From Yoonia sp. SS1-5 (GTDB lineage Bacteria; Pseudomonadota; Alphaproteobacteria; Rhodobacterales; Rhodobacteraceae): DNA of 64,000 bases. The notes beneath the pieces were generated by a model that was not told the DNA's origin, searched no databases, and was given only the letters and a program-made list of their open reading frames with translations. This document shows positions 1 through 64,000 of this stretch, piece by piece; positions within the stretch are counted from its first letter, which is position 1; each line of letters begins with the position of its first letter. The stretch spans positions 3,153,501 through 3,217,500 of the forward strand of contig NZ_CP151767.2 in assembly GCF_038443705.2 (NCBI RefSeq). The letters are read 5' to 3'. The position numbers and the translations under genes were made by a program.

Positions 1-3000
1 AGCTTTACGGTGCGGGTTGATCCAAATGCGGCCGGCGCCCCGGCGAGCATTGCGAACACGGCCACGGCCAGCGGGGATGACCCGACCGGGACGACTGTGT
101 CTGATGCCTCCGACACGGACACCCAGCCTGACGGGACCCCGGATACCGATCCCAACACCCCTGACGAGCCCACAGGTGTGCCCACCGTGGTCACCCCCCC
201 AACCCTGGCGGGCGGGCTGAATGTGGGCAAATCCTTTGCCACGCCTGTGGCGAATGCGGATGGGACCTTTGATGTGGCCTATACGGTGACAGTGCTGAAC
301 TCGGGCGCTGTGAACCTGGACGGGCTGGGCCTTGTGGATGATCTTGGCACGCAGTTCGGGTCGGCCTTTACGGCCTCGACCGCGGCGACCACAACGGGTG
401 GTGTGCTGACCGGCCCGGCGGTGGTGCTGACCAATACATCGGGCAATTCCACAGCACCCACGGCCAACACGGCCGGCTATGACGGGACAAACGCCCTGCT
501 GGCGGGAACCGATGGGCTGCTGGCCCCCGGCGACAGCTATGCGGTGAGCTTTACGGTGCGGGTTGATCCAAATGCGGCCGGCGCCCCGGCGAGCATTGCG
601 AACACGGCCACGGCCAGCGGGGATGACCCGACCGGGACGACTGTGTCTGACGCCTCCGACACGGACACCCAGCCTGACGGGACCCCGGATACCGATCCCA
701 ACACCCCTGACGAGCCCACAGGTGTGCCCACCGTGGTCACCCCCCCAACCCTGGCGGGCGGGCTGAATGTGGGCAAATCCTTTGCCACGCCTGTGGCGAA
801 TGCGGATGGGACCTTTGATGTGGCCTATACGGTGACAGTGCTGAACTCGGGCGCTGTGAACCTGGACGGGCTGGGCCTTGTGGATGATCTTGGCACGCAG
901 TTCGGGTCGGCCTTTACGGCCTCGACCGCGGCGACCACAACGGGTGGTGTGCTGACCGGCCCGGCGGTGGTGCTGACCAATACATCGGGCAATTCCACAG
1001 CACCCACGGCCAACACGGCCGGCTATGACGGGACAAACGCCCTGCTGGCGGGAACCGATGGGCTGCTGGCCCCCGGCGACAGCTATGCGGTGAGCTTTAC
1101 GGTGCGGGTTGATCCAAATGCGGCCGGCGCCCCGGCGAGCATTGCGAACACGGCCACGGCCAGCGGGGATGACCCGACCGGGACGACTGTGTCTGATGCC
1201 TCCGACACGGACACCCAGCCTGACGGGACCCCGGATACCGATCCCAACACCCCTGACGAGCCCACAGGTGTGCCCACCGTGGTCACCCCCCCAACCCTGG
1301 CGGGCGGGCTGAATGTGGGCAAATCCTTTGCCACGCCTGTGGCGAATGCGGATGGGACCTTTGATGTGGCCTATACGGTGACAGTGCTGAACTCGGGCGC
1401 TGTGAACCTGGACGGGCTGGGCCTTGTGGATGATCTTGGCACGCAGTTCGGGTCGGCCTTTACGGCCTCGACCGCGGCGACCACAACGGGTGGTGTGCTG
1501 ACCGGCCCGGCGGTGGTGCTGACCAATACATCGGGCAATTCCACAGCACCCACGGCCAACACGGCCGGCTATGACGGGACAAACGCCCTGCTGGCGGGAA
1601 CCGATGGGCTGCTGGCCCCCGGCGACAGCTATGCGGTGAGCTTTACGGTGCGGGTTGATCCAAATGCGGCCGGCGCCCCGGCGAGCATTGCGAACACGGC
1701 CACGGCCAGCGGGGATGACCCGACCGGGACGACTGTGTCTGATGCCTCCGACACGGACACCCAGCCTGACGGGACCCCGGATACCGATCCCAACACCCCT
1801 GACGAGCCCACAGGTGTGCCCACCGTGGTCACCCCCCCAACCCTGGCGGGCGGGCTGAATGTGGGCAAATCCTTTGCCACGCCTGTGGCGAATGCGGATG
1901 GGACCTTTGATGTGGCCTATACGGTGACAGTGCTGAACTCGGGCGCTGTGAACCTGGACGGGCTGGGCCTTGTGGATGATCTTGGCACGCAGTTCGGGTC
2001 GGCCTTTACGGCCTCGACCGCGGCGACCACAACGGGTGGTGTGCTGACCGGCCCGGCGGTGGTGCTGACCAATACATCGGGCAATTCCACAGCACCCACG
2101 GCCAACACGGCCGGCTATGACGGGACAAACGCCCTGCTGGCGGGAACCGATGGGCTGCTGGCCCCCGGCGACAGCTATGCGGTGAGCTTTACGGTGCGGG
2201 TTGATCCAAATGCGGCCGGCGCCCCGGCGAGCATTGCGAACACGGCCACGGCCAGCGGGGATGACCCGACCGGGACGACTGTGTCTGACGCCTCCGACAC
2301 GGACACCCAGCCTGACGGGACCCCGGATACCGATCCCAACACCCCTGACGAGCCCACAGGTGTGCCCACCGTGGTCACCCCCCCAACCCTGGCGGGCGGG
2401 CTGAATGTGGGCAAATCCTTTGCCACGCCTGTGGCGAATGCGGATGGGACCTTTGATGTGGCCTATACGGTGACAGTGCTGAACTCGGGCGCTGTGAACC
2501 TGGACGGGCTGGGCCTTGTGGATGATCTTGGCACGCAGTTCGGGTCGGCCTTTACGGCCTCGACCGCGGCGACCACAACGGGTGGTGTGCTGACCGGCCC
2601 GGCGGTGGTGCTGACCAATACATCGGGCAATTCCACAGCACCCACGGCCAACACGGCCGGCTATGACGGGACAAACGCCCTGCTGGCGGGAACCGATGGG
2701 CTGCTGGCCCCCGGCGACAGCTATGCGGTGAGCTTTACGGTGCGGGTTGATCCAAATGCGGCCGGCGCCCCGGCGAGCATTGCGAACACGGCCACGGCCA
2801 GCGGGGATGACCCGACCGGGACGACTGTGTCTGACGCCTCCGACACGGACACCCAGCCTGACGGGACCCCGGATACCGATCCCAACACCCCTGACGAGCC
2901 CACAGGTGTGCCCACCGTGGTCACCCCCCCAACCCTGGCGGGCGGGCTGAATGTGGGCAAATCCTTTGCCACACCAGTGGCGAATGCGGATGGGACCTTT

Positions 3001-6000
3001 GATGTGGCCTATACGGTGACAGTGCTGAACTCGGGCGCTGTGAACCTGGATGGGCTGAGCCTTGTGGATGATCTTGGCACGCAGTTCGGGTCGGCCTTTA
3101 CGGCCTCAACCGCGGCGACCACAACGGGTGGTGTGCTGACCGGCCCGGCGGTGGTGCTGACCAATACATCGGGCAATTCCACAGCACCCACGGCCAACAC
3201 GGCCGGCTATGACGGGACAAACGCCCTGCTGGCGGGAACCGATGGGCTGCTGGCCCCCGGCGACAGCTATGCGGTGAGCTTTACGGTGCGGGTTGATCCA
3301 AATGCGGCCGGCGCCCCGGCGAGCATTGCGAACACGGCCACGGCCAGCGGGGATGACCCGACCGGGACGACTGTGTCTGATGCCTCCGACACGGACACCC
3401 AGCCTGACGGGACCCCGGATACCGATCCCAACACCCCTGACGAGCCCACAGGTGTGCCCACCGTGGTCACCCCCCCAACCCTGGCGGGCGGGCTGAATGT
3501 GGGCAAATCCTTTGCCACGCCTGTGGCGAATGCGGATGGGACCTTTGATGTGGCCTATACGGTGACAGTGCTGAACTCGGGCGCTGTGAACCTGGACGGG
3601 CTGGGCCTTGTGGATGATCTTGGCACGCAGTTCGGGTCGGCCTTTACGGCCTCGACCGCGGCGACCACAACGGGTGGTGTGCTGACCGGCCCGGCGGTGG
3701 TGCTGACCAATACATCGGGCAATTCCACAGCACCCACGGCCAACACGGCCGGCTATGACGGGACAAACGCCCTGCTGGCGGGAACCGATGGGCTGCTGGC
3801 CCCCGGCGACAGCTATGCGGTGAGCTTTACGGTGCGGGTTGATCCAAATGCGGCCGGCGCCCCGGCGAGCATTGCGAACACGGCCACGGCCAGCGGGGAT
3901 GACCCGACCGGGACGACTGTGTCTGACGCCTCCGACACGGACACCCAGCCTGACGGGACCCCGGATACCGATCCCAACACCCCTGACGAGCCCACAGGTG
4001 TGCCCACCGTGGTCACCCCCCCAACCCTGGCGGGCGGGCTGAATGTGGGCAAATCCTTTGCCACGCCTGTGGCGAATGCGGATGGGACCTTTGATGTGGC
4101 CTATACGGTGACAGTGCTGAACTCGGGCGCTGTGAACCTGGACGGGCTGGGCCTTGTGGATGATCTTGGCACGCAGTTCGGGTCGGCCTTTACGGCCTCG
4201 ACCGCGGCGACCACAACGGGTGGTGTGCTGACCGGCCCGGCGGTGGTGCTGACCAATACATCGGGCAATTCCACAGCACCCACGGCCAACACGGCCGGCT
4301 ATGACGGGACAAACGCCCTGCTGGCGGGAACCGATGGGCTGCTGGCCCCCGGCGACAGCTATGCGGTGAGCTTTACGGTGCGGGTTGATCCAAATGCGGC
4401 CGGCGCCCCGGCGAGCATTGCGAACACGGCCACGGCCAGCGGGGATGACCCGACCGGGACGACTGTGTCTGATGCCTCCGACACGGACACCCAGCCTGAC
4501 GGGACCCCGGATACCGATCCCAACACCCCTGACGAGCCCACAGGTGTGCCCACCGTGGTCACCCCCCCAACCCTGGCGGGCGGGCTGAATGTGGGCAAAT
4601 CCTTTGCCACGCCTGTGGCGAATGCGGATGGGACCTTTGATGTGGCCTATACGGTGACAGTGCTGAACTCGGGCGCTGTGAACCTGGACGGGCTGGGCCT
4701 TGTGGATGATCTTGGCACGCAGTTCGGGTCGGCCTTTACGGCCTCGACCGCGGCGACCACAACGGGTGGTGTGCTGACCGGCCCGGCGGTGGTGCTGACC
4801 AATACATCGGGCAATTCCACAGCACCCACGGCCAACACGGCCGGCTATGACGGGACAAACGCCCTGCTGGCGGGAACCGATGGGCTGCTGGCCCCCGGCG
4901 ACAGCTATGCGGTGAGCTTTACGGTGCGGGTTGATCCAAATGCGGCCGGCGCCCCGGCGAGCATTGCGAACACGGCCACGGCCAGCGGGGATGACCCGAC
5001 CGGGACGACTGTGTCTGATGCCTCCGACACGGACACCCAGCCTGACGGGACCCCGGATACCGATCCCAACACCCCTGACGAGCCCACAGGTGTGCCCACC
5101 GTGGTCACCCCCCCAACCCTGGCGGGCGGGCTGAATGTGGGCAAATCCTTTGCCACGCCTGTGGCGAATGCGGATGGGACCTTTGATGTGGCCTATACGG
5201 TGACAGTGCTGAACTCGGGCGCTGTGAACCTGGACGGGCTGGGCCTTGTGGATGATCTTGGCACGCAGTTCGGGTCGGCCTTTACGGCCTCGACCGCGGC
5301 GACCACAACGGGTGGTGTGCTGACCGGCCCGGCGGTGGTGCTGACCAATACATCGGGCAATTCCACAGCACCCACGGCCAACACGGCCGGCTATGACGGG
5401 ACAAACGCCCTGCTGGCGGGAACCGATGGGCTGCTGGCCCCCGGCGACAGCTATGCGGTGAGCTTTACGGTGCGGGTTGATCCAAATGCGGCCGGCGCCC
5501 CGGCGAGCATTGCGAACACGGCCACGGCCAGCGGGGATGACCCGACCGGGACGACTGTGTCTGACGCCTCCGACACGGACACCCAGCCTGACGGGACCCC
5601 GGATACCGATCCCAACACCCCTGACGAGCCCACAGGTGTGCCCACCGTGGTCACCCCCCCAACCCTGGCGGGCGGGCTGAATGTGGGCAAATCCTTTGCC
5701 ACGCCTGTGGCGAATGCGGATGGGACCTTTGATGTGGCCTATACGGTGACAGTGCTGAACTCGGGCGCTGTGAACCTGGACGGGCTGGGCCTTGTGGATG
5801 ATCTTGGCACGCAGTTCGGGTCGGCCTTTACGGCCTCGACCGCGGCGACCACAACGGGTGGTGTGCTGACCGGCCCGGCGGTGGTGCTGACCAATACATC
5901 GGGCAATTCCACAGCACCCACGGCCAACACGGCCGGCTATGACGGGACAAACGCCCTGCTGGCGGGAACCGATGGGCTGCTGGCCCCCGGCGACAGCTAT

Positions 6001-7303
6001 GCGGTGAGCTTTACGGTGCGGGTTGATCCAAATGCGGCCGGCGCCCCGGCGAGCATTGCGAACACGGCCACGGCCAGCGGGGATGACCCGACCGGGACGA
6101 CTGTGTCTGATGCCTCCGACACGGACACCCAGCCTGACGGGACCCCGGATACCGATCCCAACACCCCTGACGAGCCCACAGGTGTGCCCACCGTGGTCAC
6201 CCCCCCAACCCTGGCGGGCGGGCTGAATGTGGGCAAATCCTTTGCCACGCCTGTGGCGAATGCGGATGGGACCTTTGATGTGGCCTATACGGTGACAGTG
6301 CTGAACTCGGGCGCTGTGAACCTGGACGGGCTGGGCCTTGTGGATGATCTTGGCACGCAGTTCGGGTCGGCCTTTACGGCCTCGACCGCGGCGACCACAA
6401 CGGGTGGTGTGCTGACCGGCCCGGCGGTGGTGCTGACCAATACATCGGGCAATTCCACAGCACCCACGGCCAACACGGCCGGCTATGACGGGACAAACGC
6501 CCTGCTGGCGGGAACCGATGGGCTGCTGGCCCCCGGCGACAGCTATGCGGTGAGCTTTACGGTGCGGGTTGATCCAAATGCGGCCGGCGCCCCGGCGAGC
6601 ATTGCGAACACGGCCACGGCCAGCGGGGATGACCCGACCGGGACGACTGTGTCTGACGCCTCCGACACGGACACCCAGCCTGACGGGACCCCGGATACCG
6701 ATCCCAACACCCCTGACGAGCCCACAGGTGTGCCCACCGTGGTCACCCCCCCAACCCTGGCGGGCGGGCTGAATGTGGGCAAATCCTTTGCCACACCAGT
6801 GGCGAATGCGGATGGGACCTTTGATGTGGCCTATACGGTGACAGTGCTGAACTCGGGCGCTGTGAACCTGGATGGGCTGAGCCTTGTGGATGATCTTGGC
6901 ACGCAGTTCGGGTCGGCCTTTACGGCCTCAACCGCGGCGACCACAACGGGTGGTGTGCTGACCGGCCCGGCGGTGGTGCTGACCAATACATCGGGCAATT
7001 CCACAGCACCCACGGCCAACACGGCCGGCTATGACGGGACAAACGCCCTGCTGGCGGGAACCGATGGGCTGCTGGCCCCCGGCGACAGCTATGCGGTGAG
7101 CTTTACGGTGCGGGTTGATCCAAATGCGGCCGGCGCCCCGGCGAGCATTGCGAACACGGCCACGGCCAGCGGGGATGACCCGACCGGGACGACTGTGTCT
7201 GATGCCTCCGACACGGACACCCAGCCTGACGGGACCCCGGATACCGATCCCAACACCCCTGACGAGCCCACAGGTGTGCCCACCGTGGTCACCCCCCCAA
7301 CCC
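1..7303 (+). repeat. 546-bp tandem repeat array, 13 full units plus a partial 14th
   Basis: The word AGCTTTACGGTGCGGGTTGA recurs at 1, 547, 1093, 1639, 2185, 2731, 3277, 3823, 4369, 4915, 5461, 6007, 6553 and 7099, exactly 546 bp (182 codons) apart. Units are almost identical: a T/C silent change at GTGTCTGAYGCC separates two classes, and units 6 (2731-3276) and 13 (6553-7098) share five further changes, one of them Gly to Ser. The array leaves the repeat in unit 14 at CCAACCCT, about 7302. It extends upstream of the window for an unknown length. Confidence 0.97.
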
Positions 7304-10300
7304 TTGATAGCGGCATCGCGATTGTGAAGTCTGCTGCCGCTGTTTTGTCTGATCCGCCTGCGGTGGACGATGTGGTGACCTATACATATGAGGTCACAAA
7401 TACCGGCGACACGGTTCTGTACAATGTGAGTGTCAGCGAAACCACTGCCAGCTTTACCGGGACCGGTACGCCGCCCGCGCCTGGCTATGACAGCGGCGGC
7501 ACGGATGAGGATGGCGGTGCCGGGACGCTTGATCTTTTGCCCGGTGCGTCGATGACCTTTACTGCAGAATACGAGCTGACCAGTGATGATCTGGCCGCAG
7601 GTGGTCTTGAGAACTCTGCCGCCGCAGAAGGCGCAGACCCTGCCGGTGATCCGGTCACTGATACGTCTGACGCAGGGACAGATCAGGACGGGGCGCCGAT
7701 TGCGACGCCTGAGACGACGGAAACCCCTGATCTTGATGGCGACACGGATGCTGATCCCACCAATGATCCGACGGTTTTGCTGATCCGGTCGCCGCCGGTT
7801 GCAAATGACGATAGCGAAGGTGGCTTTACGCCCGGTGCGCCTGCAACGCTGACCGATGCGCTGACGGCAAATGACACGGATGTCGACGGCACGGTGCAGG
7901 CTGACCGCGTGAGCTTTGTTGTGCCTGCGGGCGCAACTGGCGGTACGCCGGATGTCGATGGTGACATCACCTCGGTCACTGTGCCGGATGAGGGGACCTG
8001 GACCGTGGATGACAGCGGTTTTGTAACCTTCACGCCGCTGCCGGGCTTTGAGGATGACCCGACCGACATCACCTATACCGTCGCCGATGATGACGGGCTG
8101 GTATCCGACCCTGCCACGATCGCGATTGACCACGATCAGTTGCCATCACTGTCGGTTGAGAAGACGGCAGACCTGACGGCGCTGCAAACGCCGCCGCAGG
8201 CAGGGGACGAGATCACCTATACCTATGTGGTGACCAATGATGGCAACGTCACATTGTTTGATGTGACCGTGGATGAGGTGACCTTTACCGGCACCAACGC
8301 CGCGCCGGCCCCGGGGGACGAGTCCGTCACGACGAACACGTCCGGCGACAGTGCTGATGCGGCGGTTGATGTCAGCATCGACACGTTGGGCATTGCCGAT
8401 ACGGCGACATTTACGGCGGTCTATGCCTTGTCGCAGGCCGATATTGATGCAGGCGAGATCACCAACCAGGCAGAAGCGACCGGCGACAACGTGACCGGCA
8501 CGCCTGTGACGGACCTGTCCGATGATCCAACCGATCCAACAGACACACCGGATGATGGTGACCCGGCTGACCCAACCGTCAGCACATTGGATCAGACAGG
8601 TGGTATCGCGCTGATCAAGAACGTCCTGACCGTTCCGGATACGAATGGTGATGGCCTGTTTGGCGGTGAAGACGATGTGATTGTCTTTGGCTTTACGGTG
8701 ATCAACACCGGCAACGTGACGTTGAGCGATATCACAGTGGATGATCCGCTGCTTGATGCTGTGACCGGTGGCCCGATCACGCTGGCCCCCGGCGCGGCGG
8801 ATGACAGCACATTCCGCGGTGAATATACCGTATTGGATGCGGATATTACCCGCGGATATTTCCAGAACACTGCGACGGTTGATAGTGACGACCCTGACGG
8901 GAACGCGGTGACGGATGTCTCGGACACCGGGACTGACCCTGATGGCGACACGATCCTTGATCCTGAAATGGTCGAAAGCCCGGATGGGACCGGTGCCACT
9001 GATACCGATCCAACAAATGATCCGACCGTGATCAGCATCCCTGCGAACCCAGAACCGGAACTGTCGGTCACCAAATCCATTGCGGGTGTGACGGATGTGA
9101 ATGCCAACGGCATCACGGATGCGGGCGACACGATTGACTACGTGTTTACCGTCACCAATACCGGTAACCTGCGGCTGGCCGATGTCACCATTGATGATCC
9201 ATTGGTTGATGTCCCCGGCAGCATTGATTTCCTTGAAATCCTCGAGGTCAATTCCGTTGATCTGACCGGGACTTACGAGATCCTGCCATCAAACGTCACG
9301 GCCGGTTTCGTTGAAAATACGGCCGAAGCGACCGGTCTTGCCGTCAACAGCGCTGGCGATCCGATCACGGATGGCGGCGTGCAGTTGAGCGCGACTGACA
9401 CCTCTGACAGCGGCACCGAACCTCGGCTCGACGCGGCCGGTGATCCGATCCCGGTCGCGGCACCCGAGGTGACCGAAACCCCGGATGGGGCAGGGGCCAC
9501 AGACGGCGACCCACGCAATGACCCGACGGTTCTGCGTATTCCTTCGCCGGGCCTGACGCTTGAAAAGTCGGTGCTGATCGTCAATGACAGCAATGGTGAT
9601 GGCCTGTTTGGCGGCACGGATGACGAGATCGTCTTTACATTCACAGTCACGAATACAGGCGACACCGATCTGGTTGGTGTGACCATTGATGACCCGATTG
9701 TTTCGGTCAGTGGCGGCCCGATTGATCTGGCCATTGGCGAGACGGATGACAGCACGTTTACGGCGACTTACACAGTGCTGCCTGCCGACACGACGCGCAC
9801 CTATGTCCAGAACACCGCCACGGCCGAGGCAACATCTGTTGATGAGACCGGCACGCCATTCTTTGGACCTGATGGGGACCCTGTTGAGGTCACCGATATT
9901 TCGGATAGCGGAACCGATGCAGACGGGACGGGCATTGCCGATCCGGCAGGCACGGAAACGCCTGACGGTGCGGGAAATACGGACACTGATCCAACCAATG
10001 ACCCAACGGTCGTCTCTATCCCGCTGAACCCCGAGGCTGGCATCCGCTTGGTAAAATCCGCGACAGGGGTCGCCGATACCAATGGTGACGGCGTGGTTGG
10101 TGCCTTTGAGGATTTGATCACATACAGCTTTGATGTGACCAATACCGGTAACCTGCCATTGGGCGATGTGGTGGTGAATGACGATGCCCTGGGCGGGGTC
10201 ATTGCGACAATTCCACGTATCGACGTGGCAGAGACGGTCACCGTCACGTTTGGCTACGAAATCAGCGATGATGATTTCTTTGCCGGCGAGATCGTGAATA

Positions 10301-11871
10301 CGGCGACGGCGACGGGTGGTCTGATCAATGATACGGGGGATGAGGTCCGCGATCCGGTGACCGGTGATCAAATCACGGCCACTGATGTTTCGGACACGGG
10401 CACAAACCGCGATCTGACCACTGTCGGCACGCCAGAGACGACCGAGACACCTGATGCCGATGGCAGTACGGACGGCGATCCGACCAATGATCCGACCGTC
10501 ACTGATCTGCCGCTGACGCCGTCGGGCGCGTCGATCAGCGGTGTCTTCTTTATCGACAACAACCGCGATGACGATTTTGACGGCGGCACGGATGAGGTGC
10601 AGGAAGGCGTTGTCGTCACCTTGCGCGATGACGAGGGCCGGATCGTTGGGACCACAACGACAGGTCCTGACGGGTCCTATTCGCTATCCGGTTTCCCGGT
10701 CGGGGATGACTATGTGCTGACCTTCACCGCATCTGCCGGCGGCCTGATCCTGGACGAGATTACCGGACTTGATTTCGATCTGGACACGATCCTGACCGAT
10801 CAGAACGGGTGGATTGACCCAACCGGTACCTCCGATCTGATCCTGGTCAAAGAGACGGCCAGCAGCACGGTTATTCTGGGCGAAAACGTTCTTTATACCA
10901 TCACGGTTACAAATACTGGCACAGGCCCTGCCTCTGCGGTTGATGTGACCGATACGCTGCCCGCAGGGATGCTGTATGTGGATGGAAGTGCGACGATTGA
11001 TGATGTGCCGGCGACGCCGGTTGTCACCGGACGGACGCAGACCTTTGAGGATGTGTTTGTCGCAGCGGGTGCATCCGTAACTATCGCCTTGCAGGCCACG
11101 GTTTTGCCCAATGCGCCGTTTGGTGATCTGACGAATACCGCGTCGGTTATTGATCCGGTGACGGGAACGCGACTGGCACGGGATACGGCGACAGTCTCGC
11201 GCCCACCCGAGGCGGTGTTTGATTGCGCTGTCGTGATCGGCAAGGTCTTTGATGACCGGAACTTCAATGGCTATCAGGATGGTGCACCGGATCTACGGTC
11301 GCAGATTACCAATCAGGATATCTTTACGGGCAAGTTCGGCATCAGCCCACAGGCGTCCGAGCCTAAGGGTGAGCCGGGCCTGCCAAATGTGCGCCTTGTG
11401 ACGCCAACAGGGACCGTGATCACGACCGATGCGTTCGGCCGCTATTCGGTGCCATGTGCGGAACTGCCGGGGCCGACGGGGACCAACTTTACCCTCAAGC
11501 TGGATCCACGGTCATTGCCAACGGGCTATCGCATCACAACGGAAAACCCACGCACGATGCGTTTGACCGCCGGTATCATGACCGAAATGAACTTTGGCGC
11601 GGCTTTGGGGCAGGTGCTGGATGTGGATCTGACCGCCGCAGCGTTTGACGGTACCACACCTGTTGACCGGCTTGATCAAGGCCTGACACAGCTGTTGCGT
11701 CAGGTCGCTGATACCCCATCGGTGGTGCGGATCAGCTACTTTACCAATGGCGAAACAGCGGATGTGGCACGGGCAAGGGTCGCAGCGGTCGAAGAGCTGA
11801 TCGAAGATCGCTGGGACGGCATTGGTCGCTATCAGCTGATCGTTGAAACGACGATCAAGCAGTTGCAGTAA
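1..11871 (+). CDS. Giant DUF11-type repeat surface protein, 5' end missing
   Basis: The frame is open from the first base, so the true start lies upstream; 3956 residues are visible. Residues 1 to about 2434 are 182-residue tandem repeats of a DUF11-like fold (VTPPTL, VGKSFATPV, AYTVTVLNSGAVNL). Then come divergent DUF11-like modules starting KS/EK..., a cadherin/Ig-like module near residues 2597-2710 (PPVANDDSEGG ... TANDTDVDG), further DUF11 modules, a SdrD B-like module near 3511-3610 (GVFFIDNNRDDDFDGG), another DUF11, and a C-terminus with a second carboxypeptidase-regulatory-like module and an OmpA-like tail ending at VETTIKQLQ. The composition is acidic and Asp/Thr-rich, typical of secreted adhesins or cell-surface fibres. 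It is 12 bp upstream of an outer-membrane barrel gene and probably co-transcribed with it. Function is inferred only from domain type. Confidence 0.85.
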   Translation, partial: SFTVRVDPNAAGAPASIANTATASGDDPTGTTVSDASDTDTQPDGTPDTDPNTPDEPTGVPTVVTPPTLAGGLNVGKSFATPVANADGTFDVAYTVTVLNSGAVNLDGLGLVDDLGTQFGSAFTASTAATTTGGVLTGPAVVLTNTSGNSTAPTANTAGYDGTNALLAGTDGLLAPGDSYAVSFTVRVDPNAAGAPASIANTATASGDDPTGTTVSDASDTDTQPDGTPDTDPNTPDEPTGVPTVVTPPTLAGGLNVGKSFATPVANADGTFDVAYTVTVLNSGAVNLDGLGLVDDLGTQFGSAFTASTAATTTGGVLTGPAVVLTNTSGNSTAPTANTAGYDGTNALLAGTDGLLAPGDSYAVSFTVRVDPNAAGAPASIANTATASGDDPTGTTVSDASDTDTQPDGTPDTDPNTPDEPTGVPTVVTPPTLAGGLNVGKSFATPVANADGTFDVAYTVTVLNSGAVNLDGLGLVDDLGTQFGSAFTASTAATTTGGVLTGPAVVLTNTSGNSTAPTANTAGYDGTNALLAGTDGLLAPGDSYAVSFTVRVDPNAAGAPASIANTATASGDDPTGTTVSDASDTDTQPDGTPDTDPNTPDEPTGVPTVVTPPTLAGGLNVGKSFATPVANADGTFDVAYTVTVLNSGAVNLDGLGLVDDLGTQFGSAFTASTAATTTGGVLTGPAVVLTNTSGNSTAPTANTAGYDGTNALLAGTDGLLAPGDSYAVSFTVRVDPNAAGAPASIANTATASGDDPTGTTVSDASDTDTQPDGTPDTDPNTPDEPTGVPTVVTPPTLAGGLNVGKSFATPVANADGTFDVAYTVTVLNSGAVNLDGLGLVDDLGTQFGSAFTASTAATTTGGVLTGPAVVLTNTSGNSTAPTANTAGYDGTNALLAGTDGLLAPGDSYAVSFTVRVDPNAAGAPASIANTATASGDDPTGTTVSDASDTDTQPDGTPDTDPNTPDEPTGVPTVVTPPTLAGGLNVGKSFATPVANADGTFDVAYTVTVLNSGAVNLDGLSLVDDLGTQFGSAFTASTAATTTGGVLTGPAVVLTNTSGNSTAPTANTAGYDGTNALLAGTDGLLAPGDSYAVSFTVRVDPNAAGAPASIANTATASGDDPTGTTVSDASDTDTQPDGTPDTDPNTPDEPTGVPTVVTPPTLAGGLNVGKSFATPVANADGTFDVAYTVTVLNSGAVNLDGLGLVDDLGTQFGSAFTASTAATTTGGVLTGPAVVLTNTSGNSTAPTANTAGYDGTNALLAGTDGLLAPGDSYAVSFTVRVDPNAAGAPASIANTATASGDDPTGTTVSDASDTDTQPDGTPDTDPNTPDEPTGVPTVVTPPTLAGGLNVGKSFATPVANADGTFDVAYTVTVLNSGAVNLDGLGLVDDLGTQFGSAFTASTAATTTGGVLTGPAVVLTNTSGNSTAPTANTAGYDGTNALLAGTDGLLAPGDSYAVSFTVRVDPNAAGAPASIANTATASGDDPTGTTVSDASDTDTQPDGTPDTDPNTPDEPTGVPTVVTPPTLAGGLNVGKSFATPVANADGTFDVAYTVTVLNSGAVNLDGLGLVDDLGTQFGSAFTASTAATTTGGVLTGPAVVLTNTSGNSTAPTANTAGYDGTNALLAGTDGLLAPGDSYAVSFTVRVDPNAAGAPASIANTATASGDDPTGTTVSDASDTDTQPDGTPDTDPNTPDEPTGVPTVVTPPTLAGGLNVGKSFATPVANADGTFDVAYTVTVLNSGAVNLDGLGLVDDLGTQFGSAFTASTAATTTGGVLTGPAVVLTNTSGNSTAPTANTAGYDGTNALLAGTDGLLAPGDSYAVSFTVRVDPNAAGAPASIANTATASGDDPTGTTVSDASDTDTQPDGTPDTDPNTPDEPTGVPTVVTPPTLAGGLNVGKSFATPVANADGTFDVAYTVTVLNSGAVNLDGLGLVDDLGTQFGSAFTASTAATTTGGVLTGPAVVLTNTSGNSTAPTANTAGYDGTNALLAGTDGLLAPGDSYAVSFTVRVDPNAAGAPASIANTATASGDDPTGTTVSDASDTDTQPDGTPDTDPNTPDEPTGVPTVVTPPTLAGGLNVGKSFATPVANADGTFDVAYTVTVLNSGAVNLDGLGLVDDLGTQFGSAFTASTAATTTGGVLTGPAVVLTNTSGNSTAPTANTAGYDGTNALLAGTDGLLAPGDSYAVSFTVRVDPNAAGAPASIANTATASGDDPTGTTVSDASDTDTQPDGTPDTDPNTPDEPTGVPTVVTPPTLAGGLNVGKSFATPVANADGTFDVAYTVTVLNSGAVNLDGLSLVDDLGTQFGSAFTASTAATTTGGVLTGPAVVLTNTSGNSTAPTANTAGYDGTNALLAGTDGLLAPGDSYAVSFTVRVDPNAAGAPASIANTATASGDDPTGTTVSDASDTDTQPDGTPDTDPNTPDEPTGVPTVVTPPTLDSGIAIVKSAAAVLSDPPAVDDVVTYTYEVTNTGDTVLYNVSVSETTASFTGTGTPPAPGYDSGGTDEDGGAGTLDLLPGASMTFTAEYELTSDDLAAGGLENSAAAEGADPAGDPVTDTSDAGTDQDGAPIATPETTETPDLDGDTDADPTNDPTVLLIRSPPVANDDSEGGFTPGAPATLTDALTANDTDVDGTVQADRVSFVVPAGATGGTPDVDGDITSVTVPDEGTWTVDDSGFVTFTPLPGFEDDPTDITYTVADDDGLVSDPATIAIDHDQLPSLSVEKTADLTALQTPPQAGDEITYTYVVTNDGNVTLFDVTVDEVTFTGTNAAPAPGDESVTTNTSGDSADAAVDVSIDTLGIADTATFTAVYALSQADIDAGEITNQAEATGDNVTGTPVTDLSDDPTDPTDTPDDGDPADPTVSTLDQTGGIALIKNVLTVPDTNGDGLFGGEDDVIVFGFTVINTGNVTLSDITVDDPLLDAVTGGPITLAPGAADDSTFRGEYTVLDADITRGYFQNTATVDSDDPDGNAVTDVSDTGTDPDGDTILDPEMVESPDGTGATDTDPTNDPTVISIPANPEPELSVTKSIAGVTDVNANGITDAGDTIDYVFTVTNTGNLRLADVTIDDPLVDVPGSIDFLEILEVNSVDLTGTYEILPSNVTAGFVENTAEATGLAVNSAGDPITDGGVQLSATDTSDSGTEPRLDAAGDPIPVAAPEVTETPDGAGATDGDPRNDPTVLRIPSPGLTLEKSVLIVNDSNGDGLFGGTDDEIVFTFTVTNTGDTDLVGVTIDDPIVSVSGGPIDLAIGETDDSTFTATYTVLPADTTRTYVQNTATAEATSVDETGTPFFGPDGDPVEVTDISDSGTDADGTGIADPAGTETPDGAGNTDTDPTNDPTVVSIPLNPEAGIRLVKSATGVADTNGDGVVGAFEDLITYSFDVTNTGNLPLGDVVVNDDALGGVIATIPRIDVAETVTVTFGYEISDDDFFAGEIVNTATATGGLINDTGDEVRDPVTGDQITATDVSDTGTNRDLTTVGTPETTETPDADGSTDGDPTNDPTVTDLPLTPSGASISGVFFIDNNRDDDFDGGTDEVQEGVVVTLRDDEGRIVGTTTTGPDGSYSLSGFPVGDDYVLTFTASAGGLILDEITGLDFDLDTILTDQNGWIDPTGTSDLILVKETASSTVILGENVLYTITVTNTGTGPASAVDVTDTLPAGMLYVDGSATIDDVPATPVVTGRTQTFEDVFVAAGASVTIALQATVLPNAPFGDLTNTASVIDPVTGTRLARDTATVSRPPEAVFDCAVVIGKVFDDRNFNGYQDGAPDLRSQITNQDIFTGKFGISPQASEPKGEPGLPNVRLVTPTGTVITTDAFGRYSVPCAELPGPTGTNFTLKLDPRSLPTGYRITTENPRTMRLTAGIMTEMNFGAALGQVLDVDLTAAAFDGTTPVDRLDQGLTQLLRQVADTPSVVRISYFTNGETADVARARVAAVEELIEDRWDGIGRYQLIVETTIKQLQ

Positions 11872-11883
11872 GGAATTCGACAG

Positions 11884-14800
11884 ATGACAAAAACAGCTTT
11901 CAACAAAAGCCAAGTCTCTCGTTTGGCCCTTATTGCGGTCCTGGCGGCCGGGTGGGCAGACGCGCAATCCAATGTCGATGGCGGCGGGATCAATCCTGCC
12001 CCCATTCTGCCCAATACCGAGCAGGAGACAGGGCCGGTCGACAATTCCGCCGGTTTTGTTCTGTCGCTGGATGGTGTGCCGGTGGACGCAGATCCGCAGA
12101 TTGAGGATCGCGTGCGCCAGACCGATGTTGCATTGGCGCAGGCCGATGTGCGGGTCCAGCTGAATACGCTTGATCCGACACCCCGTCTGGATGTCGAGGT
12201 GGCGGGCCCACCCAAGGCCTATGGGCCCGGCGACCAGGTGACGCTGATTTCCGAAAGCAACTATCCGGCCTTTATCGACCGGGCCGAGATGCGTCTGATC
12301 GACCGCGCGGCCCCGGGTGGGGCGCGGCTGGTTGCAACAGTGCCGGCCCCGGTGAATGGTCGGGTGTCATTGGTCCTGCCTGAAGGCCGTGATCTGGTTG
12401 TGGTTCACCGGGTCTACGACGCACGCGGCCGGTATGACGAAACCCAGGCCTTGCCACTGACCCGCCCCGTTGATCGGGCGCAGCGCGATGATGTAGAGGA
12501 AGGCACAGATTTCGGCGCCCGCCGTGGCATCCGTGTCAATGGTGGTACGGTCACCGTGTCGGCCAGCAATGTGGCACCCGGGGCGGTTCTGCAAACCATG
12601 GGCGAAACGGTCCGTCCGGACCCGAACGGAAACCTCGTTCTTGAACGTATTCTGCCGCGCGGCGACTACGAGATTGATGTTGCCGTGCACGGCGGCGGTC
12701 AGAACCTCGGGCTTAGCCGCCCTGTCGAAATCCCCGGCGGCGAATGGTTCTATGTTGCTGTCGCGGATCTGACCTTTGGGCGGTATTCCGATGGGCAAAC
12801 CGGTGAGACCTACACATCATCCACTGGTCGCTTGCAGTATTTCGTTGAAGGCGAAACCAATGGCGGCGTGCGCATCACCTCTTCGCTTGATACAGGCGAG
12901 GAAGAACTGGACGAGATCTTCAGGCGTCTGGATGACAAAGATCCGCGCGGCATTATTGAACGCATGGACCCCGAGGATGGCTACATCACCTATGGTGACG
13001 ACAGCAAAACCGAGGATCTGACCCCGACAAGCGGCAAATTCTATTTGCGGGTCGAGCAGGATAACAGCTTTGTTGTCTGGGGGGATTACAAGTCCACACT
13101 GGATGGCAATGGGTTCCTGCGCAATGAACGCAGCCTTTATGGTCTGCAGGGCCACTACGAGACACAATCGACCACATCACGCGGTGATGCACGGGTCACC
13201 GTGGATGCCTATGCCGCCCAGCCCGATCAACTGGTCGGGCGCGACGTGTTCCGTGGCACCGGTGGATCGGTCTATTTCCTGCGCGAACAGGATATTTCGG
13301 TTGATACCCAGACCGTCACGGTCGAATTGCGGGACAGTGCCACAAACCGTGTTGTGGACCGCGTCACCCTTGTCGAGGGCCGCGACTACCAGATCAATGC
13401 GATCCAGGGGATTATCACGCTCAGTCAGCCATTGACCGATGCGCTTGACCGGCGGCTTATTTCGACCAACGCGTCGGGCGACGAGACCGTCAATCTGATC
13501 GTCCAGTATGAATTCACCCCCACAACCTCTGACGTGGATGGTTTCAGCTTTGGGGGCCGGGCGGAAAGCTGGGCAACCGATGATCTGCGCATTGGCGTGA
13601 CCGCGATGGAAGACGAAACCGGCGTATCCACCCAGCGCAGCGCGGGCGTCGATCTGCGGTATCAGATGGGCGATAACAGCTTTGTGCAGCTGGACTATGC
13701 CGAAAGCGAAGGACCGGGTTTTGAAACGTCGCTATCGGATGATGGTGGCTTGGTCTTCGCGACAAATACCGGCGTTGATGGCACAGGCACCGCCGCCAAG
13801 ATCGAGGCACAGCTTGACCTTGCTGATTTTGGCAGCAGCCGCAGTGGCGTTGTCGGCGGCTATTTCGAGGACCGGACCGAAGGGTTCTCGACCCTCGATC
13901 ACACCGTTACCGCAGATACCGGTGACGAGCGGCTTTATGGTGTCTTTGCGAATGTCGAAAAGACCGACGATGCCTTTGGTTATCGGGTCTACGCCGATAT
14001 CTACGAAAATGCCGTCGGCGATGAACGCACAGAGGTTGGCGCAGAGCTGTCTGGCGATATCTCGCCGCGTTTGTCCTATGATCTTGGGATCGAAAATCTG
14101 GACGAGCGTGAAGATGGCGTTGATGGCAACCGCACGGATGTCGCCGCACGCCTGACCTACGCGGTTCGCGATGACCTTGATGTCTATATCTTTGGGCAGG
14201 GCGCTGTCGCGTCCGAAGGGCTGACCGACAATGATCGCGTTGGTCTGGGTGTCAATGGCGCATTCGGCAATGGCTGGAAGGTGGGCGCAGAAGTGTCCGA
14301 CGGCACCGGGGGGCTTGGCGCCCGCGTGCTGGCAACCCAAACCCGATCCGACAACAGCACGGCCTATTTTGGTTACGAGCTTGACCCCGGTCGCGCCCTT
14401 GATGCAGGTGTCGCCGCCGCGGATAATGGCGGGAAATATGTCCTGGGGGGCACGCGCCAGATCAGTGATCAGGTGTCGATGTTCGGCGAAAACACCTATG
14501 ATATCTTTGGCACCTCGCAAGAGTTGATCGGCGCCTACGGTGTCACTTATTCGCCAACCGATTTCCTGTCCTACACGGTCACGATGGATGTCGGACAGCT
14601 CAGGGATGATGCGGATGGCGATATTGATCGCCGCGCGCTTAGCTTTGGCGTCCGCTACGAAGATGAAAGCCTGCGGGCCGCCGGTCGCATCGAAGTCCGT
14701 AATGACGATTTCGAAGACCCGGACCGGCAAGACACAAACGCATTCTTCGTTGTGGCCAAGACCGATTATCGTCTGTCAGATGATGCGCGCCTGTTGTTCA

Positions 14801-15363
14801 AGGCCGACTACGCCCGAACAGAAGCCAATGGCGCCTCGTTCCAGGACGGCACCCTGGTGGATGCAAGCCTGGGCTATGCCTATCGGCCCGTGGATAACGA
14901 GCGCCTGAACGTACTGGCCCGTTATCGTTATTTCTATGACGATGTGGGGCAGGAAGTTGACGGCGTGTCCAGCGCGGGGCCGGTGCAAGAGTCCCACGTG
15001 CTAAGCGTCGATGGCAGCTATGATCTTAACCAGCAATGGACCCTTGGCGGCAAATTTGGTGGTCGCTGGACAGACAGTGCCGCAACCGCCGGTGCCGAAC
15101 TGGCCAGCAATGATGCTGTGCTTGCGGTGGCCAATGCCCGCTATCATGCGCTGAACAAATGGGACATCCTGGTCGAGGCCCGCCATCTGGAATTGATTGA
15201 CGCAGAAGCCTCTGAAACCGGTTTTCTGGGGGCGGTGTACCGGCAGGTTGGCGACAATGCGCAAGTCGGCGTCGGATATAATTTTGGCCGGATTTCAAGC
15301 GATCTGACCGATCTGACATTCGACGATCAAGGTCTGTTCCTGAACATCGTGGCCGCGTACTGA
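11884..15363 (+). CDS. Outer-membrane beta-barrel protein paired with the repeat protein
   Basis: 1159 residues. An N-terminal signal peptide (LALIAVLAAGWADAQ) is followed by a region of beta-rich modules to about residue 450, and then by a long run of alternating hydrophobic strands with acidic turns ending in an aromatic residue (LNIVAAY), as in outer-membrane barrels. The start ATG is preceded by AAGGA and lies 12 bp after the giant repeat gene, so translation is likely coupled. There is no TonB box or plug recognisable by eye. A reasonable inference is that it anchors, exports or assembles the repeat protein at the surface, but no known translocator family is recognised. It ends 12 bp from a convergent gene. 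Confidence 0.75.
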   Translation: MTKTAFNKSQVSRLALIAVLAAGWADAQSNVDGGGINPAPILPNTEQETGPVDNSAGFVLSLDGVPVDADPQIEDRVRQTDVALAQADVRVQLNTLDPTPRLDVEVAGPPKAYGPGDQVTLISESNYPAFIDRAEMRLIDRAAPGGARLVATVPAPVNGRVSLVLPEGRDLVVVHRVYDARGRYDETQALPLTRPVDRAQRDDVEEGTDFGARRGIRVNGGTVTVSASNVAPGAVLQTMGETVRPDPNGNLVLERILPRGDYEIDVAVHGGGQNLGLSRPVEIPGGEWFYVAVADLTFGRYSDGQTGETYTSSTGRLQYFVEGETNGGVRITSSLDTGEEELDEIFRRLDDKDPRGIIERMDPEDGYITYGDDSKTEDLTPTSGKFYLRVEQDNSFVVWGDYKSTLDGNGFLRNERSLYGLQGHYETQSTTSRGDARVTVDAYAAQPDQLVGRDVFRGTGGSVYFLREQDISVDTQTVTVELRDSATNRVVDRVTLVEGRDYQINAIQGIITLSQPLTDALDRRLISTNASGDETVNLIVQYEFTPTTSDVDGFSFGGRAESWATDDLRIGVTAMEDETGVSTQRSAGVDLRYQMGDNSFVQLDYAESEGPGFETSLSDDGGLVFATNTGVDGTGTAAKIEAQLDLADFGSSRSGVVGGYFEDRTEGFSTLDHTVTADTGDERLYGVFANVEKTDDAFGYRVYADIYENAVGDERTEVGAELSGDISPRLSYDLGIENLDEREDGVDGNRTDVAARLTYAVRDDLDVYIFGQGAVASEGLTDNDRVGLGVNGAFGNGWKVGAEVSDGTGGLGARVLATQTRSDNSTAYFGYELDPGRALDAGVAAADNGGKYVLGGTRQISDQVSMFGENTYDIFGTSQELIGAYGVTYSPTDFLSYTVTMDVGQLRDDADGDIDRRALSFGVRYEDESLRAAGRIEVRNDDFEDPDRQDTNAFFVVAKTDYRLSDDARLLFKADYARTEANGASFQDGTLVDASLGYAYRPVDNERLNVLARYRYFYDDVGQEVDGVSSAGPVQESHVLSVDGSYDLNQQWTLGGKFGGRWTDSAATAGAELASNDAVLAVANARYHALNKWDILVEARHLELIDAEASETGFLGAVYRQVGDNAQVGVGYNFGRISSDLTDLTFDDQGLFLNIVAAY

Positions 15364-15375
15364 CCCATTGCGGGT

Positions 15376-16356
15376 CTATGGCGCGTCCACAAGATGGCAT
15401 CGTACCCAGTGGTCGGGCGTGATCTCGCGTAGTGCGGGCATTTGCGCCCGGCATTGATCGGTGGCCATCGGGCAGCGGGATGCAAAGCGGCACCCAACGG
15501 GCAGGTTCAACGGGCTGGGCGGATCAACCGGGGCGATGCTGGTGGTTGGGGCTCTGCGGCGGCCTGTCGAAAGCTTTGGCACTGCCGACATCAGCGCCGC
15601 AGTATAGGGGTGCAACGGGGCGTCAAACAGCACGTCACGTGATGATTTTTCGACAATTTGCCCCAGATACATGACCGCAACATCGTCGGACATGTGCCGG
15701 ACCACAGTCAGATCATGCGAAATGAACAGATAGGTAATGGCGTAGTCCCGCTTGAGCCGCTGCAGCAAGTTCAGGATTTGTGCCTGAATGGCGACATCAA
15801 GTGCCGAGACCGCTTCGTCACAGACAATCAGGTCAGGGTCCGGGGCAAGCGCGCGCGCAATATTGATCCGCTGACGCTGCCCGCCCGAGAACTGGTGGGG
15901 AAACAGCGATTGCTGGTCCTTGCGCAGCCCGACCAGTTCAAAAAGCGCGTTCACGCGAGCCTGTCGGGATGCCTCATCCCCGATATTCATCACATCAAGC
16001 GGGCTGCGCACGATACTGCCCGCCCGCTCGCGCGGGTTCAGGGATGAATAAGGATCCTGAAAGACATATTGCAGATGTCGGCGGGCCTGCTGCAACCCGC
16101 GTCCCGTCAAGGTGTCGATGCGCTGGCCGTTCAGGCGAACCTCGCCGGATGCGGGGTCAACCAGGCGCATGATGGCGCGCGCAACGGTGGTTTTGCCAGA
16201 CCCGGATTCGCCAACCAGGCCAAGGGTTCGCCCTTTTTTCAGGGTCAGGCTGACATCATCGACGGCCTGCACGACCTTGCGTGGCTGCATAAAGCCCGCG
16301 CGCGGCCCGGGATAGGTGACCGACAGGTTCTTCAGCTCTAGCGCGGTATCGGTCAT
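15376..16356 (-). CDS. Oligopeptide ABC transporter ATP-binding protein (DppF/OppF type)
   Basis: 326 residues. Walker [10 protein letters not shown] near residue 49, signature FSGGQRQRI near 156, Walker B LIVCDEA near 177, and H-loop ISHD near 213 are all intact. The C-terminal oligopeptide/dipeptide extension with [14 protein letters not shown] (metal or Fe-S-like Cys cluster) marks it as the second ATPase of a peptide/opine/nickel family importer. The start overlaps the end of the preceding ATPase gene by 4 bp, so it is the last gene of a five-gene operon. Substrate cannot be told from this subunit. Confidence 0.93.
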
Positions 16357-17345
16357 GTGGCGCCCCCTTCAGGATACCAGCAGGCAACGGTATGGTTGCC
16401 ATTGACCGATTGTGTTGCGGGCATTTGGTCAAAACACTGGTCTTGCGCCTTTGGGCAGCGATCCGCGAATGGGCAGCCCGGCAACTGATCCCAGACAGAC
16501 CGCACGACGCCCTCGATTTCGGGCAGATCGGCATCAGCGGCCAATGCGCTGTCCAGCGAGGGCATGCAGGCCATCAAACCCACCGTGTAAGGGTGCAAGG
16601 GGGCATTCAGGACATCAGTGGTCAACCCGGTTTCAACGACCCGGCCACCATACATGACCGCCACCCTGTCCGTCATTTCCGAGATCACGCCCATATCATG
16701 GGTGATCAGGATCATCCCCATGCCGCGACTTTGCTGGATTTCGTTCAACAGATCGAAAATCTGCGCCTGCACGGTCACATCAAGCGCGGTTGTGGGTTCA
16801 TCGGCAATCAAAAGGCTGGGGTCGCAGGCGATGGCCATCGCGATCATGACACGTTGGCGCATACCGCCCGACAGCTCGTGCGGGTAGGCATCCACCCGTC
16901 GTTCCGGGGATGGAATGCCCACCTGCGTCAACAGGGCAATCGCCTTGTTGCGGGCTTCGGTCTGCGACACATCCTTGTGCCTGCGCAGCCCTTCGACGAT
17001 CTGGTCGCCGATCCGCAGGACCGGGTTCAGGCTTGTCATGGGCTCTTGAAACACCATGGCGATCTGATTGCCGCGAATGTCCCGGATGTCCGCCGCCGCC
17101 GGATCAAGCAGATCAACCCCGTTGAACATCACCCGACCGGCCGCGATATTGCCCGGCGGTGTCGGGATCAGTTGCAGGATGGTCAGCGCGGTCATGCTTT
17201 TTCCGCTGCCGGATTCCCCGACAATGCCGAGGGTTTCGCCCTGGTTCACTTCCAGGCTGACTTTCTTGAGAACGAAAGCCTCGCCCGCCGGGCTGGCAAA
17301 GGAGACATCAATGCCCTCGACCGCGATCAATGGGGTTTCCGACAT
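16353..17345 (-). CDS. Oligopeptide ABC transporter ATP-binding protein (DppD/OppD type)
   Basis: 330 residues with Walker A GESGSGKSMT, signature LSGGMRQRV, Walker B LLIADEPTTALD, switch His in ITHD, and the C-terminal oligo_HPY tail GCPFADRCPKAQDQC. It is the first ATPase of the pair; its ATG shares one base with the stop of the upstream permease (TGATG), and it overlaps the next ATPase by 4 bp, so all are translationally coupled. It acts at the cytoplasmic face of the inner membrane, energising uptake by the two permeases encoded just upstream. Confidence 0.93.
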   Translation of the reverse strand: MSETPLIAVEGIDVSFASPAGEAFVLKKVSLEVNQGETLGIVGESGSGKSMTALTILQLIPTPPGNIAAGRVMFNGVDLLDPAAADIRDIRGNQIAMVFQEPMTSLNPVLRIGDQIVEGLRRHKDVSQTEARNKAIALLTQVGIPSPERRVDAYPHELSGGMRQRVMIAMAIACDPSLLIADEPTTALDVTVQAQIFDLLNEIQQSRGMGMILITHDMGVISEMTDRVAVMYGGRVVETGLTTDVLNAPLHPYTVGLMACMPSLDSALAADADLPEIEGVVRSVWDQLPGCPFADRCPKAQDQCFDQMPATQSVNGNHTVACWYPEGGAT

Positions 17346-18223
17346 CAGCGACGTTCCCGCAATTTGGGGTTAAGCGCGTCATTCAGGCCATCACCGATCA
17401 TGCTGATGGACAGCACCGTCAGCACGATCATGATGCCCGGGAATGTGACCGCCCACCAGTTTGACAGCATGGATGTCTTGCCATCCCCGATCATCAGCCC
17501 CCAGCTTGTTCTATTGGGGTCGCCAAGGCCAAGAAAGGACAACGCCGCCTCAAATAGAATGGCCAGACCGATGGCCAGTGTGGCGGACACGACCAAAGGG
17601 GGCAGGGCATTCGGCAAAATGACCCGCCAGATGATCCGGCCTGATCCGGACCCGATCACGCGTTCTGCATCCACGTAGTCAAGTTTGCGGATCTTCAGGA
17701 ATTCGGCCCGGGTCAGTCGCGCGGTTGCGGGCCAGATCACCACCCCGATCGAAATCGTGATTGTCGTCAGGGATGGCGCAAACAAGGCCGCAATCACCAT
17801 TGCAAACAGCAACGCGGGCAGGACCTGAAAAAACTCGGTAAAGCGCATCAGCAGCTCGTCAACCAATCCGCCGAAATATCCCGCCAAAGACCCGATGGTC
17901 ACCCCGATGCAAATCGAAATCAGCGCGGCAGTCGCCCCCACGGTCAGTGTCGCACTGCCGCCATAGACCAACCTGATAAAGATATCGCGGCCAACGGCAT
18001 CGGTCCCCAACAGCGGGCCGCCTGCACCCGGTGGGACGGACCGCCGCGCGACAATCTCAAAAGGGTCAGCCACAAATATCATCGGGCCGAAGATGGCAAA
18101 GGCGATAATCAGTATCAGCAGGCCCAGCCCGGTCATGCCGACCCAGCTGCGCATGAAAATTTCAGCTGTTTCCTGAAGTGGCGAAACGGCTTTGACCGGT
18201 TTTGTGTGTGCTTGATTGCTCAT
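17345..18223 (-). CDS. Oligopeptide ABC transporter permease (DppC type)
   Basis: 292 residues with six hydrophobic segments. An N-terminal membrane segment (GLGLLILIIAFAIFGPMIF) is followed by a periplasmic loop and the BPD_transp_1 core (TLTVGATAALISICIGVTIG). The EAA-type loop appears as YVDAERVIGSGSGRIIWRVI, and the C-terminus is LNDALNPKLRERR, typical of DppC. It overlaps the DppB-type gene by 4 bp and abuts the ATPase gene. Confidence 0.92.
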   Translation of the reverse strand: MSNQAHTKPVKAVSPLQETAEIFMRSWVGMTGLGLLILIIAFAIFGPMIFVADPFEIVARRSVPPGAGGPLLGTDAVGRDIFIRLVYGGSATLTVGATAALISICIGVTIGSLAGYFGGLVDELLMRFTEFFQVLPALLFAMVIAALFAPSLTTITISIGVVIWPATARLTRAEFLKIRKLDYVDAERVIGSGSGRIIWRVILPNALPPLVVSATLAIGLAILFEAALSFLGLGDPNRTSWGLMIGDGKTSMLSNWWAVTFPGIMIVLTVLSISMIGDGLNDALNPKLRERR

Positions 18224-19200
18224 GCGGCTTTGATCCTTGGATCGGCTGCGCGGTAGACAAGTTCTGTCAGCTGATTGACCACGACGACAAGCACTGCTGA
18301 AAATAGCAGGATTCCAAGCAGCGTCGGGTGATCGCGGCGCAGGACAGAGTCGAACGCCAATCGTCCCAAGCCCGGCCAGTTGAAGACCGTCTCAATCACG
18401 ATAGCGCCCGCAAAAAGGGTGCCAAATTGCAGGCCGATCATGGTGATCAGCGGCAAAATCGCGTTGCGTAACCCGTGGCGGAAAAAGACCCGGCGTTCGG
18501 ACAGGCCCTTGGCACGGGCGGTGCGGACATAGTCCGACCCCAACACATCCAGCATCGCGGCCCGGGTCAGGCGGCTGAACTCTGCCATTTGTGCAAAGGC
18601 CAGCGTGAGCGCCGGCAATATCAGGTGGTAGGCCACGTCGATGACATTCGCCAGCCCGGTTTTGGGAACCCCAACCGATCGCATTCCGCCTATGGGCAGG
18701 ATCGGGAACACTGACGCAAACAGGATCACCAACAGCATGCCGGTCCAGAAAATCGGCGTGGAATAACCCAGAACGGCCGCGGCGGTGATGAACTGCGATA
18801 GCGGCCCTTTCGGGTTATGAGAGGCCAGCACCCCAAGGATCGTCCCGATGGTGATCGAAAAGAGCAGCGACGTCAGAAGCAGGATCAACGTGGCCGGCAT
18901 GCGGCCAAGGATCAGTTCGGATACATCGCGGTTGAAATGATAGGAAAACCCCATATCCCCGCGCACAAGATTGCCCACATAGACGGCCAGTTGTTCAAGA
19001 AGCGGCTTATCAAGCCCGTAGCGCTGTGTGATCTGTTCGCGAATTTCCGGCGTTATCGCGCCATAAACACCTGACAGCGCATCGACCGGATCACCCGGTG
19101 CCAGTTGCAGCAGGAAGAAATTCATCACGACAACCAGCAAGACCAGCGTGATGCCATACGCGACGCGTTTGAGGATGTTGGCAAGAATTTGCATTCGCAC
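18220..19200 (-). CDS. Oligopeptide ABC transporter permease (DppB type)
   Basis: 326 residues; the N-terminus (ILKRVAYGITLVLLVVVMNF) and the family motif FFLLQLAPGDPVDALSG are typical of DppB. The BPD_transp_1 core contains the EAA loop (YVRTARAKGLSERRVFFRHG) and ends in TELVYRAADPRIKAA. The gene follows the binding-protein gene by 128 bp containing a hairpin, and is coupled by a 4-bp overlap to the DppC-type gene. Confidence 0.93.
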   Translation of the reverse strand: MRMQILANILKRVAYGITLVLLVVVMNFFLLQLAPGDPVDALSGVYGAITPEIREQITQRYGLDKPLLEQLAVYVGNLVRGDMGFSYHFNRDVSELILGRMPATLILLLTSLLFSITIGTILGVLASHNPKGPLSQFITAAAVLGYSTPIFWTGMLLVILFASVFPILPIGGMRSVGVPKTGLANVIDVAYHLILPALTLAFAQMAEFSRLTRAAMLDVLGSDYVRTARAKGLSERRVFFRHGLRNAILPLITMIGLQFGTLFAGAIVIETVFNWPGLGRLAFDSVLRRDHPTLLGILLFSAVLVVVVNQLTELVYRAADPRIKAA

Positions 19201-19268
19201 GGGCTCGTTTCAGGGCTGGGTGAGTGGATGATGGTGCAACCGGGCCGGTTTCGGCAACGTTTGTTGAT

Positions 19269-19308
19269 AAAATTTGCCCCCCGCCGGACCAATGTGCCAG
19301 CGAGGGGC
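19269..19308 (-). terminator. Hairpin between binding-protein and permease genes (attenuator-like)
   Basis: On the minus strand a 9-bp stem (19308-19300 with 19284-19276, one G-U pair) with a 15-base loop is followed by CAAATTTT. Hairpins here commonly raise binding-protein mRNA level over the downstream permeases; whether this one terminates partly is inference. Confidence 0.5.
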
Positions 19309-19328
19309 GGGAGAGACCCTTGTCGTTG

Positions 19329-20906
19329 CTATTCGCTCAACCACACGTCGAGGAATGGATACGCACCGCCCCAGACAGATGCCGGGAAGCCCTGCACATC
19401 CTTGGAATAGGCCATGTAGACCGCGGTTTCCGTCAGAAAGACCATGGGCACATCGCGTGTCACGATCTCTTGGAAATCGGCATAGAGCGCGTTGCGCTTG
19501 TCTTCGTCGATTTCAACGGCTGCCGCATTCAGAAGCGCATCAACTTCGGGGTTCTGATACTGCGTCGTATTTGTGAACGGCGCAGACCGGATATTGTCGG
19601 ACAGGAATGTCCGGTGGTTCCCGATAATGGGATCACCCCAGCTATAGACGCCATCGGTCGACATCTCGAACGTCTTGTCAGACATCGTCTTGGCCCAGGT
19701 GGCATAGTCAGGCGAAACGACGATATCGACCTCGATCCCGATCTTTTTCAGCGCAGGTTTGACGTATTCGGCGATACTGCGGCCCGAGTCAGGAAGACCG
19801 GGCAGATAGTCGATAGTGGTGCGAAAGCGCACCCCGTCATCGCCGCGCGGGTATCCGGCCTCGTCCAGCAGGGCCTCGGCCTTTTCAAGATCGAACTCAT
19901 ATGTCACCCACCGGTCCGGCGCGGATGAGGAAAAGCCACTGTGGATCGGGCCACCAACCTGCGACAGGCCTTCGTGCAGCACGTCAACGATGAAGTTGGT
20001 ATCAATGGCGTGCGCAATCGCCTGACGGACACGCAGATCGTTATAGGGCTCGATGGCATTGTTCATCGTGATCCAGTCCAGCGGGCCAAGTGCCTTCAGG
20101 CCGTCGCGATCAATTTCCATCGCGTCGCTGGCATCGGCACGGGCGATCATGTCGACAGAGCTAAGCTCTGGAATGATATGGATCGTCCCGTTTTCGACCC
20201 CCAGAATGGCCGTCTGCGGATCCGCATCAACTGTCACGATGATGTTGTCGAGCAAGGGACGCCCTTCGATGAAGAAATCGTCAAACCGCTCGAGCACGAA
20301 CTGCACATCCGTCTCGACCGCGCCAAGCTTGAACGGGCCAGAGCCGACGACGTTTTCGTTGATGCGCGAGTGTTCGCGGATCGGCGTTCCATCGTCATAG
20401 ATGTGGGCAGGCATGATTGGCATAAAGGGCGGACCAAGCGCCATCATCAATGCGGGGTGCGGTCCGCTCATGCGGATGATGGCGGTGTAGTCATCGGGCG
20501 TATCCACACTGGTTACCGGGCCCAGCATGGCGCTGAACGGGTGGTTGTCGCGCACAAGCATCACCGAAAAGGCGACGTCTTTTGATGTCAGCGGCTCACC
20601 ATCGTGAAATGTTGCATTCTGCACAAGGTTCAGTGTCAGCGACAGCCCGTCGTCTGACAGCTCCCAGCTTTCAGCAAGGTAGGGCTGCGGGTTCCCGTCG
20701 GAATCCGTCATGACCGGGCTGGCAAAAAACTGTGCGCCCGGGATCATGTGATTGCCGCCAGAGGCCATCGCGTTGATGAAATGCGCGGGGAAGGCAACCA
20801 GGCTCATCACCAGATCTCCGCCGGGCTTGGGCTCCTGCGCCACGGCAGACGTCGCAATCAACGCGGACGCGGCAACAGCCAGCAAGGTCTTGAATGGTCT
20901 TTTCAT
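19329..20906 (-). CDS. Extracellular solute-binding protein, family 5 (peptide/opine/nickel)
   Basis: 525 residues. The signal peptide is MKRPFKTLLAVAASALIATS with likely cleavage after AVA at residue 23. The mature protein begins QEPKPGGDLVMSL and contains family-5 signatures (YLAESWELSDDGLSLTLNL, FHDGEPLTSKDVAFSV, VRQAIAHAID). It is the first gene of the operon, captures substrate in the periplasm and delivers it to the DppBC-type permeases. A divergent FCD/GntR regulator and an amidohydrolase nearby suggest a modified amino acid, amide or similar compound rather than generic peptides, but the sequence does not fix the substrate. Confidence 0.93.
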   Translation of the reverse strand: MKRPFKTLLAVAASALIATSAVAQEPKPGGDLVMSLVAFPAHFINAMASGGNHMIPGAQFFASPVMTDSDGNPQPYLAESWELSDDGLSLTLNLVQNATFHDGEPLTSKDVAFSVMLVRDNHPFSAMLGPVTSVDTPDDYTAIIRMSGPHPALMMALGPPFMPIMPAHIYDDGTPIREHSRINENVVGSGPFKLGAVETDVQFVLERFDDFFIEGRPLLDNIIVTVDADPQTAILGVENGTIHIIPELSSVDMIARADASDAMEIDRDGLKALGPLDWITMNNAIEPYNDLRVRQAIAHAIDTNFIVDVLHEGLSQVGGPIHSGFSSSAPDRWVTYEFDLEKAEALLDEAGYPRGDDGVRFRTTIDYLPGLPDSGRSIAEYVKPALKKIGIEVDIVVSPDYATWAKTMSDKTFEMSTDGVYSWGDPIIGNHRTFLSDNIRSAPFTNTTQYQNPEVDALLNAAAVEIDEDKRNALYADFQEIVTRDVPMVFLTETAVYMAYSKDVQGFPASVWGGAYPFLDVWLSE

Positions 20907-20948
20907 CGCAATCTCCTCTGTTTTCCGGGTAATTTTCTTATGTATTTC

Positions 20949-20984
20949 AGTTGACGCTAACTAACATGTCAGTGGCGGTCAACT
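20949..20984 (-). promoter_or_regulatory. Candidate promoter/operator of the peptide transporter operon
   Basis: AGTTGAC (20949-20955) and GTCAACT (20978-20984) form an inverted repeat with a 22-base spacer. Read on the minus strand, TTGACC makes a plausible -35 element, about 70 bp upstream of the binding-protein start. The spacer contains TAACATGTCA (20962-20971), whose complement TGACATGTTA recurs at 21169-21178 near the regulator gene. Confidence 0.4.
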
Positions 20985-21168
20985 TTTTTCTCGCATCGGA
21001 AATTCTCATATTTCGGTTTGTTTCTACCGACCGTGCTTGTTGTTTTCGCGTGATGGTTGAGAGTCGAAATTTTATTAAACAGCTTATTTTTATAACATAA
21101 AGTTCCGGATCGGTTGAATTCTGTCAGACGGATCATTGTTATACGGCAGAGTGTTCAGATTGCAGAAT

Positions 21169-21178
21169 TGACATGTTA
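21169..21178 (+). promoter_or_regulatory. Candidate operator copy TGACATGTTA at the regulator promoter
   Basis: A 10-base near-palindrome identical to the complement of 20962-20971, about 65 bp upstream of the regulator start and overlapping a TTGACA -35-like sequence (21168-21173). Paired copies at both ends of the divergent region fit autoregulation plus control of the transporter. Confidence 0.4.
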
Positions 21179-21241
21179 CATCGCCTGTGGTCTTGTCCAA
21201 ACGTACCGGGAACGCCGATTTATGCCTGAGCGAGGTCACGT

Positions 21242-21925
21242 GTGAACAAGAATCTGAAGGTTGACGCCGAGACCACGACGCCCAAGTTGACGGACGCGGC
21301 GTATGACGCCTTGGAACATATGATTGTCACCGGTGAACTCGCGCCCGGTCGCTGGGTTTCGGAGGCCGAGTTGATGGCCGCCAGCGGCTTTACCCGCGCC
21401 CCCATTCGCGCCGCGATGCAAAAGCTTGCGACACAACAGCTGATCGTGATCTATCCGCGCCGCGGCGCACAAATCTGCCCGCTTGATTTTACCCAGCAAT
21501 TCCGTGTCCTCGAACTGCGGCGTGAGGTCGAAAGCCTGCTGATCCGCAGCGCGACGCGCCGTGCAACTGATCAGCAGCGTGCCAGATTTGCCGAGATGGC
21601 AGAGGTGTTTCGCGCCGCCGCGCTGAACCATGACCAGCAGCAAACAACCGCGTTTGATATCGAGTTCTTCAAATTACTATATGCCGCCGCGGACAATCAG
21701 TTTGTCGAGGCTGCGATGCTGTCCATCAAGGGGTTGTCGCGTCGCTTTTGGATCCTGCATCAGGAAAAGTTCGGCGATGGGGCGTATCTTGCGGAATGTT
21801 CCGCCGCGATGGCCCAGGCCGTCGCCGATGGTGATCTGGAAGAGGCAGCAAAGACCCATAGCGCCGTGCTGGACTATATCGAACGGTTCACGTTGGAAGT
21901 TGTGGGTTACAGCCACAAGAAATAG
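21242..21925 (+). CDS. GntR family transcriptional regulator, FCD (FadR C-terminal) subfamily
   Basis: 227 residues from a GTG start with GAGG about 8 bases upstream. The N-terminal winged helix is recognisable (AYDALEHMIVTGELAPGRWVSEAELMA, then FTRAPIRAAMQKLATQQLI). The C-terminal helical FCD domain follows from about residue 85 (LELRREVESLLIRSATRRATD), with DIEFFKLLYAAADNQ supplying metal-ligand-type residues. It is divergent from the ABC transporter operon and very likely controls it. Its stop codon directly abuts the stop of the convergent CobW gene with no bases between. Confidence 0.9.
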   Translation: MNKNLKVDAETTTPKLTDAAYDALEHMIVTGELAPGRWVSEAELMAASGFTRAPIRAAMQKLATQQLIVIYPRRGAQICPLDFTQQFRVLELRREVESLLIRSATRRATDQQRARFAEMAEVFRAAALNHDQQQTTAFDIEFFKLLYAAADNQFVEAAMLSIKGLSRRFWILHQEKFGDGAYLAECSAAMAQAVADGDLEEAAKTHSAVLDYIERFTLEVVGYSHKK

Positions 21926-22837
21926 TCAGCCGACGGCCTGCCTGATCCGGTCCATTTCGGCGCTCATGTCCGCCGGTGCGCCCGTTCCGATCATGACAAT
22001 CGCCGGCGCCATATCTGCCGGAGCCGCGTCAAAGCTGAAGCGGGCGCCAACGGCCTGAAGCAGCATCATGCGGTCAGTATCGGCATCCACAAAAAATCCC
22101 TTGGCCCGGTGAATGAAGGTCGGGGATGACTTAAGCGCCTGGTCCAGTTTGCGCTGTGACACGGCCTGCTGTGGGATCCATGTGACTGTATGCAGCGCGG
22201 CGTGATCTGTGTCATCGCCGGTTTGGAATGGTGCCCGAAATACCCCGGTGCTGCCAAAAATCAGATCATTGGGCATGGATCCGTTTGGCGCCTCGATCAC
22301 ACGCACATCCGGGGCGATCCCGCGCAGGAACCCGATCACCGATTGGGCCATGTCCGGGCCAATGAGATCTGTTTTGGTAAGGGCGATGATTTCGGCAGCC
22401 GCAATTTGGCTGCGGATCAATTTGCCGACAAATTTATCTTTGGCGCGGGCGCGAATGGTTTCGGCATCAACCACCACGATCAGGGCGTCCAGCGTAAATC
22501 CCGGCCAATATCCTGCATGCATGGCAACCCGTTTCGGTTCGGCGACGCCGCTGGCCTCTAGCAGGATATGTTCGGGCGGGTCTGCTCGGGCGGCTTGGTC
22601 ATCCAATGCAGCACCCAGATCATCCCCGATGGAACAGCAAACACAGCCATTGGTCAGGCTGATCCGGTCATCTTCCTGCGTTGCAATCAGACTGGCGTCG
22701 ATATTCACAGCACCAAAATCGTTGACCAAGACCGCGACCCGACGCCCCGGATCCCCCGATAAAACCCGGTTGATCATCGTGGTTTTGCCCGCGCCCAGAT
22801 AGCCGGACAGGATCGTAATGGGGATGCGGCCGATCAT
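21926..22837 (-). CDS. CobW/G3E family GTPase (metal chaperone-like)
   Basis: 303 residues starting at MIGRIPITILSGYLGAGKTT; the longer frame upstream lies inside the amidohydrolase gene, and this ATG overlaps the amidohydrolase stop in ATGA. Walker A is GAGKT at residues 15-19, the metal-binding CxCC motif is CVCC, the guanine-specificity motif is TKTD, and a CobW C-terminal domain follows. Family members deliver Zn, Co or Fe to target enzymes. Coupling to an amidohydrolase, a metal-dependent fold, suggests the enzyme is the client, which is inference. Confidence 0.9.
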   Translation of the reverse strand: MIGRIPITILSGYLGAGKTTMINRVLSGDPGRRVAVLVNDFGAVNIDASLIATQEDDRISLTNGCVCCSIGDDLGAALDDQAARADPPEHILLEASGVAEPKRVAMHAGYWPGFTLDALIVVVDAETIRARAKDKFVGKLIRSQIAAAEIIALTKTDLIGPDMAQSVIGFLRGIAPDVRVIEAPNGSMPNDLIFGSTGVFRAPFQTGDDTDHAALHTVTWIPQQAVSQRKLDQALKSSPTFIHRAKGFFVDADTDRMMLLQAVGARFSFDAAPADMAPAIVMIGTGAPADMSAEMDRIRQAVG

Positions 22838-24480
22838 TTTTCGATGGGGAATGGCGTGCCTTCGAACACTGTCCCCCAGATCGGGATATCTTTCAGGTCG
22901 GCCAATGGGACATCCCATGGGTCCTGTTCCAGCACGGTAAAGTCTGCCTTTTTGCCTGCACGGATTGATCCGATGTCGTCCTCCAGCCCCAGAATATAGG
23001 CCGCATCAATGGTGATCGCGCGCATTGCAAAATCCAGCGAGACACATTCAGAGGCGCCCAGAACTGCGCCCGATTCCGCGATACGGTTGGCCGCGACCCA
23101 GGCCAGTTTCAGTGGCTGCGGCGGCGATACCAGAAAGTCCGAGTGAAACGAGGTCTTGACCCCCAGCCGTTCCAGCGTACCCATCCGCGACATCTGGCTG
23201 GCACGTTCATATCCGATAGAGCCACGCCAATAAGCCTCGCCCAATTCATGCACATAGTAGACCGCGGCCGAAACGATACCCCCAAGGTCCTTGAGCCGCT
23301 GAATTTGCTCGGGCGTGGACACGCCCAGATGCTCGATTGTGAAACGGTGGTTAAAGCGCGGATGCTCGGCTTGCAGCGTCTCCAGTGTGCTGATCGCCAA
23401 TTCCACGCCCATATCGCCGGTACAATGGACGTGAATTTGCTTGCCAGCCTTCCAATAGGTCCGGGCCAGTTCCAAAAACAGCTCGGGCGCCATCATCCAT
23501 TCACCCTCGTGCCCATCAATATAGCCCGGCTCGCCCAATTGCATTAGCTCGGCGTTGAACCCGCCATCGGCAAAAAGCTTGACTGATTCCGTGAAGTTGA
23601 ACCGGTCGGTCGAGCGGGCCTGATAGCCGTCGATGCGCGTCAGCTCGTTCGCGGGGTCGCCCGCAAATGTCGACATATCCAGCAACCCGCGTGGGGTGAT
23701 CGAGCAACGGAACTGGCTGTCTTCGAAATGCTTGACCATGCCGGTCCATTCAAGCGTTTCGTCATATAGCGGAAACGCCATGTCACCCACGGTGACTTCG
23801 CCCCCCATATGCATGAGGCGCTTCATCTTCTCCATGCCCCTGTCGAACCATTCCGGCGACATCATGACCCGCTTGAGCGCGTTCAGCGCCAGGAACATCC
23901 CGGTTTCCATGAATTGGCCGGTCCTCAGATCAACCTGCTGGTGGCGTTCCAGATCGGCCCGGTCAAATCCCATCCAGTCAATCGCGGCATCGTTACAAAT
24001 CACCTCGTGAAAGGATCGCTGGCAGATCACGATCGGCCGGGTGGTCGATATCTTGTTGAGCGCGTCGAGATAGACATCACCATGCCAGATCTTGTGAAAG
24101 CCCCATGTGATCAGCATCTCATCGGGGTCTTCCATCGCGGCTTCGATCTGGGTGAGGCGCGCGATATAGGCTTCATGCGTTTTGATGGCCGGGGATTTCT
24201 TTCCCGGCAGGTCCCATTCCATGGCGGTGATCCACTGGGTGGGCAGCAGCATCGCACCAATTGTCGGATGAAGATGCGGGTCGATGAAGCCGGGCATCAG
24301 AACGTGGTCCTTGAACCGGTCATCAATGCGATGGGGATGTGCATCCAGCCACGGCCGCAGACTATCCAGCGTCCCAACCTCAACGATGCGCCCGTCGCGC
24401 ACCGCAACAGCATTGCCCGTCGGAAAGGACGGGTTCATCGTGCGGATCTGGCGCGCGGTGTAGATGGTGAGTTCGGACAT
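22834..24480 (-). CDS. Amidohydrolase family protein (YtcJ-like)
   Basis: 548 residues starting at MSELTIYTARQIRTMNP, with AAGGA upstream; the 41-residue longer frame has no typical amidohydrolase content. The metal-binding HxH is His69 and His71 in GFIDPHLHPTIG. Other expected elements are HVHCTGD, TIEHLG, the Asp-bearing SFHSDFLVSPP, and the C-terminal strand IRAGKKADFTVLEQDP. It is the first gene of a pair with the CobW GTPase and sits beside an oligopeptide-type transporter and its regulator, so it may hydrolyse the imported compound. The exact reaction is unknown. Confidence 0.88.
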   Translation of the reverse strand: MSELTIYTARQIRTMNPSFPTGNAVAVRDGRIVEVGTLDSLRPWLDAHPHRIDDRFKDHVLMPGFIDPHLHPTIGAMLLPTQWITAMEWDLPGKKSPAIKTHEAYIARLTQIEAAMEDPDEMLITWGFHKIWHGDVYLDALNKISTTRPIVICQRSFHEVICNDAAIDWMGFDRADLERHQQVDLRTGQFMETGMFLALNALKRVMMSPEWFDRGMEKMKRLMHMGGEVTVGDMAFPLYDETLEWTGMVKHFEDSQFRCSITPRGLLDMSTFAGDPANELTRIDGYQARSTDRFNFTESVKLFADGGFNAELMQLGEPGYIDGHEGEWMMAPELFLELARTYWKAGKQIHVHCTGDMGVELAISTLETLQAEHPRFNHRFTIEHLGVSTPEQIQRLKDLGGIVSAAVYYVHELGEAYWRGSIGYERASQMSRMGTLERLGVKTSFHSDFLVSPPQPLKLAWVAANRIAESGAVLGASECVSLDFAMRAITIDAAYILGLEDDIGSIRAGKKADFTVLEQDPWDVPLADLKDIPIWGTVFEGTPFPIEK

Positions 24481-25052
24481 TCGCCTACGTTCCTTTTTTA
24501 CCGGATGAGAGGAAGCGCAGGCAAACGAAGCAATCAAACGAGCAGCAAAGAGCCTTTCAAATCTCTGGGCTGGAGAATTTGATGCCAAGCCAAACAGCGC
24601 CATCTGACCCTAAAATTGCGTCGCCGCGCCGTCAAGCTAACCCAAAGTCCAGTCAATTGCGGCTTATGCTTCCCTGCTGAGGGGCAGATCAACGGGCGGT
24701 GTCGCCACCGACAATACGCCTTCGTCCGTGATCCCAAATTGCGGTGCAAAGCCTTTGCAGATTGGACTGCCGCGTTTGCAGGTAATTGTTCAGCGTCGCT
24801 TGACGTCGTGTCTGACAGCCTGCGCCATGCGCGCAATCAGGTGACGGCATAGCACTCTGATGACAACCACCACCCTCCGCATTCCAGCCTCGCTGGCATG
24901 ACACCGGCGGAATATCGCGACCGGTCAAAAGAAGGCCGAAACCTGAACAGAGTTGACCTAAATCAGCGGACACAACGGGCAGCAGGTCAGTGATTGTGCG
25001 GAAAGACGCAGATCGAAGTTTTGCACGGGGTCCTGCCCCTTAGCTTGAAAAA
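24481..25052. other. 572-bp intergenic stretch without a convincing gene
   Basis: Short frames exist on both strands (for example 24616-24852 plus and 24534-24836 minus) but are Arg/Cys-rich with no recognisable domain. A weak hairpin (GGGG, five bases, CCCC near 25027-25039) lies just past the DUF5666 gene stop. The 3' end of this stretch presumably holds the amidohydrolase promoter. Confidence 0.5.
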
Positions 25053-25922
25053 CTACCGGCAAAGCACAGAGACGCCCAATATTGATGTTTGATCAGTTAC
25101 CAGATCACCGTCCAGGCCGCAGGCCGTCACCAGCCGTTGCTGATTGATCATTTCCGGACGGCTCATCAGGGATGAAATACCTGTTCCAAGGACGGTATAA
25201 TAGCCTGACGGCGCCGGCGCCGATAAGTATCCTTGCGCCAGGACAGTGCGCACATCCTGCGCAAAATGACCGACCTCGACACTATCGGCGACAATCGTAT
25301 TCCCGCCGAAGCGCCCGGTCACGCGCACGACATCGCCCTGATCAACTGCCGGTTCCGATTGACTGCGGATCGTGGTGCCGCCAATGCGCCCGAGCCCGGT
25401 CGAAAGCGCATCATAGGTGCCCTGGATATGCGCCCTCTGCCGGGGCTGCACGATCTCAATCCGGGTTGCAACGACACCGTCCGCGCGCCAATAGCCGCTG
25501 ACCGCGACCCAGTCGCCAATGTCCGATCTGCTGAGTTGGGTCAGGTTGTGGACCTGCGTGCCCATCACGGTCAGGGTTTCGTCGGTGACCTGCGTCACCG
25601 GGCCAAGCAACTGGATGACCTGTCGGGCCGCAACGACATCCGGGGTCTGCAATGTCCCGCCCAGTTGCAAGGCAATCATGTCACCTGCTTGCAACTGATC
25701 GACGGTCACAGGCCCAAGCGGGCTTGTAACAGAAAGGTTGGCTGGCAGAACAACTGACACGCCCTCGATCTCAATCGCGCGTTCATGGTTCAAAATCCCC
25801 ATGATTCCCGTACCGGTCAGACCGCCTTCCTGAGGTTCGTCCGTTTCCTGACCAACAGCACCCGACGCGCCCAACAAAAGAACAAGCGAAAATCGAAATA
25901 TATGCGCCAACCTCGGGATCAT
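25053..25922 (-). CDS. DUF5666 domain-containing exported protein
   Basis: 289 residues with a signal peptide (FSLVLLLGASGAVGQ). The mature part holds repeated small beta modules of the DUF5666 type (GVSVVLPANLSVTSPLGPVTV, QLQAGDMIALQL, DIGDWVAVSGYWR, DVVRVTGRFGGNTIVADSVEV). A C-terminal Cys pair (TACGLDGD, SVLCR) may form a disulfide. It overlaps the DUF6502 gene by 4 bp. Function of the family is unknown; periplasmic location is inferred from the signal peptide. Confidence 0.8.
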   Translation of the reverse strand: MIPRLAHIFRFSLVLLLGASGAVGQETDEPQEGGLTGTGIMGILNHERAIEIEGVSVVLPANLSVTSPLGPVTVDQLQAGDMIALQLGGTLQTPDVVAARQVIQLLGPVTQVTDETLTVMGTQVHNLTQLSRSDIGDWVAVSGYWRADGVVATRIEIVQPRQRAHIQGTYDALSTGLGRIGGTTIRSQSEPAVDQGDVVRVTGRFGGNTIVADSVEVGHFAQDVRTVLAQGYLSAPAPSGYYTVLGTGISSLMSRPEMINQQRLVTACGLDGDLVTDQTSILGVSVLCR

Positions 25923-26758
25923 ATTTGTTTCTCTTTTTGCGACGGGACAGGCTGCGGGTGCTTGGGGACGATGTATACCCCTGTGACAAACCTGCCGGTT
26001 TCTTGTGGCTCACTTTCCGCGTCGCGGGTCTGAAGATCATGCGCCAGACTATTTAATTTGTTAAGGTAGTCCAGTGCTGCTGCCCGAGACGCCGCGTCAA
26101 GCTCTTCAACCGATGCTTGTGACAAATGCGAGTAGCGCAGGACCCGGTCGAACGCTTTATCTGCCGGGTCGTCGGATATGGCATTGTCGACGGCAACACT
26201 GACATGATCGGTGACGGTGGCCTGAAACGCCTCAAGAACCGCCGCGCCCATGGTTGGGATATAGGTGTCCGAAATCAGCAGGATTTGCTCGTCTTCGTTG
26301 GTGCGTACAAGTTTCTGGTCAACAAGCTCCTGAAGAATTGTTGCAGCCGGGACGTCAACTTTGGCGCGGCGCACGAGGTCTTCAAAGCCCGCATTCTCGC
26401 CATCCCGCCGGCGTCGTAGCGGGCGTGCCTGTCCTTGTGTCTGGCAAAAGGCCGGATCTTGTGTCCAACACGTCAGGATTGAAGCGATCGGGGTGGCAAC
26501 CGACGATGGATCGCTGTCCCAGTCATCCATTTCACGCAATCGTTTGACGTCCTTGCGATGCACACCTGTCTTGAGGCTGACATAGCTGTTGGTCGCCGAT
26601 TGTTGCTGTGCCAATGCTTCTTCGATCAAGGCGCGCTTGGCCAGTTCAACGAACCGGGACAGCGGCAGGTTGTTTGCGATCATCAGTCGCGCAATGGGCC
26701 GCAGAATCAGCCGCAACGTTCTTTCAAAAATCTGACTTTGTGTCTGACTCACGACCAA
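25919..26758 (-). CDS. DUF6502 family protein
   Basis: 279 residues without signal peptide. The N-terminal half (FERTLRLILRPIARLMIANNLPLSRFVELAKRALIEEA) and the segment YVSLKTGVHRKDVKRLREMDD look like a helical winged-helix-like region and match what I recall as DUF6502. It leads a two-gene operon with the DUF5666 gene and is divergent from the adenylation-enzyme operon across 164 bp containing tandem palindromes. A DNA-binding role is possible but not shown. Confidence 0.7.
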   Translation of the reverse strand: MVVSQTQSQIFERTLRLILRPIARLMIANNLPLSRFVELAKRALIEEALAQQQSATNSYVSLKTGVHRKDVKRLREMDDWDSDPSSVATPIASILTCWTQDPAFCQTQGQARPLRRRRDGENAGFEDLVRRAKVDVPAATILQELVDQKLVRTNEDEQILLISDTYIPTMGAAVLEAFQATVTDHVSVAVDNAISDDPADKAFDRVLRYSHLSQASVEELDAASRAAALDYLNKLNSLAHDLQTRDAESEPQETGRFVTGVYIVPKHPQPVPSQKEKQI

Positions 26759-26838
26759 AACCCTCGCTCACCAACCCCTGGATCTGGACCATTATGCACG
26801 AATTGCAATGGCAAAACACAAGAGTGTGACTTAACAGA

Positions 26839-26888
26839 GGGAATTTTTCCCATTATGCCATCCTTAGTTGTGGGAATTTTTCCCATTA
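26839..26888. promoter_or_regulatory. Two identical 17-bp palindromic operator-like sites
   Basis: GGGAATTTTTCCCATTA occurs at 26839-26855 and again at 26872-26888. Each holds the hyphenated palindrome GGGAA-TTT-TTCCC, and the copies are 33 bp apart, about three helical turns. They lie between the divergent DUF6502 and adenylation-enzyme genes, the second ending 34 bp before the latter's ATG. They look like cooperative binding sites for one regulator. Confidence 0.6.
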
Positions 26889-26922
26889 GTATGCATAGTA
26901 GCGTTGGAGGAGGGCCCAATTT

Positions 26923-28533
26923 ATGCTCGATAAAAGACAAAGCACGGCAAGACGCGCCGTGTTTGATCAACCAGACATCCACAAGCCGGAAGCCTATCAG
27001 GACGTCGACAACCTGCCCGCTGACTGGTTCGCGGCATTTGGCACCGGTCCGGTTGTCGCGCCGCGGTTCGGGACCATTCCACAAGGTTTTGCCAAATTTG
27101 CCGCGCAGCAGCCCGGCGCGGTTGCTGTAACATGCGCAGATCAGTCCCTGTCTTACGGTGAACTTGATCAGGCGGCGAACCGGTTGGCCCGTGTGCTTAT
27201 GGAACATGGCGTCGCCCGCGGTGACGCGGTCTGCCTGTTCCTGACGCGATCTATTCCGATGGTTGTGGGCATTATTGCCTGCATGCGCCTTGGCGCTGCC
27301 TATGTGCCGCAGCATCTAGGCGTGGCCCCGGAGAATGCGTTGCGCACGATCCTCGGGGTCACCAAGTCCCGCGTTATCCTGACAACCGCTGCACTTTCGC
27401 CAAAGATCACCATGGCGGATGATCAGGTTGTCATCGCTATTGATGATGTCATGGCAGACGAGACGCTTGATGCGCGCCCGGTGGCCGAGCAGGCTACACC
27501 TGACGATGTCTGCATGATCCTGTTCACCTCTGGCACGACAGGCGTTCCAAATGGTGTTCAGGTCACCCAACGCAATCTTGCCAATATTCTGCTGACGGCT
27601 CCCGGGGATCTCGGTATCAGGCCGGGTCTGAAAGTGGGGCAAATTCTGTCGATTGCCTTTGATATGGCCGCCTGGGAGACACTTGGCTGTTTGTCCAATG
27701 GCGGGACGCTTGTGATCCGTGGTCGCGACATTCAGGCCACTGCAGAGGTTGTTGACGTTCTGATCGCCACGCCGTCGATCCTTGCCTCATTGGATGCGGA
27801 CCGATGCCATAACGTCCAGACTGTTGCCGTGGCAGGCGAACCCTGCCCGCGCCCGCTTGCCGACAAATGGGGGGCCTTTTGCACATTCTACAATTCCTGT
27901 GGTCCGACCGAAACGACGATCATCAACACAGCTATTCAACACACCCCGGATAAGGCCGATCTGACCATCGGCAAGCCCACCCCGAATAATACCGTCTATA
28001 TTCTGGATGACGATCTGTCCCCGCTGCCATTTGGCGAAAAGGGCGAGATGTGGGCTGGTGGTGATTGCGTCACCGCAGGCTATCTGGCCAATGACGTATT
28101 GAATGCGGAACGCTACCGCCCTGACCCCTATCGCCCCGGTGCAATGATGTTCCGGACCCGCGATCTGGGCCGTTGGACCACAACCGGCGAGTTGCGCCAT
28201 TGCGGCCGGGTTGATGACCTGGTCAAGATCAAGGGATTCCGGGTCGAACTGGACGGCGTCAGCCGCAAAATCGAAGATACAGCCGGTTGCACCCAGGCTG
28301 CGACACTCAAGTATGACAATGAAACCCTTGTGTCCTTCGTCTGCCCCGCAACAATCGCGCCGCAAGCGGCCTGCAACAGTGTGGCGGCAGGCCTGCCATA
28401 TTACTGCGTTCCCAAATTGGTGGTGCCTTTGGATGAACTGCCAAAGACCCCGCGGGGCAAGCTGGACAAGCGCAGGCTGATCAGCATGGCGCAGGACATC
28501 ATGCAAGCTGCAGAAAACGGGGCTGTCCAATGA
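26923..28533 (+). CDS. Stand-alone NRPS-like adenylation (AMP-binding) enzyme
   Basis: 536 residues; ATG is preceded by GGAGGAGGG. The adenylation core motifs are present: LFTSGTTGVPNG (A3), FDMAAWE (A4, Asp247), NSCGPTETTI (A5), GEMWAGGD (A6-like), RTRDLGRW (A7), KIKGFRVEL (A8) and TPRGKLDKR (A10, catalytic Lys513). The conserved P-loop Lys of A3 is Asn210 here. The Asp and Lys that hold an alpha-amino acid are kept, so an amino-acid substrate is likely. There is no carrier-protein (phosphopantetheine) or condensation domain, so the acyl acceptor is unknown. The stop overlaps the next gene by 4 bp (ATGA), making it the first gene of a coupled operon. Confidence 0.88.
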   Translation: MLDKRQSTARRAVFDQPDIHKPEAYQDVDNLPADWFAAFGTGPVVAPRFGTIPQGFAKFAAQQPGAVAVTCADQSLSYGELDQAANRLARVLMEHGVARGDAVCLFLTRSIPMVVGIIACMRLGAAYVPQHLGVAPENALRTILGVTKSRVILTTAALSPKITMADDQVVIAIDDVMADETLDARPVAEQATPDDVCMILFTSGTTGVPNGVQVTQRNLANILLTAPGDLGIRPGLKVGQILSIAFDMAAWETLGCLSNGGTLVIRGRDIQATAEVVDVLIATPSILASLDADRCHNVQTVAVAGEPCPRPLADKWGAFCTFYNSCGPTETTIINTAIQHTPDKADLTIGKPTPNNTVYILDDDLSPLPFGEKGEMWAGGDCVTAGYLANDVLNAERYRPDPYRPGAMMFRTRDLGRWTTTGELRHCGRVDDLVKIKGFRVELDGVSRKIEDTAGCTQAATLKYDNETLVSFVCPATIAPQAACNSVAAGLPYYCVPKLVVPLDELPKTPRGKLDKRRLISMAQDIMQAAENGAVQ

Positions 28534-29846
28534 ATACGCAGGCCGTCCACGCCCGCCCCGGGCGCCCGTTTAATATCCGCCGGATCACCCGGCATCCTTC
28601 TGTCATCGAATACCGGCGCCTCGCTGCATTGGTCGCGGTCGTCAACCTGTGGATATTCGGATCCGGAATTGCAGATGGCACCTGGATGACAGCAGGTGGT
28701 TTCGCGACTGATAAGATTGCTTTTTTGGCGCTGATCAACTTCACGCTGGGGATCATGATCCGGCAGCAACGGATCGTGAATTTCCTGTTCTGGCTGGCCA
28801 CGCGCATTCCGACCAGTTGGCCACTATGGATCAGGTGGGGGGCCGGCAAGGTCTTTCACTTTGGTGGGCTGCATTCGGGGGGCAACGTGGCAGGATCGCT
28901 GTGGTTTGCCTTTGGCCTGTTCGGGATGGGCTGGAACTGGTGGATGGGGGTTGGTCATGTGTCGGCCGGCACGTTGATACTCAGCGCGGCCATGGTTGGG
29001 CTGATGGTCGCCATGATCGTCACGGCCATTGGGCCGCTGCGCGCGAAATTCCATAACCGTTTCGAGATTGTCCACCGGTTTGCGGGCTGGACATTGCTTG
29101 GGCTGTTCTGGGGGCAATCAATGATGATCTCATCCGATGCAGGGCATGCCTTTACACAAACGACCACATTCTGGTTGCTGTGCCTGATCACCCTGTCGAT
29201 CATCTCGCCCTGGCTGACCCTCAAGAAGGTCCCGATTGAGGTTATCAAACCCTCAAACCATGCGGTATCTGTGCGGTTCAATTATGGCGACACACCGTTC
29301 GCCGGATCGTCCAACGCGTTGAGCCTTGATCCGCTGCGGGAATGGCATTCCTTTGCCAATATCCCAACCCCGGGTGAGGATGGGTACCGGTTGATCATCA
29401 GCCGGGCAGGGGACTGGACAGGGCGTTTCATCGACAACCCTCCAAGCCATGTCTGGGTCAAAGGGATCACAACATCCGGGGTCGCCCGCGTCGAGGTTCT
29501 GTTCAAGAAGGTCGTCTATGTCGGAACCGGCAGTGGCATCGGCCCGATCCTGCCGCATCTGCTGGCCCATGAGGTGCCGAACAAGCTGATTTGGTCCACC
29601 AGGTCACCCCGCAAGACATATGGGGACGATCTGGTCGATGAGATCGAACGCAACACCGAAAACCCGCTGATCTGGGACACGGATGCGCGCGGCAAGCCCG
29701 ATCTGTCACAACTGGCCTTTGATGCGGTTGCGGAAACCGGGGCGGAGGCTGTGATCGTCATTTCCAATCAAAAGCTGACGCAAAAGGTCATCTACGACAT
29801 GGAAAGCGCAGGCATCCCTGCTTATGGCGCGATTTGGGACAGTTAA
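28530..29846 (+). CDS. Membrane flavocytochrome-like reductase (ferric reductase/FNR type)
   Basis: 438 residues. About six hydrophobic segments occupy residues 28-230, with His residues in VFHFGGLHSGGN and in FHNRFEIVHRFAGW that could ligate haem as in ferric reductase/NOX proteins. The soluble C-terminal half looks like a ferredoxin-NADP reductase module: EWHSFANIP is placed like the flavin-binding HPFT motif, and VVYVGTGSGIGPILPHL is a pyridine-nucleotide site. The usual terminal CGP motif is not evident. It is coupled by ATGA to the adenylation gene, and the crotonase gene follows after 1 bp. Family assignment is by motif reading only. Confidence 0.65.
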   Translation: MNTQAVHARPGRPFNIRRITRHPSVIEYRRLAALVAVVNLWIFGSGIADGTWMTAGGFATDKIAFLALINFTLGIMIRQQRIVNFLFWLATRIPTSWPLWIRWGAGKVFHFGGLHSGGNVAGSLWFAFGLFGMGWNWWMGVGHVSAGTLILSAAMVGLMVAMIVTAIGPLRAKFHNRFEIVHRFAGWTLLGLFWGQSMMISSDAGHAFTQTTTFWLLCLITLSIISPWLTLKKVPIEVIKPSNHAVSVRFNYGDTPFAGSSNALSLDPLREWHSFANIPTPGEDGYRLIISRAGDWTGRFIDNPPSHVWVKGITTSGVARVEVLFKKVVYVGTGSGIGPILPHLLAHEVPNKLIWSTRSPRKTYGDDLVDEIERNTENPLIWDTDARGKPDLSQLAFDAVAETGAEAVIVISNQKLTQKVIYDMESAGIPAYGAIWDS

Positions 29847-29847
29847 G

Positions 29848-30612
29848 ATGTATCAGACGATTGTCACATCGGTTGCTGACCGGGTCCTGACCATTCAACT
29901 GAATCGGCCCGACACACTGAATGCGCTGAACACGCAAGTGATGGAAGAGGTCCTTGATTGTGCGTCTGGACATGATGCCGATCCTGATATCGGGTGCATT
30001 GTCCTGACGGGCAATGACCGGGCGTTTGCGGCCGGTGCTGATATCGCCGAATTGATGGTGCAGGATTACGCCAGCATGTATGCAAGCGACTTTTTCGCCG
30101 GATGGGATCGGTTTGCGGCACTGCGGACCCCGAAACTTGCCGCCGTCGAGGGCTATGCCCTGGGCGGCGGGTGCGAACTTGCGATGATGTGCGATGTGAT
30201 CATCGCCGCGGATACCGCGCGTTTTGGACAACCCGAGATCAAGATCGGCTGCATCCCCGGCATTGGCGGGACCCAGCGCCTGACGCGGCTGGTTGGTCGT
30301 GCCTGTGCAATGGACATGATCCTGACCGGCCGCATGATTGATGCTGACGAAGCCTTGCGCATGGGTCTTGTCAGTCGGGTCGTCCCGGTTGCCGATCTGG
30401 CGCCCACAGCGACAGAAATCGCAACCCGGATTGCCAAGGCGCCGAAGGATATCGCGATGATGGCCACCGCGTGCGTCAGGGAAGCAGAGCAAAGCCCGCT
30501 GAGCGCCGGCATACGTTTTGAGCGGCAGATGTATCATGCCTTATACGGATCAGCGGCCCAGAAAGAGGGCATGAGCGCATTCCTTGAAAAACGTGCGCCG
30601 AATTTTCGGTAG
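29848..30612 (+). CDS. Enoyl-CoA hydratase/isomerase (crotonase) family protein
   Basis: 254 residues starting at MYQTIVTSVADRVLTIQLNRP, one base after the previous stop; an upstream in-frame ATG at 29824 lies inside the preceding gene. The crotonase oxyanion-hole segments are AFAAGADIAEL and YALGGGCELAMMCD; the catalytic Glu position falls in PEIKIGCIPGIGGTQRL. Length and motifs match soluble hydratases. As third gene of the adenylation/flavocytochrome operon it may hydrate or isomerise an activated acyl product, although no CoA-ligase-like partner other than the adenylation enzyme is present. Confidence 0.9.
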   Translation: MYQTIVTSVADRVLTIQLNRPDTLNALNTQVMEEVLDCASGHDADPDIGCIVLTGNDRAFAAGADIAELMVQDYASMYASDFFAGWDRFAALRTPKLAAVEGYALGGGCELAMMCDVIIAADTARFGQPEIKIGCIPGIGGTQRLTRLVGRACAMDMILTGRMIDADEALRMGLVSRVVPVADLAPTATEIATRIAKAPKDIAMMATACVREAEQSPLSAGIRFERQMYHALYGSAAQKEGMSAFLEKRAPNFR

Positions 30613-30667
30613 CTGTTAACGGATGCAGCCGCGATAGCGGATGAGTCGGTCGCAACGCCAGCTGGTG

Positions 30668-31006
30668 TCAAAAAAGTTCGGGGGCGATGCGTTCCAAATT
30701 GATGATCTGTTCCTCAGCATCAAAACCCTGAGGCCGCAAGTATCGCTGGCCCTGCCATTGCTTGGTGACGGACCAACGCTGCCGATATGCGATGACGGAC
30801 TGAAGGATGTTGTCTTTGGTCGGCTTCGAACTGGGCTGGAAATCATCGAAACCCGGCTCCCAAAGACAGCATGGGCAGATTGCCATGCTAATTTCGCCAC
30901 CCCGTTTTGAATAGGCCGGAAACTTGGAAAACCCGGGAAAACCACAAACCGGACATAACAAATGCCCATCTGTGTTAACGACATTCAGGGAAAGCAGGGA
31001 CGCCAT
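30668..31006 (-). CDS. CPCC-type cysteine-rich small protein
   Basis: 112 residues with two Cys clusters, LCPVCGFPG and ICPCCLWEPGFDD, that could bind one zinc ion. It resembles the CPCC family of small cysteine-rich proteins. A longer overlapping frame (30616-30984) has no such motifs. It stands alone, convergent with the crotonase gene and with no operon partner. Function is unknown. Confidence 0.75.
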   Translation of the reverse strand: MASLLSLNVVNTDGHLLCPVCGFPGFSKFPAYSKRGGEISMAICPCCLWEPGFDDFQPSSKPTKDNILQSVIAYRQRWSVTKQWQGQRYLRPQGFDAEEQIINLERIAPELF

Positions 31007-31395
31007 CTGTCAGGCTTAAGTCCGTATCTTGCGGGTGGCAAGGTGTCGTAGCACGGTCATGGGGAGGTCCGGTCGATTGCGGTTCGTCCGTTCGGCGGCA
31101 TTTCCGTTCTGGCAGGTTATTTTGTTTTCCGGACGGTGAAACCCGCCATTGCCTGTCGCATCCGTGCGTTCGTGGAATGAATGGGTTCTGACCCTAGCGC
31201 ATAACGCCAGTGCCGGTCAGGCCGTCCCGTGTTGTTTGCGAGGTCTCATTCCTCAAGACATGTCCACCCTGTCTATTTTGATCAAGCTGCAAAAGAGATG
31301 TTTCTTATCTCACGTCTTGTGGCAGCGAGCCTAAATGAAACGCCTGGCTTTTCACGGGCGTACGCCGCAATAGGCCAGTTTCGGCTAACCCCAGC
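31007..31395. other. 389-bp intergenic stretch
   Basis: No coding frame is convincing. It contains TGAATGGGTTCTGACCCTA (31178-31196), which recurs with one mismatch at 37534-37552, and GCATAACGC near 31199, also found near that second copy. It may be a decayed small repeat element. Confidence 0.4.
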
Positions 31396-31641
31396 CTATT
31401 TTACGTTGCTGATTGTCGCAGAAATGGCCGGTTCATCATTTCCGGCTGAGCCACCCGAGGATGCCAATGCCGCGACCACCAACAGGGCCAGGGCCGGAAG
31501 CACCCAGTTTGAATTTGCCTGGGCCTGTTCGACCACGACGGGCGGGGTCTCGACAATCGTATCGGCCAACCCCCCGGCATGGGCCAATGATGGTGCCGCA
31601 AGGCACGCGACGAGGAGGGGCGTTGTCAGTATCTTGTGCAT
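31396..31641 (-). CDS. Small exported protein with one membrane segment
   Basis: 81 residues: signal peptide MHKILTTPLLVACLAAPSLA, a short Thr/Val/Pro linker, then a hydrophobic helix (WVLPALALLVVAALASSGG) and a polar tail. This pattern is frequent in small Rhodobacterales proteins of unknown function. It lies 59 bp downstream of the frameshifted lipoprotein gene and may be co-transcribed with it. Confidence 0.65.
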   Translation of the reverse strand: MHKILTTPLLVACLAAPSLAHAGGLADTIVETPPVVVEQAQANSNWVLPALALLVVAALASSGGSAGNDEPAISATISNVK

Positions 31642-31700
31642 GGTGTTCTCTTGTATTGTGGGCGGGTCCGCCCTGTGAGGGCCGTGAGTGGTGGTTTCGT

Positions 31701-32449
31701 TCAGTTTTGGGGCGGTGTTGCAGAGCCAACCAAACCGCCCGCGAAGACCACGCTGTCGCTGCTCCCGTGGAATGCCCCAACAACCTGATCGCTGCCGATC
31801 AAACCTGTCCGTTGCCCTTCGATATCCAGCCAGCGCACGGTGCCGCCCAGCTCGCTTCCGGATCCCCCGATGAGACCGTCGACTTCAAACTGCTCCGTCG
31901 CACCGGTCAGGGTCTGGTCGGCGAAATCAGCGACAAGCGTGATGTCCCCGTTATTCCCAACACCGCTGACAGCGGTCGATTGGCCGCCTTCCTGCGATAC
32001 ATCCACGAAGGCGCTGACAACGAAACTGGCATCATAGACCACGCTGCCGCTTGTCGGTGGCGTGCTGACCTGGCTCGCCGGTAGAATGCCGGAAAACGCG
32101 GCATAGCCGGTGTCGCCCATGGCGCCGATCACGTAGGAATATCCAGACCATCCGACGTCTCGTAGGAATACTCGGTGGCGGTTGCTTCGGTGATGCCCAG
32201 TCTGGCAAACGTCCCATCCTGGTGCGGTTCGCGAAAGGCCGACTGAATCAGCGGCGAGGGCGCAACCTGCTTGGACGACAGGCTTTGTTCCGGGTCGGCG
32301 CCCGAGGCGCAGGCGCCCAGTGTCCCCACCAGCACAGACAAACCCAGCCCACGCAAAACGGATGCGGGGCGCCCAAGGGGTTGTCGGGGGCGATCTGCAA
32401 ATGACCCCGATCCGGCGGATGTTGCGTGAGTGGCGCTGATATTCACCAT
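31701..32449 (-). pseudogene. Frameshifted lipoprotein, transferrin-binding-protein-like barrel
   Basis: Two overlapping minus-strand frames look like halves of one gene. The first (32129-32449, 106 residues) has a signal with lipobox TLGAC and ends in TSDGLDIPT. The second (31701-32132, 143 residues) begins GAMGDTGYAAFSG without any signal and continues in the style of TbpB-like barrels (ITLVADFADQTLTGATEQFEVDG, then VVGAFHGSSDSVVFAGGL). They meet at GTGA near 32129-32132, with ATTCCTACG occurring twice close by (a slippage or duplication context). Alternatives are translational coupling of two genes or a sequencing error. Confidence 0.55.
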
Positions 32450-32616
32450 GGCTAAGGTGTCCTTTGGTATGTTCTGACGACGATCTTAGGTGCTTGTTCT
32501 GCCCAACGGCGAACGGGGTAACTACTGAGAAGCGACCGCAAAACTACGTGGTATGCTGAGTAGTGCTGCGTGATCTGCCCCGTTGTGGGACGGTCGGATC
32601 AATTGCGGCCGGTCCA

Positions 32617-34698
32617 TCAGCAGATCAGGCTGAGATCTTCGAAGGGAATGACGAGGATTGAGGCCAGGTCATAGTCGCTGTCTTCCTTCCGATATTTGAC
32701 GGGTGCATTTGCCTGTGCCTGGATCGGGTCGAGGATGATCGTGACCATATCGCCATCGCCCGGCACAAAGCCCTCGCCATTGGCGTGGGCAAGGGCAAGC
32801 AGTGTATCAATGTTTTCCTGCGTTCCGTTGTAGTGACCGCCAACCGCTTCTGGCATCATCAATTCAGAATTGTCGTCAGTCAGCCCCCAGATGGCATGCT
32901 GGATTTCGATTTCGGTATAATTCTGCCCGGCGCCCGCGCCTGTCGTGTCGCCGTTATTTTTCGCGGTGAAATCCTGGTTCAACAACCAATTGATCGCGTC
33001 GAGGTTTTCGACAAAATCATTTGAGAACAGGCTCGCGTCAAATTCGCCGGCCACGCCACCATAGACGTTCATGGCAACATCAATATTGGGAATGAATGCT
33101 TCGTCTCGTTCGATGCAATATGCCGCCTCGAACCGGATACCGTCGAAACGCGCATCCCCTGTTTCATCGACGCGGGATGAGTAGCCGTTTTTGATCGACA
33201 TACCGCCTTGGACCACCATTGCGGTGTCCGGCAGCGAATTGAAAATATCCGGCAAGGTGTTGCGCGCGCCATCAACTGTCATTGTGACGGTGGCGTCGTC
33301 GGTGCCGCCGCGCCCGTCGGACACGGTATAGGTGAAACTGTCGCTGACGCTGGTTCCGATCAACAGATCTGCTGCGCTCACCCCGTCAACAACAAGCGCA
33401 TTGCTGTCATATGACAAAACCCCGCCATCGTTCACAGTGACGGTTGCGCCACTATCAAGCGTGACGGTGTCGCCAATATCAACGGCAACGCCGTTCACGG
33501 CTGTCACGGCCAGGCTGTCACCATCATCCGCGTCCGTATCATTGGCCAGAACGTTGATGATGCCTGTCTCTTCGGCGCAAATGGTTGCAGCGTCATCAGC
33601 GGCCACCGGCGCCACGTTGGCGGCGACAAGACCCGCATCAACATGCTGCATATCTTCATCAGCGGACAACGAAAATGTCGCGGTACGTCCATTGCCTGCC
33701 TTGGTCTCAAACAGGACATCGCTATCAATCGTATCGTCGTCATCCACGTCGCCTGCGACAAATGTCAGCGCGCTGTCTCGGTTCACGAAGACGACCGCGT
33801 AATCATCGCCCGGCGCGATATCATCAAACCGGTAATTGCCGCTGTGATCTGTCCGCGTATGGTCGACGACCACCCCGTCCAGCAGCAGCTTGACCTTTGC
33901 GTTTGCAACAACGGAATCCGAGGCGTCCTGAACCGCATTGTCATTTTCATCAATGAAGAACGTACCACTGACGGACGCACTGGGGGCCGGTGGCACATAG
34001 CAAATGTCGTCAATCGCACCAGACCCGTGCAACGTAATCGTCATGTGTGCCACATCATCAGTGTCCAGCGGGACACGTTTCACCCCGCCATCACGCGTAT
34101 GCGGCAGTGCAATGGATTTGATCAGGTTTCCATGTGCGTCAAATAGGTCAACGCTGCCGCCCTCTTCGGTATCAATCACGGTCAGTTCGGTGACCGAAAC
34201 AGGTGACTTGAAGTCAAAACTGACGGTCCCGCCATGCCGATTGTCGTCGGGGTCGTGGCTGTCATTGTCTTCTGAGATGATCAAAACCTTGCCCTCGCGA
34301 TTATGAGCCAGGTCGTAATCCCTGCCGGATGGCCGACCCGTGTCAAAAATCATCCCGGTGCCAGGTATCAGCGTCTGATTGCCATAGTGACAATGGGTTG
34401 CGCGATGGACTTCGATCGTCACAAAATCGTCGATATTCTGAATTTTCTCACCGCGCCGGAATTCTTCAAAGTCGATCTTGACGGCGTCGGGCCCGTCGCA
34501 GGGAGGGCATTCAAAATCCGGGTGGCTGAAATCCATCCAGTCCCGACCCCAATGGCCGACATCACGATGTCCGGGCTTGCCCCAGTGACCATCGTTATCG
34601 TGGTGTGTATTTCCCCACGACCGCCCTGAATAATGACTGTCCTGCCCCATCCACTTATGTGAATGGCCACCGCCGTTGTTGTTGTGCCGGTATGTCAT
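32617..34698 (-). CDS. His-rich extracellular protein with SdrD B-like and Ig-like modules
   Basis: 693 residues from an ATG preceded by GGGGGA. Residues 2-55 are rich in His, Gly and Trp (NNNGGGHSHKW, GHWGKPGHRDVGHWG), without a classical signal peptide. A beta module follows (AVKIDFEEF ... GSGAIDDICYV), then a SdrD B-like module near 245-345 (VSGTFFIDENDNAVQDASDS), a cadherin/VCBS-like module (VAADDAATICAEETGIINVL), and a final region starting ARNTLPDIFNSLP and ending DLSLIC. Absence of an N-terminal signal suggests type I secretion or another route, but no RTX nonapeptides are seen. It shares module types with the giant repeat protein. Confidence 0.8.
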   Translation of the reverse strand: MTYRHNNNGGGHSHKWMGQDSHYSGRSWGNTHHDNDGHWGKPGHRDVGHWGRDWMDFSHPDFECPPCDGPDAVKIDFEEFRRGEKIQNIDDFVTIEVHRATHCHYGNQTLIPGTGMIFDTGRPSGRDYDLAHNREGKVLIISEDNDSHDPDDNRHGGTVSFDFKSPVSVTELTVIDTEEGGSVDLFDAHGNLIKSIALPHTRDGGVKRVPLDTDDVAHMTITLHGSGAIDDICYVPPAPSASVSGTFFIDENDNAVQDASDSVVANAKVKLLLDGVVVDHTRTDHSGNYRFDDIAPGDDYAVVFVNRDSALTFVAGDVDDDDTIDSDVLFETKAGNGRTATFSLSADEDMQHVDAGLVAANVAPVAADDAATICAEETGIINVLANDTDADDGDSLAVTAVNGVAVDIGDTVTLDSGATVTVNDGGVLSYDSNALVVDGVSAADLLIGTSVSDSFTYTVSDGRGGTDDATVTMTVDGARNTLPDIFNSLPDTAMVVQGGMSIKNGYSSRVDETGDARFDGIRFEAAYCIERDEAFIPNIDVAMNVYGGVAGEFDASLFSNDFVENLDAINWLLNQDFTAKNNGDTTGAGAGQNYTEIEIQHAIWGLTDDNSELMMPEAVGGHYNGTQENIDTLLALAHANGEGFVPGDGDMVTIILDPIQAQANAPVKYRKEDSDYDLASILVIPFEDLSLIC

Positions 34699-35094
34699 TT
34701 ATTCCCCCGTATTCGGTCGTTCCTACTAAGAAGCCATCCGTTCATTTACTCGGGGACGTCTCAATTTTGCTGAATTTAGGCGGCAAACACGCGCAGAGGG
34801 TATCGGCGGTAGATCGCTGATTGCACCGTATTGCTACGGGCTTGGCTACGTGCCTGCGGGTGCGTAGCGTTCAGGAAGCCTATTGGAAAACTGTCATAAT
34901 CGGATCTGAAGCCAGCAGGGATTGCAGCGTCGCAAAATCACCTTCTTTGATGGGTATCTCAGTGATTGCACGCTTTGGTTGCGCGCGCTACGCTGGTGGC
35001 AGATTTCCACTTTTGTAACCAAAGCCCTTTACGATCAATTGATGAACTGTGCGCCGTGGACAGACAACCATCCCAGTCAGAGGGGAATGTAACA
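34699..35094. other. 396-bp divergent intergenic region
   Basis: It separates the His-rich protein gene (minus) from the GGDEF/EAL gene (plus). No small gene is convincing. Longer readings of the GGDEF/EAL frame begin at TTG 34966 or GTG 35056 but lack a good ribosome-binding site. No clear promoter dyad was found. Confidence 0.4.
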
Positions 35095-37536
35095 TTGCAG
35101 ATCGCCTCAGCCAGCGAAACAGGCGACTACGAGGATATCGTTTCGTTGCTGAAAAGCCCTGCGGCCTTCCTGGACAAGCGGGGGTATATGCTGTGCGCCA
35201 ATGACGCGCTCGCGCAGCGTCTGGGCCTGCGGCGGGCTGAACTTGCGGGGGAATGTATTGAAACGCTGCTTAGCGAGAATGACTGGGCCGCGTATAAGCT
35301 GTTTCAGGCCCGCGCCGAACAGCAAGAGTTTACGGACCCACTTGGTGCGACATTGTTGCTTTCTGACATGGCCCAGCCGGTTCTATTCGATCCGGTCATA
35401 AAGGATGGTCAATGGCTGGGTGTTGTTTGCCAGGCCGATCACGCCAGATCGCAGGAAGACCTGCGCCTGCAATACCTGATGGAACATCTCGATCAGGGGG
35501 TCTGGGACTATGATACAGCCACAAAGAAATTTGTGGTGTCGAATGCGTGGCGTCGGATGCGCGGGATCGGACCGGACGAGGAAATCACGGCCCTCACGGA
35601 TGACTGGATGGAAACAGTCCATCCCGATGACCGTCCGCATCTGCGGAATGTCTTTCAGGGTCAGGCGCGGGGCGATACCAGCAGCATCAACATTCAGTAT
35701 CGCCGCAAACACGCGGATGGCAGCTGGGTATGGATCCTTTGCCGCGCCAATGTTGTAGAGTTTGACGATCAGGGCAGACCCGGCCGTATCGTCGGGACCG
35801 ATACGGATATCACATCCGTCAAGCAACGCGACGATGATCTGCAAAGGCTGACGCGAAAACTGCAACTCGCCATGGAGGCGTCAGGTATCGGGATCTGGGA
35901 GTTTGATCCCAGCTCGCAGAGCGTCCATTGGGACGACCGCATGCTGGAAATGTACGGTATCGAAGACGGTTGCAACGACCGTTCGGGCGAGGCGTGGGAA
36001 ACCCACCTGCATCCCGATGATCTGGAGGAGACCCTGGCATATTCCGACTATTGCCAACGCCACGGCCTTGACTTCAAGCGCGATTATCGGATCGTGCGCC
36101 CGGATGGCGGTGTCCGCCACATTCGCAGCCTCGCAACAACTGTCGCCTCACCCAAGACCAAGGGACGCCTGATCGGGGTCAATATCGACGTGACCGAGGA
36201 TTACCGCCGCAGCGCCCAGCTGGAAGGAGCGCGCGTGCAGCTTGAATATGACTCGCGGCATGACGCCTTGACCGGCCTCGCCAACCGCCGGTTGCTGGAC
36301 GAACATACCGATGCCCTGTTTGCAGCGATTGAGGATGACCGGGTCTATGGGGTCATGCATCTGGATCTCGACCATTTCAAAGAGATCAATGACACGCTGG
36401 GTCACGCGGCGGGGGATGCGGTTTTGGCGCATGTCGCCAAGACGATCAAACCGATCATCGCCGATGCCGGGCTGGTCTGCCGCATTGGCGGGGACGAATT
36501 TGTCGTCCTGATCACAAAAGATGCCACAGTCGACAATATGGCCGCCTTGTCGGGCGAGATCATGAAAGCGCTGGAGGCGCCCATCACCTTTGAAGGGCGC
36601 AGTTGTGCCTTTGGGGTCAGCATTGGCTGCGCGATTGGCAAGGGCCCATTGGCCAATCGGGCCGAAATTTTCATCAATGCCGATACCGCCCTTTATGCCG
36701 CCAAGCAGGCTGGCCGGGGGTGCTACCGCTTTTATTCCGAGGCCGTCAAAACGCAGGTCAAGGCCGAGGCAAACGCCCGGCAAGAGCTTTTGGACGCCAT
36801 ATCGAGCGACGAAATCACCTGTTATTATCAGCCTCAATATGATGCGCAGGACCTGCAGATCATCGGGGCAGAGGCGTTGGTGCGCTGGCACTGCCCCAAA
36901 CGTGGGCTCTTGCTGCCCGACGCCTTCATGCCTCTGGCCGAGGCAACCGGTCTATCCGCGGTGGTCGACGAATATGTGTTCAAACATGTCATTGCCCAGC
37001 AGACCCGCTGGTATGATGCCGACATCCGCTTTCCCAAAATCGCGCTGAACATATCACTGGACCGTCTGGCAAGTCGCGGTCTTGTTGATCAGGTCCAGTC
37101 CCTTCTTGGACCCCATCATCTGATTGCATTCGAGTTGCTGGAAACGGCCTTTATCGACAACCTGTCGCGGGCACATCTTGATACGCTTGAGGCGCTGCGC
37201 GGTCTTGGGATCAGTATTGATCTTGATGATTTTGGCTCTGGACACTCGTCAGTTGTGGCGCTTCAGGCGATCAGGCCGGACTGGATCAAGATTGATCGCT
37301 GTTTGGTGACGCCGATCACACGGCGCGAACGCCAACGTCAGACACTGCAGCATCTGTCAAAGATTGCCCGACTGGAAGGCGCAGGCGTTGTGCTTGAAGG
37401 GCTGCAGACCGGGCTTCATATCGCGGCCATCCAGGATGTTGATTGTGATGCGTTGCAGGGCTTTGCGCTTAGCCCGCCTGTTCCGGAAAAGGAATTTACG
37501 ACCCTGCTTTCCCAGCAAATCAGACAGGCCATCTGA
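35095..37536 (+). CDS. PAS-GGDEF-EAL cyclic-di-GMP enzyme
   Basis: 813 residues from a TTG start chosen because GAGGGG lies 9 bases upstream. Two or three PAS domains occupy residues about 10-400; typical phrases are LLKSPAAFLDKRGYML, RKHADGSWVWILCRANV and DYRIVRPDGGVRHIRS. The diguanylate cyclase follows with intact GGDEF near residue 465. The C-terminal phosphodiesterase has AEALVRWH near 592, LDDFGSGHSS, and LEGLQTGLH, where the usual EGVET motif carries Gln for the second Glu. No transmembrane segment is seen, so it is a cytoplasmic sensor. Both activities may be present, with reduced phosphodiesterase activity possible. Confidence 0.9.
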   Translation: MQIASASETGDYEDIVSLLKSPAAFLDKRGYMLCANDALAQRLGLRRAELAGECIETLLSENDWAAYKLFQARAEQQEFTDPLGATLLLSDMAQPVLFDPVIKDGQWLGVVCQADHARSQEDLRLQYLMEHLDQGVWDYDTATKKFVVSNAWRRMRGIGPDEEITALTDDWMETVHPDDRPHLRNVFQGQARGDTSSINIQYRRKHADGSWVWILCRANVVEFDDQGRPGRIVGTDTDITSVKQRDDDLQRLTRKLQLAMEASGIGIWEFDPSSQSVHWDDRMLEMYGIEDGCNDRSGEAWETHLHPDDLEETLAYSDYCQRHGLDFKRDYRIVRPDGGVRHIRSLATTVASPKTKGRLIGVNIDVTEDYRRSAQLEGARVQLEYDSRHDALTGLANRRLLDEHTDALFAAIEDDRVYGVMHLDLDHFKEINDTLGHAAGDAVLAHVAKTIKPIIADAGLVCRIGGDEFVVLITKDATVDNMAALSGEIMKALEAPITFEGRSCAFGVSIGCAIGKGPLANRAEIFINADTALYAAKQAGRGCYRFYSEAVKTQVKAEANARQELLDAISSDEITCYYQPQYDAQDLQIIGAEALVRWHCPKRGLLLPDAFMPLAEATGLSAVVDEYVFKHVIAQQTRWYDADIRFPKIALNISLDRLASRGLVDQVQSLLGPHHLIAFELLETAFIDNLSRAHLDTLEALRGLGISIDLDDFGSGHSSVVALQAIRPDWIKIDRCLVTPITRRERQRQTLQHLSKIARLEGAGVVLEGLQTGLHIAAIQDVDCDALQGFALSPPVPEKEFTTLLSQQIRQAI

Positions 37537-37584
37537 ATGCGTTCTGACCCTACAGCGTTTGACGAAATACCTGATACATCGAGC

Positions 37585-37637
37585 ATCACGTAACGCGTTG
37601 AAATCTTTGATTTCAGGCAGCGTTACGTGATTCTAGT
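37585..37637 (+). terminator. Nested perfect hairpin with T tract between convergent genes
   Basis: ATCACGTAACGC (37585-37596) pairs with GCGTTACGTGAT (37620-37631), and inside it TGAAATC (37599-37605) pairs with GATTTCA (37609-37615) around a TTT loop. TCTAGTTTTT follows on the plus strand. It ends the GGDEF/EAL gene and may act on the opposite strand too. Confidence 0.75.
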
Positions 37638-37652
37638 TTTTCGCATAACGCT

Positions 37653-39710
37653 TTAGACATCGAGAATAAGTGGGTCTTCCGACTTCCCCGGGACCGCGCA
37701 GCACAACAGAACCTGCCCATCCTCGGGTTCAAAATCGGGTGTTTTTGAATAGCTGACTTTGCCGGATTTGATCTTGCACGCACAACTGCCACACGATCCG
37801 CTGCGGCACCCGAAAGCAGGGGTCATCCCGTGGGCTTCGGCGAATTCCAGCAACGTCCCGTCGCCAGTGCGCCAGCCCTGTTCGACCCCGGATGCGGCAA
37901 ACGTCACCACAGCTTCTTCGGCGGCGTCCGTCGCCGGCGGCGGCGCGCCCGCGCCTGTTCGGGTCAGGGCGGCGGGGCCAAAGCTTTCCGCAAAGATGCG
38001 TGCATCCCGCACGCCAAGTGCAATCAGCATGTCATAGGTCGCTTGCATGAATGCGGGGGGACCGCAGAGGAAGAAATCGTAATCAGCCAGCGGCAAAAGT
38101 GACTGCAACAATTCCGGCGTGACCCGACCTGCAACGTGAAATTCCTGCCCGGCGACCTCCTCGGGCTTCGGGGATGAGATCACTGACACGTAGCGCAACG
38201 CGCCTTGGCTGGCCTGTTGAAACGCGCTGAATTCAGCGGCAAAGGCGCGTTGTTCGGTTGTCTGTGCCGCATGCACAACGGTAAGGGGGCGGTGATGGCG
38301 ACGCGCCACTGCGTTACTCAGGGCCGCGCGAGCCATGGAAATCATCGGCGTGATCCCGACGCCGCCAGCCAATAGAACGGCTGGACGCTTTTCATCCATA
38401 TCCATCCAGAACGCGCCTTTGGGTGCGCGGGTGTCGATGATGTCGCCGACCTTGATGTTATCGTGCAAATGCTGCGACACGGCGCCGTCGCGTTTGACCG
38501 AAATCCGGTAGGTCGCGTCCGAAGGGGCAGAGGAAAGTGTGTAGGTCCGGGTCAGCGGGCTTTCAGAACTATCCGGTGCAACCCTGATCGTGAGGAACTG
38601 GCCGGGTTGGTAGGGCATCAACACCTTGCCGTCGTCAGGCTCCAGATAGAATGACCGGATCACGCTGCTTTCATCGGTGATCTTCGTGACCTTGAAAGGG
38701 CGCCAAGCGGCCCGATCTGCCTCTAATTGCCGGGTCTGTGCAGCCTGGGTCCAGTCGCCGGTCAAAAGTGCGTTTGGCGATGGCTCGCGTGCCTCCCATG
38801 TCATGGGGGCGGCGGCCCGCAGCACTTGTCCGTGGTCAAGGTGGAAACGCCACGCGCGCTCGGCCCCTTTGAAGGACCGGATCTCGTCATCGGGTTCCCA
38901 CATCAATGCGACTGTACCGACCAACTGGATCAGATCGCCGGTTGTGAAATCGACAAACAGAAGTCCGGCCTTGGGGTTGACCAGGAAGTTTCCAAGCGTG
39001 TTGAAGGCGAAGTTCCCGATATATTCCGGAATGGTCAGTGTGTTTACATCGACTTTGACAAATCCGGGGTTTCCGCCCCGATGGCTGACATCCACACCGC
39101 CGGTGTCACGCTGGTCATCGCGGTCATTGTGGCTGGCCACAAAAAGCGTGTCCGCCGCGGTGATTACGGCGGCGACATCCGCGGGCAGGTCAGTAAACCG
39201 ATCAATCTCGGGGGCGGTGTCGGTTGTCGGGTCGCGGTGAAAGCTGACATCGCGGGTATGAATATATTGCGGGCAGTTGCCATATGACTGGACAACGTCC
39301 ACCGAAATCTGTGTGCCATCGCCACGGACAATACCGTTCATCCGGTTGCGCCGGCGTGTCGGAAGCTCGATCCCGACAAAACCGACGGATGCGCCGGGTC
39401 TTGCGTTGACCCAGAACGGATCACCCTTGATCTGCGCTGCACCTAGTTGCAGCAGACGGTCGGTTGGTGTTTTCAGAAAACCCGGCTGGCCAAACAGGAC
39501 AGAGGCCCAGGGCCAGCCGTTTTTATCCACACTGCCCGCAAAGATCAGGGGCAGTTGGGCAAAGAAGTCCCGATGCTGTTCAGGCATGTAGGGACGATGA
39601 ATGTTGCGCGCCACGTTGGTCTGGTGGTCCTTGCGGCCCAGCCTGTCATGCAGCTCTTGCTCGCCTGCATGATAGGGCGATGTCGCCCGATCCCAACCTG
39701 AAAGTGCCAT
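37653..39710 (-). CDS. FMN-binding/FNR/2Fe-2S ferredoxin fusion oxidoreductase
   Basis: 685 residues starting at MALSGWDRATSPYHAGEQEL, 11 bp after the GST gene. Domain order: pyridoxamine-phosphate-oxidase-like FMN domain (residues about 35-270; MPEQHRDFFAQLPLIFAGSV), an FNR-type FAD domain (LTRTYTLSSAPSD), an NAD(P) domain (AVLLAGGVGITPMISMA, FLCGPPAFM), and a C-terminal plant-type ferredoxin (CRSGSCGSCACKI ... LLCCAVPG). This is a self-contained electron-transfer chain from NAD(P)H to Fe-S and possibly FMN. With the GST and LysR neighbours it suggests xenobiotic or electrophile metabolism or stress defence. Substrate unknown. Confidence 0.88.
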   Translation of the reverse strand: MALSGWDRATSPYHAGEQELHDRLGRKDHQTNVARNIHRPYMPEQHRDFFAQLPLIFAGSVDKNGWPWASVLFGQPGFLKTPTDRLLQLGAAQIKGDPFWVNARPGASVGFVGIELPTRRRNRMNGIVRGDGTQISVDVVQSYGNCPQYIHTRDVSFHRDPTTDTAPEIDRFTDLPADVAAVITAADTLFVASHNDRDDQRDTGGVDVSHRGGNPGFVKVDVNTLTIPEYIGNFAFNTLGNFLVNPKAGLLFVDFTTGDLIQLVGTVALMWEPDDEIRSFKGAERAWRFHLDHGQVLRAAAPMTWEAREPSPNALLTGDWTQAAQTRQLEADRAAWRPFKVTKITDESSVIRSFYLEPDDGKVLMPYQPGQFLTIRVAPDSSESPLTRTYTLSSAPSDATYRISVKRDGAVSQHLHDNIKVGDIIDTRAPKGAFWMDMDEKRPAVLLAGGVGITPMISMARAALSNAVARRHHRPLTVVHAAQTTEQRAFAAEFSAFQQASQGALRYVSVISSPKPEEVAGQEFHVAGRVTPELLQSLLPLADYDFFLCGPPAFMQATYDMLIALGVRDARIFAESFGPAALTRTGAGAPPPATDAAEEAVVTFAASGVEQGWRTGDGTLLEFAEAHGMTPAFGCRSGSCGSCACKIKSGKVSYSKTPDFEPEDGQVLLCCAVPGKSEDPLILDV

Positions 39711-39721
39711 GGCGCGAACTC

Positions 39722-40351
39722 CTATTCGGACTTGAGCGACGCGAAGAAGTCTGCACCAACAACCATGGGCGCAAAACCGTCGATCGCTTCGACGCGGGCC
39801 AGCCATGCGTTGATTGCAGGGTATGCATCCAGCGCGTAGTCGCCATCGGTGATCCGCGCGATGTAGCTATAGCAGGCCAGATCAGCCAGGGTCGCATGGT
39901 CGCCAACCAACCAGTCGCGGCCGGTCAGGTGCGGCTCGAACAGGTCTGTAAACAGCGCGTCGGATTTTGCCTTGGCCGCATCAAGATCGGCAGGGGCGCC
40001 GAACATCTTGATGGCACGGACGACAAATGGCCCTTGCATGATTTCGTTGACGGCCGTGGACAGCCATTCCTGCACTTGCGCATTGCCCTTTGCGTCGGTT
40101 GGCAGCCAATAATTAGCCGTGTCGAACTTGCGTGCCAGATAGATCAGGATCGCGGTTGAATCGCGCAATGTCACGTCACCATCAACCAGCACGGGGACCT
40201 GGCCCAATGGGTTCATGGCCAGAAAATCGGGTTGTTTATGCTCACCTGCGGGCAGGTTCACAACAATGCTTTCATGATCCACACCCAGAATGCTGAGCAG
40301 GGTCAAAGCGCGATGTGCGTTTCCGGAAAGTGGGTGTCCATAAAGTTTCAT
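39722..40351 (-). CDS. Glutathione S-transferase family protein
   Basis: 209 residues starting at MKLYGHPLSGNAHRALTLLSI; the 13 residues of the longer frame lie before this typical start. The thioredoxin-like N-domain has GNAHRAL in place of the catalytic Ser/Cys loop and the glutathione-gamma-glutamyl motif VPVLVDGDVTLRDSTAIL. The all-helical C-domain ends with WLARVEAIDGFAPMV. It is first in an operon with the ferredoxin-fusion oxidoreductase, and a strong dyad (40439-40459) lies 88 bp upstream. Confidence 0.9.
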   Translation of the reverse strand: MKLYGHPLSGNAHRALTLLSILGVDHESIVVNLPAGEHKQPDFLAMNPLGQVPVLVDGDVTLRDSTAILIYLARKFDTANYWLPTDAKGNAQVQEWLSTAVNEIMQGPFVVRAIKMFGAPADLDAAKAKSDALFTDLFEPHLTGRDWLVGDHATLADLACYSYIARITDGDYALDAYPAINAWLARVEAIDGFAPMVVGADFFASLKSE

Positions 40352-40438
40352 GCAGGCGGCCTTCCTATGGTCAATGCGATTGCATGACAAAGCCTACGGA
40401 TCTGTGATTGTCCGCGAAATAGAAGAAAACCTGAAAGA

Positions 40439-40459
40439 CTGTCAGCTTTTTGCTGACAG
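40439..40459. promoter_or_regulatory. LysR-type operator candidate upstream of GST operon
   Basis: Perfect dyad CTGTCAGC, five T bases, GCTGACAG. The same 21-bp architecture recurs at 41365-41385 beside the LysR gene. Distance to the GST start is 88 bp, a usual place for a LysR-family activator site. Confidence 0.65.
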
Positions 40460-40461
40460 TG

Positions 40462-41358
40462 TCAGCGAAGCTGCCCAACTTCTGTATGGCCCATCTCCAA
40501 GAACCGCTTTAGCGCGTTGGATCGCACCTGTCCCGGCGGGGTCACGGTGAAAATACCGCCTTTGCGCATTGACCAGTCGGGCAGCAGCTGGACAAGCCTG
40601 CCTTCGGCCAGATCATCTTCGACCATGAAATCGGGCAGGACTGAAAAGGCGGTGCTTTCCATCAAATAGGCGCGCATCGCCAGGGTGATGTTCAACTGCG
40701 TGACCCCGTTGACGGTGATGGTCTCAGTCTGATCAACCTTCGAGAATGTCCATTCTGCCTGGCCATCCAATGCGTGGCTCAGAACAAATGGCACGTCAAT
40801 CAGGTCACGCGGGGAGATAGCCCCGATTTTATCGCGTGTTCGCGGTGTGCAGACGGCCACCTCTTCAAAGTCGCGCAGTTTCCGCGCCAGATTACTGGAA
40901 TCCTTCAGCCAGCCGATACGAAAGCCGACATCATATCGTTCCTCGATCAGATCGACGCGCATGTCGTTCAGAAACAGATCAACGGTGACGTCAGGATAGA
41001 CCTGCTGAAAGCGGGCCACAAACGGGGCGACATGGGACACCCCGTAATCAACCGGCGCGGTGACCCGAATGCGCCCTTTTGGTTTTTGATCCCGGTCCAG
41101 CACCCGTTCATAGGCGTTGTTGGCCTGCGTCAGGGCCGCCTTGGCATCTTTGAAAAACGCAAGCCCCGCATCCGTCGGGCGCAGGTGCCGCGTATTTCGC
41201 AACAACAATGGTGTGCCGATTTCCTGTTCCAGGATTTGCAGCTGTTTGCTGACAACCGCCTTGCTGATGCCCAGCTGTGTGGCCGCCGCCGTGATCGTGC
41301 CCGCATCGACGGTGGCCACAAAGTAGGCAAGCCGGTTCAGGTTATAGCGAATATCCAT
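40462..41358 (-). CDS. LysR family transcriptional regulator
   Basis: 298 residues. The N-terminal helix-turn-helix is clear (NRLAYFVATVDAGTITAAATQLGISKAVVSKQLQILEQEIG), followed by a LysR substrate-binding domain (GRIRVTAPVDYGVSHVAPFV, then VRSNALKRFLEMG near the end). It resembles the CrgA/AaeR-like branch by that segment. It sits between the GST/oxidoreductase operon (same strand, downstream) and the divergent DsbA-like/oxidoreductase operon, and matching dyads flank it, so it likely controls both. Confidence 0.92.
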   Translation of the reverse strand: MDIRYNLNRLAYFVATVDAGTITAAATQLGISKAVVSKQLQILEQEIGTPLLLRNTRHLRPTDAGLAFFKDAKAALTQANNAYERVLDRDQKPKGRIRVTAPVDYGVSHVAPFVARFQQVYPDVTVDLFLNDMRVDLIEERYDVGFRIGWLKDSSNLARKLRDFEEVAVCTPRTRDKIGAISPRDLIDVPFVLSHALDGQAEWTFSKVDQTETITVNGVTQLNITLAMRAYLMESTAFSVLPDFMVEDDLAEGRLVQLLPDWSMRKGGIFTVTPPGQVRSNALKRFLEMGHTEVGQLR

Positions 41359-41364
41359 GGCCGT

Positions 41365-41385
41365 CTGTTAGCCAAAAGCTGACAG
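41365..41385. promoter_or_regulatory. LysR-type operator candidate in the LysR/DsbA-like divergent region
   Basis: CTGTTAGC, five bases (CAAAA), GCTGACAG, with arms matching 15 of 16 bases of the site at 40439-40459. It is 7 bp upstream of the LysR start, allowing autorepression, and 75 bp upstream of the DsbA-like gene. Confidence 0.65.
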
Positions 41386-41459
41386 TCATTCAATCCTTCT
41401 TTCGTTTAACTGACGCAGGCCGCCGCCTAACTTGCAGATCAACAGCAAGGAGCCCCCCG

Positions 41460-42089
41460 ATGTCCGATCCGAAATTCACGATTATTTACGACACCTATTG
41501 CGGCTGGTGCTACGGCGCCGCGCCCGTTTTTGATGCATTGGTCGCAACTGGCGCCGATGTCGAAGTCTTGCACCGCCACTTGTTTCAAGGCCCGCTCGCC
41601 TACCGGATGAGCGAGGGCAAAGGCGCGCTTGTCCTCAAGGCCGATGCCCGTATCCATGCATTGACCGGGCAGGAATTCAGCGACGTCTACAAAAAGAACG
41701 TGGTCCTGTCCGACACCGAAATCCTTGCCTCGCATTATACTGCGCAGGCCGCAGCACTTGTGCATGCTCAAGGCCCGGCCAAGGAATTCGCCCTGCGCCA
41801 ACGGTTGGAAAAGGCCCGCTATATTGACGGCGTCTCTGCCGCTGATCGCGACGCTGTTGTGGCAGCCCTGCGCGCCGAGGATGTGCCAGCGGACCAAGCA
41901 GACCAGTTGGGGTCTGCTGATCTGGCTGCCCGCGCCGCGGTGACGACGCGCAAGGCAGAAAGCCTGATGGCGCAGGTCGGCTCGCAAGGTGTGCCGACCG
42001 TTCTGAAAACCGTAGGCGATACCATCTCCCAAATTGATCACAGCGCCTTCTACGGACGCCCCGAAGATGTTGCGTCTCTTGTTCGATAA
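41460..42089 (+). CDS. DsbA family (thioredoxin-fold) protein, FrnE-like
   Basis: 209 residues without signal peptide, so cytoplasmic. The active site CGWC is at the end of the first strand (IIYDTYCGWCYGAAPVFDAL), the long helical insertion follows, and the cis-Pro element is SQGVPTVLK near residue 178. Length fits cytoplasmic DsbA-like oxidoreductases/polyketide-type FrnE relatives. GGAG lies before the ATG. It is first of two genes divergent from the LysR regulator. Confidence 0.88.
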   Translation: MSDPKFTIIYDTYCGWCYGAAPVFDALVATGADVEVLHRHLFQGPLAYRMSEGKGALVLKADARIHALTGQEFSDVYKKNVVLSDTEILASHYTAQAAALVHAQGPAKEFALRQRLEKARYIDGVSAADRDAVVAALRAEDVPADQADQLGSADLAARAAVTTRKAESLMAQVGSQGVPTVLKTVGDTISQIDHSAFYGRPEDVASLVR

Positions 42090-42113
42090 ATCCCCTCTGA
42101 AAGGTAAACGAAA

Positions 42114-42743
42114 ATGAATATTCTCTTGATTGGTGCTACTGGCATGGTTGGTAGCCGCATCCTGAACGAAGCGGTTGCGCGCGGACACAGCGTCACCGCC
42201 GCAGCCCGGTCGCCCGAAAAGATTGCAGCGCAGGCGCATGTCACGCCGGTTGGGCTTGATATCAACGACACCGATGCTGTCATCGCACAGGCCCGTTCGG
42301 CTGACGTTATCGTCTCGGCGGTCAGCCCGCGCAACAGCGGGGACGCCTTGAAGGATGCGGCAGCATTCACCGATGCCTTGATCGCCGCGCATCAGGCAAC
42401 GGACAAGCGGATTGTCATGGTTGGCGGGGCGGCGTCCTTGCATATGCCTGATGGCACGCCGGTGGTGAATTTCATTCCCGAAGAGATCCTTCCAGAGGCG
42501 CAAGCCATGCGTCGCGCCTATGGTACGCTGGTCAAAGAAGACATTGATTTTACGGTGATCGCACCGGGTGGGATGATTGCGCCCGGCGAACGAACCGGGC
42601 AGTTCCGGCTGGCCGGTCGGCAAATCGTGACCAATGCTGACGGCGGGATGAGCAATATCAGCGCCGAAGACTTCGCCATCGCTGTCCTCGCCGAAATCGA
42701 AACGCCACAGTATCATCGGACCATCGCAAATGTAGGCTATTAA
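42114..42743 (+). CDS. NAD(P)-dependent oxidoreductase, NmrA/SDR-like
   Basis: 209 residues with a Rossmann start MNILLIGATGMVGSRI (GxxGxxG) and the strand GHSVTAAARSPEKI that selects NADP by its Arg. IVMVGGAASLH and VIAPGGMIAPGERTGQF follow atypical SDR (NAD(P)H-binding family) patterns. Start is preceded by GAAAGG. It is 24 bp downstream of the DsbA-like gene, probably in the same transcript under LysR control. Substrate unknown. Confidence 0.88.
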   Translation: MNILLIGATGMVGSRILNEAVARGHSVTAAARSPEKIAAQAHVTPVGLDINDTDAVIAQARSADVIVSAVSPRNSGDALKDAAAFTDALIAAHQATDKRIVMVGGAASLHMPDGTPVVNFIPEEILPEAQAMRRAYGTLVKEDIDFTVIAPGGMIAPGERTGQFRLAGRQIVTNADGGMSNISAEDFAIAVLAEIETPQYHRTIANVGY

Positions 42744-42772
42744 GGCCCCCGAACGATATCAGCAGGACAAAG

Positions 42773-42804
42773 CCGCCCGTCGTAGATCAAAATACGGCGG
42801 GCGG
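42773..42804 (+). terminator. Strong hairpin just after the oxidoreductase gene
   Basis: CCGCCCGTCGTA (42773-42784) pairs with TACGGCGGGCGG (42793-42804), 12 bp with one G-U pair, loop of eight bases, 29 bp after the stop. No T tract follows, so it may be an mRNA-stabilising or Rho-assisted structure. Confidence 0.45.
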
Positions 42805-42881
42805 TAACGGTGTCTTCGACGCAACGTCGCACCGGAAATCGTACATTCTATCCAAATGGTGCCGGTGGATTGTAACATTTT

Positions 42882-42911
42882 CGCCCTACTGCGTGACTAG
42901 GCGGGCTTTTT
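42882..42911 (+). terminator. Possible intrinsic terminator
   Basis: CGCC-C-TA (42882-42888) can pair with TAGGCG (42898-42903), with one bulge and a loop of nine bases, followed by GGC and TTTTT. A modest stem, about 140 bp past the oxidoreductase stop. Confidence 0.4.
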
Positions 42912-42977
42912 AATCCCCTGCATGGTCTCGTTATGTGGGGGCATGTCTGAAACGACTCATTTACCGAGGAAACCGTT

Positions 42978-43601
42978 ATGAAAATGTTTTCGACCCTTAC
43001 GGCCTGCGCTTGTTTTCTGGCCGCTGCCGTTCACGCACAGGATGTTGCAATCACGCCAGATATGACCCGGGCAGAGTTTGCCGTGAACGGGCAAAATATC
43101 CTGATTGAACGTAATCAGGATGCCGATGCCGTCATCGAACCCGGCTTTGCCAAGACATCACGCGCCTGCCCACCTTTCTGCATTCATCCAATGTCCGGTG
43201 GCGAAGGCGTTGAAACCGTCGGCGAAATCGAACTGATCGACTTCATCGACAACTATGTCGAGGAAGGCACCGGTCTGCTGGTCGACTCGCGTATCCCGTC
43301 CTGGTTCGAAAAGGGCACGATCCCCAGCGCGATCAACATTCCCTTTACCGCGCTTGAGCCGACCAACCAGTATCGCGATGAAATTCTGCAGGCCCTTGGC
43401 GGCGTGAAATCCGGCGATAACTGGGACTACTCGGCTGCCACAGACCTGTTACTTTCCTGCAACGGCCCATGGTGTGACCAATCCCCCCGCGCGATCCAGA
43501 ATTTGCTGAGCGCCGGATACCCAGCCGAGAAGATCCGCTACTATCGCGGTGGTATGCAGCTGTGGCTGTTGCTTGGCCTGACAACAGCGCAAAACGGCTA
43601 A
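42978..43601 (+). CDS. Periplasmic rhodanese-like protein
   Basis: 207 residues with signal peptide (TACACFLAAAVHAQ). The rhodanese fold is visible from VETVGEIELIDFIDNYV through LLVDSRIPSWFEKGTIPSAINIPF. The active-site loop LLSCNGPWCDQSPRAIQNL contains Cys at the expected position plus a second Cys, and RYYRGGMQLWLLLGL closes the domain. An extra Cys pair (RACPPFC) precedes the domain. It is 11 bp upstream of a LysM gene, so probably co-transcribed. Role may be periplasmic sulfur transfer or redox, unproven. Confidence 0.85.
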   Translation: MKMFSTLTACACFLAAAVHAQDVAITPDMTRAEFAVNGQNILIERNQDADAVIEPGFAKTSRACPPFCIHPMSGGEGVETVGEIELIDFIDNYVEEGTGLLVDSRIPSWFEKGTIPSAINIPFTALEPTNQYRDEILQALGGVKSGDNWDYSAATDLLLSCNGPWCDQSPRAIQNLLSAGYPAEKIRYYRGGMQLWLLLGLTTAQNG

Positions 43602-43612
43602 GGATCAATCAT

Positions 43613-44182
43613 ATGTACAAATTTCTGACCATCCCGACCATCGCGCTTGCCTTGGCTGGCCCTGCCTATGCGCAGTCAGACAGCGACGATGAGTTGCGCA
43701 GCCTGACATCCAACGTTCTTGCCAGCATCACCGGGCAGGCCCCCGAACCTGTTGAGACCGCCGAGGTCGAAACCGATGCGTTGCGCGGCCTGGTCGAGCA
43801 GGCCCTGTCCGAGGGACAATCCGACGCATATCTTGAGGCTTTGATTGTCGAAGCGGCAGATAATGGCCAGATTGAGGTGCCGGACGCAATGCGGACGACA
43901 ACTGGCGACGTGGATACACGCACATTGCTGGCCTCGCTTGTTGCGAAGTCCGAAGAAGTCGATGCCACAGGCACAGAGGCCCAGGCTGCCGAGGCGGATG
44001 GCGCAGAGGAAGAGCTGCAAGACCAGTTCTACGAAGTTGTTGCTGGCGACAGTCTGGCCGCGATTTCGCTGACCTTCTATGGCACAACCCAGGACTATAT
44101 CCGGATTTTCAACGCGAACCGCGATTCTCTGAACTCTCCGGATCGTATCCGTGTCGGGCAGACGCTGGTTATTCCACAATAA
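43613..44182 (+). CDS. Exported LysM domain protein
   Basis: 189 residues starting at MYKFLTIPTIALALAGPAYA (AAGGA upstream); the longer frame begins inside the rhodanese gene. After the signal peptide comes an acidic helical region, then one C-terminal LysM domain (YEVVAGDSLAAISLTFYG ... RIFNANRDSLNSPDRIRVGQTLVIP). It probably binds peptidoglycan. It is followed by a good terminator. Confidence 0.85.
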   Translation: MYKFLTIPTIALALAGPAYAQSDSDDELRSLTSNVLASITGQAPEPVETAEVETDALRGLVEQALSEGQSDAYLEALIVEAADNGQIEVPDAMRTTTGDVDTRTLLASLVAKSEEVDATGTEAQAAEADGAEEELQDQFYEVVAGDSLAAISLTFYGTTQDYIRIFNANRDSLNSPDRIRVGQTLVIPQ

Positions 44183-44214
44183 GCTGATCCGGTCCGATAT
44201 GACCTAAACAATGG

Positions 44215-44242
44215 ACCGGGCATTGACAGGATGCCCGGTTTT
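44215..44242 (+). terminator. Intrinsic terminator of the rhodanese-LysM operon
   Basis: Perfect 9-bp stem ACCGGGCAT / ATGCCCGGT with a seven-base loop, followed by TTTT. Confidence 0.8.
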
Positions 44243-44383
44243 GCTCCAGTGATGCGACGTTTCGTTGGTTTCCGGCATATCAAGTATTGTATTGCCTCAA
44301 GCTGATCGCGATGGCAGATGATTGATGTCGGGACGGGCGGGTATTGTTTGCCCCGAAAGTGATTTGGAACTGGGAGTAAGAAG

Positions 44384-46114
44384 ATGAGGTTGGCACTCAT
44401 TGCGGCAGTGGTGCTTTTGACGGCGTTGGCATATCTTGGTGCCGCCCGGTCGATCCCTGCAGGTATTGAAAACCAGGTTGCCGTGAGTGTCGCGGCACAG
44501 GCCCCCAGCGAAGATGATATCAACGCAGCCGTCGCCGCGGAAACTGCCCCACTGCTGCAGCAGATCGCCGATCTTGAGGCGACAAAGCAGGACCTGACCG
44601 ACCAGATTGCAGCCAATGTGACGCTAAGCGATGAAGAGCTGGATGCCGCCATTGCGGCAGAAACAGCACCGCTGACGCAACAAATTGCTGACCTTGAGGC
44701 TGCCAATCAGGAGCTTACCGACCAGATTGCAGCCAACGGGGCGCTGGGCGATGAACAGCTGGATGCCGCCATTGCGGCTGAAACGGCACCGCTGACGCAA
44801 CAAATCGCTGACCTTGAGGCCGCCAATCAGGACTTGATCGACCAGATTGCATCAAGTGAAACCGACGGCGCCGCGGCGCAGTCCGCTGCCATTGCCGCGG
44901 AAACCGAACCGCTGCTGCAGCAGATTGCTGATCTTGAAGCTGCCAATCTGGAACTCACCGATCAATTGGCATCAAGTTCCGAAACCTCCGCCACCAATGC
45001 CGAAGATATAGATGCGGCTGTTGCGGCAGAAACAGAGCCACTTATCAATCAAATCACCGATCTGGAGGCTGCCAACCAGGATTTGGCCGATCAGATCGCC
45101 GCCCTGACCGCCGACCGGGATCGTCTTGATCAGGAACGTCAGGCGGCTTTGACCGAGCTTGATAATACAGCACCCGCTGTCCAAAACCTGTCGGATGCAA
45201 ACACCGCGTTGAATGAAGAAGTCGGATCATTGAATGCGGAATTGTCTGCCTTGTCCGCACAAGTGGCGGAACTGACGCTGGAAAAGACCGGTGTGGAAGA
45301 GCTGCTGGCAGCCGCCGAGGCCGAGAAAACAGCGCTGACCGAAAGTCTTGCCGAAGAACAGCAAAAGGTCGAAGCGCTTGACGCGGAACTCGCCACAGCG
45401 GTTGCAGACGCTGCAGCATTGGCTGAAAGCGCCGCAAGCACGGACAATGCCGCAGCGCAGGACGCCCCGGCGTCAGATGCTGAACTGGCCGAAATGCAGA
45501 CCCGTATTGACGAGACCAATAGCGCGCTTGAGGCCGCAGGCGGTCGTATTGCCTCGTTGACCGAGGAGGCTGGCCAGCAGGCCGAGGCGCTTGCCGCGAT
45601 GACAGCCCAGGCCACCGAAGCCGAAGATGAAATCGCGACCTTGCAATCGCAAATCGCCGAACTGACCAGCGCCATCACAGAGCGTGACGACAGTATCGCA
45701 GAACTGCGTGCCATTGCTGACGGCGCGGACAGGCCCACCATTTCCAGCTGTACGGCGCAAACGCAGGCGATATTTGCAGATCAAAAGCTGACCTTTGATC
45801 GGGGTACCGCGACGATATCCGCAGAGTCTGTCCCGATGCTTGAGGCGTTGATTGATCCCGCCCGCGATTGTGCTGATGCCAATCTGGTGGTTCAGATTGG
45901 CGGGCACACCGATAGCCAGGGTGGCGAACTCAGCAACCAGACCCTAAGCGAGGAACGCGCCCGTGCTGTTTTGAACTTCCTCGAAGCAGGCGGTGTTCCA
46001 GCGGCGGCGATGCGCGCCGTCGGTTTCGGAGAGACGACCCCAATCGCCGATAACGACACCAGCGATGGTCGCGCCCAGAACCGCCGTATTACCTTTGACT
46101 GGCAGCCCCGCTAG
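44384..46114 (+). CDS. Coiled-coil repeat protein with C-terminal OmpA domain
   Basis: 576 residues. One N-terminal hydrophobic helix (LALIAAVVLLTALAYLGAA) is followed by about five repeats of 40 residues (phrase AAIAAETAPLTQQIADLEAA) with DNA copies 120 bp apart around 44520-45110, then continuous coiled coil to about residue 460. The OmpA/MotB-like peptidoglycan-binding domain ends the protein (VQIGGHTDSQGG, then LSEERARAVLNFLEAGGV and GRAQNRRITF). It probably spans from the inner membrane to peptidoglycan. GGGAG precedes the ATG. A small membrane gene follows. Confidence 0.85.
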   Translation: MRLALIAAVVLLTALAYLGAARSIPAGIENQVAVSVAAQAPSEDDINAAVAAETAPLLQQIADLEATKQDLTDQIAANVTLSDEELDAAIAAETAPLTQQIADLEAANQELTDQIAANGALGDEQLDAAIAAETAPLTQQIADLEAANQDLIDQIASSETDGAAAQSAAIAAETEPLLQQIADLEAANLELTDQLASSSETSATNAEDIDAAVAAETEPLINQITDLEAANQDLADQIAALTADRDRLDQERQAALTELDNTAPAVQNLSDANTALNEEVGSLNAELSALSAQVAELTLEKTGVEELLAAAEAEKTALTESLAEEQQKVEALDAELATAVADAAALAESAASTDNAAAQDAPASDAELAEMQTRIDETNSALEAAGGRIASLTEEAGQQAEALAAMTAQATEAEDEIATLQSQIAELTSAITERDDSIAELRAIADGADRPTISSCTAQTQAIFADQKLTFDRGTATISAESVPMLEALIDPARDCADANLVVQIGGHTDSQGGELSNQTLSEERARAVLNFLEAGGVPAAAMRAVGFGETTPIADNDTSDGRAQNRRITFDWQPR

Positions 46115-46137
46115 CCCACTACCATTTGGATACCATC

Positions 46138-46386
46138 ATGTCTGATCCCATGACCCAAGTAATCATCTACATGACAGGCACATTTGTGCTCGGGCTGCTT
46201 CTGGGCTGGTTGATTTGGCGCTTTGGCAGCGCCAAGCAACAAGAGCTGATGAACGCCGAAATCAAATTCTGGCGCGACAATCTGGAACAATCCCGTCAGG
46301 AGCGCGAGGGTGAGCTGAACCAGATCGAGGCGCTTCGCAGGGAAAAAGAGAAATTGAAAAAGCGTCTGGATGCCGCGAAATCCTGA
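46138..46386 (+). CDS. Small membrane protein with charged coiled-coil tail
   Basis: 82 residues from ATG 46138 (a TTG four codons earlier is less likely). A membrane helix (VIIYMTGTFVLGLLLGWLIWRF) is followed by a charged helix (QSRQEREGELNQIEALRREKE). It lies 23 bp after the OmpA-domain gene and may form part of the same envelope structure. No named family recognised. Confidence 0.7.
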   Translation: MSDPMTQVIIYMTGTFVLGLLLGWLIWRFGSAKQQELMNAEIKFWRDNLEQSRQEREGELNQIEALRREKEKLKKRLDAAKS

Positions 46387-46549
46387 CGCCCTTTGGGCGC
46401 CGCCCTGATCCATGTGGTCGCTTACGGGGTCTGACGCTCCCTGTGTTACCACCTAACTTGTCCCGCCCGCTAACAGTCTGCATCGTTGCAGCGTTGGGAC
46501 AATAGTCGCAACTGCCACCCCCAACTTCACCAATGACGAAAACGCGCGT

Positions 46550-46574
46550 GGAACTAATTGCGGTCTCGGGTGTT
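46550..46574 (+). promoter_or_regulatory. EcfG-like promoter candidate
   Basis: GGAAC, 16 bases, TGTT, about 35 bp upstream of the PLDc_N gene. The -10 has T instead of the usual first C but retains GTT. Confidence 0.45.
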
Positions 46575-46608
46575 TGTCTGGTGAACATAGGAACAGGAGT
46601 GATCCATC

Positions 46609-46797
46609 ATGGAATATGCAGGTATCGGCGGAATTATTATTCTCGCCCTGAACATCTGGGCGATCATCTCGATTTTGGGATCTGGCGCATCAACAGGCGG
46701 CAAGGTTCTATGGACCCTATTGGTACTGGTTTTGCCGGTTGTCGGCTTCATCATCTGGCTGGTTGCTGGCCCGCGATCGCGTCAAAGCCTCGCGTAA
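46609..46797 (+). CDS. PLDc_N domain small membrane protein
   Basis: 62 residues, two hydrophobic segments joined by SGASTGGKVLWTLL, ending in IIWLVAGPRSR. This is the PLDc_N (phospholipase D N-terminal-like) membrane module on its own. AGGAG lies upstream. Similar short proteins accompany envelope-stress genes; here an EcfG-like promoter is upstream. Confidence 0.8.
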   Translation: MEYAGIGGIIILALNIWAIISILGSGASTGGKVLWTLLVLVLPVVGFIIWLVAGPRSRQSLA

Positions 46798-46814
46798 ACA
46801 GTATATGCGTTTCG

Positions 46815-46849
46815 ACGGGGTGCGTGCAGAGATGTGCGCACCCCGTTTT
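46815..46849 (+). terminator. Intrinsic terminator after the PLDc_N gene
   Basis: Perfect 10-bp stem ACGGGGTGCG / CGCACCCCGT, 12-base loop, then TTTT. It precedes the DUF202 gene by 25 bp, so that gene either reads through or has its own start signal. Confidence 0.75.
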
Positions 46850-46873
46850 CGTTTCTCGAAAGGAGATACGCCC

Positions 46874-47260
46874 ATGGCTGATGCAAGAACAGACCAAGAT
46901 GCGTCGTCGCAAGAGCTTGCCAATACGCGAACCGATTGGGCCGAAGATCGGACCATGCTGGCGAACGAACGCACATTCGCAGCCTGGATGCGGACCGGCA
47001 TGGCCTGTGTCGCTTTGGCGCTGGGTCTAAAGGCTGTCTTTGGGACAACGGATTATCCATGGGTCGCAAAGATTGTCGCGGAAATATTCATTCTATGCGG
47101 AATTTTGATTTTCTGGGCCGCGGTGCGCAAGTGTCAAAAGACGCAAGCACGGATGGATGCACATGATGCGCAGGCGCAGTCAGTGGCCAATATGCGGATC
47201 GTTGCGTGTATTCTGACCGCCGGGGCCATGGCCACCGGCGTCATTCTTTGGTTGCTTTAG
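46874..47260 (+). CDS. DUF202 (YidH-like) membrane protein
   Basis: 128 residues starting at MADARTDQDASSQ, with AAAGGAGA upstream; the longer frame runs back through the terminator. The DUF202 signature RTMLANERTFAAWMRTGMA is followed by three membrane helices (ACVALALGLKAVF, VAEIFILCGILIFWAAV, ACILTAGAMATGVILWL). Inner-membrane protein of unknown function. Confidence 0.85.
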   Translation: MADARTDQDASSQELANTRTDWAEDRTMLANERTFAAWMRTGMACVALALGLKAVFGTTDYPWVAKIVAEIFILCGILIFWAAVRKCQKTQARMDAHDAQAQSVANMRIVACILTAGAMATGVILWLL

Positions 47261-47278
47261 CGGGCGTTCAATGCCCGC
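47260..47278. terminator. GC-rich hairpin between convergent genes
   Basis: GCGGGC, seven bases, GCCCGC directly at the end of the DUF202 gene. No T tract on either strand, so a weak or Rho-assisted terminator at best. Confidence 0.3.
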
Positions 47279-47289
47279 GCCCCGGCAAT

Positions 47290-47472
47290 CTATTCAGTAC
47301 CACCGATCAGTTCGGCGGGCGTCGTCGCGGCGGGATTATCCGCCTTGTATGTCGTCCAAACAATCAATCCAACGAACAGGATTGTTGCAAAGGCCAGAAC
47401 GGCCTTCATGCCGCGCATGGGACCCCTGTGCTGATGGGCTTGCTTGTCAAGATTTGTGTCAGGTGCGGACAT
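47290..47472 (-). CDS. Small single-pass membrane protein under EcfG-type promoter
   Basis: 60 residues starting at MSAPDTNLDKQAHQH; GGAG lies 6 bases upstream, making this start better than the ATG four codons earlier (47484). One hydrophobic helix (AVLAFATILFVGLIVWTTY) with short polar ends. A consensus EcfG promoter lies just upstream. No family recognised. Confidence 0.65.
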   Translation of the reverse strand: MSAPDTNLDKQAHQHRGPMRGMKAVLAFATILFVGLIVWTTYKADNPAATTPAELIGGTE

Positions 47473-47498
47473 ATTATTCTCCATTTGTTCATGTCCCC

Positions 47499-47523
47499 AA
47501 CGCGTTGGCCATCATTTGGTTCC
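47499..47523 (-). promoter_or_regulatory. EcfG promoter of the small membrane protein gene
   Basis: On the minus strand GGAAC (47523-47519), 16 bases, CGTT (47502-47499); consensus for alphaproteobacterial EcfG. It is back-to-back with a plus-strand EcfG promoter 11 bp away. Confidence 0.7.
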
Positions 47524-47533
47524 ACAAAGCGGT

Positions 47534-47558
47534 GGAACCTTTGATGCGGTCCTGCGTT
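47534..47558 (+). promoter_or_regulatory. EcfG promoter of the AI-2E-type transporter gene
   Basis: GGAAC (47534-47538), 16 bases, CGTT (47555-47558), ending 20 bp before the ATG, so the leader would be very short. Confidence 0.7.
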
Positions 47559-47578
47559 TGTTGGCGAAGGGATTACAC

Positions 47579-48637
47579 ATGAACCACCGCGCGCTGACCA
47601 CGACCTGTCTGGTCATTCTGACATCTTTGACCGTCTTTGCTGTCCTGCATCAGGCAAAAGACGTGTTTGCACCGATCATTTCGGCACTGCTGTTGGGGGT
47701 GGTGTTGACGCCCTTATCCGACCTTTGGGACAGGTTGCGACTGCCACCGGCATTGGCGGCGTTCATTTCGGTGTTTCTGGCGATCCTGTGCATCTCGCTG
47801 CTCGTGGTTCTTGCAGAACCCTATGTCAGCCAAGTCATCAGCCAGGCGCCGATCATCTGGGATGAACTGCGTTCCACAATTGACGAATTCAAACGCGTCT
47901 TGCGCGGATTGGAGGAAATGTCAGAAGACGTGGCCGAGGCGATTGAGCCAGATGGCAGCGATGCCGAAGCTGCGGAAACCATGACGCTGCCATCCATTAC
48001 GGATGCGCTGTTTCTTGCGCCGCAATTTGCGGCCCAGTTCTTTATGTTCACGGGGACACTGTATTTCTTCCTGATGACCCGCAATCATATCTATGACTGG
48101 TTTAGTGCAACCTTCAAACGCTTTGGCGAGGACGAGTTACGCTATGCCGCGCAAAAGGTGGCCCGCTACGTTCTGACAATCAGTGCGATCAATCTTGGCC
48201 TTGGTGTTGTGGTTGCGGCGGTCATGTATGTGATCGGCATGCCATCACCCATCTTGTGGGGGGTTCTGGCCTTTGCCCTGAACTATATTCTGTATCTTGG
48301 GCCAATCACCCTGATTGCGACATTGCTGGTGACAGGCATCGTCGTCTTTGATGGGCCAGCCAGCTTTTTGCCTGCAGCGGTCTATCTGGCGATCAATGCA
48401 ACAGAAGCGCAATTCGTCACGCCCGCACTGGTCGGCCGAAGCCTGTCGGTCAATCCGCTGATGGTGTTCCTGTCATTGGTGTTCTGGTTGTGGCTGTGGG
48501 GGCCGATTGGCGGGATCATCGCGATCCCGTTGCTGATCTGGTGCCTTGCAGTCTTTAAGGGGCTGGCGGGTCACACCATTTCCTCAGGCACGCCCGGCAA
48601 GTTATACCCGAACGAGGCTGCCGCACCGGCAGAGTGA
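47579..48637 (+). CDS. AI-2E family transporter
   Basis: 352 residues starting at MNHRALTTTCLVILTSL (GAAGG upstream); the longer frame would cross the promoter. Eight or so membrane segments with the family pattern: an N-terminal pair (FAPIISALLLGVVLTPL), a long amphipathic periplasmic-side segment, and the C-terminal block YILYLGPITLIATLLVTGI ... FVTPALVGRSLSVNPLMVFLSL. Members range from AI-2 exporters to Na/H antiporters, so the transported species is open. Its last 67 bp overlap the convergent phospholipase D gene. Confidence 0.85.
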   Translation: MNHRALTTTCLVILTSLTVFAVLHQAKDVFAPIISALLLGVVLTPLSDLWDRLRLPPALAAFISVFLAILCISLLVVLAEPYVSQVISQAPIIWDELRSTIDEFKRVLRGLEEMSEDVAEAIEPDGSDAEAAETMTLPSITDALFLAPQFAAQFFMFTGTLYFFLMTRNHIYDWFSATFKRFGEDELRYAAQKVARYVLTISAINLGLGVVVAAVMYVIGMPSPILWGVLAFALNYILYLGPITLIATLLVTGIVVFDGPASFLPAAVYLAINATEAQFVTPALVGRSLSVNPLMVFLSLVFWLWLWGPIGGIIAIPLLIWCLAVFKGLAGHTISSGTPGKLYPNEAAAPAE

Positions 48638-50070
48638 GGCAGGATAAACCCCTGCCGCTTTTCCGGCGCGGTTTGGGCATTGCGGGCCGCATGAGCCGCC
48701 CACGCATCGCAGGCCGTTTTGGTATCAAAGCATGCCGGATCCGCATTGGGGCCAAGCCAGTGGGCAAAGCACCGTTGTTTGAGTTCGGCAACCTCGTCTG
48801 TGGTTTCGGTTGCGATCCCGGCCTCGGTATCCCAGCCCATACTGCGCCCGTTCAAATTGGCCGACGACACGATACCGCAGCGATCATCAAAAATAGACAC
48901 TTTCGCATGCAGATAGACCAACGGTGCGCCGTGATCGGTGGCGCGCCCATCTTCTGTTGTGGTTCGGGGCTGTAGTGGTGACCCGATGAACACACGATCA
49001 CCAAAGGCGCGCCGGACGATTTCGATACACTTGGTCTGCAAATAGTCGCCATAGGCAACATCGCTGGCCGGTTCATCCTGAAATGCCGCGTCTTCGGCAG
49101 CGACGGGCAGGATCACAATCAGGCTGAGCCCCGGTGCTTTCGCCGGACGTTTGGCGAGGTGTCGTGCCAGGTTGCGATCACGAAAGAACTGGCTTTCGAG
49201 GTAGATAAGGTCGCGCGCCTGCGAAATCTGCCGGTAGTGCATATCCGCAAGTTCCTGCACCACGTTCCGGGGCGACAGGTAGGGCAGCGATACCTTGCGC
49301 CTGGCCGAAATTGTTCGCAGCAGGCGCGTGGTTTTCGTTGGTCGTTTGCCGGCTGTCTGCGCCTGAAAATTGCGCAGATGTGCGGACGCTTCCTGCACAA
49401 CCGGGCCGTCAACGATCACCTGAACATCGTGCCAGGTCTCTTCCGCGCTTTGGGCGTGATCGGGCGTATCATAGCGCCGCTCATTCAGGTCCAAACCGCC
49501 GATATAGAGGCGGTTGTCATCAAACACGGCCAATTTCTGATGGTGGCTCGCAGGGACCAGCGGGGGTGGCGGAAAGAGGCGCGGGGCAGGTCCGCCCACT
49601 TTTGATCTGGTCAGCGCCCGAAGCCCGGGGACGTTGTGCAAGGATTCTGATCCATCAAGCGCGTTGCCAAGCTGCTTTATCAGCTTTGGCCAAAGGAACA
49701 GACGGGGCAGCAGGCCAACCCGGGCAGGGTGCATTGCCCCTGAGACGTCCAGCAGACTGGGATTTTGCGATGCGGATGCCGCCGCCCGAAGCTTGGCAAT
49801 ACAGGTCCAGGTATAGCGGTGGTTGTCGGGGCGGATGACCGGATCAAAGTCACTGATGGTTAACGTCACCTTGACCCCGCGATCCAGCGTATGCGCGATC
49901 AAATCCGACCATGTCCGACCGACCTGCTGCGCGGCAGCGGAACGCAGGGTCGTGTCCGGATCAAAGATGCGAAAACTGGCGATGATCTCGGTCCGGGCGG
50001 CCAGAAACTGCTGCTCGAGGGCGGGGAATGCCTCTTGCGCGGTCAGCAATATGTCAAATCGCCTGCCCAT
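48571..50070 (-). CDS. Phospholipase D-like protein with two HKD motifs
   Basis: 499 residues. The two HxKxxxxD motifs are HHQKLAVFDD (about residue 185) and YLHAKVSIFDD (about residue 393), each followed by the usual GG/SS-xN turn (YIGGLDLNERR, VSSANLNGRS). No signal peptide. Family members hydrolyse or transfer phosphatidyl groups, as in cardiolipin synthase, at the membrane. It overlaps the 3' end of the AI-2E-type gene by 67 bp and lies 12 bp after the histidine kinase gene on the same strand. Confidence 0.88.
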   Translation of the reverse strand: MGRRFDILLTAQEAFPALEQQFLAARTEIIASFRIFDPDTTLRSAAAQQVGRTWSDLIAHTLDRGVKVTLTISDFDPVIRPDNHRYTWTCIAKLRAAASASQNPSLLDVSGAMHPARVGLLPRLFLWPKLIKQLGNALDGSESLHNVPGLRALTRSKVGGPAPRLFPPPPLVPASHHQKLAVFDDNRLYIGGLDLNERRYDTPDHAQSAEETWHDVQVIVDGPVVQEASAHLRNFQAQTAGKRPTKTTRLLRTISARRKVSLPYLSPRNVVQELADMHYRQISQARDLIYLESQFFRDRNLARHLAKRPAKAPGLSLIVILPVAAEDAAFQDEPASDVAYGDYLQTKCIEIVRRAFGDRVFIGSPLQPRTTTEDGRATDHGAPLVYLHAKVSIFDDRCGIVSSANLNGRSMGWDTEAGIATETTDEVAELKQRCFAHWLGPNADPACFDTKTACDAWAAHAARNAQTAPEKRQGFILPHSAGAAASFGYNLPGVPEEMV

Positions 50071-50082
50071 CCTATGTTGCCA

Positions 50083-51786
50083 TTAGTAGTCTGCGGCGTC
50101 CGGTACAAATTCTGCAATGTCGAACCGGACAGTCATGGTGTAGCTGTCGGCGGTCTGCTCAGTGTCGATCTTGCCACCCAACTGAATGCCGAACGCGTTG
50201 ATCAGATGGGCACCCAACCCCGTACTTTCAGCTGACGTGGTCCCACCAATCGCGTTGGCCAAGGTCAAGGTGCAGGATGTGCCGGTCTGCCGGAGTGACG
50301 CATGCAGCCACGGTTTTTCGGCCGATGACACGCTGAGATATTTCATCGCGTTTGTCATGCCTTCCGCCGCCAATAGGGACAGGGGGACCGCCTGATCGGG
50401 GAACAGCAAGACGGGGTCAATACTGGTTTCCACTGTGATTGCATCGCGGTCAGATACGGCCATTTCCAGCGTCTTTTCGACAATGTCAGCAACCAGCGCG
50501 CCTGCATCGACCATGCCGCCATTTTGCGACTGATACAGGTCCTTGTGGATCGTGGCGAGGCTGATGATCCGGTCCTGCAGGCGGGACAGAACGGATTTTG
50601 TTTCGTCGTGCTGGGCCTCTCGGATTTGCATGTTCATGATCGACGAGATCAGTTGCAGATTGTTTTTGACACGATGATGCACCTCTTTGATCAGCACATT
50701 TTTTTCGCGCAACGTATCTTCCAGCCGGGCCTCATCTTGCATGATGTCCTGCGCCATGTTGCTGAAATTTGTGTTCAGCGACAGGAATTCATTTGGCATG
50801 GCTGTCGCGTTGACCTCTGCCGGAACCGTACGGTTTTCGGCAAATGCGTCCATATCTTTGCGCAGGCGCGAGATATGCCGCATCACAAGGGTATAGATCG
50901 ACAACATCGCGACGCTCATACTGGCGACCCACATGAGCACCGGAAACAGTGCTGGCTGGATGAAATTGGCCACACGACCGGCCAGCCCGTCATTTGCGCG
51001 CCAGATCCCCATAACAGAGGCTGGGCTGCCCTCGATCGGGACAACGGTGTAGGTCCGGCGGATGCCGTCGCGGTTTGTGGCCCGAAAAGCGGTAGAGGTG
51101 GTTGCGGAAAAGCCCGTCAGCGGTCTGGTGGATGGCAGCTCGCCAGCGGCGGTGCTGATATCGGTGCGGGCGGTCAGAATGTCACCTTCGGGACTGAAGG
51201 TGATCAGTTCCTCAAGCCCCAGCTCGGTCAGTTCTTCGGTGCTGACCGGCAAGCCGTTATGCGGCACAGACACGCTGATGAACCCGGCAAAGGCCCCGTC
51301 AATCGTAAACGGTTCAGAGACGATGAACACCGATTGACCGCTGGCAGGCGCATCCAGATTAACGGTGATCGACCTTTCCTGCGCCGCCATGCGGCGATCA
51401 AGGTCGTCCCATTCTGAAAAATCGTAGGTCTGTCCGGTCGAGGCACATGTCATCAGGCCGGATTGCGGCAATATCCCAATAAAGCTGTAGGCATCGTCGT
51501 TTTGCACAAAGGGACCCAGCCTTGCGGCACATGTCTCGGGCTGGGCCAGGAAATCACCGGCAATTGACCCGACAAACTGGGCCACGCCAAAGGCCCGCTC
51601 GATAATCAATTCTTCGGCCTTTGCCGCGCGGCCTGTGACGGCAAGCAAGGCAAGCTCTGCATCACGCTCGGCTTCGACGGCAACGCGATTGGTCTGGAAA
51701 ATCGCGACGGCGCCCAGTGGAAAAAGCGCCAATGTCATCAGCAAGACGGTCTGCACCAACAGACCGTTCAGCGCGAGGTATTTCAT
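50083..51786 (-). CDS. phyK: HisKA_2/HWE-type sensor histidine kinase of the general stress response
   Basis: 567 residues. Membrane helix 1 (LLVQTVLLMTLALFPLGAVAIF), a periplasmic sensor region of about 240 residues, helix 2 (ALFPVLMWVASMSVAMLSIY), then a HisKA_2 domain with EVHHRVKNNLQLISSIMNMQ (phospho-His about residue 368) and an HWE/HATPase_c-type ATPase domain (AEGMTNAMKYLSV, STGLGAHLINAFGIQLGG). It is coupled to ecfG by ATGA. In this arrangement the kinase phosphorylates PhyR, releasing EcfG from NepR. The name PhyK is by position and type, not by orthology test. Confidence 0.85.
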   Translation of the reverse strand: MKYLALNGLLVQTVLLMTLALFPLGAVAIFQTNRVAVEAERDAELALLAVTGRAAKAEELIIERAFGVAQFVGSIAGDFLAQPETCAARLGPFVQNDDAYSFIGILPQSGLMTCASTGQTYDFSEWDDLDRRMAAQERSITVNLDAPASGQSVFIVSEPFTIDGAFAGFISVSVPHNGLPVSTEELTELGLEELITFSPEGDILTARTDISTAAGELPSTRPLTGFSATTSTAFRATNRDGIRRTYTVVPIEGSPASVMGIWRANDGLAGRVANFIQPALFPVLMWVASMSVAMLSIYTLVMRHISRLRKDMDAFAENRTVPAEVNATAMPNEFLSLNTNFSNMAQDIMQDEARLEDTLREKNVLIKEVHHRVKNNLQLISSIMNMQIREAQHDETKSVLSRLQDRIISLATIHKDLYQSQNGGMVDAGALVADIVEKTLEMAVSDRDAITVETSIDPVLLFPDQAVPLSLLAAEGMTNAMKYLSVSSAEKPWLHASLRQTGTSCTLTLANAIGGTTSAESTGLGAHLINAFGIQLGGKIDTEQTADSYTMTVRFDIAEFVPDAADY

Positions 51787-52340
51787 GAAGAGGGAATTCC
51801 GGGGTTGCCCACGACAGCAAGCGTCGCGGTGTCGGTCAGTTCAAGGGCGTCATCGGCATCAAGTTCCAGCAACTCCGTTAGTTTGTTACGCGCGCGGTTG
51901 ACGCGGCTTTTCATCGTGCCCGTCGCAACACCGCACATTTCTGCCGCGTCATCATACGAAAAGCCCGAGGCACCAACCAGGATCAGCGCTTCGCGATGTT
52001 CGTCGGGCAGTTGGTCAAACGCCTGTTTGAAATCCATCATCTGCAACCGCCCGTCATGGTCGGGCTTGACCGCCATCTGATCGGAAAAGGCATTGTCCAC
52101 GTCGGCCACTTCGCGGTTCAGCTTGCGGCGGCTGGTATAGAAATTGTTCCGCAGGATGGTGAACAACCAGGCGCGCATGTTGGTGCCGGGCTTGAACTTG
52201 TCCATATTGGACCAGGCTTTCAGCACGGTATCCTGCATCATGTCGTCGGCGGTTGCACGATTGCGGGTCAGGCTGAGGGCAAAGGCGCGCAACGCTGGCA
52301 GATGTGTCACCAGCTCGTCTTTTGGGTCGAGCGCGCTCAT
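51783..52340 (-). CDS. ecfG: EcfG-type extracytoplasmic-function sigma factor
   Basis: 185 residues. Region 2 (LRAFALSLTRNRATADDMMQDTVLKAW, then NMRAWLFTILRNNFYTSRRK) and region 4 (LPDEHREALILVGASGFSYDDAAEMCGVATGTMKSRVNRAR) are of the ECF15/EcfG kind. It overlaps nepR and the kinase gene by 4 bp on either side, the canonical general-stress operon. It directs transcription from GGAAC-N16/17-CGTT promoters, many of which are seen around this locus, and includes feedback on its own promoter. Confidence 0.95.
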   Translation of the reverse strand: MSALDPKDELVTHLPALRAFALSLTRNRATADDMMQDTVLKAWSNMDKFKPGTNMRAWLFTILRNNFYTSRRKLNREVADVDNAFSDQMAVKPDHDGRLQMMDFKQAFDQLPDEHREALILVGASGFSYDDAAEMCGVATGTMKSRVNRARNKLTELLELDADDALELTDTATLAVVGNPGIPSS

Positions 52341-52501
52341 TTCTTCGCCTTCAACTCTTCGTCCTGCGCTCGCAGCACGGCCAGCAGATCAACAATTTGA
52401 TCCGGCATCTCGTCCTTCTCGAGGTCAGAAAAGACCTGCTTGAGGTTTTCGTCAATATATTCAGCGATCTTCGCCTTTTTGGGATCGTCGTTGCTTGCCA
52501 T
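52337..52501 (-). CDS. nepR: NepR anti-sigma factor
   Basis: 54 residues from MASNDDPKKAK; an alternative start six codons upstream (52519) is possible and no strong ribosome-binding site decides. The NepR core IAEYIDENLKQVFSDLEKDEMPDQIVDLL has the two amphipathic helices that clamp EcfG or phosphorylated PhyR. It is the first gene of the nepR-ecfG-phyK operon and is divergent from phyR. Confidence 0.92.
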   Translation of the reverse strand: MASNDDPKKAKIAEYIDENLKQVFSDLEKDEMPDQIVDLLAVLRAQDEELKAKK

Positions 52502-52545
52502 GTCGCCCGATTGCCTCATTTCATCAAAAATAACTTAGCCCGATG

Positions 52546-52570
52546 GGAACTAACGGCGACCCCCTGCGTT
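52546..52570 (+). promoter_or_regulatory. EcfG promoter of phyR
   Basis: GGAAC (52546-52550), 16 bases, CGTT (52567-52570), about 35 bp before the phyR ATG. It overlaps almost completely with the opposing nepR promoter. Confidence 0.85.
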
Positions 52571-52577
52571 TGGTTCC
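52552..52577 (-). promoter_or_regulatory. EcfG promoter of nepR-ecfG-phyK
   Basis: On the minus strand GGAAC (52577-52573), 17 bases, CGTT (52555-52552). The -35 of each divergent promoter lies just beyond the -10 of the other, so the two polymerases compete for the same 32 bp. Confidence 0.85.
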
Positions 52578-52604
52578 CGAAATAACAGAAAAAAAGGTCA
52601 AAAA

Positions 52605-53411
52605 ATGAACCAGACTGAAACGGAGGCGAACTTTTCCGACCTCATTGCAGCGGAATTGCCCTATCTGCGGCGGTATACCAGAGCATTGACCGGCTCGCAG
52701 TCCCGCGGCGATAAATATACGGTTGCAACGCTTGAGACGATTTTGAAGGACAGATCGCCGTTCGACAATGACAACCCGGTCAAGGTCAACCTTTTCAAAT
52801 GCTTCCACGCGATCTGGGTCACATCCGGCCAGCAGTTCGCCGACCCCGAAGACAGCTTGCGCGGCAGGGCGCAAGGGCTACTGGCAAAGCTGACAGCGAA
52901 CTCGCGCGAGGCGCTGTTGCTGCGCACGATTGAGGAGTTCAGCCTCGATCATATCGCCAAGATCATGGATACTGATGCAGATGAAGTGCGCCGACTGATC
53001 AGCGCTGCCAACACTGAATTGGCGACAAGCGTCACCGGGCGGGTCATGATTATCGAGGATGAACCGATTATCGCCGCCGACCTGACCGCAATTGTTAGCG
53101 GCTTGGGACATGAGGTAACTGGCGTGGCCCGCACCCATAAAGAGGCGGTCGCGCTTGGCAATGAGAGCGGCGCAGATCTGATCCTGGCGGACATCCAGCT
53201 GGCGGATAACTCATCCGGCATCGACGCGGTCAACGACCTGCTTGAGATGATGGATGTGCCGGTGATCTTCATCACCGCCTTCCCTGAGCGGTTGTTGACC
53301 GGTGATCGGCCTGAACCGGCCTTTCTGATCTCGAAACCATTCCACGAGGCGCAGGTGCAATCGGCTGTCAGTCAGGCGATGTTCTTTGCGTCAACCGAGA
53401 CGCTGAAATAA
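52605..53411 (+). CDS. phyR: PhyR anti-anti-sigma response regulator
   Basis: 268 residues. Residues 1-140 are a sigma-like domain mimicking EcfG (LIAAELPYLRRYTRALTGSQ, then LLLRTIEEFSLDHIAKIMD). Residues 145-265 are a receiver with acidic pocket VMIIEDEP, phospho-acceptor Asp196 in LILADIQLAD, FITAFPERL and the conserved Lys in LISKPFHEAQ. On phosphorylation it binds NepR. It is divergent from nepR-ecfG-phyK, and its stop overlaps a terminator used by the opposite gene. Confidence 0.95.
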   Translation: MNQTETEANFSDLIAAELPYLRRYTRALTGSQSRGDKYTVATLETILKDRSPFDNDNPVKVNLFKCFHAIWVTSGQQFADPEDSLRGRAQGLLAKLTANSREALLLRTIEEFSLDHIAKIMDTDADEVRRLISAANTELATSVTGRVMIIEDEPIIAADLTAIVSGLGHEVTGVARTHKEAVALGNESGADLILADIQLADNSSGIDAVNDLLEMMDVPVIFITAFPERLLTGDRPEPAFLISKPFHEAQVQSAVSQAMFFASTETLK

Positions 53412-53448
53412 AAAATAGCCCCGCACGCGGTTGGTGCGTGCGGGGCTA
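53412..53448 (-). terminator. Intrinsic terminator downstream of the DUF1328 gene
   Basis: 13-bp perfect stem TAGCCCCGCACGC / GCGTGCGGGGCTA around a seven-base loop (53416-53448). On the minus strand it is followed by TTTTT, so it ends the DUF1328 transcript; it also lies immediately after phyR. Confidence 0.8.
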
Positions 53449-53523
53449 CGAGGGAATGCAGGGATTGGCGCGATCCGGCAATCTGATGCTGGTCTCACGA
53501 CAATCCTGCGGGGACATCGGTCG

Positions 53524-53685
53524 TTAGCTTCGGACTGCGCGCATGATCAGTGTCACCACAAACAGTACCAGGAAGATAAAGAACAGGATTTGCGCGATGC
53601 CCGCCGATGCGGATGCGATCCCACCAAATCCAAAGACTGCCGCGATCAGCGCGACGATAAAGAATACGATAGCGTAGTGTAGCAT
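53524..53685 (-). CDS. DUF1328 small membrane protein
   Basis: 53 residues, reading [16 protein letters not shown] ... [15 protein letters not shown] ... [10 protein letters not shown], the complete DUF1328 family with two membrane helices. GGAG lies 9 bases upstream of the ATG. It ends 76 bp before a terminator. An EcfG-like promoter about 60 bp upstream points to the general stress regulon, where this family often appears. Confidence 0.92.
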
Positions 53686-53741
53686 TGAAGATCTCCGTTA
53701 TAGCGTTTTGCGCCCTCGATCTTTGACGCGGTCTGGCAATA

Positions 53742-53767
53742 AAACACGCCACTCTCCACTTGGTTCC
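53742..53767 (-). promoter_or_regulatory. EcfG-like promoter of the DUF1328 gene
   Basis: On the minus strand GGAAC (53767-53763), 17 bases, GTTT (or 16 bases, TGTT). Matches GGAAC and the GTT core, weaker at the first -10 base. Confidence 0.55.
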
Positions 53768-53790
53768 GAATAATATTCACCGCTTGGCAT

Positions 53791-53815
53791 GGAACGATCT
53801 GCGTCGCCGGTCGTT
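53791..53815 (+). promoter_or_regulatory. EcfG promoter of the DUF883-holin pair
   Basis: GGAAC (53791-53795), 16 bases, CGTT (53812-53815), 32 bp upstream of the DUF883 start. Confidence 0.75.
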
Positions 53816-53846
53816 GGGTTATCAACAAGCAATAAAGGAGGCTATC

Positions 53847-54182
53847 ATGGCTGCATCGACCAAAGCACTGAACGGAAAGACGGCAAACCCATCCAGCGAA
53901 GATCTCGCGAAACAAATCGAGATTTTGCAGAAAGATCTTGGCCAGTTGACGCAGACTATCGCCGAGATTGGCAAATCGAAAAGTGACGCCGCCGTCTCTG
54001 CGACCAAAGCAAAATTGTCCGACGCACGCGATCACGTGGCCGACCAAGCCGAAACCGCGAAACTGCAGGCGATGGAACTGCAGGGTCAGGCAAATGACTT
54101 TATCCGCAATCAACCGGCAACCGCGCTGGGCGTTGCAGCCGGTCTTGGTTTCCTCGTCGGCATTATGAGCACGCGGAAATAG
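53847..54182 (+). CDS. DUF883 (ElaB/YqjD-like) membrane-anchored protein
   Basis: 111 residues starting at MAASTKALNGKTANPSS, with AAAGGAGG upstream; the longer frame crosses the promoter. A long amphipathic helix (DLAKQIEILQKDLGQLTQTI) leads to a C-terminal anchor (FIRNQPATALGVAAGLGFLVG), the family pattern for ribosome- or membrane-associated stress proteins. The holin-like gene follows after 1 bp. Confidence 0.88.
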   Translation: MAASTKALNGKTANPSSEDLAKQIEILQKDLGQLTQTIAEIGKSKSDAAVSATKAKLSDARDHVADQAETAKLQAMELQGQANDFIRNQPATALGVAAGLGFLVGIMSTRK

Positions 54183-54183
54183 G

Positions 54184-54516
54184 ATGTTCGGCATCCGGAA
54201 AAAGGCGGCCAAGACCGCAAAGCGCGCAGGGCTCCTGACCGGAGGCCTGCTGCTATGCACGGTGGGTGCCGGGTTTCTGACCCTCGCGGGTTGGTTGGCG
54301 CTGGTGCCGATTGTGAGCATGCAGATGACGGCCACGATCATCGCCGCCATCTATTTGGGAATAGGCCTGATCATGATCGGCATCGGCGTGCGCTCTGAAA
54401 CCGCGGCGGACCAGCCCGTGCATCAGCCACAGGCCGCCGCAGACGGTCCACCGATCTTGCAGGCGTTTATGTATGGCCTTCAAGCGGGGGCGCAGTCGGA
54501 TCAGACCCGACATTAA
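54184..54516 (+). CDS. Holin-like/YqjE-type small membrane protein
   Basis: 110 residues with two membrane helices (GLLLCTVGAGFLTLAGWLALV and ATIIAAIYLGIGLIMIGIGV) and a polar C-terminus. The pairing with DUF883 is as in yqjD-yqjE-like clusters. The start follows the DUF883 stop by 1 bp. Its last 50 bp overlap the convergent receiver-like gene. Confidence 0.75.
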   Translation: MFGIRKKAAKTAKRAGLLTGGLLLCTVGAGFLTLAGWLALVPIVSMQMTATIIAAIYLGIGLIMIGIGVRSETAADQPVHQPQAAADGPPILQAFMYGLQAGAQSDQTRH

Positions 54517-54853
54517 GCACCGCCTCGACAATCATATCTGCCGTAAACGGCACACTGACAGACATCGTGGGGAAGCCGGCGTCTACCGGCTCCCCCAGAC
54601 ACATCACGTGGCCGCCACCAGCGACCAGTGATTGCAGGAACGCGAGATCAGTTGGGACGACGAGCTTGCTGTTGATCAGGACGCAGATCAACGCTTGATC
54701 ACTGATCACAAGACGGCGCGCCTGCGGGACGGATGTCACAATCGAAAGGTCACTTTTGGGGAACACGGTTTTCAATGTGCCCGCCAAATCCATGCTCACG
54801 ATGGGGTCTGGTTCAATGACAATGAAAGTGCGTTCCACGATATCCTCATTCAA
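54467..54853 (-). CDS. Receiver-like protein lacking the phospho-acceptor Asp
   Basis: 128 residues. The N-terminus FIVIEPDPIVSMDLAGTLK mimics a receiver acidic pocket, but the strand that normally carries the phosphorylated Asp reads ALICVLINSKL. Later elements (GGGHVMCLGEPVDAG, VSVPFTADMIVEAV) occupy the positions of the Thr/Lys switch. It is likely an unphosphorylatable adaptor beside the stress locus. It overlaps the holin-like gene by 50 bp at the 3' ends. Confidence 0.65.
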   Translation of the reverse strand: MNEDIVERTFIVIEPDPIVSMDLAGTLKTVFPKSDLSIVTSVPQARRLVISDQALICVLINSKLVVPTDLAFLQSLVAGGGHVMCLGEPVDAGFPTMSVSVPFTADMIVEAVLNVGSDPTAPPLEGHT

Positions 54854-54922
54854 CCGTTAACCTTTATCTAATGGCTATCCGGTGGCCGTGCTATAATCTA
54901 TGACATAGGAGGGAGCAGTAAA

Positions 54923-55651
54923 TTGGCGACGAAATGCGAGAATTGTCCGTTACGCCGCCGCGATGTGTTTGAAGACATGTCCGCCGAAGACGTGCGTTTT
55001 ATGCAGCGTTTCAAGGTCGGTGAACTGGTCGTGGACCCCGGAACCCCGATCTTGATGGAAGGGTCCAACAGCCCCCAGCTTTTTACAGCCCTGCACGGCA
55101 TGGGTCTGCGTTACAAATTATTGCCCAACGGCGCGCGTCAGGTTGTCAGCTTGATTTTTCCCGGTGATTTTATCGGCCTTCAGGCCGGCATCATGGGCGA
55201 AATGGGCCATTCTGTTGAGGCGACCACCAAAATGACGCTCTGCGTTTTTGATCGCACTGCATTATGGAGCTTTTTCAAAGAGCGGCCAGAGCGGGCGTTT
55301 TCACTGACTTGGCTTGCCGCTGTAGAAGAGCATTTCCTGGGCGAGGCGCTGTCAACATTGGGTCAGCGGACTGCATTGCAATCGGTTGCCTGGGCGCTGG
55401 CGCGCGTGTTCATCCGCGGGCAGTCGCTGGGCCTCGAGACGGATGGGCAGATGAAATTTCCGTTCAAACAGCAGGACCTGGCCGATGCCCTCGGGTTGTC
55501 ATTGGTTCATACAAACAAGACACTTGGTCGATTGCGGCAACGGCAATTGGCCCACTGGTCCGACGGTGTGCTGCGCGTAAACGACCTGGCCGGTCTGGCA
55601 AAGATCGCCATGCTGGATGATCTGGCACCGCGCCGCCGCCCGATCCTGTAA
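54923..55651 (+). CDS. Crp/Fnr family transcriptional regulator
   Basis: 242 residues from a TTG start preceded by AGGAGGGA; a TATAAT (54890s) is upstream. N-terminal CENCPLRRRDVF retains two of the Cys residues used by Fnr to bind 4Fe-4S, but lacks the third spaced Cys, so oxygen sensing may be lost or altered. A cyclic-nucleotide-fold follows (QVVSLIFPGDFIGLQAGIMG), then a helix-turn-helix (FKQQDLADALGLSLVHTNKTLGRL). It is convergent with the puc-linked repeat protein gene and might regulate photosynthesis or stress genes nearby. Confidence 0.9.
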   Translation: MATKCENCPLRRRDVFEDMSAEDVRFMQRFKVGELVVDPGTPILMEGSNSPQLFTALHGMGLRYKLLPNGARQVVSLIFPGDFIGLQAGIMGEMGHSVEATTKMTLCVFDRTALWSFFKERPERAFSLTWLAAVEEHFLGEALSTLGQRTALQSVAWALARVFIRGQSLGLETDGQMKFPFKQQDLADALGLSLVHTNKTLGRLRQRQLAHWSDGVLRVNDLAGLAKIAMLDDLAPRRRPIL

Positions 55652-55663
55652 GCGGGCGATGTA

Positions 55664-56335
55664 TCAGCTGACCGTTTTCAGCCCGAATAGCCGCGAGAAT
55701 GGGGTGCCACCGCCGGGAATGACGGATTTGCGGCGCGGCTTGGTCGATAAAAGAGGACGCGGCCAGAAAGCTTTGGACATATACCGCCCGCCACTGATGA
55801 CTGATTTCTTGCGCGACTTCTGCGAGACAAGCTTCATCGGCCAAAACGCACGCGACATGTATCGCCCGCCCGAAATGACCGACCGTTTTTGGCGATGCGC
55901 TTTCAGCATGGGCAGGCCAAAGTTCGACGTCACAGGCCCACGGAACTTAAGCTCGTATGGTGAGCTCAGCACACGCGGATGATCTTTCAGGATGCTTTTG
56001 CTGTCATGGAACGTTGTTCCCGGAACGAAATAATCCTCCGTCACGCCCGGTGTCTCAACCCCACCGCGCGCTGCCAGCACTTCGCGGGTCAGCTTGGCCG
56101 CACCCAATGGCCTGTACGTTGTTCGGACAACCACAAGCGCCTGTCCCCCGTTCAGGGCAGAGACGTAGTGCGATGTGGCGTCATCATTGACCATCGCGCG
56201 TTCGAGCCGAGCGGCGTCGACGCCAGCGACAAAAACATCGCATTCCCGCGCCGGGACGCCCTTGAATTGCAGTCTGTCAACCGCATCATGGGCTGACGCT
56301 TCGTCCGGAAAAAGTCGGGAAATCACAGTTGTCAT
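55664..56335 (-). CDS. Basic repeat protein translationally coupled to pucC
   Basis: 223 residues. The N-terminal 85 residues resemble a YflT-like alpha/beta domain (ISRLFPDEASAHDAVDRLQFKGVPARECDVFVAGV). The C-terminal 80 residues are three basic repeats: SVISGGRYMSRAFWP, SVISGGRYMSKAFWP and SVIPGGGTPFSRLFG, each followed by a Lys/Arg-rich linker. The ATG overlaps the pucC stop (ATGA). No known puc gene of this type is recognised; a role in antenna assembly or membrane association is inference. Confidence 0.75.
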   Translation of the reverse strand: MTTVISRLFPDEASAHDAVDRLQFKGVPARECDVFVAGVDAARLERAMVNDDATSHYVSALNGGQALVVVRTTYRPLGAAKLTREVLAARGGVETPGVTEDYFVPGTTFHDSKSILKDHPRVLSSPYELKFRGPVTSNFGLPMLKAHRQKRSVISGGRYMSRAFWPMKLVSQKSRKKSVISGGRYMSKAFWPRPLLSTKPRRKSVIPGGGTPFSRLFGLKTVS

Positions 56336-57768
56336 GACGTTTCCACTCCTGTTGTTGTCGCGGTGTATGGGGCGGCCACCGAAGTGACAGCGTTTCTGCG
56401 GACCAAGGGTATAACGATCAATGCCGCAGCGATGAGGAACAAGATTTCAATCATGAAAACGACGATATAGGGCGTCTCGACCGTGTTTCCAGCCTGCCCC
56501 TGAAACCCGACGACGACATCACGCACGATCCCGGCCAGGGCGATACCAATCCCCGCTGCGGTGGCCTGCACGGCACCCCAAGCGCCAAGGGCGAGCCCAA
56601 TACGGTCCTTGGGGGCTGCGCGCATAGTGGCCGTCAAGGTCGCGTGCCCGAACAGGCCAGCGCCGAACCCTGTGGCAAGGGTTCCTGCAAGAAACAACGC
56701 GATGCCACCACCCAATGATGACAAAATAATCGCGGCAAACCCCGGCACGCCAATGATTGTTGCAACCATCGCCAATAGGGCAGGTGATCCGCCATTTCCC
56801 AGCACACGCGAGGCAAGTCCGAAGCCCAGCAGCGTGCCTGTGGCAAACAGCGCCGTCAGTTTGGTTGTGTCGGCCACCGACAGACCCAGCGCCTGCCCCC
56901 CATAGGGCTCCAGCAGCACATCTGCCATCGCAAAACCAAAGGTCCCCAACCCGATCAGAACCAATAGGCGCATCATGCCCTGACCCCCAAGCAAGGTACG
57001 CCAAGCTTGCGAAAAATCGACATGTCGGGCGATCTTCATCGCCTTGGCCCGATCCCTGCAGCGGGCTTCCTGTTTCCACATTGCGGTCAGGTTCAGCAAA
57101 GCCGTAACAACCGCGCAGCCCTGAATGACCTGTATCAGCCGCCCAGGGCTGTAATTCTCAAGCAGCGCCCCGAAAACCAGCGCGCTGACAACCATGCCCA
57201 GCAAAAGCATGACATACATCAAGCCCACGACCTTTGCCTGATCGTCCTCTGCCACCAGATCCGTGGCCAGCGCCAACCCCACCGTTTGCACGATATGTAC
57301 GCCGGCCCCCACCATCAGGAACGCCAATCCGGCAGAGCAATATCCGATCCAGCGCGGCGCATCGACCGCGTCGCCGTAACCCGACAACACCAAAAGGGCG
57401 AACGGCATCACGGCAAAGCCGCCGAACTGGCACAGCGTGCCTTTCCAGATATAGGGGACCCTGCGCAGCCCCAACGCAGAGACATGGGTGTCCGACTTGT
57501 AGCCGATCAACGTGCGGAAAGGGGCAAATACCAATGGAAGCGCCAGCATGCAGGCAACCAGCGTTGCGGGCACTTGTAGTTCGACAATCATGACCCGGTT
57601 CAGAGTGCCGATCAGCAACACCAGCGCCATGCCGACCGTCACTTGAAACAGCGACAGCCGTAACAGGCGGGATAGCGGCACGTCATCCGTGGCGACATCG
57701 GCAAATGGCAGGTACCTTGGCCCGATAGCTGCCAGCTTGCGGGTCGCAAAGGCGCGATAGTCGAACAT
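56332..57768 (-). CDS. pucC: PucC family light-harvesting assembly MFS protein
   Basis: 478 residues, 12 hydrophobic segments. The PucC/LhaA-type N-terminus (LSRLLRLSLFQVTVGMALVLLIGTLNRVMIVEL) and YKSDTHVSALGLRRVPYIWKG are diagnostic. The family inserts or assembles LH2/LH1 and may carry bacteriochlorophyll. It lies 99 bp downstream of pucA behind a strong terminator, which would make it a low-level readthrough gene as in other purple bacteria, and is coupled to the repeat protein gene. Confidence 0.93.
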   Translation of the reverse strand: MFDYRAFATRKLAAIGPRYLPFADVATDDVPLSRLLRLSLFQVTVGMALVLLIGTLNRVMIVELQVPATLVACMLALPLVFAPFRTLIGYKSDTHVSALGLRRVPYIWKGTLCQFGGFAVMPFALLVLSGYGDAVDAPRWIGYCSAGLAFLMVGAGVHIVQTVGLALATDLVAEDDQAKVVGLMYVMLLLGMVVSALVFGALLENYSPGRLIQVIQGCAVVTALLNLTAMWKQEARCRDRAKAMKIARHVDFSQAWRTLLGGQGMMRLLVLIGLGTFGFAMADVLLEPYGGQALGLSVADTTKLTALFATGTLLGFGLASRVLGNGGSPALLAMVATIIGVPGFAAIILSSLGGGIALFLAGTLATGFGAGLFGHATLTATMRAAPKDRIGLALGAWGAVQATAAGIGIALAGIVRDVVVGFQGQAGNTVETPYIVVFMIEILFLIAAALIVIPLVRRNAVTSVAAPYTATTTGVETS

Positions 57769-57783
57769 CTATCATCTCATTCT

Positions 57784-57807
57784 CGTGCCAGTTGATGGAT
57801 TGGCACG
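57784..57807 (-). promoter_or_regulatory. Hairpin in front of pucC
   Basis: CGTGCCA (57784-57790) and TGGCACG (57801-57807) form a 7-bp stem with a ten-base loop, 16 bp before the pucC ATG, where it could hinder ribosome loading. Confidence 0.4.
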
Positions 57808-57825
57808 CTACGTTCGCAAGAACGG

Positions 57826-57857
57826 AAAAAAAGGCCCGCCGCAAGATGTGGCGAGCC
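57826..57857 (-). terminator. Intrinsic terminator between pucBA and pucC
   Basis: On the minus strand GGCTCGCC, nine-base loop, GGCGGGCC (8 bp, one G-U), then seven T bases. It begins 11 bp past the pucA stop and would yield a short abundant pucBA transcript. Confidence 0.88.
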
Positions 57858-57867
57858 CGATAAGCAT

Positions 57868-58224
57868 CTATTGGGTGATGGGTATCGCCAGGTTACTGTC
57901 ATGTGCGGCGGCATGAACCTCGGGCATCTGAAGCACGCCTTTGGTGATTGTTCCATCCGGCAACATGATCGTGACTTCCAGCCCACCATTTTCAAGCGGT
58001 GTCACGTAAGACGCGTTTGCCGTTTCCATATCCGGCAATTGCAATTGTGCCGCGGCCATCTTGTCGCCTGTGCCCATTTCGACGCCCGACAGGAAGTCAG
58101 ACACCCATGATGTGTTGCTGACAACGGCCACATGCACCGCAAATGAACCAAGTGCCACAGCACCAAGGAATACGGGGACGCCAACGCTTGGGTTCACGAC
58201 CAGCCACATTTTTGCATTATTCAT
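57868..58224 (-). CDS. pucA: LH2 antenna alpha polypeptide with long C-terminal extension
   Basis: 118 residues; GGGAGG precedes the ATG. Residues 1-47 align without gaps to LH2 alpha chains: MNNAKMWLVVNPSVGVPVF, the bacteriochlorophyll ligand His31 in FAVHVAVV, and Trp40. At positions 44 and 45 it has Phe-Leu (VSDFLSG), not Tyr-Trp. About 70 extra residues follow, a periplasmic extension unusual for alpha chains. It is coupled in order with pucB (13 bp upstream) and sits before a terminator. Confidence 0.92.
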   Translation of the reverse strand: MNNAKMWLVVNPSVGVPVFLGAVALGSFAVHVAVVSNTSWVSDFLSGVEMGTGDKMAAAQLQLPDMETANASYVTPLENGGLEVTIMLPDGTITKGVLQMPEVHAAAHDSNLAIPITQ

Positions 58225-58236
58225 AACTGACCTCCC

Positions 58237-58389
58237 TTAGCCGAGCCACGGGGTCGCGATTGCGACCAGTACATGAGCAAGCAACGCGATCGCTCCGAAA
58301 ACGCGGGTGCCGTCGATAAGGTAGCTATGTACCTCTTCGGCCTCCTCCAGGGTCAGGCCTGTTGGCCATACTTTGTCGCCGTCCGCCAT
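58237..58389 (-). CDS. pucB: LH2 antenna beta polypeptide
   Basis: 50 residues, GGAGGAATTCAC just before the ATG. The beta-chain pattern [18 protein letters not shown] ... LLAHVL ... ATPWLG is complete, with His39 as bacteriochlorophyll ligand, and His21 and Arg29 matching the B800-site residues. First gene of the puc operon. Confidence 0.95.
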
Positions 58390-58483
58390 GTGAATTCCTC
58401 CTACGCGGTGTTTGGTGAAGCGACTCTTCCCGAATCGTCTGGGCCTAAAGTAGCCGCACTGGATCGTCCTATATGCGTCACTG

Positions 58484-58501
58484 TGTCACATATTATGGAC
58501 A
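58484..58501. promoter_or_regulatory. PpsR/CrtJ-type site 1
   Basis: TGT, 12 bases, ACA, in the divergent region between pucB and the molybdopterin enzyme gene. Separated by exactly 8 bp from site 2, the spacing known for cooperative PpsR/CrtJ binding. Confidence 0.75.
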
Positions 58502-58509
58502 TTATCAAC

Positions 58510-58527
58510 TGTAACACAAAGTTGACA
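58510..58527. promoter_or_regulatory. PpsR/CrtJ-type site 2
   Basis: TGT, 12 bases, ACA. On the minus strand TTGTGT followed after 16 bases by CATAAT makes a plausible sigma-70 puc promoter overlapping both sites, as expected for a repressor. Confidence 0.72.
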
Positions 58528-58670
58528 CTTTGGCGGATGGGAAGGCGGCGCGGCCGACACCCTTGCCCCGCCTTCGTTACAGCGCCGTCGCTTAATGTCC
58601 CGGTTTTTCGCCTTACAAAAATCAGGGGCTATGCCATATGTGTTTTCTCAAGCGCTGATGGGGCGATGGC

Positions 58671-60953
58671 ATGACGAAAAAGTACACAGCGGCGCATTGG
58701 GGCGCCTACGAGGCGCGGGGGTTCGGCGCCGATGCGGAACTGGCCCCATTGCCGCGCGATCCGCACCCCTCGACGATTGGCGAGGGCTGGCTGGACGCCA
58801 TGCAGGACAACGGCGTCAGGATCGCCCGCCCCGCGGTCCGCAAGGGCTGGCTGACAAAGCGGGACAGACAGCGTGCGGGTGACGCGGAATTTGTCGAACT
58901 GCCATGGGACGAGGCGCTTGATCTGACAGCGGGCGAACTTCAACGGGTGATTGATACCCACGGGAATGCAGGGATTTTTGCGGGGTCTTACGGTTGGGCA
59001 TCAGCCGGACGGTTCCACCACGCTCAATCGCAATTGCGCCGTTTTCTCAATACGATTGGCGGATATGTCACGGCGAAGAACACCTATTCGCATGCGGCCG
59101 CCGAGGTATTGTGGCCCCATGTGATAGGGCAAACAAACCGGACATTTCAGGATGGCGTGACCAGCTGGCCGCTGGTCGCAGACCATTGCGAGCTTTTGGT
59201 CGCATTCGGTGGCATCTCCAAACGGGCGGCACAGGTGGCATCATCTGGCACGACCATGCACCAGACACAGGATTGGCTGGACCGTGCAGCAAAAAACGGA
59301 TGCCGGATCGTGAATGTCTCGCCACTGGAAAGCGATATGGCGCACCATATGCATGCCGAATGGATAGGGCCGCGGCCGGGGACCGACACGGCGCTGATCC
59401 TCGCACTGGCGCATGAAACATTCAGCAACGGCTGGGCTGACCGCAAATTTCTGCAGCGGTGCACCCATGGAGCCGAGGCGTTCGAGGCCTATGTCATGGG
59501 CGTTGATGGAACCCCCAAGACGGCTGATTGGGCCGCCACGATCTGTGATCTGCCGGCCGACCGCATTCGGGAACTGGCCGCAAGGATGGCCAAGCACCGC
59601 ACGATGATCAGCATGTCATGGTCCATGCAGCGTTGCGATCATGGCGAGTTGACGATCTGGGCAGGTCTTTCGCTGGCCTGTGTTCTTGGGCAGATCGGAC
59701 AACCCGGCACGGGGTTTGCGTTCGGATATGGCTCGACAGAGCCGGTGGGACGTCCGCATCGCCTGATCAACTGGCCGTCCGTGCCGCAGGGGCAAAACCC
59801 GGTTGATGATTTCATCCCGGTTGCCCGTATTGCGGATATGCTGGAACAGCCCGGCGGCGCCTATACCTATGACGGGGATCACAGAACCTATCCTGACGCA
59901 AAACTGGTCTGGTGGTCAGGGGGAAACCCGTTTCACCACCATCAGGATTTGCAGCGGCTGGACCGTCTGTGGCGAAAGCCCGAAACAGTTGTGGTCATGG
60001 ATCACAGTTGGACGGCGACGGCCCGCCGGGCCGATATTGTCCTGCCCACGACATCGGCGTTGGAGCGTGACGATCTGATGATCAACCGCCGCGACACGGC
60101 GCTTGTCTATATGTCAGCGATCATGCCGCCCTTTGGACAGGCGCGTGATGATTATGAGATTTGTGCAGGCCTGGCCGAACGGATGGGAACACATGCTGCA
60201 TTTACCCAAGGCAGGACCGCCCGGGACTGGCTGACATGGTTATGGGATGGCTGTGAAAGCGTCGCTACCGCAAATGGGTTCACATTGCCGGATTTCGAAA
60301 CGTTCCAGCAAAACGGAATATGCGACATCCCTGCCAGCGATGAAACGCGCATTCATCTGTCAGACTTCGTTGCGGATCCCGTCGCGCATCCCTGCAACAC
60401 GCCCAGTGGCAAGATAGAACTGAAAAGTGAGGCGATTGCAGCGATGCAGCTGGCAGATTGTCCACCGATTGCAGCCTGGCAAGAACCGGTGGAATGGTTG
60501 GGCGACGCGGCCCCGGGGCAGCTTCATCTGGTATCGGGACAACCCAATACCCGGCTTCATGCCCAGAATGACAATGGGCGGGCATCGCGGGCTGAGAAAA
60601 TCCAGGGTCGCGAACCCTGTATCCTGCACCCGGACACCGCCCGGGCGCATGGGGTGAGTGCAGGTGATATTGCGCTGGTCGAAAATGCGCGCGGTGGCTG
60701 TCTTGTTGGCGTGACGTTGTCTGAAAAGATCCGGCCGGACTGCATCTGGATCGCAACGGGCGCATGGCTTGACCTGCGGGTCATTGACGGTGCGGCGATC
60801 TGCATTCACGGCAACCCCAATATGCTGACATATGACAAAGGATCGACCGGCCTTAGCCAAGGTAACATCGCGCATACGGCACTTGTTAAGTTGCGGAAAT
60901 GGGACAAGCCGCTGCCGGCCATCACCGTGCACGCGCCTCCGCCACTGTCCTAG
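58671..60953 (+). CDS. Molybdopterin-dependent reductase, BisC/DMSO-reductase family
   Basis: 760 residues without twin-arginine signal, so cytoplasmic, as for biotin sulfoxide reductases. The family pattern is clear: SYGWASAGRFHHAQSQLRRF, the Mo-ligand Ser140 in NTYSHAAAEVLWPHVIG, the guanine-dinucleotide-binding blocks (WWSGGNPFHHHQDLQRL, VVMDHSWTATARRADIVLP), and the C-terminal domain (LVSGQPNTRLHAQND). No Fe-S N-terminal Cys motif, as expected. Substrate could be biotin or methionine sulfoxide or an S/N-oxide. It is divergent from puc and shares its 281-bp regulatory region, so it might respond to the same light/redox repressor. Confidence 0.9.
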   Translation: MTKKYTAAHWGAYEARGFGADAELAPLPRDPHPSTIGEGWLDAMQDNGVRIARPAVRKGWLTKRDRQRAGDAEFVELPWDEALDLTAGELQRVIDTHGNAGIFAGSYGWASAGRFHHAQSQLRRFLNTIGGYVTAKNTYSHAAAEVLWPHVIGQTNRTFQDGVTSWPLVADHCELLVAFGGISKRAAQVASSGTTMHQTQDWLDRAAKNGCRIVNVSPLESDMAHHMHAEWIGPRPGTDTALILALAHETFSNGWADRKFLQRCTHGAEAFEAYVMGVDGTPKTADWAATICDLPADRIRELAARMAKHRTMISMSWSMQRCDHGELTIWAGLSLACVLGQIGQPGTGFAFGYGSTEPVGRPHRLINWPSVPQGQNPVDDFIPVARIADMLEQPGGAYTYDGDHRTYPDAKLVWWSGGNPFHHHQDLQRLDRLWRKPETVVVMDHSWTATARRADIVLPTTSALERDDLMINRRDTALVYMSAIMPPFGQARDDYEICAGLAERMGTHAAFTQGRTARDWLTWLWDGCESVATANGFTLPDFETFQQNGICDIPASDETRIHLSDFVADPVAHPCNTPSGKIELKSEAIAAMQLADCPPIAAWQEPVEWLGDAAPGQLHLVSGQPNTRLHAQNDNGRASRAEKIQGREPCILHPDTARAHGVSAGDIALVENARGGCLVGVTLSEKIRPDCIWIATGAWLDLRVIDGAAICIHGNPNMLTYDKGSTGLSQGNIAHTALVKLRKWDKPLPAITVHAPPPLS

Positions 60954-60969
60954 ATCCTGTCGGCGTCCG

Positions 60970-61893
60970 CTACGGGTTCAGGGCGGTATACTGCTTGAAT
61001 TGATCCACGACCGCTTGCGCATCGACGTCGATGCAGACCTTGCACAGGCGTCCCTCGCCATCAGAACGCCGGACCATCTGACCAACAGCCTCGCCCGAGG
61101 TGACGACGCCAAGTCTTACGTCCTTGACGCTGAAATGGGCAGGTGTGTCGCAGGCCACGACAGCGGCCGGATCATGCAGGTAACAATGCAGTTTCCCACT
61201 GACGGTCTGATAGAACCGCATGTAGAAGTCGCCGATCTGCTGCAGGAATGCGCCGGTTTCGGGGGCTGCGTTTGCAAGATCTGCGAAATCCTGCGGGACA
61301 AAGGCGATCTTGGTTGTGACATCCAGCCCGACGACCACAACCTCGCCGCCGCCGGGGGCATTCAGGACGATATCTGCCGCATGGGGATCGTTCCAGAAAT
61401 TGGCCTCTGCATGGGGGGTGATATTGCCGCCAGCATCAAGTGAACCACCCATGATCACAAGACGTTTCAGGTTTCCAATGAAGTCCGGATCGGCGGTCAC
61501 CGCCTTGGCGATATTCGTCAGCGGTCCAATCGCGCAGATCGTAAAAACACCCGGATTTTCGCGAGCCATGCGGAGCAGGAAATCAACCGCATCGCCGGCG
61601 GGTTCGGGGGGTTCGGTCATGTCCGTCTGAACATCGCCAAACCCGTGTGGTCCATGAACATGGTCGCTTGGACGATTGGGAACGATCTGAAGCGGTTTGT
61701 CGGAACCCTGATACACTTCGGTCCTGGCCTTTGACATTTGCGTCAGCCACAATGCGTTCCGGGTCGCGTCATCCGTTGTCACATTACCAAAAACGGTTGT
61801 CAGCGCGACCAGATCAATATCCGGATGGGCATGGGCGTAGAAATAGGCCATCGCGTCATCAATCCCGGGATCGGTGTCAATAATCAGCTTCAT
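60970..61893 (-). CDS. Nucleoside hydrolase (inosine-uridine-preferring family)
   Basis: 307 residues. The Ca-binding N-terminus KLIIDTDPGIDDAMAYFYA carries the four-Asp motif, with VFGNVTTDDATRN, the GPLTNIAKAV loop and VIMGGSLDAGGNITPHAEANF. It cleaves ribonucleosides to base and ribose. It is downstream on the minus strand of a NitT/TauT-type transporter, with a terminator between them, and so has its own transcription start. Confidence 0.92.
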   Translation of the reverse strand: MKLIIDTDPGIDDAMAYFYAHAHPDIDLVALTTVFGNVTTDDATRNALWLTQMSKARTEVYQGSDKPLQIVPNRPSDHVHGPHGFGDVQTDMTEPPEPAGDAVDFLLRMARENPGVFTICAIGPLTNIAKAVTADPDFIGNLKRLVIMGGSLDAGGNITPHAEANFWNDPHAADIVLNAPGGGEVVVVGLDVTTKIAFVPQDFADLANAAPETGAFLQQIGDFYMRFYQTVSGKLHCYLHDPAAVVACDTPAHFSVKDVRLGVVTSGEAVGQMVRRSDGEGRLCKVCIDVDAQAVVDQFKQYTALNP

Positions 61894-61974
61894 GCGATGG
61901 TCCTTGTCGTCATCTGCGCAGGTGTTGATCTGCTATGTGAACTAATGTGACCCGGCTTTACAGCATGTTTCCAC

Positions 61975-62007
61975 AAAAAAAAACGGATCCCCGTGAGGAC
62001 CCGGTTT
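61975..62007 (-). terminator. Intrinsic terminator after the ABC permease gene
   Basis: On the minus strand a stem of about ten pairs with one bulge (AAACCGGGTCC with GGGATCCGTTT) is followed by a run of T bases, 36 bp past the permease stop. Confidence 0.75.
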
Positions 62008-62042
62008 GTTGTTTGTATGGGCGGGTGGTTACCCGCCGCAGT

Positions 62043-63317
62043 TTATGCCTTGCCTTTCCAAGGCACCAGAAGCCGTTCGGCCCAGCGCATCAGCATGTCG
62101 ATGCCAAAGCCGATCACCCCAATCAGGATGATCCCGAGGATCACGAGGTCGGTGTTCTGGAAGCGTGAGGCGACCATGATCATCATCCCCGCACCCTGTT
62201 CCGCTGCAACCAGTTCGGCGGCAACAACCGTGCCCCAGCAGACCCCCATGGCCACACGGGCCCCGGTAAAGATCTCGGGTAGCGAGTTGGGGATAATCAC
62301 GTAGCGCATGATCTGCCACTTGCTTGCGCCCAGTGAATAGGCCGCATGCACCTTGGAGATATTAACCCCCGACACACCTGACCGGGCCGCGATGGCCATG
62401 ATCCACAAGGCCGCGAGGAACAGCAGGATAATCTTGCCGGTTTCGCCGATACCGAACCAGATGATCACAAGCGGGATCAAGGCCAGTGGTGGTACAGGGC
62501 GCATGAATTCCACGATGGGATCAAACCATCCCCGGAACCAGTTGCTAAGCCCCATTGCATAACCCAGCGGGATGCCGACCATCGCGCCAAGGATAAACCC
62601 GGCGACCACGCGGAACAAAGAGTATCCGAGGTGCTGCAAAAGGGTGAAACCACGGAAACCTTCCTGCACGACAGTGATGGTCCGTGCCCAGACCTCTTCG
62701 GGTGGGGGCAGATAAAGTGGTTCCATCTGCCAGCCCCTGTAAGGCGCGATATTCGGCGTTCCCTTGTCAGACAATGTGACAGTCCCGTTCTCGATCTGGA
62801 CGGTTTCACCGGGTGCGATAGGCTGCCCGTTGATCGCCACAACATTGGCACCTTCGCTTTTCGAGATGTCGTCATTCGCGTCCACCCGGACCAGACCGGT
62901 GCGCCATTCAGGAATGGCAGAGGAGTCGTTTTTGGCAAAGCCGTCGCCGGGATCAACCTCGGGCGCGTCAGTATCCGTTTCACGTGGGTGGATCACCACA
63001 GTCACGGTCGCGTCGTCAGTTTCGCCATTCGCCTCGGCCGTATAGGTAAATTCCAGCGTCCCCAGAAAAGGTGCCGGGGCGTGCAGGAATTTGGGCAGCA
63101 GCGAGGACCCCGTGAACATCCCCCAGATCAGGAAGATTGTCAGGATCGACACGATCCCAGCGATCCGGTTGGGGCGTACCGCGCTTTCGTCCCCGAATGT
63201 CACGGTCTTGAGCGATGTGTAATCCTTGACCGTCGCCCGATGAATGACCTTGGTCACGATCAGGAAGGCACCGACAAAGATGGCAATATAAATGAATAGA
63301 ACGAAAAATCCGGTCAT
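62043..63317 (-). CDS. NitT/TauT-type ABC permease with large periplasmic insert
   Basis: 424 residues. N-terminal membrane segments (GFFVLFIYIAIFVGAFLIV and IAGIVSILTIFLIWGMF) flank a soluble region about residues 90-195 with beta-rich sequence (TYTAEANGETDDATVTVV, NGQPIAPGETVQIENGTV) before the permease core (LGYSLFRVVAGFILGAMVGIPLGYAMGL, EAA loop YSLGASKWQIMRYVIIPNSL). Usual SsuC/TauC permeases are near 260-300 residues, so the insert is unusual. The ATPase gene is coupled upstream. Confidence 0.85.
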   Translation of the reverse strand: MTGFFVLFIYIAIFVGAFLIVTKVIHRATVKDYTSLKTVTFGDESAVRPNRIAGIVSILTIFLIWGMFTGSSLLPKFLHAPAPFLGTLEFTYTAEANGETDDATVTVVIHPRETDTDAPEVDPGDGFAKNDSSAIPEWRTGLVRVDANDDISKSEGANVVAINGQPIAPGETVQIENGTVTLSDKGTPNIAPYRGWQMEPLYLPPPEEVWARTITVVQEGFRGFTLLQHLGYSLFRVVAGFILGAMVGIPLGYAMGLSNWFRGWFDPIVEFMRPVPPLALIPLVIIWFGIGETGKIILLFLAALWIMAIAARSGVSGVNISKVHAAYSLGASKWQIMRYVIIPNSLPEIFTGARVAMGVCWGTVVAAELVAAEQGAGMMIMVASRFQNTDLVILGIILIGVIGFGIDMLMRWAERLLVPWKGKA

Positions 63318-64000
63318 GATGCGTTCTCCGTCCGGCCCATGATTTCCTCTTCCATGTCCCAGATCATCGACAAAATCTCATCGCGTTTGGGTCCGAAATC
63401 GGGGTGTTTCTTTACTTCACGCAGGTCAGCGCCTACGCCCATCTCGGCAAATGGCAGTTGGTATTCCTTGTGAATACGTCCGGGCCGGGGGGCCATCACG
63501 ATCAACCGCTCGCCCAGCAACAGGGCTTCTTCAACCGAGTGGGTGATCAGAATGATCGTCTTGCCTGTCTCTTTCCATAGCTTCAGCACAAGGCTTTGCA
63601 TCTTTTCGCGGGTCAGCGCGTCAAGCGCGCCAAGCGGTTCGTCCATCAGGATCACGTCCGGATCATTGGCCAGACACCGGGCCAGGGCCACACGCTGTTG
63701 CATGCCGCCGGACAGTTCATAGACAGCCTTTTCCTTGAAATCCTGCAGGCCGACAACGTCCAGCAGGTGATCAACGATTTCGCGCTTCTCGCCGTTGGGC
63801 ATCCCCTTCATGGAAGGGCCAAAGCCCACGTTTTCACGCACGGACATCCATTCAAACAGTGCGCCCTTCTGGAACACCATCCCACGTTCTGCATCAGGAC
63901 CGGTGATTTCGTGTCCGTTCAGCATCAGTTTGCCGCTGGTCTGCGCAAGAAATCCTGCCAGAATATTCAAAAGCGTCGTTTTCCCGCACCCTGACGGGCC
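63314..64000 (-). CDS. NitT/TauT-type ABC ATP-binding protein, 5' end missing
   Basis: 228 residues visible; the window edge falls in the Walker A strand, which reads GPSGCGKTTLLNILAG at its very start. The signature is LSGGMQQRVALARCLA, Walker B VILMDEPLGALDAL, and the switch His LITHSVEEALLL. The 3' end overlaps the permease by 4 bp. SsuB/TauB-type ATPases start a little earlier, so about 50 residues and the gene start lie beyond base 64000. Confidence 0.92.
   Translation of the reverse strand, partial: GPSGCGKTTLLNILAGFLAQTSGKLMLNGHEITGPDAERGMVFQKGALFEWMSVRENVGFGPSMKGMPNGEKREIVDHLLDVVGLQDFKEKAVYELSGGMQQRVALARCLANDPDVILMDEPLGALDALTREKMQSLVLKLWKETGKTIILITHSVEEALLLGERLIVMAPRPGRIHKEYQLPFAEMGVGADLREVKKHPDFGPKRDEILSMIWDMEEEIMGRTENAS

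Follow-up and report, generated by a model that had tools for sequence, protein, structure and literature searches.

The results support the organization of three consecutive genes in the analyzed window (64,000 nt), encoding a stand-alone adenylation (A) enzyme, a TmpA-like membrane oxidoreductase and a crotonase, as an operon that probably specifies an unexplored small-molecule pathway. Judged by analogy, this operon may, in our tentative assessment, be a bacterial version, made of three polypeptides, of the fungal TmpB/TmpL/NPS12 proteins and a horizontally mobile small-molecule pathway. In the fungal reports, these proteins are described as combining an NRPS-type A domain with a six-TM FAD/NAD(P) domain; A. 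nidulans tmpB is said to have an enoyl-CoA hydratase/isomerase gene beside it, and a crotonase neighbor is reported for Aspergilli (PMC4804170, PMC2766074, PMC2823734). An initial annotation of this stretch, which knew of no named pathway with this gene set, had overlooked this named family, itself biochemically unsolved: no substrate or product of TmpB or TmpL is named in the literature that we found.

All three genes proposed in that annotation are present as open reading frames (Table 1), and together the operon spans 3.7 kb. The first two genes share an ATGA overlap (28530–28533), a single base (29847) separates the stop codon of the second gene from the ATG of the third, and the first gene is preceded by a good ribosome-binding site, as had been noted. 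A simple promoter scan returned 3 sites versus 2.7 expected, none of them at either gene junction.

Table 1. Features of the operon and its upstream region (positions are those of the window).
Feature	Position	Strand	Evidence
DUF5666 protein P0364, 289 aa	25053..25922	-	PF18914, E 4.5e-10
DUF6502 protein P0363, 279 aa from TTG, predicted regulator	25919..26758	-	PF20112, E 1e-24
Operator-like palindrome 1 (distal), GGGAATTTTTCCC	26839..26851		motif scan
Operator-like palindrome 2, GGGAATTTTTCCC	26872..26884		motif scan
Ribosome-binding site, GGAGGAGGG	26906..26914	+	sequence
Stand-alone NRPS-type adenylation enzyme P0001, 536 aa, code DMWAAASIIK	26923..28533	+	Pfam, NCBIfam, alignment
Asn210 codon, A3/P-loop motif (FTSGTTGVPNGV), replaces Lys	27550..27552	+	81/81 rows; codon checked
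Asp247 codon, binds alpha-amino group	27661..27663	+	81/81 rows
Lys513 codon, A10 motif	28459..28461	+	81/81 rows
TmpA-like NOX-fold membrane oxidoreductase P0002, 438 aa, precomputed Pfam PF26733	28530..29846	+	AlphaFold, fold search
P0002 membrane part, residues 27-229	28608..29216	+	AlphaFold helices, conservation
P0002 FNR/NOX-type FAD + NAD(P) part, residues 230-438, H273-S-F, GTGSGIGP	29217..29843	+	model, fold matches
Crotonase P0003, 254 aa, catalytic Glu110 + Glu130	29848..30612	+	PF00378, E 4.9e-73

The gene set is not a chance arrangement, because the same order was seen again in the 84 loci that we examined. By inspection, the A gene adjoins the membrane-protein gene in 84/84 related loci, and the crotonase gene follows in 71 of them; these loci are the best 80 of 372 relatives plus 4 others, so that all conservation counts describe closer relatives. 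They come from Proteobacteria, Bacteroidota, Chloroflexota and one cyanobacterium. In 10 of the 84 loci, all of them from Bacteroidota, the A enzyme and the membrane protein are fused into one polypeptide. The TmpA domain also occurs without an A domain, either fused to a cyclic-nucleotide domain (31 of the 120 matches listed, from 923) or alone, on Pantoea and Calothrix plasmids. No fungal names were present among the 120 listed matches of 923, and the three stretches of viral contigs that fitted a pattern included no relative. In the literature searched, which covered few subscription journals, we found no bacterial TmpA operon and no product of one.

The A enzyme P0001 matched the AMP-binding family PF00501 (E 4.8e-68), with an additional C-terminal domain scoring under its Pfam cut-off, and reached 305 bits against TIGR01733 of NCBIfam, just under the cut-off of 317. 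The Pfam and NCBIfam scans detected no carrier or condensation domain in P0001, which therefore does not have the composition of an NRPS module, and the assignment as an alpha-amino-acid type adenylation enzyme without a carrier is supported. Asp247, Lys513 and Asn210 are located as the annotation had claimed, and each is invariant in the alignment, the 81 rows of which comprise 80 loci and P0001, itself also locus L001 (A domains had to score more than 500 bits, which removed 4 of the 84 loci, and any protein of more than 800 aa was trimmed to its first 620 residues). The P-loop Asn is also found in 78/86 A-fused proteins. The specificity code was read at the PheA positions. Together, the P-loop Asn and the nearly invariant code suggest a single, conserved amino acid as the predicted substrate.

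When short carrier-like ORFs were sought by motif, the window had none, and single examples that did not recur came up in 5 of the 84 loci; likewise, no carrier domain was found in the fused A-TmpA proteins among the matches listed, two of which were scanned. Moreover, three operon-bearing genomes (L026, L037 and L061, of unstated completeness) contain small carriers only (frames of 78–155 aa, 10 matches in all), which argues that an NRPS carrier is not needed. These results disfavor a reading, very unlikely in our view, in which the A enzyme would serve as a trans-acting NRPS starter that loads a carrier encoded elsewhere, and the carrier-bound residue would be tailored by the TmpA-like protein and the crotonase. 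PMC2823734 suggests such a role for stand-alone bacterial A domains of the NPS12 type; this genome has PP-binding domains in two open frames (2162 and 1578 aa) on the same contig, 1.4 Mb away, and several other operon-bearing genomes have many.

For the second protein, P0002, sequence searches gave no match in NCBIfam or in the Pfam copy scanned (which lacks PF26733), and no significant match in the PDB. Its AlphaFold model, in contrast to this weak sequence signal, resembles NADPH oxidases (SpNOX, NOX2, DUOX1 and NOX5) along its whole length, with six TM helices and an FNR-like dehydrogenase domain, that is, a membrane domain joined to an FAD/NAD(P)-binding domain. The model thus agrees with the ferric-reductase/FNR-like label given previously. 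A transporter identity, which had been named as an argument against the earlier interpretation of the operon, was ruled out, the fold matches being those of another kind of protein. A profile search matched DUOX1 (E 0.021) and NOX2 (E 0.041) weakly, at the FAD region, and weak Ferric_reduct matches were obtained for 17/41 family members. Full-length alignment by hhalign with 8 bacterial proteins of the ferric-reductase type reached E 1.1e-6 in one comparison (reversed control, 0.29). The membrane part alone, compared by profile with ferric reductases, gave no significant match (E 0.39; reversed control, 0.56), and the His residues fell at different positions; as this part alone was non-significant, sequence-only mapping of haem ligands was not relied on.

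In NOX2, the haem ligands are His pairs spaced 13–14 residues apart in TM3 and TM5. In the model of P0002, TM3 comprises residues 112–139 and TM5 residues 175–204, and His110, His115, His175 and His182 lie at or near helix starts, presumably on the cytosolic side. The candidates for an inner site are H115 (237/240 homologs) and H182 (225/240, this possible ligand being lost in 15), positions that are backed by the full-length profile alignment, not by the membrane-only one, the fold search giving no residue-level map. Among the 240 homologs, for which 120 listed TmpA-domain matches were trimmed to their last 460 residues, no conserved His follows H115 in TM3 or H182 in TM5, so that two bis-His sites were not found. 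Both model and conservation suggest at most one haem site in P0002. Hence, of the previous description as membrane flavocytochrome-like, the ferric-reductase/NOX fold stands, whereas flavocytochrome is uncertain.

The full-length NOX-like fold of the model, and the disturbed levels of reactive oxygen species upon loss of fungal TmpL (PMC2766074), would fit a role of P0002 as a small NADPH oxidase, generating reactive oxygen species or keeping the redox state in balance, with the A enzyme and the crotonase serving regulation or repair. We consider this quite unlikely, because the bis-His outer haem site is absent; if this site is truly lost, P0002 would lack the ability of NOX to move electrons across the membrane, and its possible functions change. 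Furthermore, a conserved amino-acid adenylation enzyme would be superfluous to a cytosolic oxidase, and conidia of the A. nidulans tmpB mutant are reportedly not sensitive to oxidative stress.

The third protein, P0003, is a crotonase that retains the two catalytic Glu residues, and its annotation as enoyl-CoA hydratase-like holds. E110 and E130 are each conserved in 71/72 rows; the exceptions, L035 and L052, have gaps (the reference P0003 is the same protein as that of locus L001). It belongs to the same family as the short-chain hydratases EchA8, its nearest solved chain, and PRK05862, but it scored 353 against the PRK05862 cut-off of 396, and its distances follow those of the A-TmpA pair across loci (83, 80 and 68 of the 84 loci were kept by score per protein, 64 with all three). 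In nine loci with downstream sequence present (L012, L013, L021, L028, L030, L040, L050, L054 and L084), the crotonase is missing beside A-TmpA, so the enzyme may be dispensable or may work in trans.

The proximity of P0003 to ordinary hydratases is also compatible with a catabolic module, in which an unusual amino acid or an aryl acid would be activated and then degraded as a nutrient in a beta-oxidation-like manner, and so are the order of ligase, flavoprotein and hydratase and the transport genes in the flanks (ABC-transporter ATPase in 16/84 loci, median distance 4.6 kb; TRAP DctM in 10/84, median distance 5.3 kb). However, no thiolase or 3-hydroxyacyl-CoA dehydrogenase was recognized by eye among the 25 largest of 492 neighbor clusters, which included ORFs of at least 100 aa (smaller proteins were covered by the carrier motif search alone), or in ten scanned cluster examples. 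Together with the signaling role of the fungal counterparts, this makes nutrient catabolism improbable.

Upstream of the operon, two features absent from the initial annotation were observed, namely divergent DUF6502 and DUF5666 genes, which overlap by ATGA, and twin palindromes at 26839 and 26872. By eye, P0363 contains an HTH-like stretch and P0364 a signal-peptide-like N-terminus; in the P0363 family, S58, T64, G65, H67, R68, K69 and D70 are invariant in 32 aligned rows. The second palindrome is located 33 bp from the first and 39 bp before the ATG, and the whole genome contains six GGGAANNNTTCCC palindromes; besides the twin sites, it has two other full palindromes. Of 73 testable loci, 48 have DUF6502 lying divergently beside the A gene, and a DUF5666 homolog is present in 48/48 of these versus 0/25 loci without DUF6502. 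Likewise, a GGGA-N5-TCCC palindrome was found in 40/48 loci with and 0/25 without DUF6502, an association confounded with taxonomy, as loci without DUF6502 are mostly not alphaproteobacterial. The stricter core GGGAA-N3-TTCCC occurred in 35/75 loci. In a scan that took the best match from −300 to +150, 8 of 10 is possible by chance. The palindrome counts cover the loci with at least 300 or 1000 upstream bases, apart from one minus-strand locus (75 and 73 of 84). The divergent pair and the co-occurrence with the palindrome suggest that DUF6502 is a regulator of the operon that would act through the palindrome. Nothing on DUF6502 was found in the literature searched, which covered few subscription journals; if true, this link would be the first function for the family.

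In the small-molecule pathway that we favor, the A enzyme would adenylate a specific alpha-amino acid, which is probably hydrophobic or aromatic, and would hand it to CoA, a transfer proposed because there is no linked carrier and a crotonase follows. The TmpA-like protein would be an NAD(P)H:FAD enzyme that holds no more than one haem, placed on the cytosolic side. At the inner membrane face, it would carry out a redox step, desaturating or hydroxylating the position beside the activated carboxylate, and the crotonase might add or remove water or isomerize at the resulting alpha,beta-position. Activation, flavin redox and hydration would thus resemble the first steps of beta-oxidation, performed on an amino acid, with a small signal or secondary metabolite as the proposed product and with DUF6502 controlling the operon via AATGGGAAWWWTTCCCATT operators. 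A broader proposal, speculative and rather unlikely, is that a carrier-free "amino-acid beta-oxidation", a metabolic logic not described before, is common to bacteria and fungi, in which a CoA thioester, oxidation by a mono-haem NOX-fold enzyme in the membrane and crotonase hydration would lead to a conserved small signal molecule, with DUF6502 acting as a new DNA-binding family at AATGGGAAWWWTTCCCATT in bacteria.

TmpB and TmpL are important in fungal sporulation and virulence, and the occurrence of the same parts as separate proteins makes substrate, cofactor content and product directly testable in bacteria. The operon shares with the TmpB/TmpL (ChNPS12) family an A domain without T or C domains, a membrane plus FAD/NAD(P) domain and a nearby crotonase gene, and the fused A-TmpA architecture also occurs in the Bacteroidota loci. 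The Asp, Trp, Gly, Ile and Lys of the A domain are conserved here, as reported for TmpB (PMC4804170). Fungal TmpL binds flavin, as seen in spectra (PMC2766074), and bacterial members are placed in the NPS12/ETP module 2 clade (PMC2823734). In contrast to the fungal proteins, the window contains three separate polypeptides rather than one, and the operon carries DUF6502/DUF5666; because the A enzyme and the membrane protein are separate genes, we did not classify it as TmpL, and the kinship is proposed from architecture and literature. The NADPH oxidases, which share the fold, have two haem sites versus at most one in P0002, the gene of which adjoins that of an acyl-activating enzyme. In the AfeA-TmpA pair of A. 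nidulans, an adenylate-forming enzyme also partners a TmpA oxidoreductase, but AfeA is 4-coumarate-CoA-ligase-like, whereas P0001 is of the NRPS type.

The three genes that the initial annotation had described as a coupled operon lie on the plus strand at the positions proposed for them, and the ATGA overlap, the one-base gap and the ribosome-binding site GGAGGAGGG ahead of the first gene were all confirmed. The adenylation (A) enzyme P0001 matched AMP-binding in the Pfam scan (E 4.8e-68) and TIGR01733 in the NCBIfam scan with 305 bits, slightly below the cut-off of 317; its closest PDB matches are gramicidin and other peptide synthetases. The membrane protein P0002 yielded no significant sequence match in Pfam, NCBIfam or PDB. 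The precomputed Pfam data assign PF26733, a family that is not part of the Pfam version scanned, to P0002 and the relatives shown.

Features of the operon and its surroundings in the window
Feature	Position	Strand	Assignment
DUF5666 gene	25053-25922	divergent from operon	Pfam scan
DUF6502 gene	25919-26758	divergent from operon	Pfam scan
Exact palindrome copies (33 bp apart)	26839, 26872		GGGA-N5-TCCC
Adenylation gene	26923-28533	+	NRPS-type adenylation domain
TmpA-like gene	28530-29846	+	PF26733 in precomputed data
Crotonase gene	29848-30612	+	crotonase match; nearest PDB relative EchA8
Large protein gene beyond operon	32617-34698	-	SdrD-B, Ig-like and thioester-domain matches
PAS-GGDEF-EAL protein gene beyond operon	34966-37536	+	

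The search for co-occurrence proposed in the initial annotation came out positive, and the operon is real and widely recurring. With an alignment of close relatives as the query, 372 loci were found in the genome_contigs collection, which has 84,980 genomes and a single one for each species; the best 80 of these loci, plus four from further genomes, were compared. The adenylation and TmpA-like genes are direct neighbours in all 84 loci, in 82 by the distance rule and by inspection in L053, which has a broken TmpA frame, and L055, whose frames overlap. A crotonase gene in the same orientation comes next, no more than 600 bp downstream, in 71 of the 84 loci. Among the remaining 13, L045 carries part of a crotonase before its contig ends, the sequences of L007 and L057 stop within 160 bases, the 757 bases of L038 contain no ORF longer than 120 aa, and in nine the crotonase is absent from the available sequence. 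In 10 loci, all from Bacteroidota, the A and TmpA-like parts form a single protein. Frames split in two were seen in the A gene (L012, L029, L035), the crotonase gene (L035) and the TmpA gene (L053), reflecting either decay or sequencing error.

Across 64 loci, the distances of the three proteins correlate with coefficients of 0.945, 0.921 and 0.899, as expected of a unit travelling together, although shared organism history also contributes. Occurrence is patchy: 2 of 25 same-genus genomes (own genome included), 2 of 289 in the class sample and 4 of 398 in the phylum sample. Bacteroidota form one clade (support 99/86), and the two operon-bearing members of the genus (L001, the window's own locus, and L002) sit in different subclades of the tree, which suggests transfer.

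Asp247, Trp251, Lys513 and Asn210 of the adenylation enzyme show no variation across an alignment of 81 rows, made up of P0001 and 80 loci. Read at the PheA pocket positions, the specificity code is DMWAAASIIK in 48 rows, and all 81 fit DMW[ASG][AI]A[SACG]I[IV]K. This near-uniformity argues that these enzymes share one conserved substrate, and because the code is similar to DAWTIAAICK, the one for phenylalanine, this substrate is probably a hydrophobic or aromatic amino acid, in agreement with the A. nidulans authors' proposal for TmpB. The two catalytic glutamates of the crotonase, Glu110 and Glu130, are each conserved in 71 of 72 rows, and gaps from broken or cut frames account for the exceptions. 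The enzyme is therefore expected to be a genuine hydratase or dehydratase with a thioester substrate.

In a search of short ORFs for carrier-like motifs, the window had no match and only 5 of the 84 loci had one each. Four PP-binding domains are present in the own genome: two in small frames (80 and 91 aa) and two in frames of NRPS/PKS size (2162 and 1578 aa) 1.4 Mb away, at C2:1723525 and C2:1729980, probably an NRPS/PKS locus. All 17 operon-bearing genomes searched contain PP-binding domains, from 2 to 68 per genome. They were fully listed for the genomes of five loci: that of L037 has only two small frames (80 and 88 aa), L026 only three (78, 108 and 117 aa), L061 five of up to 155 aa, L031 one domain in a 2546-aa frame, and L064 one in a 783-aa frame. 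An NRPS-size carrier is thus absent from at least three operon-bearing genomes (assemblies of unstated completeness), which favors CoA as the acceptor and makes it less probable that the A enzyme loads an NRPS carrier in trans; a fatty-acid-type carrier is a possible alternative. Given the lack of a linked carrier, the invariant alpha-amino-acid pocket and the functional-looking crotonase, the likeliest route would run from amino acid through adenylate to CoA thioester on the A enzyme. A flavin-dependent redox reaction on the inner side of the membrane would follow, and the crotonase would then add or remove water at the alpha,beta-position. Besides trans-loading of an NRPS carrier, rival readings would give the operon a redox or ROS role, or a part in catabolism.

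The TmpA family extends beyond the operon. When the TmpA part of a fused protein served as query, the best 120 of 923 matches comprised 86 A-fused proteins (counting the query itself), 31 with a cyclic-nucleotide-binding domain (PF00027) in place of the A domain, and 3 that show the TmpA family alone. The PF00027 fusions (P0327, P0328, P0330 and 28 others), most of them about 600 aa, are perhaps cNMP-gated oxidoreductases. Of the 86 A-fused proteins, 78 have Asn as the P-loop residue, 5 have Lys, 2 have Ser and 1 has Arg, so that Asn is usual, not required. TmpA-like genes also occur on plasmids of Pantoea piersonii (L085:8064-9239, 45% identical) and Calothrix (L086:6387-7679, 29%), where the 17 kb and 14 kb examined, respectively, contain no relative of P0001 or of the crotonase P0003; the Pantoea gene comes after an MFS transporter gene, and a siderophore-type biosynthesis gene lies 7.6 kb off.

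Homologs of the DUF6502 and DUF5666 genes occur in 48 of the 73 testable loci, never one alone. The palindrome GGGA-N5-TCCC lies near the A gene in 40 of these 48 loci and in none of the 25 without DUF6502, an association that is suggestive, not proof, since alphaproteobacteria account for only a minority of the loci lacking DUF6502; in the remaining 8, the palindrome matches 8-9 of 10 core positions. The aligned best sites (48 loci and the window's two) give the consensus AATGGGAA-WWW-TTCCCATTA, with 37 of the 50 matching at 10/10, 11 at 9/10 and 2 at 8/10. DUF6502 and the palindrome are thus a candidate regulator-operator pair. The own genome holds six such palindromes including the window's pair, and two of the four outside the window have full flanks (ATGGGAAWWWTTCCCAT; L119:793-805 and L120:768-780, at C2:1020992 and C2:1328767). 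The 5' end of an RTX-repeat ORF, close to a nuoB-like gene, overlaps one of them; the other precedes a response-regulator ORF by about 360 bp. Both are possible further targets of the same candidate regulator. A second DUF6502 gene (C2:493252-493980) lacks a GGGA-N5-TCCC palindrome in the surrounding 3.5 kb. In the 13 loci from Bacteroidota, a family typed as DUF6733 on one example follows the crotonase (L060:10288-11019 and 12 others). A Crp-like cNMP-binding regulator family is a close neighbour in 10 loci (L076:5274-5927 and nine others); nine of these belong to the 13 from Bacteroidota, and in those nine the regulator gene lies near the fused gene.

The closest known counterparts are fungal. 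The A. nidulans protein TmpB, like TmpL of A. brassicicola and A. fumigatus, is described as combining an A domain that has no thiolation or condensation domain beside it, a ferric-reductase-like membrane part (six-TM in TmpL) and an FAD/NAD(P)-binding domain (PMC2766074, PMC4804170). An enoyl-CoA hydratase/isomerase gene is reported beside A. nidulans tmpB, among genes conserved in several Aspergilli (PMC4804170), and the NPS12 study placed bacterial A domains from Hahella and Salinispora, called stand-alone, within the fungal clade (PMC2823734). The passages of the literature searched name no product, and further literature searches listed no paper that does. Common descent is suggested by the shared architecture and by these papers; the sequences compared here are bacterial. 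By this analogy, the operon appears to be a bacterial variant of a named, biochemically unsolved fungal system, to which it would add a NOX-fold protein with a predicted maximum of one haem site and the candidate regulator-operator pair. The 2009 account limited TmpL orthologs to filamentous fungi (PMC2766074); the fused A-TmpA proteins of Bacteroidota, with the same architecture as TmpL, extend this picture.
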